A stretch of 64,000 nt of DNA, taken from Liolophura sinensis (Eukaryota; Mollusca; Polyplacophora; Chitonida; Chitonidae). Positions within the stretch are counted from its first letter, which is position 1, and the number at the start of each line of letters is the position of its first letter. Below are positions 1 to 64,000 of this stretch, one piece after another. Location: positions 34,335,385-34,399,384 of the forward strand of contig NC_088295.1 of assembly GCF_032854445.1 (NCBI RefSeq), in the 5' to 3' direction. The translations under genes and the position numbers were made by a program. Below the pieces are notes generated by a model. It did not search any database. It was not told the origin of the DNA and was given only the letters and a program-made list of their open reading frames with translations.

Positions 1-1485
1 TGCGCCTTAGCGGTACATACTGACAGTAAACTCACCCGGCCATGGTTGACGGAGGAGGTGTGCTTGACGACATTGCGCCTTAGCGGGATATACTGACAGT
101 AAACTCACCCGGCCATGGTTGATGGAGGAGGTGTGCTTGACGACATTGCGTCTTACCGGTACATACTGACAGTGAACCTCACCCGGCCATGGTTGACGGA
201 GGAGGTGTGCTTGACGACATTGCGCCTTAGCGGGATATACTGACAGTAAACTCACCCGGCCATGGTTGATGGAGGAGGTGTGCTTGACGACATTGCGCCT
301 TAGCGGTACATACTGACAGTAAACTCACCCGGCCATGGTTGACGGAGGAGGTGTGCTTGACGACATTGCGCCTTAGCGGGATATACTGACAGTAAACTCA
401 CCCGGCCATGGTTGATGGAGGAGGTGTGCTTGACGACATTGCGTCTTACCGGTACATACTGACAGTGAACTCACCCGGCCATGGTTGACGGAGGAGGTGT
501 GCTTGACGACATTGCGCCTTAGCGGGATATACTGACAGTAAACTCACCCGGCCATGGTTGATGGAGGAGGTGTGCTTGACGACATTGCGTCTTACCGGTA
601 CATACTGACAGTGAACTCACCCGGCCATGGTTGACGGAGGCGGTGTGCTTGACGACAATGCGCCTTAGCGGGATATACTGACAGTAAACTCACCCGGCCA
701 TGGTTGACGGAGGAGGTGTGCTTGACGACATTGCGGCTTAGCGGTACATACTGACAGTGAACTCACCCGGCCATGGTTGATGGAGGAGGTGTGTTTGACG
801 ACATTGCGCCTTAGCGGTACATACTGACAGTGAACTCACCCAGCCATGGTTGACGGAGGAGGTGTGTTTGACGACAATGCGCCTTAGCGGGATATACTGA
901 CAGTAAATTCACCCGGCCATGGTTGACGGAGGACGTGTGCTTGACGACATTGCGCCTTAGCGGTACATACTGACAGTAAATTCACCCGGCCATGGTTGAC
1001 GGAGGAGGGGTGCTTGACGACATTGCGCCTTAGCGGTACATACTGACAGTAAACTCACCCGGCCATGGTTGACGGAGGAGGTGTGCTTGACGACATTGCG
1101 CCTTAGCGGTACATACTGACAGTGAACTCACCCGGCCATGGTTGATGGAGGAGGTGTGTTTGACGACATTGCGCCTTAGCGGTACATACTGACAGTGAAC
1201 TCACCCAGCCATGGTTGACGGAGGAGGTGTGCTTGACGACAATGCGCCTTAGCGGGATATACTGACAGTAAATTCACCCGGCCATGGTTGATGGAGGACG
1301 TGTGCTTGACGACATTGCGCCTTAGCAGTACATACTAACAGTAAACTCACCCGGCCATGGTTGACAGAGGAGGTGTGCTTGACGACATTGCGCCTTAGCG
1401 GTACATACTGACAGTGAACTCACCCGGGCATGGTTGATAGAGGACGTGTGCTTGACGACATTGCGCCTTGGAGGTACATACTGAC
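1..1485. repeat. 73-bp satellite array, about 20 units, homologous to integrin-like exon 4/intron 4
   Basis: Units repeat every 73 bp from the left edge, each with TGACGACATTGCG, CGGTACATACTGACAG and CACCCGGCCATGG. Variants (CGGGATA versus CGGTACA, GACGG versus GATGG) alternate in patches, suggesting unequal exchange of multi-unit blocks. Read on the minus strand, a unit contains ATGTCGTCAAGCACAC, then CTCCTCC and CCGGGTGAGT. This is the sequence of 12606-12680 in the integrin-like gene, including the exon 4 donor. The minus strand encodes RNVVKHTSSINHGR; exon 4 encodes RQNVVNHTSSISQDR. The array is cut by the window edge. Confidence 0.9.
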
Positions 1486-1489
1486 GGTG

Positions 1490-2130
1490 ACACTTGGTCA
1501 CACAGTCACAAATATGACAACAGCTACCCTAATATAGTTCTGATCAACAAAATAGCACCGACATTTGGTCACACCATTACAAGTACGAGAGCAGCTACTC
1601 TAATATAATTCTGATCAACAAAATAGCACCGACATTTAGCCGCACAGGCACAAGTGTGACAGCAGCTACCCTAATTACAGATCTGATCAACCAAATGGCA
1701 CCGACATTTGGCCACACAGTTACAAGTCTGACAACATATACTCTAATATAGTTCTGATCAACAAAATAGCACCGACATTTGGCCACACAGTTACAAGTAT
1801 GACAACAGCTACCCTAATACAGTTCTGATCAACAAAATAGCACTGACATTTGGCCACACAGTCAGGAGTCTGACAACAAATACTCTAATATAGTTCTGAT
1901 CAACAAAATAGCACCGACATTTGGCCACAAAGTCACGAGTCTGACAACATATACTTTAATATAGTACTGATCAACAAAATAGTGCCGACATTTGTTCGCA
2001 CAGTCACAAGTATGACAACAGCTACCCTAAACCAGTTCTGATTACTCAAATGGCACCGATACTTGATAATGTAGGCATAAGTATGCTTCAGAACAAGCAC
2101 TTCAGTAGCTCTCATCAACCACATAATACA
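1490..2130. repeat. 71-72-bp tandem array, about 9 units, related to integrin-like intron 3
   Basis: GATCAACAAAATAGCACCGA recurs at about 1542, 1613, 1685, 1756 and onward. Units end near CTAATATAGTTCT. The outermost unit (2040-2110), read on the minus strand, matches the end of intron 3 of the integrin-like gene (TATCGG...ATTTGA...ATCA...AA at about 12470-12515). The array lies exactly where intron 3 would fall in the inverted copy, between its exon 3 and its exon 4 satellite. Confidence 0.8.
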
Positions 2131-3689
2131 GACATTTTCAAACGTGTTGTTTAAGTAACAAGTAACAAGCAGTAAAGGAATGAGTTATCCTACAATACAG
2201 TGGGACATCGCGAACTTGACAAATGAACTATTACCGGACATGACGCTTTATCTTATGGGTGCATGAGGGCAATAGCAATTGATCACTCATTAGACGGTAT
2301 GACACCACGCTCATGTAATTTGCAACACAAAAGACTTATTAGCTTGACGTGTTAAAATCATTTAATGTTTGAAAGAATTTCGAAGGTTTTTTTCTGTACA
2401 CTTTCAATATTCGCAGTGCAGGATCGCTGTTGTTCTCATTGGTTCTCGACATCTGGACCCTGTAGTTGTTTAAATGGGAGTCTTCCATGGAGCAATCGAC
2501 GCAAGAGAAGTTTAATCAAAATAAAGTAGTAAATAGGTATCAGTTTAAAAATCGAAGGGGAGTAAACACTGAAATTTAGTGTAAAATACATGTGAACGGG
2601 TGATGTGTTAGAATAGAAGTCATGGCATCTTTCACTACGTATACGCCTGTGATAACTCCAGTAAAACGGAAGTGTCCATTGTTTAAGGACTCGGCCGCTA
2701 CTTTGGTGTTAAGATATGTATATATTTTAGGGAAGGTTAAATGATAAGGATCGGAACAGTCAGAATTGCTTTCTTAAATTGTAAAAAAAAAACGCGTTGA
2801 ATTAAAGCAATTGTTGTTAGTCCGGGAGGATAATACGGAAACAAAAGATTTCTGCCGTTTCCACTTTTGCCTGGTGTAATTTTTTTTGAACCGTGGTGCT
2901 AGCTATATTCATAGGGTATCCTTCATATCAATTTAATATTTCAACCTGGCGTCTCTTAGGACACGAAGTAGCACTTTAATCATGGACGACAAATATCCAT
3001 ATAATAGGGGGGTTCTTAAGAAGCATATTGGGGAAGAAATTTTCGAAATACTGGCTTAGTTTTATGGTAGCATGTTCATGGGAAGCAAATACTTAAGATA
3101 GTATTTGTAAGGAGAGGTAGGCAGTTTTAGTCTTTGCAAAACTCCTGTTTATCTTCATAATGCTATGCAGCATGTATGCGCGCCTGGTTCAACATCAGTA
3201 CGAATATGGTCTGTATAGACAACGTGTGGATGTACAGACAAACGTGTGGATATGCAGACACATGTGTGACTGTACAGACAAATGTATGGTTGTCTACCTC
3301 ACTCCGGGCGGGCGGCCGGACACTGCCCACACGTCTTCTGTTGACAAGGAAGGCTGCGGGTCGCCAGCGGGTTACCAACTGAGCAAGTATTAGATTAAGG
3401 GAAGCTTTGAATACAAGACTATAAAAATATGAAACAGCACTGATTTAACTTGGTGATAAAATGTCAGGACATCTACAGATAATCCAAAATAAAATACATA
3501 TATAAAATGCAACTGTAGCTTAAAGTCAGGAAATGTTCCATGTAGCTGGCGAAGGACAGGGGGTTTACTCCTGACACACCAATCCTTAACCCTAAGAGCC
3601 GTAGTCTTATAGCTAAAAAGAGTACGACATAAATAAAATAAATGTAGTAGGAGTAGAAATGAATACAAGTTCGAACCCAGCTCTCGAAC

Positions 3690-4040
3690 GGCCTGGGTGG
3701 CCTAATGGTTAGAGCGTCCGCCTCAGGATATCAGGGGGACCAACTCCAAAGGGCTCACCGGGTCATACCAAAGACTTCAAAAATTGTACTTGCTGCTGCC
3801 TCGCTTGATGCTTAGCACTGAGAGGTTAGAGCAAATAAATGTGGCCCGGTGTAAGTATAATGCGACTAGACGGGGTGTCGTGTCTGGTGTCTTCGGTATG
3901 ATATTTCAGCGGGGGCAAGACAACACTTTGGCGCCATGGACTCACCCTTCCACAAGAAACACAATATGTACACAAACCCAATGACTCCTCGTCATCATAT
4001 GACTGAAAAATTGCTAAGTACGACGATAAAACACCTATCA
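3690..4040 (+). repeat. tRNA-headed SINE, family A
   Basis: The head TGGCCTAATGGTTAGAGCGT is a tRNA-like A box, and the body contains CATACCAAAGACTT, TTTGGCG..ATGGACTC and a 3' tail CATATGACTGAAAAATTGC with AAGTACGACG. A second copy lies at 14.51-14.82 kb. This copy sits in intron 2 of the inverted pseudogene and has no counterpart in the right arm, so it inserted after the duplication. Confidence 0.75.
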
Positions 4041-4629
4041 TATAAGTAATTAAATATAATGTAAATCACAAAATATCTACAATAAGTACAGTAATTAAAG
4101 CTCTTAGTTTAACAATCCTTAATCATCCAATGCTTTCGCTGGGATTTGTTAAGAATAACGTTGTTTTACTCTGGCCACTCCATCTAGGCTATATGCCTGA
4201 ACGCTTTGTGTACAAATGAAAAATTCTTTAGTATGACGTTAACATCATTCACTGGATAAATGAATGAATAGGTAAATAAATAAATAGGCAAATATATAGG
4301 TAAATAAAAAATAAATGATGCCAAACAAGGTGGACAATACCTGAGGCACAGCAAACCACCACAGCAAGGATGATGAGGGTGTTCAGATTGCTTCGATAAG
4401 AAAAAGAATAAACAGCCCATTTTATAATGTCTATCCAGTTCTGTTTTCAACCGGGTGTCACAAGCCACAATTAAGATTAAATGTTTGTTATACACGAATA
4501 CCGCATTGACCACAACTACATGAATGATGTCATCTGTGGTAGTTGATACATATCGAACTTGACGCAATGTCCAGCTGAATGCAGTAAAGGTAAAAACAAA
4601 ACCCAATGTGCTATACAGTTTAGAGTGAG

Positions 4630-4985
4630 TGAGTGTTTGGGGTTTAAAGTCGTACTTAAGCATTTTTCAGTCATATGACGGCGATGGAGCCCTTAGGGTG
4701 CATGTACGTGTAATGTGCCTCCTTGTTGCAGGACGGATTTCCACCTCTCTTCTGTCTAGAGCTGCTTCACTGAGACGACTTACCGCAGACAAGTAAGACG
4801 GCCCCGCCCGAGCCATTGTACTGATACGGGTCATCCAGTCGCTGCACTGTCCCCTTAATGCTGAACGCCAGGCAAGGAGGCTACAACTGCCTCTTTTAAA
4901 GTCTTAGGTGTGACCCGACCCAGGATTTACCCTGGATTACCCCGAAACGTGAGCTTTACCAACCATGCTATCGGGGTGGGTCACT
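4630..4985 (-). repeat. SINE-like element, minus orientation
   Basis: On the minus strand it ends with CATATGACTGAAAAATGC, AAGTACGAC and a run of CACTCACTCA, the same tail as at 4.0 and 8.47 kb. The GC-rich body (4.68-4.98 kb) differs from families A and B. It lies within intron 1 of the inverted pseudogene and has no match in intron 1 of the right copy. Confidence 0.6.
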
Positions 4986-6432
4986 ACAGTCTAGCAGAAA
5001 AAATACACCATTTTGTTTAGTGGGTTTAGTGGATGAAACTTTTAAGTTCCGTTACAAGACGGCAAAAATGTTGTAACAAAAAAGGCTTATACTATTCAAA
5101 TTGTACTTCTGCATCGTTAATAGATTACTGCATGATCAGCTTTTCTTCGTTTCTCAATTACAAAGGGATGGGTTTTTGATTGTTCAACAATGAAGTCATG
5201 CAGCTGAAAGTTCAGCGCTATAGTTGAACATTCTTAAGTGGGGTGAACAATTTCTTTTGACGACATCTATGACATACACGATATTTAAAGGTACACTTGG
5301 TACCTGCATATATATTACAAAAACTTGGTATTGGTTTATTCCAGCACAAACGGTTTGGAGCTTAGACGATAATAGCAGATGAAACTTTTAGAGACAGTAC
5401 TACCATAAATAGCTTATAGTATGTTATCAGTTCACCAACTCTCATGCAGAATGTGTACACAGATCGTTGAGGTTTCAACAATTTCTGACTTCAACGTTTA
5501 ATTAAACTGAACTAGCAGAACATGTAGTTATAAACTTCCAGATAGCTTGAAACTGTTAAGCGCTGACAAATAACAGAAATCCTTTTGGTATACGAAGCGC
5601 TATAGGCACATGTCCTAATTTAATCGTCGTCACTCAGTGTTTGGTGTGAGCATACGCCTGCCATGTTTCTGCTGGTCTCCCCCTATAACTACTTGCGCCG
5701 TTGCTTGTCAAAACTCAAGGTAAATGGCTTCAGACCCCTATTAATTTTCCATAAACCACAATGTTAACGTTAACGATGTAACTTACTCCCTAACATTCCG
5801 TGGCCAGTAAATTTTGGTACACACCAAAGGGAACGTCACTCACAAGCTCATCGCCACCTGTCTCTTTGTGTCCTCCCAAACTTTCATCATTAAAACTCAT
5901 ACCTGCGCAAACATTAGACAATTTCCATCATTTTGATATCAAGCATGCGCTCGTTCATCAAAAATGGGACGCTAGCAGCGAAAAAAGACTTTACACTCTA
6001 AAACAGACAAAATTTCATTCGTCCTGCTGAAAATCGGAAGTGCTAATATTAATACGATACTGATTCCAAATGCAATGCCACATCATTTAGTGGAGACAAG
6101 ATAACGAGATATGCTACACTAGCTACATGGTGTAGAAATGAACGGATGTTTGAATGACGCCATGTGTGACGTGTGTGGGTTAAGATACCAAGAAATTTGA
6201 TATGTGTCATCGCGTACACTGCTGCGACGGCGGTCTTGGCTGGGGTATAAGATGTCTATCTGGAGGGCTCTATATACACCAGCTAATCCGCCGGTGACAC
6301 TAAATCAAAGAACAAAGGATTAAAAATATAACATTGAAAAACAAATTAACAAAAGTTAAGAAGTAATTCTACACTTCCATTTTCTGCCTACCTTCTGCCT
6401 GTGTGGCGCTAGCGTACAGCACCTTGAACCCT

Positions 6433-6454
6433 CTCCCTCCCCCCCCCCCCCCCT

Positions 6455-6531
<77 letters not shown>
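6433..6531. repeat. Poly-C plus (CT)n microsatellite
   Basis: Fifteen or so C residues are followed by about 35 CT dinucleotides. On the minus strand this is a GA tract immediately upstream of the inverted exon 1. The right arm has a much shorter GA tract at the same place (9559-9572), so the long tract expanded in the left arm only. Confidence 0.95.
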
Positions 6532-6535
<4 letters not shown>

Positions 6536-6899
6536 ACAAACAATCTGGGTATAAGCAGGGAGTCCAGGATACGGGGGTTGAGGTGAAGAAATCGAGTGTG
6601 CCTGAGGATGTCATGAAACTTGATAGGTGCTACTTGTTCTCGCCAAGATTCTAACCTTCACTCAACATATTACACTGACAAGAAAAGTTGCGTCTGTAAA
6701 AAAAAAAAAATGGACAACTACCAAATAGTACATATAAAGTGTATATAAATATAGAACGCCTGGTATGTCCAGTATGCATGAATGGATAATGTTCAAATCC
6801 TGCTCGTACTGAATGACCAATCTGACTTTAGTGTAGTCTTTGGTGGCATAAATATTCACAATTTTAGTAGCATTGTGTACTAAAAGGTATAGCTAAGCT

Positions 6900-8980
6900 G
6901 TTGGTGAATGACGCACCAAAAGAATTTGGTATACGTTTTAACTAGAGGAAAGAAACAATGAAAAAGCAGCTCAAAACAAGTCCATACCATATATGATGAT
7001 CATATAAAAAAAATGGTCATACAATCACCTTAAACAAGTCGATCGAATCCCCTAAACGTCTGCAATACACTGAAAGATAAATAGATCTAAATAGATAGTC
7101 ATTTCCAGCAAAATTTAACTACAATAATTTATCAGCTTAAGAATTTGGAAAGATCTCCGCAAAAAATAATTCCTGGCCATGCCCCCACTATAACGGCTTC
7201 ACAGATAATGTGTCGAATAAAAACCATTGTCACTTGGAGAGACGCGCTAAGGTACCTGCATACATCGTTTGTGTTGAACATTTACCTGGTCATACAAGTG
7301 TTATATGTATATAGATATACAGTAAGTAGTAATGTCTTGGTTATTACCCAAGATGCGCTTTCCAGGGAGTTAGCCTATATAGCGTCTAAAATATTACATC
7401 ATAGGGCGCAAACAAGCCTCCACGTATATATTTAGTTATATATGTCCAGTGATTGCTCTGATGCACTGAGGTACCTTTCTTATTATTCTTGGGGCTCTAT
7501 TTTCTTAGCATTCTCTTGCAAATTCTTGCAAATTGGTTTGCAATTATGACAAACCTATCCAGGATTTCATTTCTAAACTAGACCTAGCTTTAGGATTCTT
7601 CTGCTTGTATGTAAATTTTTAGTCCTTACTTGTATTAAGTTACATATGTCAGAGAATGTCAGAGTTAAAACACAGATGTAATGATAACTGGGCTTCCTTA
7701 ATTAATGACGTAATAGGTTCCAACCAATAACATTTTGCTTTCAACACTGCGGATTGCATTTATTTGTATTTATTAAACAATAATGGAATTTACATCAATA
7801 CCGGCGTCTCTTTCAAACTATGATGAAAACTTGGATGACATTTAAATTTTAAAAATTTAAATCTGATTACAGTATACAGTCGTAAATTTGCATTGTAACA
7901 CTATTAGCTATATAATGGACGTTTGGCAGTACGTGCTGCAAAGTCTTTTTGCCTTTCTTGGACTTTCGATTAGTTTGAAACCACGCAGGAGATTTGTTTT
8001 TACACAGAATACACAGATATCAATAAGTGAAATTAAGATATATCTCGAGGTAAAATGTGATATCTGTTAATAGTTTTCATCGAATATTTACATTCTATTC
8101 ACTAAATCTCCCGATATTTGCCAGGAAACCGTGCACATGCAGTCACGTAATCTATCAATACTTACACGTAATTCTATCAAATATTTTCAAAGAAGACCTT
8201 CATTTTTACGTCTTCAGTTGTAAAGGTCAGATATACCCTACCGAAATCTGTACAAGTGGATGCCAACAAGCCAGTTTCGAAAGCAGACCTTTTGAAGCTT
8301 GTCAAAATTCTATCTACCGTTTCCTTTTGTAGAACCTGAGGTCATAAAAATGGAAGTCAAACTTACTTGTTTGACGTTCAGCATTAAGGGGATAGTGCAA
8401 CGACTGGTTGAACCCCCTTCAGTATAATGGTTCGGATGGGGCTGATTATTTGCCTTTCGTGGTCATATGACTGAAGAATTGCTAAGTGCGACGTTAAACA
8501 ATAAAATCACTCACTCACTCGACATTGTGATTACCATGGTTGAAACTATGTAGGCGCGTTTCTCGATGTACAATTGTTGCAATCAGCTAATGAATTCTTA
8601 TAAACCATACATTTGTCCAACAAATATTAAGATTTAAAGAATGTAATAGTTATGAATTTTCACGATAAAAGAATCTACTTTATCCCGCCTTCCTATACCT
8701 GAATTTTAGTCAAAAGAAATGACTTAAAACGTGTCTTCGGCTCTCTGAAAGACATCAACTTCCGGAGCTTAAGCGACCCCTGGACCCTGGCTTGTTAGGT
8801 TGTTAGGATAATAGTTCCACATAATTTTCCCATCTATCCCAGACTTTTTGACATTCTGCTTTCCCTGATGTGCAGATATGTACGTGTAGATAAATAGAAG
8901 CCGTTAACCATTCTCGTGTGCTAAGTTATATGTTCAGATAAATTATTTAAAAAATGAAATGATAGTTTGTGTTAAAAGTT
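6900..8980. other. Spacer between the two inverted arms; no gene seen
   Basis: AT-rich sequence with only short chance frames. Weak inverted similarity continues inward (about 7.10-7.15 with 8.92-8.96 kb) and fades. A SINE tail fragment is present at 8.38-8.52 kb. If both arms were once expressed, this was a divergent promoter region. Confidence 0.5.
8380..8520 (+). repeat. SINE 3' fragment
   Basis: AGTGCAACGACTGG leads to GGTCATATGACTGAAGAATT, GCTAAGTGCGACGTTAAAC and a CACTCACTCACTC end. The tail is the same as at 4.0 and 4.63 kb. Confidence 0.65.
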
Positions 8981-9608
8981 TGTATGTTCTTCTGTGTGCT
9001 ATAGTATACACCTGGAGTTTATCTACCTTCAAGCAAACAAAGCTACTAAATTGTGAATATTTATGCCATCAGTGCTGCTTTCAATAAAGTCAAATTGGTC
9101 ATTTAGCCCGAATAGGATTTGAATAGTATTCATTCGTGGATATTAGATATATATGCAACAAACTGCAGTAAGCATGTGTGTACTCTTTTTTTTAATGTTT
9201 GGTAATTGTGGTTCAAACTACCTGGAGGCAAACTCAACGAAAATGCATTTTTCGGAAATTGTGTTGGTTTTTCAGAAGGTGGAAACAAGGGTACAGTTTT
9301 TCTTGCCAATTTAATATAAGTATGTAAGTGGGGTAGAGTCAGTAACTTGTAAGGAACAAGTGACACGCGTACGTACTTAAAGGTCTTTCAGCGCGAAGTC
9401 GGCTGTTTTAAAGCTTATCAAGACAACGTCTGCCGGTCGGAATAGAGTCAAATTTCATGATATCCTGAGGCACACGCGATTTCCTTCCCCCCCCGTGCCC
9501 TGTACTCTCTCCCTAGACCAAGGCTTTGTTTGCCAGAGAGAGAAAGAAGACGGACAGAGAGAGAGAGAGAGGTGCTCTACATCGCACAGGCAGCAGACGG
9601 GCAAGAAA

Positions 9609-11153
9609 ATGTAAGTGTACTATTACTTCTTAATTTTATCTAAGCAATCGGGTATGGATCTAAATGATAATGCCTTCCTTTGTGCTGATGATATCTCGGG
9701 TGGGAGGAATAAGTTTCTGTTGTATTTCAGCCTTTTGTTCTTTTATGCATTCTCTCTAGCAGCTTAGTGCATGTGAGTAAAGAGATCCTCGGACGGATCG
9801 TATAACGGAGTTAAGGCTGCGACAGCAGAAGTGTACATGGCGACTCAGTTTGACACATCCATCCTCCTTAAGCCGTGCCATGACATACCGAGAAACCTAC
9901 TTAAAGCAGATGTCTTTTGCTCCGCGTATACGACTGTTCTATAAATTGAAAAACCACACAGGCGTCATACAAGGAGCCATTCATACACCCGATGCATTTC
10001 TACACTATGCAGCTGGTGTATAGCTTATCTCAATGTCATCATGGTTCCGCTGCTTTGACCTTGACCCTTGACAAACAACGTCACCAATGTTTATAGATGG
10101 TATCATAATCTCACAAAATCCCCCTTCTGGGACCACGATAAATTTAGGATATGTTGTGTACAACATTTTTAATACTAAAAGCGTGCATATAATTTGTCAG
10201 CGCCTAACAATTTCAATCTGCAAGAGTGTTAGTGTCGACCTATTCTAGATTGTTACCAAGGAAGTGAAATGATACTAAATAATACTAGTATTTGAGTCTG
10301 AAAACGTCTCATTTATAATTATGTTCCAACCCGTTTGTGCTGAAACAAACCAGTACAAGTTAACTAAAGCTTATGTTGTTGTGATTTATGTTTTGGGCAC
10401 AAATGTCCGTTAGAGTATCGTCGAAGTCGTAGATGTCGCCAAAAGAAATTGTTCACCACACTCAAGAATATCCCTGCTGAACGCTAAGTCATTAAACGCG
10501 TTGTTGAATTCGTCTTCAGAGAGGTACTAACAAATTGGTAATAATTGCATGGGACATATTTACATGGTAATATATACTGGGGAAAGGCTGTATACACCAA
10601 ACTGCTCATGCCTTTGTTTAAAAATTAATATCTGAAGGAGGCGGCGTGCCCCTGCCAGTTTTGGAGATTGTCGGAATTAGAATGCCATCTTTATTTTATC
10701 AAATCAAACACTCATCTTCTAGTAATTAAGAAAAATGGAGAAAAGCTTAACGGGAATCTATTAACATTGCAGAAATGCCTTTTAAATGTTTGAATATAGA
10801 ACATTCACCAACCTAGGGAACAGAACAGAAAACTGATTATTCATCTGAATTGTATGGGACAATGGACTTTGTAGGATACTTATCCATATATGTTGTAGCA
10901 GACTTCTAATTTTGGCATATCTTGATTTGTATCTATTAAAAGAATGGACAGTCAATTTCCCCAAACCACAGATGACTCCATCCGTGTAGTCAGGATTGAA
11001 GTCTTTTATATCAAACAACCAAACTTAACTGAGACATCAGTGAAAGCCAGAAGTGGATAGGCCTCATTAAATGGCTTCTTATTGATTTTATTTTTTATCA
11101 AAGGAATCTGAACACCCTCATCGTCCTGGCTGTGGTGGTTTGGTGTGCCTCAG
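9609..11153 (+). CDS. Integrin-like exons 1-2: split start codon and signal peptide
   Basis: Exon 1 ends in AAAAT followed by the donor GTAAGT; exon 2 starts with G after an AG acceptor at 11102-11103. The ATG is therefore split AT|G by a 1.49-kb intron (9611-11103). The first residues read MNLNTLIVLAVVVWCAS, a good signal peptide with a hydrophobic core and small residues near the cleavage site. Exon 2 is 50 bp and leaves phase 1, which matches exon 3. Exon 1 is otherwise 5'UTR; a short GA tract lies just upstream (9559-9572). The promoter is probably within 9.0-9.57 kb, a segment that has an inverted match at 6.5-6.9 kb. Confidence 0.75.
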
Positions 11154-14100
11154 GTATTGTACACCTTACTTGACAGTTAATAAGCTTGTTATTTGTTTAT
11201 TTATGTTTTCATTGAATGGTGGTATGGCCATACTCACGAATTGTTTAGTTATGTATGGGGTGGTGGGGTCTATAGGTTCTGTTGACCATTGAGCAACTGC
11301 AAGATTTCTACTCCGGATTCCCGCTTAACACCTGAAAACTACAGGGATCCTGACCTGATCCCGACTGAGCATTGTAGATCATTTTGAAGCATGGCAGTGA
11401 GATGATGGGGAACTATAGCTTAAGTTTATTTGTTGAGGGGAGCCCGGGGGATACCATCGCAACTCGCCAGGTGACATAGATTAACGTTGTATTTTCAATT
11501 TTTACGGTTGCCAAGAGTAAATCCCTGCCCATTGCCAGTTACGTGGCACATTTCCCGACAGGCTATAAATGGATTTTAATTGCGCGCTACGTTCTCACAT
11601 TTTATCATCAAATCCGACAAATTAGGTCCAGTACCGTTTCAGATTTGTTAGGGTCTTGTGCCCAAAGATTCGCTAAACTAAATCGTTATCATTTGAAATC
11701 ATTTCTCTGTTGGTAATCGACAGGCGATCCCCGGACTTGTCGTCAGCAGAAGACGTGTGGGCAGTGTCAGGCCGCCAGCCCGGAGTGTGCCTGGTGTTCT
11801 GATGAGGTAGACAGCCGCACACTTGTCTATACAGTCACACATGTGTCTATACAGCCTTACATTTGTCTATACAGACCATATACGTATTGATGTTGAAGCG
11901 GGCACGCATACATGCTGCATAGCATTATATGAAGATAAACACGAGTTTTACAAAACCTTAGACGGCCTACCTGTCCTTACAAATACTATCTTCTGTGTTT
12001 ACTTCCCCCATGAACATGTTACCATAAAACCATGAAAGAAGTGTGCCCATATTTCGAGATTCAATAGCCACGTTTGTCTATAAATACAATACTCATACTG
12101 GTATTCAGACTAGACCCAGGCAGGGATACCTTAGATATGGCTTGATATGAGGACGCACATGAGGGAACAAAATTATCCACGAAACGTTTTGATAAACCTC
12201 CGTGGCCGAGTGGTTAGCGTACTAGCGCAGACGCAGTAGTCACTCCCAATGCGGTCGCTGTCAGTTCAAATCCACCTCATACTGGCTTTCTGTCCAGTTG
12301 TACATGGAAAGGTCTGCCAGTAACCTCCGGATTATCGTGTTTACTTCCTCCTTAGTGCAGGCTTTCTTCATATAAGTGAATATTATTGAGTTATTCGTCA
12401 AAAACCAATTTATTAAATAAATAAATAAATAGTTCGTTCATCAGAACCATATTGCATTGCCTATTCTCAAATATCGGCATACTATTTGATTACATCAAAA
12501 TTATATTCAAAATCAAACGGCCTGTTTTCTTAGTAGTTTGATTCTTCAGAACTACGAGTGGAACAGATGTGATCGCAGGGATTACCATTTCCGATGTCAG
12601 CGCCAAAATGTCGTCAACCACACGTCCTCCATCAGCCAAGATCGGGTAGGTTCACTCTCAGTATACACCGCTAACACGGAATGTCGTTGACAGCACCTCC
12701 TCCATCAATAGTATATACTGCTAAAGTCCTCCATCCGTACGTATGACTGCCACATCGTAGGTCTATTAGTGAAATGTGATTGAATGTGCAGATAAACACC
12801 AATCTATTCAATTCCGAATCCATTTAGTGATTGAAGAATGTGTATTGCAATGATCACAGAAGATACAACAATGCATCTTAAGTCAGCTTGATGGCAAATG
12901 AGTTGTCATTACACCCGATATTTTCAGCCCCGTTTTTCATCAGTCCCTTAGTCTTTAATCTCATGTTCATCTGATCACGTCCTGTGTTTTTAGTATTACG
13001 TTCTTATGTTCTTTAGGGCGATAGCATGAAATGTTCCACTTTTATATTTCCCTCTTTTTTAGGCACGACCTATTGGCGGAAGAGTTTTGATTTCCCCTCA
13101 ATATTTACAGGCCGTTCTTTATAAAGGTATGGAAGTTGTTTGGATTAAGCCTACTGTAAACGTGAAGATAACAAATTGCCCATATTGGTAGCTAAGCCTG
13201 TTTTAGACACATGCATATGTCCCCTATTATAATGTAGAACTGACATCTTAAACTGATATTTTGCAGGTCGCCCAGCCCCCATTAAAGTCAGAGTGAAGGT
13301 GACAAGTAGTGACGTTAGACGAAGAAGGGTAAAGAACGTCTTTAAATCGCACATTTTAATTCAGAATTTGTTGGATATAGATATGTATGTTTGAGCATGT
13401 ACTTACGCCAGTTTTTCTCGTATACTACACGGAGTACTAAACCATTAGTTCAACACTGGTTCTAACAACATGGGTATAAGTCATAAGGAGTAAATGGAAA
13501 TAAACAATAAATAATAAACAGAGAAATCTATTTTGTTTTCATTATGTATTTGCAAGTGGCGTTTTTCTTAAAGCATGTTGCAACAATACAATATGCCAGG
13601 CACCGAATGTATATGTAATCAGTTAAAGAGGTACAGACGTATAAAACAATTCTCTGTAACAGTTACTGATTGTTCGTCATGCTGTTTCAATGAATCCACT
13701 GTATTATGGCTGTATTACTGCAGATTAGCCTGCGCCAGAGAGCAGTGGAAGGTGTCACGGTCACAGTGTCATCTGATTGCCATGGGTAAGTTCAATTCAC
13801 TTTTTTCAGTGCAGTGCGACCTGCAATTGTCAACAACATTGCATAGCACCATAACCATTAATTGGGAACCTCCAGAGGGCTGCCTGTCAAAGTGGTCGTA
13901 GTTCTAGTACAAGGGTGACCAAGGATTGCTTGGTGTCCTTATGGCAAAGGGGAATAATTTCAGTTTCGACATTGTAAATTATCCGTATTTGGGTAGCAAT
14001 ATATCAATGAGTACTGCATATGGCGTATACCTGAAATTCTACCGTGAACACTCTTGTTGGCAAATGTGGACAGAGCGATCAGGATATTTGGCAATTTCTG

Positions 14101-17100
14101 CCTGTTATTGTTGTTTCTAATTCCATTAAACTCATGGCTAGGGCATATAAGCATCCATGTTTACATCATCAACGTGGTGCTTGTATGAACACTTACAAGC
14201 AAACCACGACCTGTATTTACCTATATTTGCATTTGACTCGGTAATTATCCACAGACCGTGAATTTCAGTTGGATATCATGTCTAGATTTCTTCCCGGCAT
14301 GTGTCATTGAAGACTGATGACTGCTTCTCTCGCACATGCTAGCAGGTTTGTTTACTATTTACATATTATTTCTCATATATTCCTTTGGGAACTGGTGTTT
14401 CGGATATGGGTCTTATGATAATCGACTTGGAACGCCCATCCCACGGTATACGAGTAGAATGTCTCGTAGATTTACCATAAACAAGGTTGCATGTGTTAAC
14501 TGTCTGAACAACTGCTTCGGTGGCTTAATGGTTAGAGCGTCCACCTCGAATTCGGGAAACGGCTGGACCAAACCAGGGTCGGTTCATACCAAAGACTTAA
14601 AAAAGCTGTTTCCTCGCTGAGCGCAGCATTGAGAGGCTAGGGCAAGAAAACAGGACTGGTTGGCGCGGTGTCAATATAACAGGTCTTATCAGGTCTGGTG
14701 TTTTCAGCATGATTCTTCAATGTCGCAGCACTTTGGCGACATGGACTCGTTATGCCACAAGACGACACAGTATATGTACACACACCTACTGACTCCGGAC
14801 ATGTTCTGGAAATGATGTTCATGTTAAAATGATGTTCTACCTTCTTTTACTTAAAAAGGTGACAATTCCTTGTCCGCCGCAGAGAAAACCATCTTGATTC
14901 AGCAAAACTTATGCCTATCGGACGGAAGCGTTGCTCTGACACTAGAACCAGACAATTTTTCCAGACGACACTTGATTGACGCGTGTCACACTGGTGCAGC
15001 GCGCTCTCTACTCATGACATCTGCCAGGTGATCCAATATGGGTCACCGGGACGTGCGTTTTTGAGGCTATGTTTTCATTTTAACCCTGTGTACACACTGC
15101 TCAAGCTGTGACCTTGAAAACTGGTCAGTATATAAACAAAATCATGGCATTTGAATGTTTGAAAGGGTTTGAACAAAGGATAATGGAGTAATGCAGCATC
15201 AAAGTACGGCCTATTTTTTTATGCCCTCCCGATATACATAATTTTCTGACATATCGTTTGTGTCGTTTTCGTAGAGATATTGCGTCAGTCGAAAAGACCC
15301 TCAGATCCGTTAAACAATGGTCACTGATGTTTGGTCAGGTTTGGTTTTAATAACTGATCTAATGATGGTACAGCTATACGTATATATATAATACGTGTAA
15401 TACGGTCAGAATGAGCTGATATCTGGCTGAATTCTGAACACATTGTCAGACTTTGAAGAGCACGATGAAGATTACAGCAAACATGAAACTTGTGAGCTTA
15501 TGTACATATTCTGTGTTTGATGGACTGGGGAACGACAGGAATTGTGTTATGGCCCATATTGTCCAGTGATGCGTGGGATTTGAGCTCTTCGAAAGCTCGA
15601 AGTAGCTTCCAGTATTCCCGTCTTCCGTGCGACGAATCGAACAGACTGAAGAGAGAGCATCATGGTAATTCCCTACATTGCCCCGCTCTTGTCTTCCAGA
15701 CCTTCTATTATATGTATAGAAGAAGGGGAAGAGCTTTCCGTTAGAGAAGTGTGCGAAGCGAACAAACGGAAGGGCGTTCTTCTACTTCTGGAACTGCAAA
15801 TCGCACGGACATCAACATGGGATTAAAATTAGATTTTGATCTTCATATGAGACAGGACAAGACATGGCTTATTTTGTATGCCCACCTGGATATGGATATG
15901 TTAATTTGATTGTAAATTCTTAGATTGATCAATACGGATGTTCTACATCTGGGTAGTGAATCTATATATGACATTCGTTTACCAGCCATCAACCTTTAAG
16001 GACGTTCCAGGTCAATAATCTCAAGGCCAGTTCCCAAAATGACGTATAACACAAACCACCTAAGAACTATAAAAGTATACAAAGTATAAAAACATGAAGG
16101 AATACATGCATAGAAATTTCTTGCATTTGTAGGAATAGGACCCCATCTTCGTTTTGGGTGGTTTAGTTCCATGTCCGGACCATGTGTGATCGTCTATCCG
16201 TGACCCATTTCTGGGTCTTTCCTCCAGTTGATACTCATTGACAGCTTTTGCGCTAGATGTTTTTTGGGAAAAGTATGGTTTTACTATAAAATATTGTCAT
16301 TATTGTGGCATCTTTGGTGTATTTTGATCAATATTGTGTCTTACAGGTTCCAGGCGTCAAATAATAACTGCCCTCGAATCAGATTGGGAGAGATCGTAAG
16401 TCTACAGTTCTCTGACGTAGTGAATAACTTAGCTTATATAACTATGAACAAACATGATGCTCAGTGGTCCCAAAACTCAAACAAAACATGGCAATAAGTA
16501 TTTGCACGTTATTAAAGTCATGCAGTAATAGAGCCGAATATTATCTGCTGACTTACCAAAACTGCTGCAGAAATAATATAACTATTGTCATGGCTAAGGT
16601 TTCTATAAAAAGAATTTGTAAACATGTAATACATTTTATTCTGCTTATGTTGTGATTTTGTAACAATATCCTGTTAATCCGACAGATCAGAATCTTTTTA
16701 TATTGTACTTATATGAATAGAATATAATTAAGATTGACCGGTTTCCTCCTGCGTTTTACAGGTGGAATTCACGCTGACACTAACCGTGGAGAGATGTCAA
16801 GGTAGACAAAGGTAAACCAATTATATAATATAGTAAGTTAATATTTCTCACGTTTAATTGAAGTTTTACGATCACTTTTTTTATAAAGAAATTTGTTGTC
16901 TTTTAATCTCCTTCTGTGCGAAATGTTTTCTCCGACCGTTTGCAATGCAATGCCGACATAATTATAGTTCTGTCTGCACGGAAACAGCGTGTAGAACACG
17001 CCACATAGCTCCCCACTCCACATAGCTCCCCAAGGGAGAGCACACTCTACTTCTTTACCCATTTTGTGTACCTATGAAATATGTTTGAAGGTCACCAAAT

Positions 17101-20100
17101 TAATGACACTATGGACAGTTAGTTTATGGGACAAAACTGTCCAAAGTGGTGAGATGTTTTGCTCAAGGGAAAACTGTCCATTACTATATATAAGCGGCGG
17201 AAAAGTTAAAGTATCGCTAGCCATTTAACAAGGTCGATTGTATACCCAGGCCAGGCTTCGATATAAACAAGGATATTTAGTAATCAGGTGATTAAAGTTT
17301 GTTTGGTTAACCCCTCGTCATGCAGTCGTTGACAATATACCGTATCTATGTCTGCATAAACTCGGTTGTGTCAACATCGCACCAAGTTATGATTTGATTG
17401 GATCAAGATACCAGGTACACAAGCAACGTATTTGGATATCGGCTCAGTAGATTGTATTTGCACCGGAAATCAGAAAAGTTAACCTCAGCTGTTGCAGGGT
17501 TCTCGATACACGGTTCATTCAGCTAGAGGCATGTTCTCACTGCATCCAATTGGCCCCTGGGCAATGAGGTCCGAATTCGGCTATTAAAGGTTGCACAGTG
17601 GCTTTAAATCTAAAGCTTTAAAAGTAATACCTGGGAAATAAGCGGCTTTAAATCTAAAACTTTAAATCTAATACATGGGAAATAGCTGTGGTTTACTCTG
17701 GTTTCCCCACCCATTAATATCACCACCATCGTATAAGTAAAATTTTTAAATATTAAATTCTAATAAAATGAAAAATTAATCAGCCGATCAATTGGTGTGT
17801 TGTTTCCTCATGTTTCCTGTATCCTCATGTTTCAAAAATAGAATAATACACTATTATTTTATTTCTTTCTTTTAAAATTATTACGAATGACATTCTTATA
17901 TGCTCCTCGTGTTTTAATTTGCCAGAATGCGCCTGGGTTCCCCGGGTGCCCGAGGGAGAGCCATCAGAGTGGATATAACTCCCAAATGTTCATGTGACTG
18001 CGAATCACAGACTTCGGTAATGCACACTTGCACGATACATACATGCATACATTAAAACAAACCATCCAGACTGTGTCCAAATGCATGCTTCCTCACATAT
18101 CATGGTCTTATGTCCAGTCCGTCAGATATATAACCTTAAAACCCCATGTGGTCAAACCTTAAAACCCCAATTGTGATTGCCAATTGCCCTGTGTGAATAG
18201 CTATGACAGACGGTTCAATTCGTCTGGTTCTAGTCGGGTTGCAAAAGATTCCCACTTGTCGTCCTGGCTGGATCGTGAGAGCCGTCACTGTTAACGCAAC
18301 GTCACGTTTTCACTGGCTACTTTCACGCCCAAGGTAAATGGAGTCTAATCTGGGTAGTCCGATGTTCATTCCTGTCTTTGAGATGATCTTTGGTGGGCAA
18401 GCTGGTAACGTAGTACTCGTGGATTACAAGACAACAACGGTCAAGTCAGCTTGGAAACGAGCCATTGAGCGATTGTCCATTTGTTCAGTATGAAGATCAG
18501 ATCAATATCATAGAACAATATGATTAGGTTGAACCAATCATTTTCAGCCTTCTTCAGTTGAAAAAGTTCTTCAGTGTATTAAAGTTGGTTTTTGGATTCA
18601 TTTTCCTTTTCTGTATGTTGTGACTTACCATGTTGTTCCACAGTCGGACGACACAAGGTGCAGTGAGAACGGTAGATTCTCGTGTGGAGAATGTCAGTGT
18701 TACCGCGGCTGGTATGGAGAACGTTGTGAGTGTAGTTCACAGGAAGGGGACCCCCGTGCTGGTTGTATGGCTTCCCAAAAGTAAGAAAACATAAATCAGC
18801 ATTGTTCCTATAAACTAAAACGATTAGTAAATATGTAAAAGATGACGCTGTTTATGGGCAAGCATTAGTAAAAATTTGCTGACTGTACCTGACTGTAGAC
18901 GGACGTTTTATTACCTTGGCCATAAGTCACTGGAGTCATGTAATTTATGCTTTGCGACAGCCTTGCAAATAGGACATCTCTTGGGCTTTTTAGGCAATTT
19001 TCGCCAATCTTGATCCACAAGCGCTCGTAATTATGTAAATGAACCTATATTGTTGTCCCATTTCTTCAATATTGTTGAAACTGTGTTTTCATTTTCTGAT
19101 AACACACCATCTTTTGCAGCTGTGGTTATACAAATGAGGTGTATTTCAGTCTATTGCACAGTATCTTCTTTTCTATTTGTATACACTACCAAACTCATAC
19201 GGTCAAATGAACTTATTTCATAGAGAATGTCAAAGAAGGCATTTGAAATTGCAGTCAACCACACGTTTTGATGGTTTTATTGCAGTGCTACCCGGGAGTG
19301 CTCAGGCAGGGGTGACTGCCTTTGTGGACAATGCCGTTGTCACACGGACTCCTCGGTAAGGCCCATGAATGATTAGCCTGTTCACTTTGGACTGGATAAA
19401 GGCGGTATAGCAATATTACGTCTGCATGTCGCAGATTTTGTGAAGAGAAGAATAAAAAGTTATTGTTTCATACATAATGAAAGTAAATTACAAAAACAGG
19501 TTTAATTTCTGATTTATTGCAGGAAAGATTTCGATACTATGGCAGGTTCTGTGAATGTAATGACTTTGCGTGTCCCTTCCACGACGGCCAAATGTGTGGA
19601 GGTAAGTCTTGTATGAACATGGAATCAAGTATACCTCGCTGTGGCCGATTGGCTGCGACGAGCGCAATACTTTGTCTGACCGAGCCCCTTCTGTTCACTA
19701 GGAGAATGACATGTTTTGGGCTTCTTCTGTTCAGTACACGTTAGGAAAATGTCATGTTCTGAACCCTTTCTGTTTTGCACACTTTAGGAAAATGTCATCT
19801 TTTGATCCTTTTTGTTCAGTACATGTAAGTAGAATGTCATGTTTTGACCCCTTCTGTTCAGTACATGTAAGGAGAATGTCATGTTTTGGACCCCTTCTGT
19901 TTTGCACACGTAAGGAGAATGTCATGTTTTGGGTGTTTTGGGTTCACGTTTTGGAGACTGTCATGTTTAACCCCTTCTGTTCAGTACTTGTATGGAGAAT
20001 GTCATGTTTTGAACCACTTCTGTTTTGCACACTTTAGGAAAATGTCATGTTTTGATCATTTTTGTTCAGTACATGTAAGGAGAATGTCATGTTTTGAACG

Positions 20101-23100
20101 ACTTCTGTTTTGCAGACGTTAGGAAAATGTCATGTTTTGGGCCCCTTCTGTTCAGTACACATTAGGAAAATGTCGTGTTTGGGGCTGAATTTTCTTCAGT
20201 ATACGTTGTGAGAATGTCCAGTTTTCTGCTTAGTTTAAGCACACGTTAGGAGAATGTCATGTTTTGGGGGTTTTCGGTTCACGTTAAAAGAGTGTCAGGT
20301 TTTAGGCCCGTTCACTAGACATTAAAAGAGTGTCCTGTTTTGCTTCAGGCGCAAGCAGAGGGCGCTGTCTGTGTAACCGGTGTATTTGTAATGATGGGTG
20401 GAGAGGCGAGGGCTGCGAACTGAGCGCTGACACGGCTTCCTGTAGAGCTAGGAATGGGGTAAAATCCGCGCAGTTATCACCCTCATAAATATATATATAT
20501 TAAACATACCCAAGTGGATTTTTGTCTTTAGTCGTTTGTTTTTTTTTTCTTTTGTTTTGTTTTTTTAATTTGAATTAATTGCTTTTTGAAGATGATTACG
20601 GTGAAATGTGTTTTAATATATAGAATATGGACATGGAAGACTTTCATCTTGACTTTCAGTTAACGTAATGCGTTAACTTCCACACTGCAGCTTTTCTATG
20701 TATTAACTGAATTTATTTCTGTTTTTAAGCAAATATGTAACAACCATGGTCTGTGTCTGGGTGGAGTATGTAGATGTGACGGCAATTTTAGGGGGCCCAC
20801 ATGCGAGGAATGTCCGGTAAGAGAACTTCATGTAACGTCTTTCCAGGCATGAAATAGTCAGTTTACTCTTCAGAAAATTGGATATGATTCATACGACTTT
20901 CTTAATCAAGAGAGTTGTTAAGTTTAGCAGTATTTAGAAGGAATATAAAGGACTGTATGATATATCGAGAAATGAACACGCCTGACTAAGTGTGGAAGAC
21001 GCAATCCTCAGTGATGCAAAGACCTGGATGCGAACTACAGATCTCAGTAATGACCGGCGACATGTACAGGACTCGAGCCAGAGCGGCGACATGTACAGGA
21101 CTCGAGCCAGAGCGCCGTTATAAAATTGCTCGGTCAGTGTCATTTAAACGACGAAACACATTAGGCCTACACAGAAAGGCAACTGTCGATTGACGGACTG
21201 AAACCGCCAGTGAACCCTTGATAAGTAACACATGACCTCTGTACAAAGGCAGGTCCTCACTGATCGAAGAAACAAAAGGGGTTATCTCATTCATTCAAGC
21301 TCATGCATGAAATCAATTGCACCACGCAAGTTTTGACAATTTTAAAATCCAGTACTGTGCATACTTTACATCCCAAAAGCTTCAAATTGTAACATCTTGT
21401 CTTGGCATAGCCTTTGTAATATTATGTGTTCCCAGTTTTGACTCAAAAGATCCAAAAATTCATTCGTTCATTCTGGCTTTCAAATTTTCAAATTTTGTGA
21501 GAACTGGCTTTGTGGAATCGGCCCCCGTCGACGTGTCATGACGTCCATCTGATGTGGCTTGATTGACAGCAGTTAAATTTTGCGTCAGGCAACTATCTAG
21601 GTATTTAGTAAGATCTGATATATCCTGCTACTTTATCTTGATTCCCTAACAAAGTCAGTCTGGCATCATCTGTCATCTATAAGTAAGATTATCTCAGGTG
21701 CATAGTATAGGATGCCAGTGAAATATAAGTAATCGTAAAAGACAAATAAACATCTCAACAAGGCACAGGCAATATACCACGCAATGGAGAATTCTCCAAA
21801 CATATAGGTAATGTATTCATTTTCCGCAGTGGGATATGATTTCTCTCGCGATGGGGATTTGAATCAAAGCTGAACTGACCAAGTGTTGTGCTGTTGTAAC
21901 GGATAAGTTTGCTCACAAAACGTTATTGCAAAGGCAAGAATGAACAGTAGATTATGGCCTACATATGTAACTTCAGATCAGAATTACTGAATTTACGTGA
22001 GAAAGCTGACATCAGGAAAAAATGTTGTGCTAACTACAGAACATTCCGGCAAATCTGGGCAATGATGTTGTGTATTCTGCAGACTTGCATGGGCCGGTGT
22101 GAAGAGCTGAAGAACTGTGTGATGTGTTTCGGGTATCAGTCAGGACCGCTCTCCCGCCAGCAGTGTAATGCTCAGTGCTCTGATATTACCATGAACATTG
22201 TCGACGTGGTAAACCCTGATGGTAAGGAATCACGGGTTCTCAGTGGCATGATTTTTTTCGATAGCGGATCAATAGATTACATGCATATTCGTGCCTTTTC
22301 ACTAATAGTGGCACAAGCTACTTTCTTTATCATTGACCATCAGAAACACATGCTTGTAGAAAATCTTAAATTGACCCATGTAGCTTACAGCTGCACAGCG
22401 CATATGTGGCATCAGTTTGGTTAAATCTATACTTACATTTGCCCATGGATCTTGTAGCGTCCATTTCTATGTTCAGTTCTCAGTGCTGGTTAGTCAATCA
22501 AGGTGATTCACTATGCTTCTTGTGACAAAAAGACGATCGCTTTTTCTTATTATATACAATTTTCCAAAGTTCATAACAGAAACTTCTGACTTGGATAGGT
22601 ATATATTTCTAGTTCCACATGTGTAAAAACCGATGTAGGCTAGAAATATTTTATTGCATTAAACGTAGCGCGACAGGAGTAGAGTTTCGATTATCCCAGA
22701 TAAAATAATCCTAGGGTGGAATGGAAACTAACTTGTCCGTGCTATTATATAGCCAGTATTCAGAGAACTGTTCCAGCACCGGGCAATCCAGAGGCACATT
22801 ATATGTGAGTTACACCAATGGGATTTATGTCAACACAATTCATTGAAATACCTACTTTATGGATATCTTCCATTCACAAGAAGGCTTAGACCTAATATAA
22901 TAAAACTGATTTGACAAATGAAGGCCAAAACAAACCATTTTTTGGAGATGTTGATACATATTGGTTTCATACTGTTTCAGCTGGTGCAAACCTCTGTTCA
23001 TTTGTGGATGACTCAGACGGGTCGTTTTTCTTCTTTAATTACCGCCGTACGGGAGCAGTCGTTGTCAATATCCAAAGGAACAAAGGTAAAAGTGAATTAG

Positions 23101-26100
23101 GAAAGTGGTATACGCGGTAACAATTTTATTATCTGCCTGCATGGTAACAATTATTCTTTTTATGCAAAACCTAGATGAGAATAAAAATGCTAGTACAATG
23201 TAACATAGAGAAAGCTTTATTTTATTACCATATAATGTTTGGGGCTTTTATATTTTTGCAACGTCTGTGCTGAAAATGTTGCGAAAATTTAAGAGTAATT
23301 TGAAGAAATATTTTTGTCTTCGTTTTTGTAATGATTGCTGTGCTGACTCCTGTAAGCTGTTCTAAATATGAAAAATTTACCAATCTATATACCAGTTCTG
23401 TTTTCTGTTTCACCTGTAGTATTTGCAGGACGCTGAAGTAAGCTCGGCTCCCCTGACTGACAACTTTTTGGCGTGGGAAATTTACGACTGAGAGGCGGAA
23501 AGATGAGTGAATGGGCCAGTTGCAAACATTGCAAATTATTACATGTAATAAAACGCGAACAACATACAACTACCGTGTAGTAATTCCAATATATACCTCA
23601 CATGTTATATGGACGTAATAAATATTAGCTTTGTGGCATTATATAGCCAGGTATATGATGTGTGAAATTACCCGCAGTTTTATGTTATTACATACCTCTA
23701 CGTTTGTAGGTAGATTTGATTGTAAATCTCAAACTTGGATATAGATTTTGTTCGTTATTGTCACGTTTAATTAGAGTATCAACTACATGTAGCTTGGTTC
23801 TGTGTATGGTATTAAAGTAGTGCTGACATGAATGAAAGGGTTGGTTCGCTCACTACTCCGTCGTTATCTTCCTCGTTCAAGTTTTTCATGATCGTAATAA
23901 AGGTAGTTCTGTCAACCTCCCATCACACTTCTATAAATCCCATATTAAGACTGTGATCATATATCAGAACATACTCAGTTGTCAAACCAGCACAAGACAT
24001 TAAGAATATAATCGTAAGACGATCGAATGGATAAAGAAGGCATTTGATCCATTGGTATCACTTGGGTAATATTACTCAACCTTTTATGTCAAAATTGTGT
24101 CACTCTATTCTTCATAAACGAACCATTCAGTACTCGGAAAACACACCTTCACGCCATGTACTTAAGAATTTTTCACTTCCACGACTGTGGTAAGTTTTTT
24201 GGGTCGAGTAAACCTAAGCTTCCCTGGATAAGCCACCGCCGTTTGACAAGTTACCGAGGGCTGTGTAAGACACAGACTTTCATATATGCATATTGGTGAA
24301 AGATAAGCGGTTATCAAGGAAGATATACCTGCAGTCGGCCTTGTATAACACTGTTCTCCGCCGCTTAGATCATCACAAAGGCTCACGAACAGCGAGCGCG
24401 AGGGGATCTCAAATTCCCTGCCCAAGACTGGGATTGAAACCCCAGAAACATTACCACTATGTATAAAAAATGACTTTAACCTGGCTACAAACTGAACTCC
24501 GGCATCTTCGAACCACAAATTTGTTTGTTTTCTATGGTGTAAGAACTACAGAAAAAGTTTAACTATATGTCAACGATGAGGTTTATGGTGAAACGACATG
24601 CATATCATCAAGCTGACCGACATGTACGTAAAAAAAACATTGCGACATCACAGTCCCAGATGAGCCATGGGATTAGCATTTAACCAAGCTACTGGCTGAC
24701 GCTCGACAATTTTTCGCTTGGATGTATCTGACCTCGATCAGGATTATGGGTAGTTGAGAGGAAAGTGTCAGGAGTAAACCACGACTCCACGGTCACAGAG
24801 AAGCCGATCCACTGCTGCATGGAATCAACACTGTAGCTACATGAACCAGCGTGAGTCTCTGTATTCAAGTAGAATGACAGTGGCTGAACCACATAAAACC
24901 ATATACTATAAACATTTTATCTGCATTTGTATTTATACAGAGACCAAAACAGTTTCCTGTCACTAAGATTTTACGACAAGAGGGATAGTTGAATGTTGAC
25001 ATAGTAAATTATCCTTACTTGGATAGCAATATACTGACGGGTCCTGCATATGGTGTGTACATGTCACGCCTGGCAGCATTTGTTAGATCCTGTGTGTTGT
25101 ATGATGATTTCAGTCATTGTCAGAAGTTGTTTCAGAAAATACTAGGGTGCCAAGGTGATTCCATGAAACGTCTTCAGTCAAAGTTTCTTAAGTTTTATGA
25201 AGAGTATAATTCTCTTGTACGTAAATATGGACAGAGTGTCCAGAATCCGTGGTTCTCTTTTTCAGAACTGTTCCCAATTCCGCTTAACCCGGAGCTAGTT
25301 GCCGCATCTTCATTATGTTGAATGAGTTGGATATATGAACAGTTGAAATCAAAGCACAACAGAGTTACATACTTTGAATATTGACAACTTTACACTGTAG
25401 CATTTAGTTACTGAACATTTCTTGCGTCTGTCCACCGTCACTGGAAACCGTTGACTGTTTCTCTTTTTATGAAAAATGTAGAAACTTTAATTTATAAGTT
25501 ACAACAGAAATGTTCTGTGACGTTGATTGAAATCGTCCATGTTACTACACGCTATATACAAATCCAGATGAAATCCGTCTGGAAGAATCTGTAGTTTTGT
25601 TAATTCTAGAGAATTCAGATATATTTCCCTCACTGCTTCGTGTATAGAGAGAGTTTGTAATTATGTTGATTGTGTTTCAACAGATTCAGCATATTCATAC
25701 TTAAATATACAGATAAAAAAAAGGCCTGCTTATAGGGGAGCACATTTAATACCCACTGGGATACGTATATGCTGTTGATGTAGGCCTAGGCGTAATTATA
25801 ATCAGAAAATCAAGTAGTTCTATAAACTGTTCAACATCCTGAGAATGGTAATCTGAATAAAGTCTTTGTCTAAAAAATGTGCTGTGATATCCGAACTTGA
25901 AATGATGGACTTTTGCAACATCAAAACAATTAGTTCACTAAGGCGCTGGATACAATTTTGTTGACGGACTGTAGTGTAGAGGGTCAGAAGTTCCATGTGG
26001 ATACACGGTTATACTGCTTTTTGCCTTTCATATCTAATTCTTAGGTCAGTGTCTTTGAATTGTTTAGTTTGTATCCACATGCGTTGTACCGGGAATGTAT

Positions 26101-26428
26101 TTTTTCGGATAACTGAAAAATATCTTGATCAAAGTTTTCCCCAAAACAGGCCCAGCAAGTACCAATACATATATACCGTTCAGATTTATATTGGTGTCGT
26201 GATAAAATGATCGAAACTTAAATATATGGCAAACAATACATGGGATAATTAAAATATACACATCGCCAACCTGTTCTGAAATCGCGTTAGAGAATATAAT
26301 GTTATCGCAAGACATTGTTTCTTTCAGACTGCCTTGCGAGTCTAGTCCGTGGTAAGCACCGGATAGCCAACAGTAGGGATCCTACCATCAGTGCAGGTAA
26401 ATACCGAATTGTGAAGAGTGCCTTATAG
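9609..26428 (+). CDS. Integrin beta-like protein lacking the beta-I domain; 18 exons, predicted 478 aa
   Basis: Integrin beta subunits normally pair with alpha subunits at the cell surface and bind matrix through a beta-I (MIDAS) domain. I read these coding exons: 9609-9610, 11104-11153, 11724-11806, 12550-12645, 13063-13126, 13267-13328, 13724-13785, 16347-16395, 16762-16811, 17926-18016, 18644-18780, 19286-19355, 19523-19601, 20349-20458, 20730-20816, 22083-22221, 22981-23085, 26328-26428. Every intron is GT-AG and all phases join without a stop. The order is signal peptide, PSI, hybrid, I-EGF1-4, beta-tail. The hybrid domain's two halves sit in adjacent exons with only 395 bp between them, so the roughly 240-residue beta-I domain cannot fit. 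No hydrophobic anchor or WK-type membrane-proximal motif was found before the next gene. A typical beta subunit is near 800 residues; removing beta-I and TM/tail gives close to this length. The family is certain; the last exon is not. It could also be a young pseudogene, but the open frame argues against that. Confidence 0.82.
11724..12645 (+). CDS. Integrin-like exons 3-4: PSI domain
   Basis: Exon 3 (11724-11806, residues about 18-45) carries the PSI signature with CGQC and, later, CAWCSDE, matching the C-x-x-C and C-x-W-C pattern of integrin beta PSI domains. Exon 4 (12550-12645, residues 46-77) supplies the next cysteines (RCD and FRC) and an N-glycosylation sequon, NHTS. The last 40 bp of exon 4, its donor (GG|GTAGGT) and about 90 bp of intron 4 are homologous to the antisense of the 73-bp satellite at the left of the window. 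So the tail of the PSI domain is shared with a repeat. Intron 3 holds a SINE. Confidence 0.82.
12196..12432 (+). repeat. tRNA-headed SINE, family B, in integrin-like intron 3
   Basis: The head CTCCGTGGCCGAGTGGTTAG is tRNA-like, followed by CCAATGCGGTCGCTGT, GTTCAAATCC (B-box-like), GGAAAGGTCTGCCAG and an AATAAATAAATA tail. The left arm lacks it. Confidence 0.8.
13063..16395 (+). CDS. Integrin-like exons 5-8: hybrid domain without its beta-I insert
   Basis: Exon 5 (13063-13126) and exon 6 (13267-13328) encode the N-terminal hybrid half: ISPQYLQAVLYKGRPAPIKV matches the usual I-x-P-Q...L-x-G-x-P segment. Exon 7 (13724-13785) reads ISLRQRAVEGVTVTVSSDC, the start of the C-terminal hybrid half, which normally comes after beta-I. 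Exon 8 (16347-16395) gives ASNNNCPRIRLGEI, the C-x-x-I-x-x-G-x-x-V block. Exon 6 ends and exon 7 begins in phase 0, so the join is clean. No DLSxS MIDAS motif occurs anywhere in the interval. Intron 7 (13786-16346) contains a reverse-transcriptase fragment and a SINE. Confidence 0.82.
13926..14130 (+). mobile_element. Internally deleted reverse-transcriptase fragment (copy 1)
   Basis: The translation FDIVNYPYLGSNISMSTAYG then GVYLKFY resembles the stretch after the catalytic region of retroelement reverse transcriptases common in marine invertebrates. It matches the copy at 24.99 kb, but about 115 bp that encode the region between GVY and KFY are deleted. It lies in intron 7 of the integrin-like gene. 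Confidence 0.55.
14510..14815 (+). repeat. tRNA-headed SINE, family A
   Basis: GGTGGCTTAATGGTTAGAGC head, then CATACCAAAGACTT, CACTTTGGCGACATGGACTC and ACCTACTGACTCC. It aligns with the 3.69-kb copy. It lies in intron 7 of the integrin-like gene. Confidence 0.75.
16762..20816 (+). CDS. Integrin-like exons 9-15: end of hybrid/PSI and I-EGF repeats 1-4
   Basis: Exon 9 (16762-16811) reads VEFTLTLTVERC. Exon 10 (17926-18016) ends KCSCDCESQTS, the C-x-C-x-C entry to I-EGF1. Exon 11 (18644-18780) has SCGECQCYRGWYGERCEC (I-EGF1). Exon 12 (19286-19355) has GRGDCLCGQCRC and exon 13 (19523-19601) YYGRFCECNDFAC (I-EGF2). Exon 14 (20349-20458) has CLCNRCICNDGWRGEGC (I-EGF3), where the usual final C-x-C is reduced to CEL, so one cysteine of the pattern is missing. 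Exon 15 (20730-20816) has CNNHGLCLGGVCRCDGNFRG (I-EGF4). These form the rigid stalk of integrin beta legs. The cysteine pattern makes the family assignment secure. Confidence 0.9.
19690..20345. repeat. About 42-bp tandem array in integrin-like intron 13
   Basis: GGAGAATGTCATGTTTTG and CCTTCTGTTCAGTACA alternate some 14 times with drift; half-variants carry TTTTGCACAC. The array fills nearly the whole intron from just past exon 13 to the exon 14 acceptor, and the real acceptor (TTTTGCTTCAG) looks like the last degenerate unit. Confidence 0.85.
21055..21115. repeat. Two-unit 28-bp direct repeat
   Basis: GCGACATGTACAGGACTCGA followed by GCCAGAG occurs twice back to back within intron 15 of the integrin-like gene. 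Confidence 0.8.
22083..23085 (+). CDS. Integrin-like exons 16-17: beta-tail domain
   Basis: Exon 16 (22083-22221) starts TCMGRCEELKNCVMC and continues to CNAQCSDITMNIVDVV, the cysteine-rich beginning of the integrin beta-tail domain. Exon 17 (22981-23085) encodes LCSFVDDSDGSFFFFNYRRT then GAVVVNIQRNK, matching the C...D-D...F-x-Y...V-x-V end of the domain. In ordinary beta subunits the next exon begins with Cys-Pro and runs into the transmembrane helix; here exon 17 ends in phase 1 and no such exon was found in the next 3.2 kb. Confidence 0.85.
24985..25320 (+). mobile_element. Reverse-transcriptase fragment (copy 2)
   Basis: An open frame reads VDIVNYPYLDSNILTGPAYG, GVYMSRLAAFVRSC and KSKFLKFYEEYN-like residues (seen: SKFLKFYEEYNSLVRKYG). 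This resembles the C-terminal part of retroelement reverse transcriptases. No upstream catalytic domain is near, so it is a remnant. It lies between the beta-tail and putative last exon of the integrin-like gene, and it may mark an insertion that displaced the membrane-anchor exon. Confidence 0.6.
26328..26428 (+). CDS. Tentative last exon of the integrin-like gene (no membrane anchor)
   Basis: A pyrimidine-rich acceptor (CTTTCAG at 26321-26327) opens a frame in the phase left by exon 17. The join reads NKDCLASLVRGK and runs 33 residues to TAG at 26426-26428, followed by a possible ATTAAA poly(A) signal at 26447-26452. The cysteine two residues into the exon sits where canonical beta subunits have their last extracellular Cys. 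There is no hydrophobic helix, so the product would be secreted. A GT at 26393 could instead be a donor to a further exon, but only about 340 bp remain before the SNX14 start. Only transcript data would settle this exon. Confidence 0.4.
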
Positions 26429-26731
26429 TGGTTTCCTACCTTCAACATTAAAGAAGGCTGTAGCGTGAAATCCCGCCTTCTTCCGGGCCAGACTGTTTTC
26501 CGCAGATGTCCATGTAATGTTTATCAACAGCTGCTTGTGTCATGTCGTTTAGCTGTTGTTGATTTATGCAGAACAATGCGTCAGCAGACAACTCAACTGG
26601 TTTGAACAACAGAGTGACAAAATGCGTGTGAAAGCGAAGTCTGAGGGGAGAGGAGTGTGTTGCGTCACAACAACAACAACATCAACAACTTTTGACAGTT
26701 CACCTGAACACGAGGAGTAGAACGTTCCAAC

Positions 26732-29700
26732 ATGGCCGTCCCTATGTATATAGTGAAGCACATTGTTCAGACACACAGAAAATTTACCATTGCCTTTGGT
26801 AGTCTTCTTTTGTGCTCGCTGGTGTTTTTCAGGTGAGGTGTTTAACGTACTGGTACATATAATAAATCAACAGCCAGAAAAGTTGTAAAATGAAGAACCG
26901 AGTACACTGAAAGGTTGAGAAATATTTACATATGCCTTAATCGGAGCTGCTCAATCTCTAGAGACCTTACCATTTGTTAATTGGTGAAGAAATGACTGCA
27001 GCACAGCCTGGTAGTACATACACATACCCAGGATGTTTCTGCTGAGAAATGATACTTGATTGGATTACCATAACAAAATTGTGTGCGCCATTGAGAACGG
27101 AGATGTTGTGATGTTCATTTAACTAGTCCTGATGACACGAACTCGAATGGCATGGTCTCTGAGTTTGAGCAGCCATTATTGTGGTGCATCCAAATATTGC
27201 TCAACCTACCAGTCAGTGGTATCGGACTAAGAAAGGCATTGAAACCAAGGTCAGGGACTGGCTTAATATTTACAGTGAAACAATGAATGACAAATTTGCT
27301 TGATACTACTATGGCAACATGTGTAAAATACAGGTCATCAACGTTACCCTCACCCTTTAATAGATTGCTCATACCTGGTTTTATCAGTCTAGATGATGAT
27401 TGTGCAAGTGCCCCTATGTGAGGTCTGAAACTTAGATATGTAAGTTTCTGCCACGTATCGTCTTAATGATTTACCTCTTTGTTTATGTATTTGTGTAGAC
27501 CACAAATGTCTCACTTTGACCCTAGTGAGTAATGCTGTTTACATGTAGTTGAGTTGTATAGATTCCCATCACTCGCCTTTCATCATTGTGATTGATGACT
27601 GTACCGTTTTATAACCATTCCACAATTATCAAGTACTTATGTCCTCCTTTCTCCCACCAAATGGTTTCAAATGAACGTGAAGTTTACCCACGAACTTTAA
27701 AATGCCAAGAAACACTTTGCACAACACATTTTAGTGCTTCTATCATCAACAGCCATGCATATTCATTTTAATGTCAGCTGGTGAGTAAACACTAGTGTAT
27801 ATGCATTTAGTTAAATGAGGTTTTATGACTTTCAGTGTCAGTAGTATTTACAAATACATAGTGAGTATTAGTATGTAATATGCAGAACCATTTGGTTTAT
27901 GGGAGAACTGAGTACATAAGAAAACATGGCTCTTTCTCAGGCACCTTATTGACCAAGCATCTCATATAGAACTGTAGGTGAACCATTGTGAAGTGTGATC
28001 TCAGTGGCCAGAGGCCTGTCAATACAGTGAAAACTATACTTTAGACTAATGGGCCAATGAAGGCATCATACATACATTGTTTTCATTGATGTAGAAAAAT
28101 CCATGTGTATACAGAATGTTTTAGTGATCTGGTTTTTTTTTGGTTTTTTTTTTCAGATATATCAACATTCTTCTTCTGGCCTGGTCGTTCGTTGTTGGCG
28201 TAGCTGTGGCATACTGCTGTCTGAGGTGATATGTCAACATATTAATATTTGTGTTTTATAGCACACGTTAAAACATGATGGAAAGTGATGTTTAAAGAAA
28301 TGAAACGAGGATTACCTTTGTTGATTGTAGATAATGATGTTATTATTTAGTCCTGCAGCAAAATATATTATATGTGTAATGAGTGATTGTTCAACATTTT
28401 TCTCAAATATTGCATTAAATTTCTTTTCCTATGCAATGTTGTTAATAACATTTAATGGCTCAGGTTGGGATTTAGTATTTCCATTTTTAGACTCCTAAGA
28501 ATTTTTCGAATAAGAGCTGTTTCATTGAAATTATAATATAAACTAAACTATTTTATATAGTTTGAAGCTGCTAGAACACTAATCAGAATTTGGCATGTGA
28601 TTTTTATTGGACAGATAATTAGATTTCATTGTTATTCTTCCAGCCCTGAAATGTTGGTACCAAATATCATCCTATTACACTGGAGGAAACGGACAGTAAG
28701 TGATTCTTATGTATCTTGCATGTACATGTATGTATCATTGTTACAACGGTGTTACCCTAAAGTATGGATGGCCAGCCATATTGGGGTCCAACTTAACATT
28801 GGCTTTCATGGTTAGTTCCTGTGCTCCAAATTTCTAATCAGAACTGTTTTGACCAAAGCATGTTGCTTAATTTTCATATCTTGTAATAGTTTACATTATC
28901 ATCATTGCAGGGAGATGTTTACTTTCAGGATTTGTTATATTGTTTGTTGATCTTTGTAGTTGAGCTTGGCAGAAGATGAATTGGCTTTGAGAAAAGTTAT
29001 ATGTGCAGTTTGTGGTAAACGGAAATGTCCCAGACACAGGTAAGCATTACTAGTCACGTTGATTCACTATGGAATTTTGACAAGTGCTGTCCCAGGTTAT
29101 AACCTGTGGTCATTGATTCTATAATGTTAAAATATTGATTTTAGAATTATAAATTTACAAATTAAATTTTGCTGCATGATTGCAGTTTTCCGTTAAAGGA
29201 AAAGGCAACCAGTGTAGAACATGAATAGGAATGTATAGTAGAACTGTTATTCTGTGTAGAATGGGAAAAAATATGAAAAAAGAAATAGTCCAATTTCTAC
29301 AGAAATTATAAATTAGGCCGTAGTACTAGATGCATTTTCATAGGCAACTGTAATTTGTATCCAGAATTACTGTAACTCTAATGTGCGTGATTCCAATGGC
29401 TTTTCTGAACATGGAGGGAGAAGATACATTAGACATAACTATGTCCAGTATAGTCCAATATCTTAATAAAGGCCACCCTTCATGGTGAACATAATATTGG
29501 GTATAGAAACAGGATTAATCTAATGAATGACAATGAAACTGAAGAAAATATATTATATTATTCAAGTACTTCGTCATTAAACCCCAAGCACTGACTCACT
29601 CAAGTACTTCTTAATACTTGTGTATGTTTGTTTGTGTGTTTTTAACCATGATGCCTTTGACATGTATGTTTTAGACCAGAGCTGAACATTTTAGCATTTC

Positions 29701-29753
29701 AGCCCTGGACCAATCTGGAGCTTCCACAGAGAGTGGATCAGGCATTGGAGGAG
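26732..29753 (+). CDS. SNX14: SNX14 exons 1-5: transmembrane hairpin and CxxC patch
   Basis: Exons 26732-26832, 28157-28225, 28644-28695, 28960-29039, 29675-29753 (residues 1-127). Two hydrophobic segments, FTIAFGSLLLCSLVFF (about 18-33) and INILLLAWSFVVGVAVAYC (about 36-54), form the membrane hairpin. Exon 4 encodes CAVCGKRKCPRHR, a C-x-x-C...C-x-x-H patch also present in vertebrate SNX14. Exon 5 gives FQPWTNLELPQRVDQALEE, entering the PXA domain. The start fits because the first hydrophobic segment follows within 20 residues, as in the family. Confidence 0.94.
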
Positions 29754-32700
29754 GTTAGAACTTATCACAGTGTCTTGTGTTGTTATTTCAGGTGTCAAAT
29801 TTAGTTTGTGGTTAGAAAAACAAAACTTAAAGTTAAAGTCCCACAAGGAAACAACTAACCAACGATTTATTTTGTGCTATGAAATAGTTCGCGTTAGAAT
29901 ATAATTTGTTCCTCTTGGCTTGTCTACCTTTATATGTACTTCATGTGTTTTTTTTTTTATTAGGGATCCCGTTCTCAGAACGGAATACCTATTGTAATTG
30001 TTCTGTATTTTTAGGGATCACTTGTAAAAATGGTCGACTTCCGGTCAAAACTTTGGAAGCTCCCCTTTGGTCGAAGTTGTGATGTCACAAAAAGTTTTGA
30101 AATTTCAATTTTTCTCAACGTATTCTGGTGTACTTCGAGCTGCTGATTCCGAATCTGCTTTTATTTTTTGCATATCTCTGTAACTTTTCGAGATATAGTC
30201 AGAAAACTGAAATGAATTACGTAATTTCAATGACCTGCAACTCGAGAAATATGGGAGCTAGAAATGTGCATCTTGCAACAAATTGTAGCCCAAGACATGC
30301 TCTTTCTGGAGTATGCCAACGGATTTGAGCTACGATCAATATTTTTTCGCTGGAAGCATTTAAATGATAACACCAGTTTTTGTTTAGAAAAAGATGGTAA
30401 TCCTATTGCTTTAACATGGAGTTAGATGGGAACTGGACAGGGTTTATAGTATTTCTGCTTCCGCTGCACTGTCCGTGATTTCCTGAAACGGTTGTACAAT
30501 GACATTCAGCTATATTGTCCTGTATTAGATGGTGTAGAATTCTAACTACAACAACAAACGACGTGGACCTGTAAAAGTAAGCTTTGTTTTGCCCAGACCT
30601 TGTCTTCTTTACTATGCGCTAGCCAAGCCATGGTGGTTGACAGATATCGACATGTGCCATGCTATAGGTGTTGGCTTTCTGACAACGGCAGAGCTGTTAG
30701 TAGAGCAGTCAGTCTGTGCATCGCAGGTCGTGGATTGAGACATGGAAATACAAATTTGCTGTTACACGGGCCATGTTTTTGCGTTATTCCTTACAAAAAG
30801 CGGACTGTTTGCCAAAGAATGACTGTTTTTCACTGGGCATAGTGTAGCATCATAAAACTCTCCAAACTAATCGCGGGAATGCGAATGACCGGCCGACTGC
30901 CTCAATGACAAACGATGTGAGGTTGCATCGAAAGTTTGAAAGCCAATAATTTATGCTCTCATGTGAAAGGTATAAGCTTAAAAAAAATGTGTATGTAAAT
31001 TTGAAGTGAGAATTGTGACTACCATGGGGACATAGTCATATATATAATAGTGAGGATGGTAGGGAGACGCTGGTAAATTATCTCTGACTTTACCTAATTA
31101 CACAAGGATGTAAACGCTTACTGTCCTCCCGGCTATGTGGTGTGAAGCAGATGTGTCTGGAGCAGTCGAGGGGCGAAAATGATTGACGTCGGGAAATCGA
31201 CATCAGGCAGATCGCATGGTTTTTTTTTTCTCACTTTCCGCTCACGCCTCTGTCATGTCAGAGTTCAATCCCAGCTTAGCCAATTTGTCAGGGCGATGAA
31301 AATGTTGTGAATTTAAAGGTTTTAAATAAGCTGCAGTTTGCAATAGGCAGAGTTCGATGTTCTGATGATGAATCTGGTGGTTTTTCCTTTCTCCGACGCA
31401 CAGCTTTGTCGCCAGTTGCCATGAGAGTGTGAAAAAGTGCAATTTTCCCCTATTTTTGGAGGTCATGTGACACAAAACCTCTGCAGCTGTGGAGCTGAAA
31501 ATGACTGAGTGCAAAGGGCTATATGTGTACTATAGGCATGTGACAAATCTTTGAAGTGTCTTAATAAATGTGGGAGTTGCAGTGCTTGAAAAATTGTCCA
31601 AAGGCCGATTTGCTGTATTTGGCACTTTGACGTCCCCATGTTATATGATGCATTTTAAATGCATTTATGACTAGGATGAACTCATGAACATTGTAAGCAT
31701 GCTACCTGACATAGTTTGACATCATGATCATGAATCTGGACTTACTTCTTTCGGCGACATGTAGTTTTGCTGCAAATTGCGATCAAAATGGCGAAAAAGC
31801 ACAATTCCACCATATTTGGAGGTCTGGTGAGAGAAAACCATTACAGCTGTAAAGCTGAAAATCACTGAGTGTGAAGCGCTACACATGTACTCTCTTTGTG
31901 CTGAAAATCGTTGATCTGTGTCAATAAACACAGACATGCAGGTTTCAAATAATGTCCAAAGGTAGATTTACCACATTTGGCACATTTACATGTACAAGAT
32001 ATGTAGTGTAATACAGTGTATGGATGGCTGTGAAGACTATGTCTCATATATACGTTTTCCTAACTGTCTGGTTTGTACTGCAGTAGCGATTGGCTCAACC
32101 AGTGTATCTCGTGTATGTATTTCCAAAAGTTAGCTTTGTTTTGCACAGACTTTGTCCTTCTTTATTATATCTAACCAGGCCAGGGTGATTGACAGATATC
32201 GACATGTGTTGAGAACGGCCGAGCTATCAGTAGAGCAGTCAGTCTGTGCATGACAGGTCGTGGATTGAGACACGTGGAAGTATAAACTTGGTGTTATACG
32301 GGCCGTGTATTATTGGATCAGGAAAAAGTCCTTGATCCGATCTGGGATCCCGGCCTAGGTCTATTTTTAAAAGGTGCTTTTTAGCATTATCGTGTAAGAG
32401 AGTATACTCAGTAGATGGGTGTATATAAATAACAGTTCTATTTGCATTATCTTATCTTCTCTTGCAATAATTAACACAAAAGTGTTTTGTTTCCTTGCAG
32501 TTTTTAAACATAGTTTTAAAAGAATTTGTCTACACATGGTACAGGTAAGTCAGAGTGACCATTGTATTTTATGTCGCATATATTTTACACAGCTTGAAAT
32601 CAGATTTTGGAACTATCATATCTGACAGACCATACAGCGTAGGTTATAAGCTCATATTTAAAACAAAAAATGGCAACTATTTGAAACCATGCTTTACTTT

Positions 32701-35700
32701 TCTAACCTCCAAAGGACAATAAATGTTTTCTGATGGCTTGCTTTTAGTAGAATTTGCCTTTAAATGTAATAGATTTGAGAAAATTCCTTCATTCTAATTT
32801 TGTAGAACCTCACCTGTTCTATCATTCTTTTTCAGAGAAGTGAGTGCGGATGAAGAATTTGTTGATGAATTAAAGAGCAGTATACGATTCATTGTTGCTG
32901 TTTTGCTAAGAAGGGCGAAAAAGGTATGATTTACAACATTTCTCAGTATAATTCTTTGGGCTAAAGCTATTGTTTTTATACATACGGCATAATGTGTGTC
33001 GGTTAGACGGGGGATAAAAGTGATCAGGTTGTCTGGCTTATGCATAACCAGTATAAACCACATGTACATGTATGTAAACCATGACAGCTGGACTTTGTTT
33101 TACATTTGTTGACATGCCTCATCATGCTTTCATATATAGCACGTACATGTATGTATGCTGAGAGGGCAGGTGGGCAGTGTAATTTGATACCTATCAACAT
33201 CTTGTTAACAATCTAACAATATTTAAGCGCATAATACATAGACGTGATGCATCTGATGTCATTATGCAGTCAGCCTGCTGAGTATAGCTCTGGGGGGATT
33301 TACCATTTTCTCTCGACTCTTGCACAAAAGAACAATCTGTCTTATTTTCACACATTAGTGTTTTGCTAAATTCAAGTTGTATTCTCCTGTTCCAGCAGGC
33401 TGTTTGTTTTTCTTATTGTAGATAGATGTGCCTCGCCTGGTGACTCAAAAATTAATCAAGGCTGGATTACAGCACCTTGATTTTTACCTGAGAGCCAAGA
33501 GAACAGGTAAAGGTGTACTGTAAATGCCTTTTTATTCGCGTGGTACTAACATTCGCGGATTTAAATCAGTGTCATTGAATATAAAACCCATGTAAGTAAT
33601 TTTTTAATGTAGCATGCGTTATAGTTATAAATTCGTTAACAAGCACTACAGTTCTAATACTTTTTCAAACACATTAATTAGAAATACCTAATTAGAATCT
33701 CTTCCGACTTTCACAAATCCAGCTTGATTGATTAACATCAGTTTATCTTGCTTTCTTTTAAGGAGGCTTAGCTCCGTCTAAGTATTGCCACATGTTGTTG
33801 TTGATTTATTTCCGTGGTTAGAGATATACAAATCAATAATTTGTACTGGGCGTGTGCACGTGATACGATACACATGCGATGAGAGAGGCTGTTTTTTTAT
33901 CGACTCTACTTGCCTTCCAGTCAGATCACCCTTCCCCACACGCCCGATACATCGCTCGGGGGCTTCCGCACTTCAAACTTCCTTTTCATAATGATGATTT
34001 TTGAGAAATTTAATAAAATATGGGACAGTTCACTCAAAGTTTCACTCGCACTGCTGATGCATGAGAATTAAACCGTGGGATTTATTTATATCACATTTAA
34101 TCCTTCGTCGTCTCCTGGAGTGAGTGACACAAATTTTTGCTAACGCAGCAGGTAAAAGCTTAGTCTAATAAAGATTAACTGTCTTCAAAAGATTAACAGC
34201 TTAGGAGGATTAACTTCCTGTGTCTGATCAGGTTACTGTATTGTAAAGAATTTGTGTCACATCTTACAGGTACAAACAAGTTTATTGATAAGATTGTTAC
34301 TTGAATGCTAGAGTTGTGTTATTATTTGACGTTTTTTTATTGAAGTTTGATTTTCGTTTATCAGTGGCCGAAAAATGCTGATAAGATCCACTAAATTTGA
34401 TTCCCGCGAATGTGTCTTCTTACCAAATCCGCGAAAGTTCATACTTGCGAATAAAGGCATTTACAGTATTTTAAACAGTTACCAATTCAAAAGAAAAAGT
34501 CCAGAGAAAAGTTTTTGTAGATTTTTATATTTATGTGAAATATGATTTCAAATTCGCAAATGCATGTACATGTATTAAGAGTGTCAGGAGTTTGTAAAAC
34601 CTGAAAATCTGTTATTAATCAGTATTGTGTTGTGGTTAATTTTTACACATTTTGTGAATGCAGTCGGTATTTTAGGCACATGTACAAATATGAGGTTTCA
34701 AAATTTACAGAAAACGAAACTTTTTGCAACTTATTTGAAATGTGATATAGATAAGTTATGTAGAGCCAATCAGAAACCATTAGGTTTTGCAAATCCACCA
34801 ACAGCAGTACCAGGGTGTGACCTCCAGCAGCTCACCCTAGAACATTATGGCCCTCACCTTCACTGTGCCATGAAGAACAGGAAGATAGAAGTGGAGTACC
34901 TACGAAGACTGGCTGAGCAACTCTTCCCACATATACTCAGGCCACAGTCACTAGAATGCAGGTACGCTGCTGCAAGTACAATCTACATGTACAACCTATA
35001 TTTTGTCTGGTCAAAATGAGTTATATATGTAAAATGATTTATTTTATTTATTTATTATTTGCTCGGTGTTTTATGCTGCACTCAATAATATTTCACTTAT
35101 ATGTATACAACGGCGGCCAGCATAACCGTGGGAGGAAATAGGGCAGCACCCAAGGGACCAGCTGCAGGCTGCTGACAGACTCTATGTAAAATGAAAGTTG
35201 ACTGCTGTGCAAAACTGTGGGTTTTTTTTTTTTGGTGATAAGATACAGCACATTGAGAACAATAGTTCGATAATGGTGCTTTAGATAAATGGAAAGGTTC
35301 ATATAGGGGCCTTGAATACCTTGGAATTTGAAAGTACCTTATGCAGTCCTGGAAAAGCCTGGAAAAACAGGTTTCATGTAATTGCTTTAATAACATTAAG
35401 TCCATCTAACTATGACCATTTTGCATTGCATTAGGCTTACATAAGTGTAGAATATTTATTCAAAAAAGCATGGAAAAGCCTAGAATAAGCCTAGAATTTG
35501 AACCATGAACTGCTTTTGTCAGGTTTCCTTTATGACTCTTGGTGAATGGCTCATTTGGTTAGCACGCTAGCGCAGCGTAATGACCCAGAAGCCTCTCACC
35601 AATGCAGTCACTGTGAGTTCAAGTCCAGCTCATACTGGCCTCCTCTCCAGCTGTAAGTGGGAAGGTCTGCCAACAACCTGTGGATGGTCATGGGTTTCCC

Positions 35701-38700
35701 CCAGGCTCTGCCCGCTTTCCTCCCACCATAGTGCTGGCCGCCATCATATAAGTAAAATATTCTTGAGTACTGCGTAAAACGCCAATCAAATAAATAAATC
35801 TTGGTGAATGACAAAATAACATTGCATTAGATACTGAAACGTCAGTCATTCAAAATAATAAGACTTGTTTTCATTATATGAATTCTGAATTTTGTCAGTA
35901 GAGATAACTGCATGCATAAAGATGCATTTTTTGTGATAAGATACAGCACAACTGTTTAATTTTATGCCTGTTGCTGGTTGATAATGGTGAAGAAGGATTT
36001 AAATTTGATTAACAAAGCTCACCTAACGGCTCTAAGTGTACTTCAGGCCTGATCACATTGTAAAATAGGCTACACAATATCACTGTAAAGTAACCTCCAA
36101 CACAATTTGCTTATTTAATTCTTTTATAAATTGTTGTACAAGTTTACAAGTCTTAAGATAGATGTAAGCTGCAGAGGTGAATATCATTTATGATACAGAA
36201 GACAGACGTGTCATGGTGACCTAATGGTATATCTTGTGTTGTACTTTCAGGAGCCTTTGTGCTTTGGCCAGAGAGATTCTATCAGGCTCTATCCTCTTAC
36301 CAGCCATGGATGCTATAGCAGATCCGGTGAGATGCACAACTTTTATCTCTGGTTCCTAATGACTGACCAAATATCTGTATACACATGTTGGAAATGATGT
36401 ATTTTACTCACTGTTTAGAACTTGTGATGTTGTGATTGATTACTAGCGGAGTATGTTATAAATGTCATAATATGTTAGTGAGCCCTGGGGACAGGGACAA
36501 AGATAGAAAGCCCTAGAAAGTTGTGAACTTTGTTGTTGTAAGGGATTGAGTGGTCCAAGAATCACTTCAATTCACTTGTCTTTCACCAAACTGGTATGAT
36601 AAGACTTAGAAAAGTTCACTGATAAGTCTGACTGCCATCATGTTAATGAAAAAATCTTGAATATGGTGCTAAAGAACAATGAAATAAAGAAATCAAAAGG
36701 AGAAATTTTAAATACATAAATTTAATGATTTTAATAAAAAGTGTACTGTACATTATCCATATCTCTTTTAAAGTTACTCTGTCTGATACATTCACAGGAC
36801 ATGGTAAACAACATGCTTCTGATATTTCTTGATGACACACCGGTGAGTGCTGATATCATCTTTGTCTCTTTGTGTGAATGGTTAGGGAATTTAGATGCTT
36901 GTTTTCAGTTGCCCAGACAGGTAAGGTTTTGAATCAGTCACAGCCTCAGGGAAATGTTCATTATTCCCCTATCTTTGTTGTGCAGGAGGTCTTTTAATGC
37001 ATAAAGTCAGTTGAAGATCTAAATAAGAAATTGCTTATGGATAACCTGTAGGACAGTTTGTTAGTTAATTGCCCCAGGCATGAGGTGTACTTTTGGCTTT
37101 TTGGTTTCCTCAGCAGCTATCTCTGGCAAGATCGTACAGGAAAGACATATTTGAACACCTTGTTACATGTAAATACCAATCAGTCTGGATGTTTTATAAT
37201 AGCTAGAAGCGAGGTGTAAAGTACAGGGAAATCAATAAAAAAAGAATATGAGTATGTATCTCGTTGTGCTTTACATGTAGAGCCAACTGTATATACATTA
37301 ATCTTAACACAGAAGTAGAAGAAGACACAGAACACATACATATATATACCACATGTAAATTTATATATTTTTGACATAAATTACTTCGAATTTCTGATAA
37401 TAAAACAATCCTTATCTGCTCTGCAGCCTCCACAGCCAACGGAACCAGTTTCCCCAAGTGTCACAATTCTGTCCAATTTCAGCAAGCCGCTCTCCATGAA
37501 TAAATCAGTGAGTACTGCAATGCTTTAATAGACTGGAACGAGTGAAGAAGTGCTACATGTCTCCTGGGGTAGAGCAGACATTGAGAGTTGTGTTGACAAC
37601 ATTTCATGTTGATGTGCCTTTTCCAATATCAGAGTACCAGCTCACCCGACCTGTAAATTTTCTGTGGGAATGATATGCTACAGTATTTTAAAGCAGAGCA
37701 AATAATTATACATGGGACAGATTTGAACCCTTGACCTCAGTATATTTATAGCACATTGTCTGTATTAATTTGTCAGTGTCTGCACATGGAGCTGAAAGAT
37801 GTGATTGACAGATCCAACGCGCAGCTCCTCTATGCCTTTATGCAGTTCCTCAAAAGTGAGGCGGCCATCAATGTCCTGCAGTTCTGTTTTCAGTGTGGTC
37901 AGTATATCCTATGTTCAGTTTGGTCAGTGTTTATTTTTACATAATGGTGAAATGTTAGGATTTCCTTCAGTGATAAAAGAGATATCTCACTGGCTCAGTT
38001 AGATACACTGCTCCGTCGAAATAATGGACCCATTCTGACCCAAAACATTCATACCGTGCTATGATCGAATCCACACAAAATTAATTTCTGACAAGGGAGA
38101 TAAAGTATAATGGCTGGAATAAGCAGAAATCTGAACGTGACTGACGACAGTTGTATGATAAAAAATTTACTTAAGAATTTCATGTACCTGTGTTGATTGA
38201 GTCAGTGGAATAAAACAATGATAATTATAACAGTTCCAGCATGACTCGCAATAAAGTCTTGAAATATTGGAATATTATCAGTTGCTAAGTGATTTGCCAC
38301 GCCAAATATTATTGAAGGGATTGCTTTATCCGTAAATTGAGAGTCTGTTATTTTCGAGAAAGGCAAACTTTAGACCTGCATGATAAGGGTAAATCAAGAA
38401 TTCTTTATTTTTTTTCTGGAATAATGCATTTTCAAGAGAAAAAATCTTGATTTGCCTTGTCCATGTAATATATTGTTACATCGCTGGACTGGTAACAACA
38501 AATCTGTCGCTCAAAATAAACACAAAGAAGGATTCTTGCCAAGTCATCATAGGTCGAGCAAAGGTTACTCCAAAATACATATATTTCTCTTTGTATATAC
38601 ATAACAGCTGAACAGATTGATGATGTTTTCCAACCAAATTCCCATTGCTCAGACAGACAAGCCTCATGACGATTTGAAAGAAACATAACCTGTGAGGAGA

Positions 38701-41700
38701 TTCACATATTTCTTTTTGCACTTAACTCTCCACCATTTGGTGTTTTAGTAAATGTACTGTAAATTAAAAGCATCAAACAGAGAGTGCCAGGAGAATTCAT
38801 AATTATGCACAGAATATCGCGCCACCAAATTACCTAAAGACGTGTGCAGCCTTTGAATCACATTTACGCCTTAGAAAATAAAAATAAACAACTTGGAGGC
38901 AAAGGCACCTCATGTGTAGAGGGATTTAAAAGCACCCAACAAGCAGTTCAGCTGAAATGACATATGTTCCTTGGCTTTCGCTCGAGCATGTCTCTTTGTT
39001 TACCCAGGTATGGTAGGATTACCATTGTCAGCACAGTTTTTATTAATCATTTATTTAATTAATTTTACATTAATAAAAACTTGATATACACTCAAATCTG
39101 GCCAAAGTGATGCCTAAACACGTACTTGTGACAAAAATTTTGCCCTTTTTCCCGTGAATATGTTTATACTGGTTCAGAAAACAAAAATGAAATGGGGGAC
39201 ACCATACCATCGCATTAATTCCGATTTTGCAGTAAATCGATCCACGTAAATTTGTATCACTTTTGTTATTACACGCCCAGACAGTTATCACTGTCACCTC
39301 TCACTGGAAAAAATATTTGTTATATTCAACCTTCTCTGTGCAATATCCTCTATACATTGCATTCTGTTTGGTCAGTACATTTTACATTTAGTTTAGTATA
39401 TATTAAGTTTATTCAGAATACATTACAGTCAGTTTAGTCAGTATATATTACATTCAGTTTAGCCAGTATATATTACATACAGTTTGGTCAATACATATGT
39501 ATCTTACAATCACTTTGATTAGTATAGCCTAAGGTTCAGTCTTGTCAGTGTATTCTGAATTCAGTGGTCAGTGTGTCCTGAATTCAGTGGTCAGTGTATC
39601 CTGAATTCAGTGGTCAGTATATCCTAAATTCAGTGGTCAGTATATCCTAAGGTTCAGTTTTGTCAGTGTATCCAGAATTCATTGGTCAGTGTATCCTGAA
39701 TTCAGTGGTCAGTGTATCCTGAATTCAGTGGTCAGTATATCTTAAATTCAGTGGTCAGTATATCCTGAATTCAGTGGTCAGTGTATCCTGAATTCAGTGG
39801 TCGGTATATCCTAAATTCAGTGGTCAGTGTATCCTAACTTCAGTGGTCAGTATATCCTGAATTCAGTGGTCAGTGTATCCTGAATTCAGTGGTCAGTGTA
39901 TCCTGAATTCAGTGGTCAGTATATCCTGAATTCAGTGGTCAGTGTATCATAAATTCAGTGGTCTGTATATCCTGAATTCAGTGGTCAGTGTATCCTGAAT
40001 TCAGTGGTCAGTATATCCTGAATTCAGTGGTCAGTGTATCCTGAATTCAGTGGTCAGTGTATCCTGAATCAGTGGTCAGTATATCCTGAATTCAGAGGTC
40101 AGTGTATCTTAAATTCAGTGGTCAGTATATCCTAAATTCAGTGGTCAGTGTATCCTAACTTCAGTGGTCAGTATATCCTGAATTCAGTGGTCAGTGTATC
40201 CTAACTTCAATGGTCAGTGTATCCTGAATTCAGTGGTCAGTGTATCCTGCATTCAGAGGTCAATGTATCCTGAATTCAGTGGTCAGTGTATCCTACATTT
40301 TAATGTGTTCATTTTCCCCTGTATCTTGCATTCATTGAAGAGTATATTCTATACTCATTGGTAATTATGTCCTGAGTATATAAATTTTCAGTTCACCAGT
40401 GTGTGAGAATTTTAATGTTTTTTCGTAATCGTAAAACTCTTTTGATAAAAGTGCGGTTTAATGTGATGTAATTTCTGTTCACAGAGGATTTTAACAATCG
40501 TATCTTAACCCCTGACCTGTCGAGTGAAGAGCTGGCCGAGCTCCACTCTATGGCCACAGACCTGTACAAAAACTACTGCTCACCGGACGCTGTTGACGGC
40601 ATCAAATTTGAGGAAGACCTTGTTAATGATCTGGCTAACAGTAAGTCTCATTTTATCATCGAGGAACTCGAAAGCCTGTTACAGAGAACAAGTTTACATG
40701 TAGTTGTATGATGAATTGTAAGAGACTCATATGCCACGTGTTGCCATGTGGTGTGTTGGGTTGTCCTTACTCCGGTAATCACATCTCTGATACTGAGAGA
40801 ACAAGGTTATCATGAAGGAGGGTAATGTCTCCTGGAGCTACTCAGTTTAAGAAAAGATGAAATCAGTTAATTTAAAGTCTGTCGCTACATGATTGCTGAG
40901 ACTGCATCTTTGTTGAACAAAGCAGTCAGGGATAGAAGTTAGAAGTAAAGTCAGCAGGACAGTTGTCCTGTTGATCCCTAAAAGTTACCGGACATTTTTG
41001 CACCTCACAGGACAAAATTTCTCTTCACTGAACTTTTAGCGGATATATGATTAAATGCTCTATGTACTTGGTTGTGACATGTAACTGTCTTAATAACTGA
41101 CCGAAGGGGTTAGTTGCGGTCACCATAATTTTCACATGTGGTGCAATATGCGAGATAGCAGTTTTGAGTTGTGCATAATTGTGCATGAGCAGGACGCATC
41201 ATACGGAAGATAAACAAAACATACATGGTCCTTCATCTATTAACATTACAGACTTCAGTATAGAGCTCAGTTCTAGTTTGTTTTCAATGTTTTTGTCTGA
41301 GTTTTCCACTTAAAGCAGTCCTCAAGCCCATGTATAGTCTTAAATGTCGCACAGACACATAAAATGTTTGAAATGGGCTGAATTGTGTGTGACCGCCTAT
41401 GGTTACAATGCTTTTATCGTAGCCACAAGGGATTGTTTGTCTACCAACGGTAACTGCACTCATATGCAGTCTGAATGGCTACATATATCTGGCTTATACA
41501 TCGCTTCCAATCTTCCTTGAAATATTCTTGCGTAGCTGATGTTCTTGTTGGATTAGCTTCATCGTTTGGGTTGGTTATTGATCCTTTAGTCGATTGCTTG
41601 CTAAACTGGAATTTAAGTAGGCCGGTCGTTTTGAGCAATAAATATTTTTCATTTTGCCGCCAATAATTACCACTCCTGTCCCCGTGAACTTCACGCCTTG

Positions 41701-44700
41701 CATTTTTTTGCTCAATGAAAAGCCACAGGAACAGGGTAATCTATTTTCATAACAAGGAAAGTCATACAGGAAGTCTGGTAAATTGTATGAAAACGCGATT
41801 TTCAGATGAAGCGATGTTATGAAGTAATTTGATGTTTTGTGATGAATAAAAGGTGCCGGTATGGATCCACTTAAACACCAGTTTGGGAAACTGATGAAAG
41901 TAGCAAAATTTCATGAATTTGCAAATTTTCATCGTCAAATATTCAATCTGCTGTACATAAATTTTGATGGACAAGATCATTTTTTGGCCGGACACATCTG
42001 ACAAGTCAGTGATACTTTCGAATCCTGGCAGTTATGGTGACAATATCTGTAAAATTTATTTATTTATTTCGTTATGTTTTACACTGTACTGAATATGTCA
42101 TTTACATGACGACAACATCTGTAATAAGGGAATCTTTTATTGTACCTTACTGAAAGATTACCAGGTACTTTGTTGTGCTAGACAGAATACAGGAAGTCAC
42201 AGCAATGTGTAAAGCATTCAGTCAGAACAGTTCTTAGCATAACAGTTGCGGTGTGGGTTAGACTCACGACTATCTATTTGCTGTATCTATGGCCCATGTT
42301 ACCTGCTTCAAGAAGTCTTGTTTTCAGATCCATGATTGATTTTATGGCATTCGGGCAAATCTTTGGACATCAATATATTGAACTGAAAATAATCCTATGC
42401 AGGCTACTACTGTTTGATTTACATGAGGGACATGTATTCAGTCAGATCTTTGTATATTTACAGTTATTCACGGTCCCAAAGAACAGATTGTGAAGCTCAG
42501 AACCACCACCTGCCTGTTCAGGTAAAGAAAAGAAAAAAGTAGTTTCCTGGTCCCAACTTCACTTTATATCTACCTTGTGTCTTCTGGTACATGTAGCACA
42601 TCATTTTAAGTTTAAGAGGAAGAAAACATAAAAATGATGCCAAAATCAGATGAAAGAGCGTCAAAACTTTTTTGCAAATAATGATCTTTAATATTTCTTT
42701 GGATTTTTTTTTTCAATAGAAAAGGGTATTTGAAAATGTTTTTGTATGGTGGGTATTTGGGATCAACTTTTGGTATTTATCATTGTTGCATAATAATGTT
42801 GCATAATAATAAAATAAAGATGTGATGCTTGTCTAATAAATGTATTTGAATGTAAATTTGTTGTTTATATCGAAACATATGCATTTAACCTAAATTATGG
42901 TAATATTTATGAACATATTAAAAATATAAATATGGTCCAAATTGAGGTTTATTACATTGGTTAGCTGAAAAGAACAAATTCTAGTGCAAAAATATTTACA
43001 TCCTCATTTATGACATTATTAAACAAAGGCTATAAATACCAAAAGGTGATCCCAAATACCCACCATACAAAAATTATTTTCAAGTGTCTTTTTCTCCTTA
43101 AGGAAAAATCGGAAAAAATATTGAAGACCACATTTAGGAATAACTTTTGGCACTCTTTCATCTGAACTTTATGTCATTTTTATGTTTTCTCTACCTTTAA
43201 ACATTTACAATCTTGTTTTAAAATGAGCTGAATTTATGCTTGATTTAGCTTCAAAGTTTTTATATTGTTTATCTCTGCAGTGTTCTCTGATTGTCTTTGT
43301 TTCTGTTCAGTGACAATGTTTTAGATGCATGTATTCCAGAGCAATCAGATATTATCCTGAACTTCTGTGAGATGTGAAAACACTGTGCTGCTTTGGTGAG
43401 TGGCTGGTATAGTTTCAGAAATGAAGTACGACAAAAGAGAATGAGGTGAAAGTGTTGTGTCTCTGTACGCGGAAATGTTCCTGGTTTGAGATTTACCAAA
43501 TACCTTTTCCGCTTGTGTTTTGCAGAGCCTATGAGCATGCCTACAGTTTACTAGAGACTACATTCCTGCCCTTATTCCATCAGAGTGACCATGTAAGTAA
43601 CTCGCCATAATGCCAGGTTTATAATACTTCAAACTTGCTTTTAAAAATCCAATATTCTGTCTAAATATTTATGTGAAATAAATCAAACAAAATCTGAAAT
43701 GTACAATTCTGATCCTTTATGTTAAGACATTGTTTGAGGGTGTGTATAGCTGTAGTGTTTTACTTTTCTAGATCATGAGGATAAGCAGGTAAACTGCTAT
43801 TCAGTGGATTATCAAACGGTAAACTGATGTAAAATAACTAACTATTTTCCAGTACTATGCCATGGTGTGTGGAAGCAGAACACCATCATCTCTCAGCAAA
43901 AGTGCTTCAAAGTAAGTTATCTTCATCTGTCTTCACATCTGCAATTTGCCATCTACATGAACATGCGTACTTACATATTTAAGTTACAAAGATCAGTAGT
44001 TTTTTTTCTTAGGGTAAGAATAACAGTATATTCGTCAGAGGAACTTTGTAACCGTTTAATTTCAATATTTTAAAAAACTTACATTGTTTTTTTTTTTTAA
44101 ATGTGACCTGGTGTAAGGCTCTTGAAATCAGTGAGACTAATGCTTTTGGTGACTAAGTCAGCTGAAGTTTCTTTCATTTATTCATTTACTTTTTATCTTC
44201 CTAAATCAATTCATTAGTAAAAATTACATGATAAAAATTAATGTATTTTAAAGAATACGCCCTATTTTAATTTGTCATTTTTAGATTGAATGAGGGTGAA
44301 TTAAATGGACACGTTTTTAAATTGTTTTTTATAGTTAATGCAATCATTTACCTTTTCATAGTTCTTTCATGAGCACCAAATCTCACTCCAATCATCATAG
44401 GTAAAGATTTCTGCCATTTTTGGTCTGGATTCTCTAGTTTCTTCTTTCTGAGCTCTAGTGACTCACATTGCTTTGTTGTTGTTGTTGCAGTGTGGTGCCT
44501 CTTTTACATGTAGTTGATGTGTTTGTGGTGTGCTCAATTCTAGGAGAACTGTTGTAATATGATGTAATGTAATACTCTTGCTGTCTCACCATGTCTCAGC
44601 TTTTCTGCCTTTTCTCATATTGTCTTGCTTTTATAATGAGAAACGGTATCTGCACAAAGGCATATTATTTCTTTTGATAGTTAATAAAAAAATCGAGATA

Positions 44701-47700
44701 AGGTATTTTTGTTTTCCAAAATAGGAAATTTTTTAGCTTTTTTTGCTCTGAATCACATACATTTGTTTGAGGAATAAATTTTCTTTTTGGTATAATTCTT
44801 AGTTACATAGCAAAAGTGTAAGGGTTATTTTTTACGAAGCAGATTGTGAAACGAAATATGAACTGTTATGTTGTTTATATATATCATCATGGTGTTTACA
44901 ATTATGTAGTGTGTCTTAAGGGCACCTTATTTATATTTGGCATTAAAAATTGATGTAATTAGCCTACATTATCTCATCTTAAATCTGATTAATTTTTAGT
45001 GTGATTGTATTTATCTGTAAAATACTTTTGTTCTGCTTCAATATCAGTGTGATTCATCTACCTCCTTCTGTAATTAACACAAGGTACCAGTATACCTTTC
45101 AATGACAATGTACCAGTCAAACTAACAGTTTCAATTCTCTACTAACAACGGTTCGCAGCACGGCAATACTGTTAATACTAGACTGGGAGAATGCCTCTAA
45201 CAGAGCCTGTTTATCATTCATATTCTAATATATATATTTAGGACTTTGTTTAAAAGTTTTAAAACATGAAGCGGTAATAGAAACATACACTAACACACTT
45301 GTGTAAAGAATTATTTCAATTGCTGACAACTTAACTGTTTCTAGAAATGTATCTTCATGTCGGGGTGTTGCATGTAGATGTATATACATTTGTACACATG
45401 TATCAAGTTATGCATGAAACCAGTCAAAGTTCAGATTAACCGTTTTCTCCAGAAACGTGGTACAAATTTGGTGAGAATAATAATAACAATAAAAAAAAAT
45501 AATAATCCAAACAGATACAATAGTGATTCGAGTACAGATATTATAAGAGGGAATAGAGCATCAAACTGATACAATAGTGATTCGAGTACAGATATTATAA
45601 GAGGGAATAGAGCATCAAACTGATACAATAGTGATTCGAGTACAGATATCATAAGAGGGAATAGAGCATCAAATAGATACAATAGTGATTCGAGTACAGA
45701 TATCATAAGAGGGAATAGAGCATCAAACAGATACAATAGTGATTCGAGTACAGATATCATAAGAGGGAATAGAGCATCAAACAGATACAATAGTGATTCG
45801 AGTACAGATATCATAAGAGGGAATAGAGCATCAAACAGATACAATAGTGATTCGAGTACAGATATCATAAGAGAGAATAGAGCATCAAACAGATACAATA
45901 GTGATTCGAGTACAGATATCAGAGCCCAACTGCCCAAATGAATTTAATGTTTCCAGTTTGCTTTGTGATTGTTTTCTCCTTAAATGATGTTTGCATTTTT
46001 TGTTTTTATTTTGCATTTTTTACATTTACATGTTACATCAAGTACTGTCTATACTTGCTCTAGACTATACGTTACCACTTAGAAATTTTCTATTTGTCTG
46101 CAAGTAGATCTTAACTTAATTACACATAGGTGAATGAAAATCCTCTGTCAGTTTTGTTTGGGGGAAATTGTCTAGGACATGTGCAACTTTACATCAACAC
46201 ATGAAAGCAAGCAGAGGCAACTGTTTCAATTGATTTTTTTTTTTTGATTGGTGTTTTACGCCGTAGTCAAGAATATTTCACTTATTCGACGGTGGGCAGC
46301 ATTATGGTGGGTGGAAACCGGGCAGAACCCGGGGGAAACCCACGACCATCCGCAGGTAGCTGACAGACCTTCCCACATACGGCCGGAGAGGAAGCCAGCA
46401 TGAGCTGGACTTGAACTCACTGCGACCTGCGCTAGCGCGCTAACCAACTGAGCCACAGAGGCCCCCTGTTTCAATTGAGGATGTGTATGAAATCGGTTAA
46501 TGATCATGGACATATAAATGACTATTTTATGTAAAGTGTCATTACACCCAAAAAAAAAAACCTGGACAGTGCTCCGTGTGAACTTGCCAGTTCGTAGGCT
46601 TTGAATCGTTACATGGCTTATTTGGCAAGCAAGGCATTGCAGCCTATGCCTTGTGGACATCTTACCCATACCCCATATGACAGCTATGCACCACATAGCT
46701 GAAATCTTTCATGTGTAGTTATATAATCTGTTGGTGACATGCATAATACATACAGGAAAGGGGCTGTAGCCATTGTTGATGAAAATATTTCCATGAAGTT
46801 TGACCATATTTACTGACAATTTTGCCTTTTCAAATAGTGCATAAGTCCATTGTGAATATCAGAAGAAACTTTCTGAAGCACTATGAAAATACATGTATAA
46901 AGAAAATTGTGAAGCCCTGCAAGAAATTTGCTTATTGTGCGATGTGATATAGGTAAACGGACAACTATGTAACCTGACTGCTTTCATTACTAAACAAGCA
47001 ACAATACATGTACTTAGAAAATAGTACACAAACTGTAGAAGCACATAACATTGTGAGTCAGCAAATTCCCCTTGGTTTGGACATCAGAGTTGTTGGCTTA
47101 AGGACTTGTATTGATCATGTTTGGGTGGTTTGATTTCCTTGAATACTTTTATTGATCAGGTATGGGTGGTTTGATATCCTTGAGTACTCAGTGATCGGGT
47201 TTGGTTGGTTTGATATTCCTGAGTACATATATTGGTCAGGTATGGTTTGATATCCTTGAGTACTCAGGGATCGGGTTTGGTTGGTTTGATATTCCTGAGT
47301 ACATATATTGGTCAGGTATGGGTGGTTTGATATCCTTGAGTACTCAGTGATCGGGTTTGGTTGGTTTGATATTCCTGAGTACATATATTGATCAGGTATG
47401 GGTGGTTTAGTACTTTTGAGTGCTTGTATTGGCAATGTCTTGGTGGTTTTGCTATGGTTTGTCCTGCACATTGATCAGCATGCTATGTCTTAATGCTTGA
47501 GCATGGACTAATGAACCCGTTACATGGGTAAAATAGTAGATTATTTTATAGTTTTCTCAGTGTAACGTAGAAGATTTACTTCAGGTTCAACATCTAACGT
47601 ATATAAGTTTGAGATGCAAATAAATTTACAAATCTTTGTTAAATGTTATATTAAAATTCACAGATATTTTCATGTAAAATTCAAATTAAGTGTTAATCAA

Positions 47701-50700
47701 ATGTGATTTATAATGTTATTGATATAACTCTTTTCTAATCAGTCTAAAGGTTAATTTGCTTTAGAATAAACATTCTTTTGACTACAGTATACTGTATTTC
47801 ACCTAAAAATGCGGTTTCAGAAGCGTATAAATACCCTAAAATTATAGATTTGATGCCAACACTTAACTTTGTCAGATAAGAAATTAGACTTCACAAAGAA
47901 TTCTTCAGTGTTCCTATAAGGTGGATGACTCAATCAGGATCAAGGCAAATGTGTCACTTGAAAAATACTAAATTTTGGCTGAAATACGGTACTTGTTTGT
48001 TAGATTTTATGCTGCTGTGTGTTGTAACAATTAATAACATTTTAATCTTTTCTTTGTCTGTTGCAGACAGTTAAAGAAAAAGGAATCTGGTTTATCAAAT
48101 TTTGGGAACAAATTAAAAGGAGTCTTCAGGGTGAATTCTGGTAAGTTAAAAAAAATATGCTTTTTGAATGACTTCTATCTATTCTTCAACCATCCCTGAT
48201 CAGAGTGCTCACACTTCTGCAGTGGCCAAAGAATCTTTGAAAGTAGTTCAGTCTTGTCCTGGAATGTCAACAAACGCTTAAAAATGTCAATTGAGCATTT
48301 AAGGCCTAAGTTCCTGTGAAGTATATGATAGTCTGGTAGGAAGTACAAAGTGTAGAGATCAATGATTGTACATACACAGTGATCCATGGAGGAGAATTTA
48401 ACCTTAGTAGTGAAGGTCTCAATGAAACTCACGGTCACCATCGAACTGAGAACTTTTCTTTCACTGTGGATTTGTGTCCTACTTTCATTGTAGTCATGTA
48501 CAGTAGAAAAAGAATTAATTGCCAAATTATCAGTGATAAGACCATGGTTGTTTTTTGATGATAGTGTTCATATGAAGTTTAAATGAACTGTGTATTTCAG
48601 TACATGTACCTTACTTATTTATTTAACTCCGATTTAATGCTATCTCGTTAATTAAGTATATACTTAAAGATCATTTACTAATGTGTGCTATTTTACCTTG
48701 GTCTCTTCGACCCAAAGGGAGTGCCATTGTATGAGTGTAGAAGTTCTTGAGTGTGACATTGTGTGACATTAAAGAAGAATCAAATAAATAAGTTATTAAA
48801 ATGTATGTAATCCCTTGTTCTGTGATGATTGAATGTAGATTGGGCAAATTTTACATAAATGGATAATTATTTTTCATTTTCAGAGGATAACCTAAATCTT
48901 ATAGATGATTTTGACACAAGAACCATTGCCGTAAGTAAAATTTTACTTATTTTCGAAAAAAAATTTGAATAATAAATGATTTTAAGATTATCACATAATA
49001 AGAGCATTAAAATTTTTGCAGAGAAAACATTTTTCGTTTAACCCTAAAATAAATTTAGCAATGTATCATGTATATTATTTATGGCTTGACAAACAGTTTT
49101 ATACAGGTGACTACACTTCATCAAAATTAAGGTTGTTTGAAAATATCTGAACATTTTACAACCATGTATGTCTATGTTAGATTTCATGTTTGTGTTTCAT
49201 GATGACCAGATCTTTCAGCTGTCTGAGGGACTGTATGCAAGTAACAAATGATGGATAACCAACCAGGGTTTTCATTACTTTGAAACACACTGTGTCTGCG
49301 TGTCTGCACAGTTTAATCTGAAGAGAGCAAAGTATTGTTATGTGACAAAAGTTCATAGACACTGATGAAGTTTTCCGTGAACATCAGCATGGGACATGCC
49401 TCAGGCAAGGCTGGCACATACAGCCTTGTTTCAGTGAGCTAGTAGTTTTTTGATGATCCCTGTTCCCTTATCTCAGTCCTCCTTGATCTGCTCCTTGACT
49501 CAAGGAGATCTGTGATGTTTCCCTCTCCCCATTCCTAACCCTCAATCCCAATACTCCCTTCGGGGTGAGATCCTGCATATGATAAATATTCGCTATTGCT
49601 CTATCCTCAGTCCACAGGCTCCCTGGAGGATGAGATCCCTGACAGTATGTTTGAGGAGACTATGGTGTATGATGACAGCCCAGTGCGGGACCTCAGTGCC
49701 TGGAGGGTCACCATCCCCCGAATAGGGGCCAGGCCTGACCCGGATAACATGAAGAAACAGTTCTTTGTCTACATCATAGATGTACGGCGGATAGACACAG
49801 GGGAGGATGGTAAGGCAGAGCAAAAGCTTTGTGTTTTTGTATTTTATTGCATTGCTAGAGATTATTGTGTTCAAGAGTTCTTATTACATGAGGTACATTA
49901 CTTGTTGAGAATAATATAACCTGATATACTTTAGTCCAAAGGACTTGTAAATACTGGTATTTATTGTGTGTTGTTTAATATCTGGTCTTAGCCAGTTATT
50001 GTGTATAAATAAATATTTCCATGTAGTCTTGCAGTTCAGAAATGTTTGGAACACAAAGCTCCTACGAATGTGAGCTGATATGCAATGCTGACATATTAAA
50101 ACAGTGTAATTTATTTATTGTTTCCCAATGCAAGTTAGTGACAAACTGCTCGTTCTACAGATCTAGGTTGGTCATACATGTATCTTTTTCTCTTCCACTC
50201 TTTTTGTTAGATCTTACACAGAAGAATAACTGGATAGTGGCCAGGTGAGTATACTCTACGCGTGGTAGCCTGTCTCGTGTCTACAATCTCCCTCAGACTA
50301 GACATGGTGGCCACCTGTAAGGCCCATGCAAACTGTACCTTATCTTCCTGGTACATGTATGTGAAAAAGTTAAATATAAAAAGTAACAAAAATATAAAAA
50401 GTGGATGTATAATCTGAAAGGCATAACCTTATTGATTCATTGATGAGTTCTACATATGCTTTAATATTTTGTTGTTTATAAGTACATTTATACCTCAGAT
50501 TTTGTTCATATTTCCTTGTTTACATGAACATGTATAGCACAGTTTTTGTTCATATTTTGTTGTTCTCATGCTCATGTACAGTGCAGTTTCTGGTCAAAAT
50601 CTGTCAATCTTCTTTTCCAGAAGGTACAATGAATTTTACGTATTGGACCAGAAACTGAAAGAATTTCATGGTGAGTAGAACCTGAGGAATAAAAAATAAG

Positions 50701-53700
50701 ATAGTGGGAACATGGCACTACACAAAGGAGCCTGTGATTATTTTTAATACATTGTACCTAATTAGTAGATATTATGAAGTTATTACATGTTTTTGCCATA
50801 CTGAACAGTAATAAGTTGTATCATCCAACATTTTCTCTATGACTTGTAGCTGGAGTCTGGGCTGACTGCAGTTTACCGCCAAAGAAATCATTTGGAACCA
50901 AAAATCAGGATTTTATGGAGGAAAAACGAGATGCCTTAGAACAGTACTTACAAGTTAGTACAACCGTGTATGATTTTATTTGTACCGATGTGTCTGAATT
51001 ATATATATGTATGCTTCAAAAATATAGCTGCTTCTGTAACACTGTCCCACACGTACATGCATCACACAGGGAATTAAGAGGCAAGTTTTGATTTTGTATC
51101 CAGCGCATTTAGAATTTTGGAGGAAATTGACATTGTTAAACATACTTTTTCATGCCAGTATATATTGTAGTGCCAGTTTTCAATCTTTCTATGTTGCATG
51201 ACTTGTATTACATGTAGGTTTATCCATTATCCTATTTTCCATTATCCTATTTTCCATTAACCTGTCAATGTTGTTTTGTGTTATAGAAATTGCTGTCAAA
51301 ACCAACACTAAAGGGGAGTGAACTCTTGCACAACTTCCTTGCCTCTGAGCGAGAGTTCTCTGCTGGTTTTTTAACAGACATCAAATTAGGTACATTAGGT
51401 TCAGATTTTCCCCCAAATATTGCAAGTTCATGTAGTTGGTCACACAGAAGACAGTTATTGTGTTACATTTAAGATAATTATCATAATTTTGTTCTGTTGA
51501 TGGTCGTGGGTTCCCCCCGGCTCTGCCCTGTTTCCTCCCACCATAATGTTAGCCGCCGTCGTATAAGTGAAATATTCTTGAGTACGGCGTAAAACACCAA
51601 TCAAATAAATAAATAATTTTGTTAACTTATTTGGGATTGTTAACTGGGTGACATGACTAAATTTGTGTGGAATCACACTTTTCACAAGTCATGAAACATA
51701 TCTAATGTACATGGTCTGTTAGTAAAGTACCATGTCATCTTACTAATATCTGTGACCTTACTTTCATCACAGGTAAAATGTTCCGCTCTGTTCCTATGAA
51801 GTTAGTAAAAGAGGTGAGATTCTTATTGTTAGCATGAAGATAAGCACAAAGTGTTGTGATGAAAAGTGACACTATTGTATTTGACCTACAATTCCATCCA
51901 TGATGGATTTACTCCTTGATCCTAGAAATGTGTTCAGGAGTTTGTTCAGAATTACATTAATGTCAGTTTCAGCATCAAAAGCACTGGTAATGATATCAGA
52001 TCTGTATTTGCCTTTATAAATATATGTTTGGGTGAATGTTTAGGGAAAACCAAGCTGTTCAAGATGTTGTTGACAATGCCAAAAACTGACCTCCTAAACT
52101 GTATGTCTGACTTGTAGAAAGGCCAGCATTTAGAACCATTTTTGGTGTCCCTGGTACAGTCTACAGAAGCTCCCAAACCCAGGCCGAGGTAAGGCTGATG
52201 ATATTATTTGAAACTTGTTACATTCTTATACCATGCTGAGTTACAGACCATGTTTGTGTTTTGGGCTGTTTCGTCCATTTTCCACAAAATTTTTGTCCTG
52301 TTATGAGCAATTTTTCCAATTTTCCTTTCCTAACGGTTCATTGTATTCATTTGAAACCTGTACATGGCGTAACCATGATGAGTTACCCATCACGTTTGAA
52401 TGTTGGGCCATTTCATCCATTATCCTGGTGTTTGGCTCCTTTTGACTCCTTTGAAAATAATTTGTTTTTCTGAAGTGAGAGATGATACAAGTTATGTCAA
52501 AGATACTTTTTGTATTTAGTTATTTGATTTGTGTTTCGTAAGATATTTTAAAATGTTATTACACTTTGGAGACAGGTATAATACGTGGTAGTGTTCTGTT
52601 GACGTGTAACTGAGTTATACCGCGTCTGTTGTTGTTTTCAGTAAGATGGAGAGAAGAGGTTCTGATGCCTCCTCAACCTCACTCAGATCCACAAACAGTG
52701 AGAAGGTGAGTTGCTCATTAATTGTGTTTACTCATGCAGTGTTGACGGGATATTCTGGAGAATACCACACGTTTGAGAGGTTTTAATAAACTTAGAACGA
52801 AAAAAAATGACTTTAATTATTATGGCCCTATAGGTGAACATTTAGCTCCTACATGAACACCAGTTCTGCTATTGCTATATTTAGTGATAGTAATACATTA
52901 TAATGTCATTCATTGTTTTCCAGCGCATGCTGGCTTCCTTTCCGGTCGTACGTGGGAGGGTTTTCCAGCAATCTGCGAATGGTTGTGGTTTTCCCCACGG
53001 GCTCTGCCCGGTTTCCCCCTACCATAATGCTGGCCGCTGTTGTATAAGTGAAATATTCTTGAGTAGGGCGTAAAACATCAAAATCAAATAAATAAATTCA
53101 TTGCTTTCACACTGATTCAACAGTGTTTGATAAAGCAAGTTCTGAACACTAGTGAGTAATGATAATAACACATTGTTGCTGTTGAGAGCTTTAGAAAGCA
53201 CCTTGATTTATTTATTTGATTGGTGTATTACAATGTGCTCAAGAATATTTCACTCATGCGACGTGGGCCAGCATAATGGTGGGAGAAAACCATGCAGAGC
53301 CCAGGGGAAACCCTCGACGATATGCTTTTTGCTTGCAGACCATCTGAATTTTATCCTTATTGAAATGGGTGCTAGGTAGTTGTTGTTGTCTACTGTTTCA
53401 GAGTTGCAGCACAATCTTTGAAAACAACGCAAACATCAGTCATGACATCGACCTCCCGGGCAAGGATACAGACCTCCCAGTAGAAGACATGGATGGGGTC
53501 TTTGATGCCATCATTTATATTGGTATGGTTAGATATTAGTTGGGCTTGTGAGTAATATTTAGCTCAGATGTGCAAAGTACCAGTGTGACTAATGTCATAC
53601 ACCAAGCAGTCTTGTCCAATATCAGCAAAAGCATTGTTAAGGTAATTGTTAAGAATGGTATCTTAAGAAGTACTGCTTGTATTGAGCTCAGATTTTGCAC

Positions 53701-56700
53701 ACATGTAAAGCACAACACTATGAGGGGGATGTTTCATTCCAAATATTCTGAGTACATATTTATTACCTTAAATTACAAATTTCATGCCACTTTAGTAGTG
53801 GAATCAGTGTTAAGGTAAGTGTACGGGTATACTGTAAATGCCTTTTTATTCGCATGATACTAACATTCGCGTTTTTCATGACAAACACATTTCCATGGAA
53901 ATAAGTGCATTCAAATATAAAACCCACGTAAGTAATTTATAAATGTAGCATGCGTTACTGTTATAAATTTGTTAACAAGCACTACAGTTCTAATACTTTT
54001 CAAAGACGTTAATTATACCCAGTTAGAATGTATTCCGGCTTTCACAAATCCAACTTAATTGATCATCAGTTAATCTTACCCTCTTTTAAGGAGGGGGCCT
54101 CCGTGGCTCAGTCGGTTAGCGTGCTAGCGCAGCGTAATGACGCAGAAGCCTCTCACCAATGCGGTCGCTGTGAGTTCAAGACCAGCTCATGCTGCCTTCC
54201 TCTCCGGCCGTACGTGGGAAGGTCTGCCAGCAACCTGCGGATGGTCGTGGGTTTCCCCCGGGCTGTGCCCGGTTTCCACCCACCATAATGCTGGCCGCCG
54301 TCGTATAAGTGAAATATTCTTGAGTACGGCGTAAAACACCAATCAAAAAAAAAAAAAAAAATCTTTTAAGGAGGCTTAGCTCTGTCTAAGTATCACCACA
54401 TTGCAATGTTGCTCTTGTTGATTTATTGCTGCGGTTACTGGGCGTGTGTACATGATACAATGTACATGCGATGAGAGAGGCTGTGTTTTAATCGACTGTA
54501 CTTGCCTTCCAGCCAGATCACCTTTCCCATGCGCCTGATGCATCACTCAGGGGTGTGCGCACTTTATACTTCCTTTTTATGATGATTGTTGAGAAATTTA
54601 CTCAAATCTGTGACAGTTCACTCAAAGTTTCACTCACACTGTTGATACATGAGAATTAAACAGTGGGATTTATATGTATCACATTTAATACTTCGTCGTC
54701 TCCTGGAGTGAGTGACACAAATATTTGTTCACACAGCAGCTAAGGGCTTCGTCTTATAAAGATTAACAGTCTTCACAAGATCAAAAGCTTAGGAGGATTA
54801 ACTTCCTGTGTCTGATCAAATTACTGTATTGTATAGAATTTGTGTCACATCTCACAGGTACAAACAAGCTTAAATGATAACATTGTTACTTGAATGCTTG
54901 AGTTGTTTTATTATTTGACGTTTCTGTATTGAAGTTTGATTTTCGTTTATCAGTTGTCCAAAAATTCTGTTAAAATCCGTGAAAGTTCATTCTCGCAAAT
55001 GTGTCTTCTTACCAAATCTGCGAAAGTTTATACCTGCAAATAAAAAAGATTAAGTATAAATGATTAAGTATATGTATTGAGCTGAAGTTTAAATTTATGT
55101 GTCTACATGCGAGCTTTTTGGTAGCCGTCCTAGCAAATCCAGGCTTGTACCTGAGCTTCACTAAGGAGGAGTGTTGAGTGTTGAGATAATTTGAAAGTTT
55201 TTCAGATTATTGCTGTCATTTAGCTTTTTTTTTTTTTTTTGCCTTTTTTAATTTGAGTCTGCTTCGCTTTGGTTTTCATGCAATAACCTCCAAATATTTT
55301 CCGAATTCGGTAGAATTTGTGCGCAGGCTCCCTTCTTGGAAGCTCTGATCAAATTTGAAAAGTGACCTGTTCTTGTGGCATGTGAAATCAAGTTCAGAAG
55401 CCCACTTCTCTGAATTAACAAGGGTATTGTTTATTTCTTATGGCTTGGTTTTAGCTCGATACCTTTACAGTGTGCCTGAGTGGTTCCACCACTGTCTTAT
55501 AACTGCTCGTATTGTCTTCAAAAACACCCTGGAGAGCTATGTTGATTGGTACATTGGCAGCAGGGTAGATCAGGTCACTCAGGAGCACCGTCTGATACAG
55601 TTCATCCATTTGCTCAGAGGTAGGTTATCAAAAAACCTATTATTTAACAAGGTGGGTAGTAAGTGTTTAAAGGTGACACTAATGACAATAAAAAATCCGA
55701 AAGAAGAATATAAACCTATAAATCCACATTTTTATTATGATCAATCTTGAATGATTTTCATAATTTGAATATGTGAATATGTCTTAAACACTAAACATAG
55801 CTGGAAGTGCCCACAATTCTGATGAATTAGATGATTTTTTTACAGTTTTTATAATTATTTTTATACACTCTTCAGACATTGAAAAAAGATTTATTCTGCC
55901 AATAAAAGAACATTTTAAAGTGGGGTGACCAAATGGCAATGATTTGACCTAATGACAATGGTATGGCCTAGTGGCAATGATGTGACCTAATGGCAATGAT
56001 ATGACCTATTGGCAGTGATTTGACCTAATGGCAATGGTATGACCTAATGGCAATGATGTGACCCAATGGTAATGATATGACCTAATGGCAGTGATTTGAC
56101 CTAATGGCAGTGATGTGACCTAATGGCAATGATATGACCTAATGGTAGTGATTTGACCTAATGACAATGATATGACCTAATGGCAGTGATTTGACCTAAT
56201 GGCAATGATGTGACCTAATGGCAATGATGTGACCTAGTGGCAATGATATGACCTAATGGCAGTGATTTGACCTAATGGCAATGGTATGACCTAATGGCAA
56301 TGATGTGACCTAATGGCAATGATATGACCTGATTTTAATCCAGCTAATATAAGCTAAGCTTTTAGATAGATTTGAATTATGTTAATTGTGTCATTAATTT
56401 TGTCACACTCGCAGATGAAGGCCTTCTCCGTTGCCTGATAATAATTTGTCATTGATTAAGCTCATGAAATGTTGTCGAAAAAATGTCCATATTTTCGTGA
56501 TTATTCTAGTTATTCTCCGCTTATTTATTCAGATATTTGGATTTAAGATAATACTTCTGTAAGAATCAACTGTAAATGTACTGTAATCCACATGAAGTGG
56601 GGGCTGAGTAATAAAAACTTCATGAAACTGTTACTCCTAACTTTGTATAAATGATCTCACCTTGTGGCATTTTGAGCTAAACAACATCACTTGAGACTGG

Positions 56701-57428
56701 GACTATTATATGTTTACAATAGTCCCAGGTTGAGAGAAATTAAATGAAAGTTGCCCCAGAGCCATTTCTCTTGAAGTTGACCTGCATGAATTGTACATTT
56801 GGATTATCTGGGATGTTTTAAGTAGGATTATACCAGGAGACAAAATGTTAAAAAGTCTTATTTTTTCGTCTCTGTTCTACAGATGTGCTGTTCTTTGACA
56901 CAGATCCTCCAAGGTTTGTTCATTTGTTACATATTGTGCAGTATACAGAGGGTATGATGGAAAAACCTACCATGGGCAAGACTTATGCGATTTGCACTAC
57001 AGTGTATAGAATTATGTTAATTTTAACAAAGTTTAGCATGTAAAAATGCACGTAACACATAAAGGCCTTCGAATCATACTAATCATGCCAAGTCGTACGT
57101 TTTTCTCATTATAAATTGATCAAACTTGAAAACACTGGCCCTATAAGGTGTGTGGATGAATAAGAATAAATAAGAAAATGTGTGACTTGGAGAATGCTAA
57201 CAAGGTGAATTAATACCTAAGTATATGTGCAAATATGTATACTGATGCTTGTGTTGTTTTGCTTTCAGGACAGAGGAGCAGAAAAAACAACGACTACAGC
57301 AAACATTACAAGAATCTAAAGACTTCATTCCAAGTGAGTACTGGAAATTTGAAAGTTACCTTACTTCAGTTTAATTAGTATCATGTATGATTTGTCATCA
57401 ACACCTTTAAGCCTCTGAATGCTTGGTC

Positions 57429-57459
<31 letters not shown>

Positions 57460-58280
57460 AGACTTTTTGATAGTTCACATTCAGATCTATTTGCTCAGTT
57501 GCCTATGTGAGATATTTTATAAAGTATTTTCCCCAAACATGAATCACTGCCATTTTTTTGATAGGATGCAAAGGTTATTTGTTACATTTGATTGACATCG
57601 TGTTTCAGAACCATTTGTCAAAGTTATTGGTGAAGACAAACTCCACGAAGGGACTCAGGTGTTAATTGATGCACTTCAGTGTCCTAAACTCAACAAACAG
57701 GTGACTGAACTTCATCAGCATAACAGTCTAACAATCTAACTTAATTTTGTATTGATATAAATTTTCTTTTTACATATTTGCTTTTTTTCTGGACGCAAGA
57801 AACAACTCTTGTTAACTAATTATAATTGGCATGGCAACAAGTGGCAAATGCCTGCCTGTTGACAAATTTTTTTCAGACAATGAAGTAAGAATGATGTTAT
57901 CTGTTGCTTTTTGTCCAGTAAATTGTCATTGAATAAGCATATGCTTCTCGTCGTTGGAACTTTTAGGCTGGTGATACCACAGTCTTTTTACCACGTTATT
58001 TTCTGGGACTATTAAGTGGTAACTTGATCACACACTGATTTTATTTCATCTACCACAAGAACTGTGAGTGTAGATGTCCTCTGTTGGGTTGTCACCATGA
58101 CAACATGCAGTTCAAATTTAAAGCTTTTCATTTATCAAGACAATACCAGTAATAGTCATTATTTATACAATACATTTTCTATTTGAATTTCAGCTTTCAT
58201 ATATGCTGTTGGATATTGTAATGTTGGAGTTATTTCCTGAGCTAGGACAGTCTCTGGAAGTGGATGCAGAGATGGAGTGA
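26732..58280 (+). CDS. SNX14: Sorting nexin 14 (SNX14), complete, predicted 933 aa
   Basis: SNX14 is a membrane-anchored sorting nexin of the ER and endolysosome system, with roles in lipid-droplet/ER contacts and autophagic clearance (known for the mammalian protein). ATG is at 26732 and TGA at 58278-58280. I traced 33 constitutive coding exons plus one 39-nt microexon; all introns are GT-AG and all phases agree, giving 933 residues against about 946 in human. Order: N-terminal hydrophobic hairpin, CxxC-type metal-binding patch, PXA, RGS, PX, Nexin_C. The C-terminus LLDIVMLELFPELGQSLEV is characteristic. Exon coordinates are given in the domain entries. Introns hold most of the window's repeats. 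The gene starts only about 300 bp past the integrin-like stop. The least certain boundary is the start of exon 9. Confidence 0.96.
29955..32370. repeat. Composite repeat block in SNX14 intron 5
   Basis: The block carries two internal direct duplications. 31.36-31.66 resembles 31.73-32.02 kb (shared TTTGGAGGTC, AGCTGAAAATSACTGAGTG, AATGTCCAAAGG-like, ATTTGGCAC). 30.57-30.78 resembles 32.12-32.31 kb (shared TTGACAGATATCGACATGTG, GAGCAGTCAGTCTGTGCAT, CAGGTCGTGGATTGAGACA). GGGATCCC with flanking short palindromes occurs near both edges (29964 and 32346). No transposase frame is visible. It is likely a non-autonomous element or nested pair. Confidence 0.6.
32501..36842 (+). CDS. SNX14: SNX14 exons 6-11: PXA domain
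   Basis: Exons 32501-32544, 32836-32923, 33422-33506, about 34808-34961, 36251-36326, 36798-36842 (residues 128-291). Motifs include EFVYTWYREVSADEEFVDEL, LEHYGPHLHCAMKNR and REILSGSILLPAMDAIADPD. PXA domains bind lipids or fatty acids next to the membrane hairpin. The exon 9 start is uncertain: AG sites before 34748, 34789, 34808 and 34814 all keep the frame; 34808 or 34814 gives the best fit to vertebrate length. A TIR element begins only 12 bp after the exon 8 end. Confidence 0.9.
33518..34466. mobile_element. Non-autonomous TIR DNA transposon, about 0.95 kb, copy 1
   Basis: The left end CTGTAAATGCCTTTTTATTC is the inverse of the right end GAATAAAGGCATTTACAG, and both are flanked by TA (33516-33517 and 34467-34468), as in Tc1/mariner-type insertions. 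The interior lacks a long frame. It begins 12 bp after SNX14 exon 8. A second copy occurs at 53.83 kb. Confidence 0.8.
35040..35190 (-). repeat. SINE family B fragment, minus orientation
   Basis: ATTTATTTATTATTTG, TTTTATGCTGCACTCAATAA, ATATTTCACTTATATG and GGCGGCCAGCATAACCGTGG are the reverse of the family B tail. Intron 9 of SNX14. Confidence 0.75.
35535..35805 (+). repeat. SINE family B, near full length
   Basis: GGCTCATTTGGTTAGCACGC head, CACCAATGCAGTCACTGTGA, GTTCAAGTCC, GGAAGGTCTGCCAACAACCT, ATATTCTTGAGTACTGCGTA and an AAATAAATAAAT end. Intron 9 of SNX14. Confidence 0.85.
37427..43911 (+). CDS. SNX14: SNX14 exons 12-17: linker and RGS domain
   Basis: Exons 37427-37507, 37777-37897, 40485-40640, 42464-42521, 43526-43592, 43853-43911 (residues 292-472). 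Exon 12 is a Pro/Ser-rich linker. The RGS-like region reads LLYAFMQFLKSEAAINVLQF, EDFNNRILTPDLSSEELAEL and AYEHAYSLLETTFLPLFHQS. The family's RGS domain is thought to lack ordinary GAP activity in SNX14. Intron 13 holds the 23-bp array and intron 15 the fold-back repeat. Confidence 0.94.
39400..40300. repeat. 23-bp tandem array in SNX14 intron 13
   Basis: About 33 units built on TCAGTGGTCAGTGTATCCTG plus AAT. It is preceded (39.36-39.52 kb) by diverged 25-bp units around CAGTTTAGTCAGTATATATT. Divergence is higher at the left edge, as expected when central units exchange most. No coding content. Confidence 0.93.
42605..43205. repeat. Fold-back (long inverted repeat) element in SNX14 intron 15
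   Basis: Left arm 42608-42781 and right arm about 43029-43206 are reverse complements with scattered mismatches: TGTATGGTGGGTATTTGGGA in the left against TCCCAAATACCCACCATACA in the right, and AGAAAACATAAAAATGA against TCATTTTTATGTTTTCT. The spacer is about 250 bp and AT-rich. The transcript could form a long hairpin. Confidence 0.85.
44362..44400 (+). CDS. SNX14: SNX14 39-nt microexon, probably alternatively spliced
   Basis: CATTTACCTTTTCATAG acceptor and GTAAAGAT donor bound a 39-bp open segment encoding SFMSTKSHSNHHR. It enters and leaves in phase 2, so it can be skipped without changing the frame. It adds Ser/His-rich residues to the linker after the RGS domain, where vertebrate SNX14 also varies. 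I infer a cassette exon; skipping would give 920 residues. Confidence 0.65.
   Translation, partial: FFHEHQISLQSS
45514..45920. repeat. 54-bp tandem array, about 7.5 units
   Basis: GATACAATAGTGATTCGAGT recurs every 54 bp with very few differences. Because 54 is a multiple of three, the minus strand stays open and reads ISVLESLLYLFDALFPL over and over. I treat it as a young satellite in a SNX14 intron, not as a gene. Confidence 0.92.
46235..46470 (-). repeat. SINE family B, minus orientation
   Basis: TTGATTGGTGTTTTACGCCG opens the reversed tail; the reversed head includes GCTAACCAACTGAGCCACAG-like sequence (seen: GCGCGCTAACCAACTGAGCC). Near full length. Confidence 0.88.
47115..47420. repeat. 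About 78-80-bp tandem array made of 40-bp half-units
   Basis: GGTTTGATATCCTTGAGTAC alternates with GGTTTGATATTCCTGAGTAC about every 40 bp, so the larger unit is a duplicated half-unit. About four larger units. The minus strand is open by chance. Confidence 0.88.
48067..52188 (+). CDS. SNX14: SNX14 exons 18-26: basic linker and PX domain
   Basis: Exons 48067-48140, 48884-48930, 49611-49809, 50211-50244, 50621-50670, 50850-50953, 51287-51389, 51773-51813, 52118-52188 (numbering leaves out the microexon). The linker has SGLSNFGNKLKGVFR, then the acidic DDFDTRTIA and EDEIPDSMFEETMVYDDSP. The PX domain starts LSAWRVTIP and contains the core RRYNEFYVLDQKLKEFH, then LPPKKSFGTKNQDFMEEKR. The phosphoinositide-binding Arg positions look as in SNX14, which binds such lipids weakly. 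Confidence 0.94.
51495..51620 (+). repeat. SINE family B 3' fragment
   Basis: GATGGTCGTGGGTTCCCCCC through ATATTCTTGAGTACGGCGTA to AAATAAATAAAT. Immediately 3' of SNX14 exon 24. Confidence 0.85.
52642..58280 (+). CDS. SNX14: SNX14 exons 27-33: Nexin_C domain and C-terminus
   Basis: Exons 52642-52705, 53402-53522, 55455-55619, 56883-56913, 57269-57333, 57609-57700, 58194-58280. Exon 27 is a Ser-rich linker. Exons 28-29 give MDGVFDAIIYIARYLYSVPE and WFHHCLITARIVFKNTLESY, then QEHRLIQFIHLLRD; exon 33 gives LSYMLLDIVMLELFPELGQS. This C-terminal domain is linked to lipid-droplet or membrane association in the SNX13/14/19/25 family. Intron 28 contains a TIR element with a nested SINE, and intron 29 the 19-bp array. 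Confidence 0.95.
52922..53096 (+). repeat. SINE family B 3' portion
   Basis: GCGCATGCTGGCTTCCTTTC, GGTTTCCCCCTACCATAATG and AAATATTCTTGAGTAGGGCG. The head is missing. Confidence 0.82.
53203..53345 (-). repeat. SINE family B fragment, minus orientation
   Basis: TTTATTTGATTGGTGTATTA, AAGAATATTTCACTCATGCG and CCAGCATAATGGTGGGAGAA. It ends about 55 bp before SNX14 exon 28. Confidence 0.78.
53832..55045. mobile_element. TIR DNA transposon copy 2, interrupted by a SINE
   Basis: The left end CTGTAAATGCCTTTTTATTC is preceded by TA, and the body aligns with 33518-34466 (shared CTCCTGGAGTGAGTGACACA, AGGAGGATTAACTTCCTGTG). The right terminal repeat has decayed (TGCAAATAAAAAAGATTAAG). A family B SINE is inserted at about 54090. 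Confidence 0.8.
54090..54362 (+). repeat. Full-length SINE family B with target-site duplication
   Basis: GGCCTCCGTGGCTCAGTCGG head (A-box-like), TGAGTTCAAGACCAGCTC (B-box-like), ATATTCTTGAGTACGGCGTA tail and a poly-A run. It is flanked on both sides by TCTTTTAAGGAGG, a 13-bp target-site duplication. This is the best reference copy of the family in the window. Confidence 0.92.
55925..56335. repeat. 19-bp tandem array in SNX14 intron 29
   Basis: About 21 units of GACCTAATGGCAATGATAT with variants (CAGTGATTT, CAATGGTAT). Every unit carries TGACCT, the complement of AGGTCA. Confidence 0.92.
57430..57457. repeat. Poly-T tract
   Basis: An almost pure run of T in SNX14 intron 31, possibly the tail of a reversed retroelement; no body is recognisable. 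Confidence 0.85.
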
Positions 58281-61200
58281 TGAAGTTCTCTCCCTTGATT
58301 TTGTTCTCTTGCTGGATTAGACAGATCAACATCATCTTTTACATGGACATGCATATGTATATATTTAAGGAACTTAATGAGTATTATCATGAGTGTGGCT
58401 GTACGATCATGCAAAGGATCCAATTGACAAGGTTATTTTGTATTCGTCAGAAATTACTTTCAAACTTACTTGCATGTGTGCATTTTGCTATGTTAAGTTC
58501 AACAAAATTCTAGTCATTTTCCTGTAAGTGTTTGTTACAGATATTGTTAATGACAGTTATTACATTGTACTTGTAGAAGTATTTGGAATTAAGTGTCATT
58601 GAATGTGGCGCCTCTTAAAACTCTGCCTCTAAGAAATGATTTCATTTTTGAAGCAGATGTGAATATATTAATTGTTGTATGACTTTTGTCAATAAGCTGC
58701 ACAGTTGTATTCGAATATTTACTCCAAAATTATGCTGTGTAAAGATGCTCTATGAAATTTCATATTTTTTGAGCGCAATTCCCAAATCTATACAGAAGTA
58801 ATTTTACCTCAGCACAGTGTTCTTATTTAATGTCCTTTTGGTAAATTTGTTAATACATGTATTATGAAATGGTTGCATTCTCAAATATCTTCATGCACAA
58901 ATAATTAAACACTGTTGCAAGCCTTAGATGTATTTATTTGTTGGGATTTTGTTGACATATTGTACATACATGTAGATGTATTGAGTATGTAAAAGAGCCA
59001 GAGTGATACATATTCCTATATTGCTGAGAAAGAATCAACATGTACACAGAGGATACAATAATTTGTAAATAATGTGTCTGTCCATATTCTAGGTTAAATG
59101 CTGTAAACATCCATCCAGATTGTTGCCCAAGATGTGATATTGTAACATTTTCATATGTTTACACAAGTTAAGTTTTTTCTGTGTGCATGTATTTGTTGAC
59201 TTGTTCCATTTATTTTAATGGCTTTAGCTTCACAATTTTGAGACTGGGCACATTCCATTCATCAGTTACCTTATCAATAGATCAGTAGATATCAAACAGA
59301 TCCTTCTGCTGAAGTATCAAACAACTTCATATCAACAATTTTAAGTTTTTAAGCTTCTGAGATATTTAGTGAGAAAATCCATCTGCTGGTTTTGATTTGT
59401 CTGCTGTAGGTCTCCCTAGGATTGATAAGTCACTGTAACCATGTAATATTTAGATGGACATAAGCTACACTTTTATCTTAACTTCATATACTGTAAAACT
59501 GCTCTGCTACTGTATATAGATGAATTTTGTGATAAATTTGGTTGTATGGATTTAATGGAATGGGCCACTTGCTGTCTGGTCTTGGGGGGAAATAGAGATG
59601 GAATTATGTCATTTACATGAAATCGAAAAAAAATGTAGAGCTGTTCTCTACTGTAGTTACTTTATAATTTTGTATGTAATTAAACAAGAGAGGTTGTAAA
59701 GTATATCCAGCTTTTTGATGGGGCATGCTATGGTTGTCAATGAAAGAAACAGTAAGGTGGGGCAGTGTGAAAATCATGAAACCAACTTTCTCCATGAGAT
59801 GTGTATGGTTCGATATTGGGTACATTCCATTTGTTTCCCATTTGTTAAATCTGATAGCATGTATAAGCTCAGGCTAACCAAACATAACGTCTGTCTATTG
59901 AAACTCATGGAAATTTAAATTTTTTTAGTCTTTTTTTTGGCATGTACATTTAGGCTTATTAGTAATAAGTCGTCAAAGGCCGTTGATTTCTGGGCAGATT
60001 AACGGTAATATGTGAGATTTGTGTTAATATAGCAGTTTAAATAGGATGTTATATTTCATTACCTTGGTCCAATCAAAGGTTAACAAAATAGTGCACCAGG
60101 TTACAAAGTGTATGTCATAAGCGGTTGTATGGTACTACACATTACTATATAATGTGTATATAAATTTGACATAAATACGTCACATAATGCATCTAAATTT
60201 TGCATTATGTGACATATTTTTTGGGAATGGCTCTTCCAGTGTGCTATGACTAAGTTTGATACGTCGATATGAGTATATGTATATGTAAGGCCTGTTTCGT
60301 TTTCAAAGGGAGGTAACTACATCATACTTAACGTTCAACAGGGGCACCTGTAAATCCATCAGTGATAACTATAATAACATAAAACTAATTGTGCAACATA
60401 CCCATTATAGTTCATGCACAATCATTAGTAACAACAACAAAGTTCAAAATCAAGTTTTATTCCTGCTATTAATTCAGGTCAACCAGAATACCGTACAAAA
60501 TCTAGGTTTGGATTTTCTATTTGCTGTCAATTTGTTTATAATGTATTCAGTGCACCCTTGATAGCAAATTCCTAGCTGTATCCACTGTACAAATATACTG
60601 ACCAAAACTGCTGTCAGAAATTAGTGTGTATGATTTGTTAACTGTGCAGTAAATAAGTACAGTTCATTTCAGCCATTTTCAGTGAATGCTTGGTTATTCA
60701 CACAATCATTGCACCAGCAACAGCCCACTCTATCATGCTGCTGTTGGTGGTCTGAACTCTTATCTTACCATGGAACATTTGATTGGGAGTCTACACTGTA
60801 CTGAAGAATAATCCTTTCTTTCTTTATGGGTTGAGGATACCTACAATCTTCCCTAGGTAAATGCTGAATCGCCCTCCCTATCTCAAACCAGTAGCAAAGG
60901 CACAGTCTCATGGTTCAAGTACCTCTAGTGTACAGTAAGTAATCCCTCAGACAATACAGCTGTAAAGTTTAGGAATTCAAAGCAATGTACTGTGCAGTTT
61001 GGATTGGAGACCGTTAATGAAGCATCTCATGAGCACATCTTCAGTAGCACATTTTCAGTACCTGGTGCCTGTATTTGCTCAGGTAACCTGCATTAACATG
61101 TCTCCATCTGGAGTAGGAATATCGTGCACAGCCAACATGATGTGAACATGTACTCAGATGTAGTCGATAGAATGGAAAGGGAATCTTCTTCCGATTGGCT

Positions 61201-63026
61201 GATTTCAGACTTTTTTGTTTAAAATGTGAAAAACAAAAAGCAACAGACTTCATATGACCTGGTGATAGCTGATGTAATTTGGAGGTAGGGTGAGGTATTT
61301 TCAGACTTTCTTGTGTAACTTCAGACTTACTTCTGACAATCACTTCCCATGCCTGTAATTAAGGAATACTGCACATCCTATTTTTTTTTTTTTTCACATT
61401 TGACAGTGTCAAGACTACATGACACTTTAGGTGTGTTAGATATGGTCTTCACACTGATGTGAAGATCTACGAAATACCAGTACTCGGCACCAAGTAATTG
61501 TATTCCTGTAAGAATCACCCCTGCCATACTCAATGCTGAAGTAATACTCTTAGAAATAAATTTACCAGCTGCAACACCAAATCCAAGAACATCAATTTTT
61601 TCAAATTAATATCTCTTCAAATTTATATGTCTTATACTGACTCACTGAAAGGAGTATTACGTGTAGCTGTGCTATCTTTCAATGATTAAAGTAAATATGA
61701 TCAACACTAACTGTCTGAGAGTCTGTTATTTGTCTACTATATATGGTGACATTTGTAAATGAAAACTTCACAACACACGTTAGCTTGCCCTATGGACCTG
61801 GGATCACTGCCGCAAATTTGAATCATACACAATTTTTGGAACTGCTATGCTGTTTTATTCAGAGAACTATATCACGGTTTAAACTTCTAGAGTCATTTAT
61901 TTTATACAGATTTGTCCCTGAAACTGGGGCTGAAGCATGCCCATTGTTCAACATCGGCACAATGCTATTCAGGCTGTTAAGAAGATGGTGTACATTTCAG
62001 TTTGATGAAACATTCTCTTGATGTCTGTCCATGTACATATCCATATCATTGTACATTATCATCAAGGGGCTTCTCTTAGGAAGCAGTCTCAACATGTGCC
62101 TGATATAACATCCATGGCAACGTGGAAATGTGGTCGTCATTCTGACAACTTCTCAACATGTGCCTGATATAACATCCATGGCAACGTGGAAATGTGGTCG
62201 TCATTCTGACAACTTCTCAACATGTGCCTGATATAACATCCATGGCAACGTGGAAATGTGATCGTCATTCTGACAACTTCTCAACATGTGCCTGATATAA
62301 CATCCATGGCAACGTGGAAATGTGGTCGTCATTCTGACAACTTCGGAAGGGGATCTCAGTTTGCCACAGATCCGTCTCTGCCACTGTGTGTACAGTGAAA
62401 AATTGTTGAGCATGGCATTAAACAACTATTAAATAATTAAATTTACAGACCATTTGTAACATATCTTATATGGAACAGTGTTGTCACTAATTTGTCATTC
62501 TCTGATTGGTTGACTCATTTAAGTTCTGCAATGGACAACTTCATCAGTGTTTACTAAACTGATCTTCAGTCAGCCAATGAGAGCTTGAAGTGGACATGGG
62601 AGAAAGTCCTACAAACTCACCGACACAGCAGTAATGGATAACTCCTTTATGTTAAATTGGCATGTGGTAAATAGTATCTGGTAAAGAACTGTAATTTCCT
62701 CCGGGACTTGACTGGTTTCTTCCACCGGCATACAAGTGAAATATTCTCGAGCATCAACATCTATAGATCCACAGAGGAAGAAGCTTCAAATGACTGGTTT
62801 GTTCCCTGCCTTGTTCACTCTGGTCCACACAGATTAAGTACACAAACAGTTTGGTCTACACCTATTTTGATCTACTCAAACTCTCATCTATAAAGACTCT
62901 TTCCAACGCCGACAGAGAGATTGATCATAGACGCGTAAGCACCTGACGTGACCTGCACTGCATTATGGATAGCCTGATATTTACAGAAAAAAAGAAGACT
63001 CTGATTAATATATTTATATTTAAAGT
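58281..63026. other. SNX14 3'UTR and convergent intergenic region; no gene seen
   Basis: AT-rich with only short chance frames on both strands. Possible poly(A) signals for SNX14 include ATTAAA near 58904 and AATAAA at 61555-61560; I cannot choose between them. The only clear structure is the 64-bp repeat at 62.09 kb. Confidence 0.6.
62091..62346. repeat. 64-bp tandem repeat, four units
   Basis: Units start at 62091, 62155, 62219 and 62283 (AACATGTGCCTGATATAACA and GGCAACGTGGAAATGTGGTC). They are almost identical, so the expansion is recent. Confidence 0.95.
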
Positions 63027-63032
63027 TTTATT
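63027..63032 (-). terminator. Poly(A) signal of RRS1
   Basis: AATAAA on the minus strand, 17 bp after the RRS1 stop codon. It is close for an animal 3'UTR but fits a compact housekeeping gene. Confidence 0.6.
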
Positions 63033-63048
63033 TTCAAACATTTGCACA

Positions 63049-63928
63049 TTACTTTCCCCTTCCTCTCTTCCCTTTATGTCCCCCCTTCCCTCCTCGCCCT
63101 GATGAAAACTTTCCTCTACCCCCTTTGAAACCTCTTTTCCCACCAGCTTTTTGCTTCTCTTTCCTTGGCGCTTGTGACCTGGAAAAAGATAAAACTGTTC
63201 TATTACCTTTTTTTTTAATTCCAACAAGAAACTGTCATTTCAAGACAATTTTACTGAAGAAAATTACAAAGTTTTATCAGACATTACCTGGTCACCAGAC
63301 ACAGTTGCCACAATGTTTTTCTGGTCTTTCCATTTCAATAGTGATATTCATATGAAATTTGTTTAATAAATTATTACTATTTGGATATAAATATATATTC
63401 TGTCCAATTTGGCAACATATTACCAACAACATGGAGAGAATCAAATAGGGTACATATGAAAAAGTGGAAAAATGTGGAGGTCAAACTCATGTGTTGGCTG
63501 GTTGTCCCAAAAGGGCTGCATTCTGACTTACAATTTTCAGATTTGATACAGTTACTTTCAACTTATTTTGCTCACCATAATGAGTTGTACTACAACTAAA
63601 TGCTTTTATTCAATTTTTAACGCAGTTACTGTGAGGAATGTCTATACAGTATACTAAATGAAATTATTCACCTCTGACCACAACCTTTGCTATGTACTGA
63701 CAGAACAGGCACAGCTGGCCACCTGTTTGATTAATATCACAAGACAGGTACAGAGGAGACATACTTCCCACTGATGAGACCTTTGACTTACCTGCTTGTC
63801 TCCTCCTCCAACATCTGACTATTAACAGCCTTCGTAACATCCAGTTTTGGCTGCTTGTTCAGGATTAAGTTCAGAATGTTCAACTGTTTCAATTTCTCTG
63901 ATTTGATGTTCCCATAATTTGGCTCAAA
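63049..63928 (-). CDS. RRS1: RRS1, ribosome biogenesis regulator, C-terminal two exons (partial)
   Basis: RRS1 acts in the nucleolus in 60S assembly, helping the 5S RNP join pre-60S particles. Exons on the minus strand are 63928-63792 and 63178-63049 (stop 63051-63049), joined in phase 2. The first reads FEPNYGNIKSEKLKQLNILN and KQPKLDVTKAVNSQMLEEE, matching the RRS1 C-terminal motif with LDVT-K/R-A and M-x-E-E. The second is a Lys/Gly/Arg tail (GKRGFKGGRGKF ... GKRGRGK), as in the basic tail of animal RRS1. An AATAAA signal lies at 63032-63027. The N-terminal conserved region lies beyond the window. The gene converges on SNX14. Confidence 0.85.
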
Positions 63929-64000
63929 CTAAAACAGATATAAACAGATAAGTAACAATGATCTTATACTGAAATAAATTACAAGGCCTTTAACAATTTT

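Follow-up and report, generated by a model that had tools for sequence, protein, structure and literature searches.

The 64,000-nt stretch of the Liolophura sinensis genome studied here (the window, C1:34335385–34399384 in a single 609-Mb assembly) begins with a 73-bp tandem repeat, the minus strand of which resembles the end of a coding exon in an integrin-beta-like gene located further along the same stretch. This raises the question whether a tandem array has been born from an exon and its splice donor, as the original prediction proposed, or whether an earlier repeat has donated coding sequence to the gene, and when in the history of the locus the repeat has grown. The features considered are collected in Table 1.

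Table 1. Coordinates of the array, the parent gene, the inverted copy and related features (positions in the window unless a contig or locus is given).
Feature	Position	Strand	Comment
73-bp minisatellite array	1–1485, continuing to window –218 (L001:9782)	–	TRF, blastn, unit extraction
First full unit, u1	1389–1461	–	Inner edge of the 73-bp array
71-bp array, 7.8 copies	1489–2042	–	TRF; abuts the 73-bp array, unrelated to its unit
Inverted copy of the PSI exon with flanks	3059–3576	–	Disabled: acceptor AG lost, 1-bp insertion, 17-bp deletion
Inverted copy of the probable signal peptide exon with flanks	4292–4540	–	Label assigned by eye
PSI exon, integrin-beta-like gene	11723–11806	+	PF17205, E 4.1e-8 (joined PSI exon and exon 4 peptide)
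Possible remnant of the 71-bp unit, intron 3	12430–12507	+	Two tandem partial copies; 0/300 rotated shuffles
Exon 4	12550–12645	+	NYEWNRCDRRDYHFRCQRQNVVNHTSSISQDR; phase 0 at both ends, boundaries by eye
Gene counterpart of the unit (G1)	12608–12680	+	Exon tail 12608–12645, intron start 12646–12680
Second, decayed unit (G2), intron 4	12681–12726	+	About 24 bp missing, donor included
Third integrin-beta-like gene	C1:34328690–34330807 (L001:3306–5435) and L015:4871–8960	–	Left of the array

Structure and Genomic Distribution of the 73-bp Repeat

For positions 1–1485, TRF yields a period of 73, with 20.3 copies, 92% matches and 0% indels, and the same array is detected left of the window edge, at L001:9824–10000. 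Unit-by-unit extraction results in 23 full units of approximately 1.7 kb in total, from u1 at the inner edge to u23 at the outer one (L001:9782–9854, that is, –218 to –146 relative to the window). The proposed tandem organization is thus retained, the number of copies being 23 plus a partial unit instead of about 20. The partial unit, 24–29 bp long, lies upstream of u1 and borders the 71-bp array at 1485–1490. A single 74-bp unit is found among the 73-bp ones, and one inserted base in u18 was set aside in difference counts.

Each full unit is comprised of 38 bp of exon tail and 35 bp of intron starting at the donor GT. The hexamer following the exon tail is GTGAGT in 18 units, GTGAAT in three, and GTGAGG and GTATGG in one each, GTGA being retained in 22 of the 23. 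As 73 is not divisible by three, the reading frame is lost along the array. The lowest number of differences from the gene unit, 14/73, is observed in u1, u5 and u10.

Scanning of the 609-Mb genome with a degenerate 29-mer (up to three mismatches) identified 24 matches, 23 in the array and one in the gene, with none for the reversed control. In whole-genome DNA searches, which skip very common words so that the counts are lower bounds, the unit consensus had at least 23 matches, all 23 within the array, and the gene stretch had at least 21, namely itself and 20 in the array. The genome-wide abundance of the unit, suggested as a check of the prediction, is hence limited to the array and the gene, with no unrelated loci found in these searches. 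The array is a single-locus minisatellite, consisting of head-to-tail units in the range of ten to about 100 bases, and not a dispersed satellite; satellite DNA in the strict sense is present in numerous copies, either in extended arrays or scattered over multiple loci, and the initial label “satellite” should be abandoned for a repeat of this length present at one locus.

Similarity of the Unit to the End of Exon 4

The minus strand of the array matches positions 12607–12708 of the gene over 102 bp, or 1.4 units, with 75–82% identity and the best E-value of 2.8e-20 (blastn). The doubled unit consensus aligned locally with the region 12440–12760 has a score of 114, the maximum in 1000 dinucleotide shuffles being 35 (0/1000 equal to the observed score). 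The gene stretch scores 58, compared to 15 for the best unrelated tile out of 2384 background tiles, and the three top-scoring tiles (46, 42, and 16) all represent the gene’s own region. The predicted antisense match to the end of exon 4, its donor and the adjacent part of the intron is therefore confirmed, and the positions initially assigned to the two matching segments, 12606–12680 and 12680–12716, are correct within a few bases. The matched end of exon 4 contains 38 bp, part of 13 codons, and is followed by the donor GTAGGT at 12646–12651. The second partial unit is present as well, as had been predicted (G2 in Table 1).

At the protein level, the exon 4 peptide aligns with in-window units with 47–67% identity over the tail, and with u23 with 77% identity across 13 residues (tblastn), in agreement with the claimed peptide parallel between the minus strand of the array and the exon. 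A chance or low-complexity likeness has a negligible probability, given this E-value, the shuffles, the score of the best unrelated tile, and the fact that the sole match outside the array in 609 Mb is the gene itself.

The Parent Gene

The gene is integrin-beta-like, with the PSI domain (Table 1), I-EGF (PF18372, E 3.1e-7), and the beta tail (PF07965, E 4.5e-9) found in its exons. Matches to the beta-I domain (PF00362, E up to 0.1) are all on C11 (18/18) and none is in the window, long models being liable to miss weak exon matches in this genome; the window gene is possibly an integrin beta that has lost this domain. In phmmer comparisons with solved integrins, the PSI exon and up to 11 first residues of exon 4 are covered, with the tail outside; the tail is reached only by weak matches to plexin-A2 (E 0.029 and 0.097). 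Following exon 4, short exons were noted by eye in the region 13063–18766, the next clear domain being I-EGF at 18641–18766. A segment of intron 3 (12195–12440) resembles, also by eye, a tRNA-headed SINE with a TAAA tail.

Paralogues and Direction of Origin

The argument on direction is built on paralogues within this one genome, with exon boundaries in the paralogues and the third gene set by AG and GT signals judged by eye. Three paralogues from C11 (L009, L010, and L011) are 89–100% identical across exon 4, which is in phase 0–0 and has 16 residues separating the conserved Cys and the donor, same as in the window gene. The third gene contains a PSI exon, exon 4, I-EGF-like and beta-tail matches, in this order; its exon 4 (C1:34328690–34328788) is also in phase 0–0, with 15 residues between the Cys and the donor.

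When the tails of the window gene and the C11 paralogues are compared at equal length, 9/5000 shuffles are as good as the observed alignment, the identities being only the Cys and an Asn, accompanied by similar residues. The comparison with the tail of the third gene, for which the slice is one residue out of register, provides no support (2474/5000). For the whole exon 4, 18/5000 shuffles are as good in the comparison with the third gene, and 6/5000, with C11. At the DNA level, the unit matches the exon 4 region of the window gene (0/1000 shuffles as good), does not match that of the third gene (133/1000), and has at most a marginal match in that of L009 (43/1000). Based on the length and phase of exon 4 in the paralogues, the likeness of the tails and these tests of the unit, the coding tail appears to be older than the repeat.

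Hence, the exon-to-array direction is favoured by the present comparisons, as the exon tail agrees with the C11 paralogues in length, phase and, weakly, sequence, and the unit was found nowhere else in the genome searches. The opposite order, allowed for in the original prediction, in which an earlier satellite inserted at exon 4 and gave the gene its tail and donor, would be in line with the partial units flanking the donor on each side; we regard it as very improbable, since the C11 exons share the tail length and phase, the tested paralogue L009 has no more than the marginal match above, no other genomic location was found for the unit, and the exon half preceding the unit is unlike the unit sequence (2333/3000 shuffles as good). 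The same comparison led us to reject this exon half as an earlier repeat. The GTGAGT of the array, found also in the third gene, was considered as the ancestral donor and then dropped; it is not clearly ancestral, as GTA is common to u23 and the gene. An origin of the array from the end of the exon, the donor and the beginning of the intron is thus supported, the exact site and place requiring the corrections described below.

Minisatellites are recurrent in the introns flanking exon 4 in the examined members of the family. In L010, an intron 4 array of 37 bp in 18 copies (2289–2954) starts soon after exon 4, and similar arrays are seen by translation in L009 and L011; the unit of these C11 arrays differs from the 73-bp unit. 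In the third gene, an array of 40 bp in 13 copies is present in intron 3 (L001:4318–4841).

The Inverted, Truncated Copy

The locus contains an inverted duplication, with arms 8334–12030 and 6909–3059 aligned in 12 blocks of 0.648–0.820 ungapped identity. Ten of the 12 blocks are collinear, the two out-of-order ones both falling within 8334–8528. A 20-bp minisatellite directly past the PSI exon donor (11811–11874 and 3212–3293) is common to both arms. Self reverse-complement matches are also seen elsewhere in the window, at 42621–43190 and 52956–53344 (69% and 68%), as is an inverted-repeat family at approximately 35, 46, 51, 53, and 54 kb, with relatives in L001.

Truncated duplicated (unprocessed) pseudogenes in inverted duplications are a known class. 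Like these, the inverted copy retains introns, has a disabled PSI exon and is oriented opposite to its parent; it is not a copy of the whole gene, as homology is undetected beyond the array. Thirteen tiles within the arm have scores of 20–154 (controls, 12–26), and eight gene tiles from position 12727 on score 13–14 (controls, 11–15). In a sensitive blastn comparison of 12709–19000 with the left flank (E up to 1), the expected orientation gave no matches, and the opposite one a single match of 36 bp (E 0.19). For positions 12508–12606, which contain the acceptor and the beginning of exon 4, no counterpart was found in 1200–3420 except for a 17-bp match with E 7.5. As the arm homology ceases at the array and the acceptor and exon front have no convincing counterpart, the array is, judging by these alignments, the outer end of a truncated, disabled gene copy. 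The claim that it sits exactly at the place of exon 4 is correct as regards the order of elements, and has to be amended in that the acceptor and the 5′ half of the exon lack a convincing counterpart and the arm homology ends at the array. Unlike usual truncated duplicated pseudogenes, the cut end here is filled by an expanded repeat of an exon–donor junction.

The neighbouring 71-bp array is likewise confined to one place, all three matches of a three-unit query in the genome search being inside it. Kinship of the 71-bp and 73-bp units was rejected (488/1000 shuffles as good), as was the reading of the 71-bp array as the acceptor and 5′ exon half absent from the inverted copy (361/3000 shuffles unrotated, 11/300 rotated). 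The match of the 71-bp unit in intron 3 (Table 1) is suggestive of a remnant of this unit; the intron 3 tile has a score of 16, with five tiles from three other places scoring 16–18 on the background of 2384 tiles, and with lenient gaps one of 1370 tiles equals it.

Age of the Repeat and Order of Events

The core of the array, units u1–u22, has a mean pairwise difference of 6.4% and stands 21.7% apart from the gene unit. At the outer edge, u23 diverges from this core by 26.6% and from the gene unit at 18/72 positions. In the gene, G2 differs from G1 at 16/46 positions, in an alignment that includes the deletion, and from the core by 31.6%. Within the array, u13–u16 are identical to u17–u20, with no substitutions, and u3–u6 differ from u8–u11 by 1, 1, 1, and 2 positions; such block repeats fit exchanges several units long.

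The ungapped identity between the array and the gene, 0.755–0.824 (20 rows), is within the range between the arms (12 rows). As the core differs by only 6.4% and the array–gene divergence is close to the divergence of the arms, the expansion of the core looks later than the inverted duplication, with the reservation that concerted evolution could make an old array pass for a young one. In separate arm alignments, 271/313 positions (0.87) are identical in the vicinity of the PSI exon and 104/125 (0.83) near the signal exon. Since these best-kept parts of the arms are closer to each other than the array and the gene, the array lineage may be somewhat older than the inverted duplication, or faster-evolving. 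At least two units were probably present at or before that duplication, as G2 is farther from G1 and from the core than G1 is from the core, and u23 is about equally distant from the core and from G1.

The best explanation, which we hold with good though incomplete confidence, combines tandem duplication of the exon–donor junction, an inverted truncated copy, and subsequent growth of the repeat in the dead copy. The 73-bp segment, containing the end of exon 4 (about 13 codons), the donor and the first bases of intron 4, would have been tandemly duplicated, the extra copy being intronic. A segment that starts upstream of the gene and ends with this small tandem repeat would then have been copied in the inverted orientation, and, as the copy ends at the small repeat, it would have been a pseudogene truncated ever since its formation. 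The second unit of the surviving gene has decayed to its present form, with loss of its donor. The dead copy, no longer under coding constraint, would have lost the acceptor and the first half of exon 4, for which it has no convincing counterpart, and its repeat would have grown to 23 units via exchange of multi-unit blocks, as the pattern of block identity suggests. The likely mechanism is tandem duplication over the exon–donor junction followed by unequal exchange. Of the original claim that the array was made in the decayed paralogue, the expansion thus probably holds; the first duplication probably preceded the inverted one, since the gene too has a second, decayed unit. Expansion driven by hairpins received no support: folding of one unit gave z of 1.22 and 0.52 for the two strands, with 183/200 and 133/200 shuffles at least as good.

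The same second unit is compatible with another scenario, in which an expanded array already existed at the ancestral exon 4–intron 4 junction, and, once the inverted duplication had taken place, the gene shrank to fewer than two units, the array of the copy being preserved or lengthened. The large distances of G2 from both G1 and the core, and the position of u23 about equally far from the core and G1, point the same way. However, the gene shows at most two units, and the 6.4% divergence within u1–u22 means that most copies are younger or have been homogenised; we consider this scenario unlikely, though deserving some weight, and prefer growth of the repeat in the dead copy.

Possible Function

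Judging by sequence features, the array looks like a passive by-product, a chance outcome of local tandem duplication, and shows no sign of a function. That it would be an active element lowering or altering splicing of the living gene is highly doubtful. If active, a transcript of the dead copy would carry a row of putative U1-binding donors with no convincing acceptor ahead, and transcription of the opposite strand would yield RNA antisense to exon 4 with its donor; the longest exact stretch shared by the array and the gene, identified by eye in the alignments, is 16 nt, in u3. The locus would be of greater significance if the parent gene were indeed influenced by the string of donors or by an antisense transcript.

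Comparison with Known Systems and Significance

According to a review of satellite birth (PMC12692304), in the parts considered here, incipient satellites arise by tandem duplication to at least two units, which are then amplified by non-reciprocal exchange. The 73-bp array resembles such an incipient satellite in its shortness, in the divergence of its edge unit and in the homogenisation of blocks of several units. The sources named there are transposable elements, rDNA spacers, micro- and minisatellites, and older satellites; unlike these, a coding exon with a splice donor is absent from the source section of that review. Exon origin of satellites is not addressed in the parts of PMC8210747 and PMC5615363 considered.

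Another similar process, as far as the accounts used here describe it, is intron gain by tandem duplication, where the duplicated segment also spans an exon–intron boundary and bears splice signals. The differences are that here the boundary is that of an exon and its donor, no acceptor is carried and no new intron is shown, and that the copies have reached 23, in a pseudogene. The case seems to combine known processes. In the open-licence literature searched, we found neither this combined form described nor an exon–donor junction named as the birthplace of a satellite, which does not imply that such cases are absent.

At this locus, a minisatellite can be traced to its source with nearly single-base precision, and the parent gene is still adjacent. 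If the proposed history is correct, a tandem array can arise from single-copy gene sequence, with a unit spanning the boundary between a coding exon and its splice donor, and can lie exactly where an inverted gene duplication ends.
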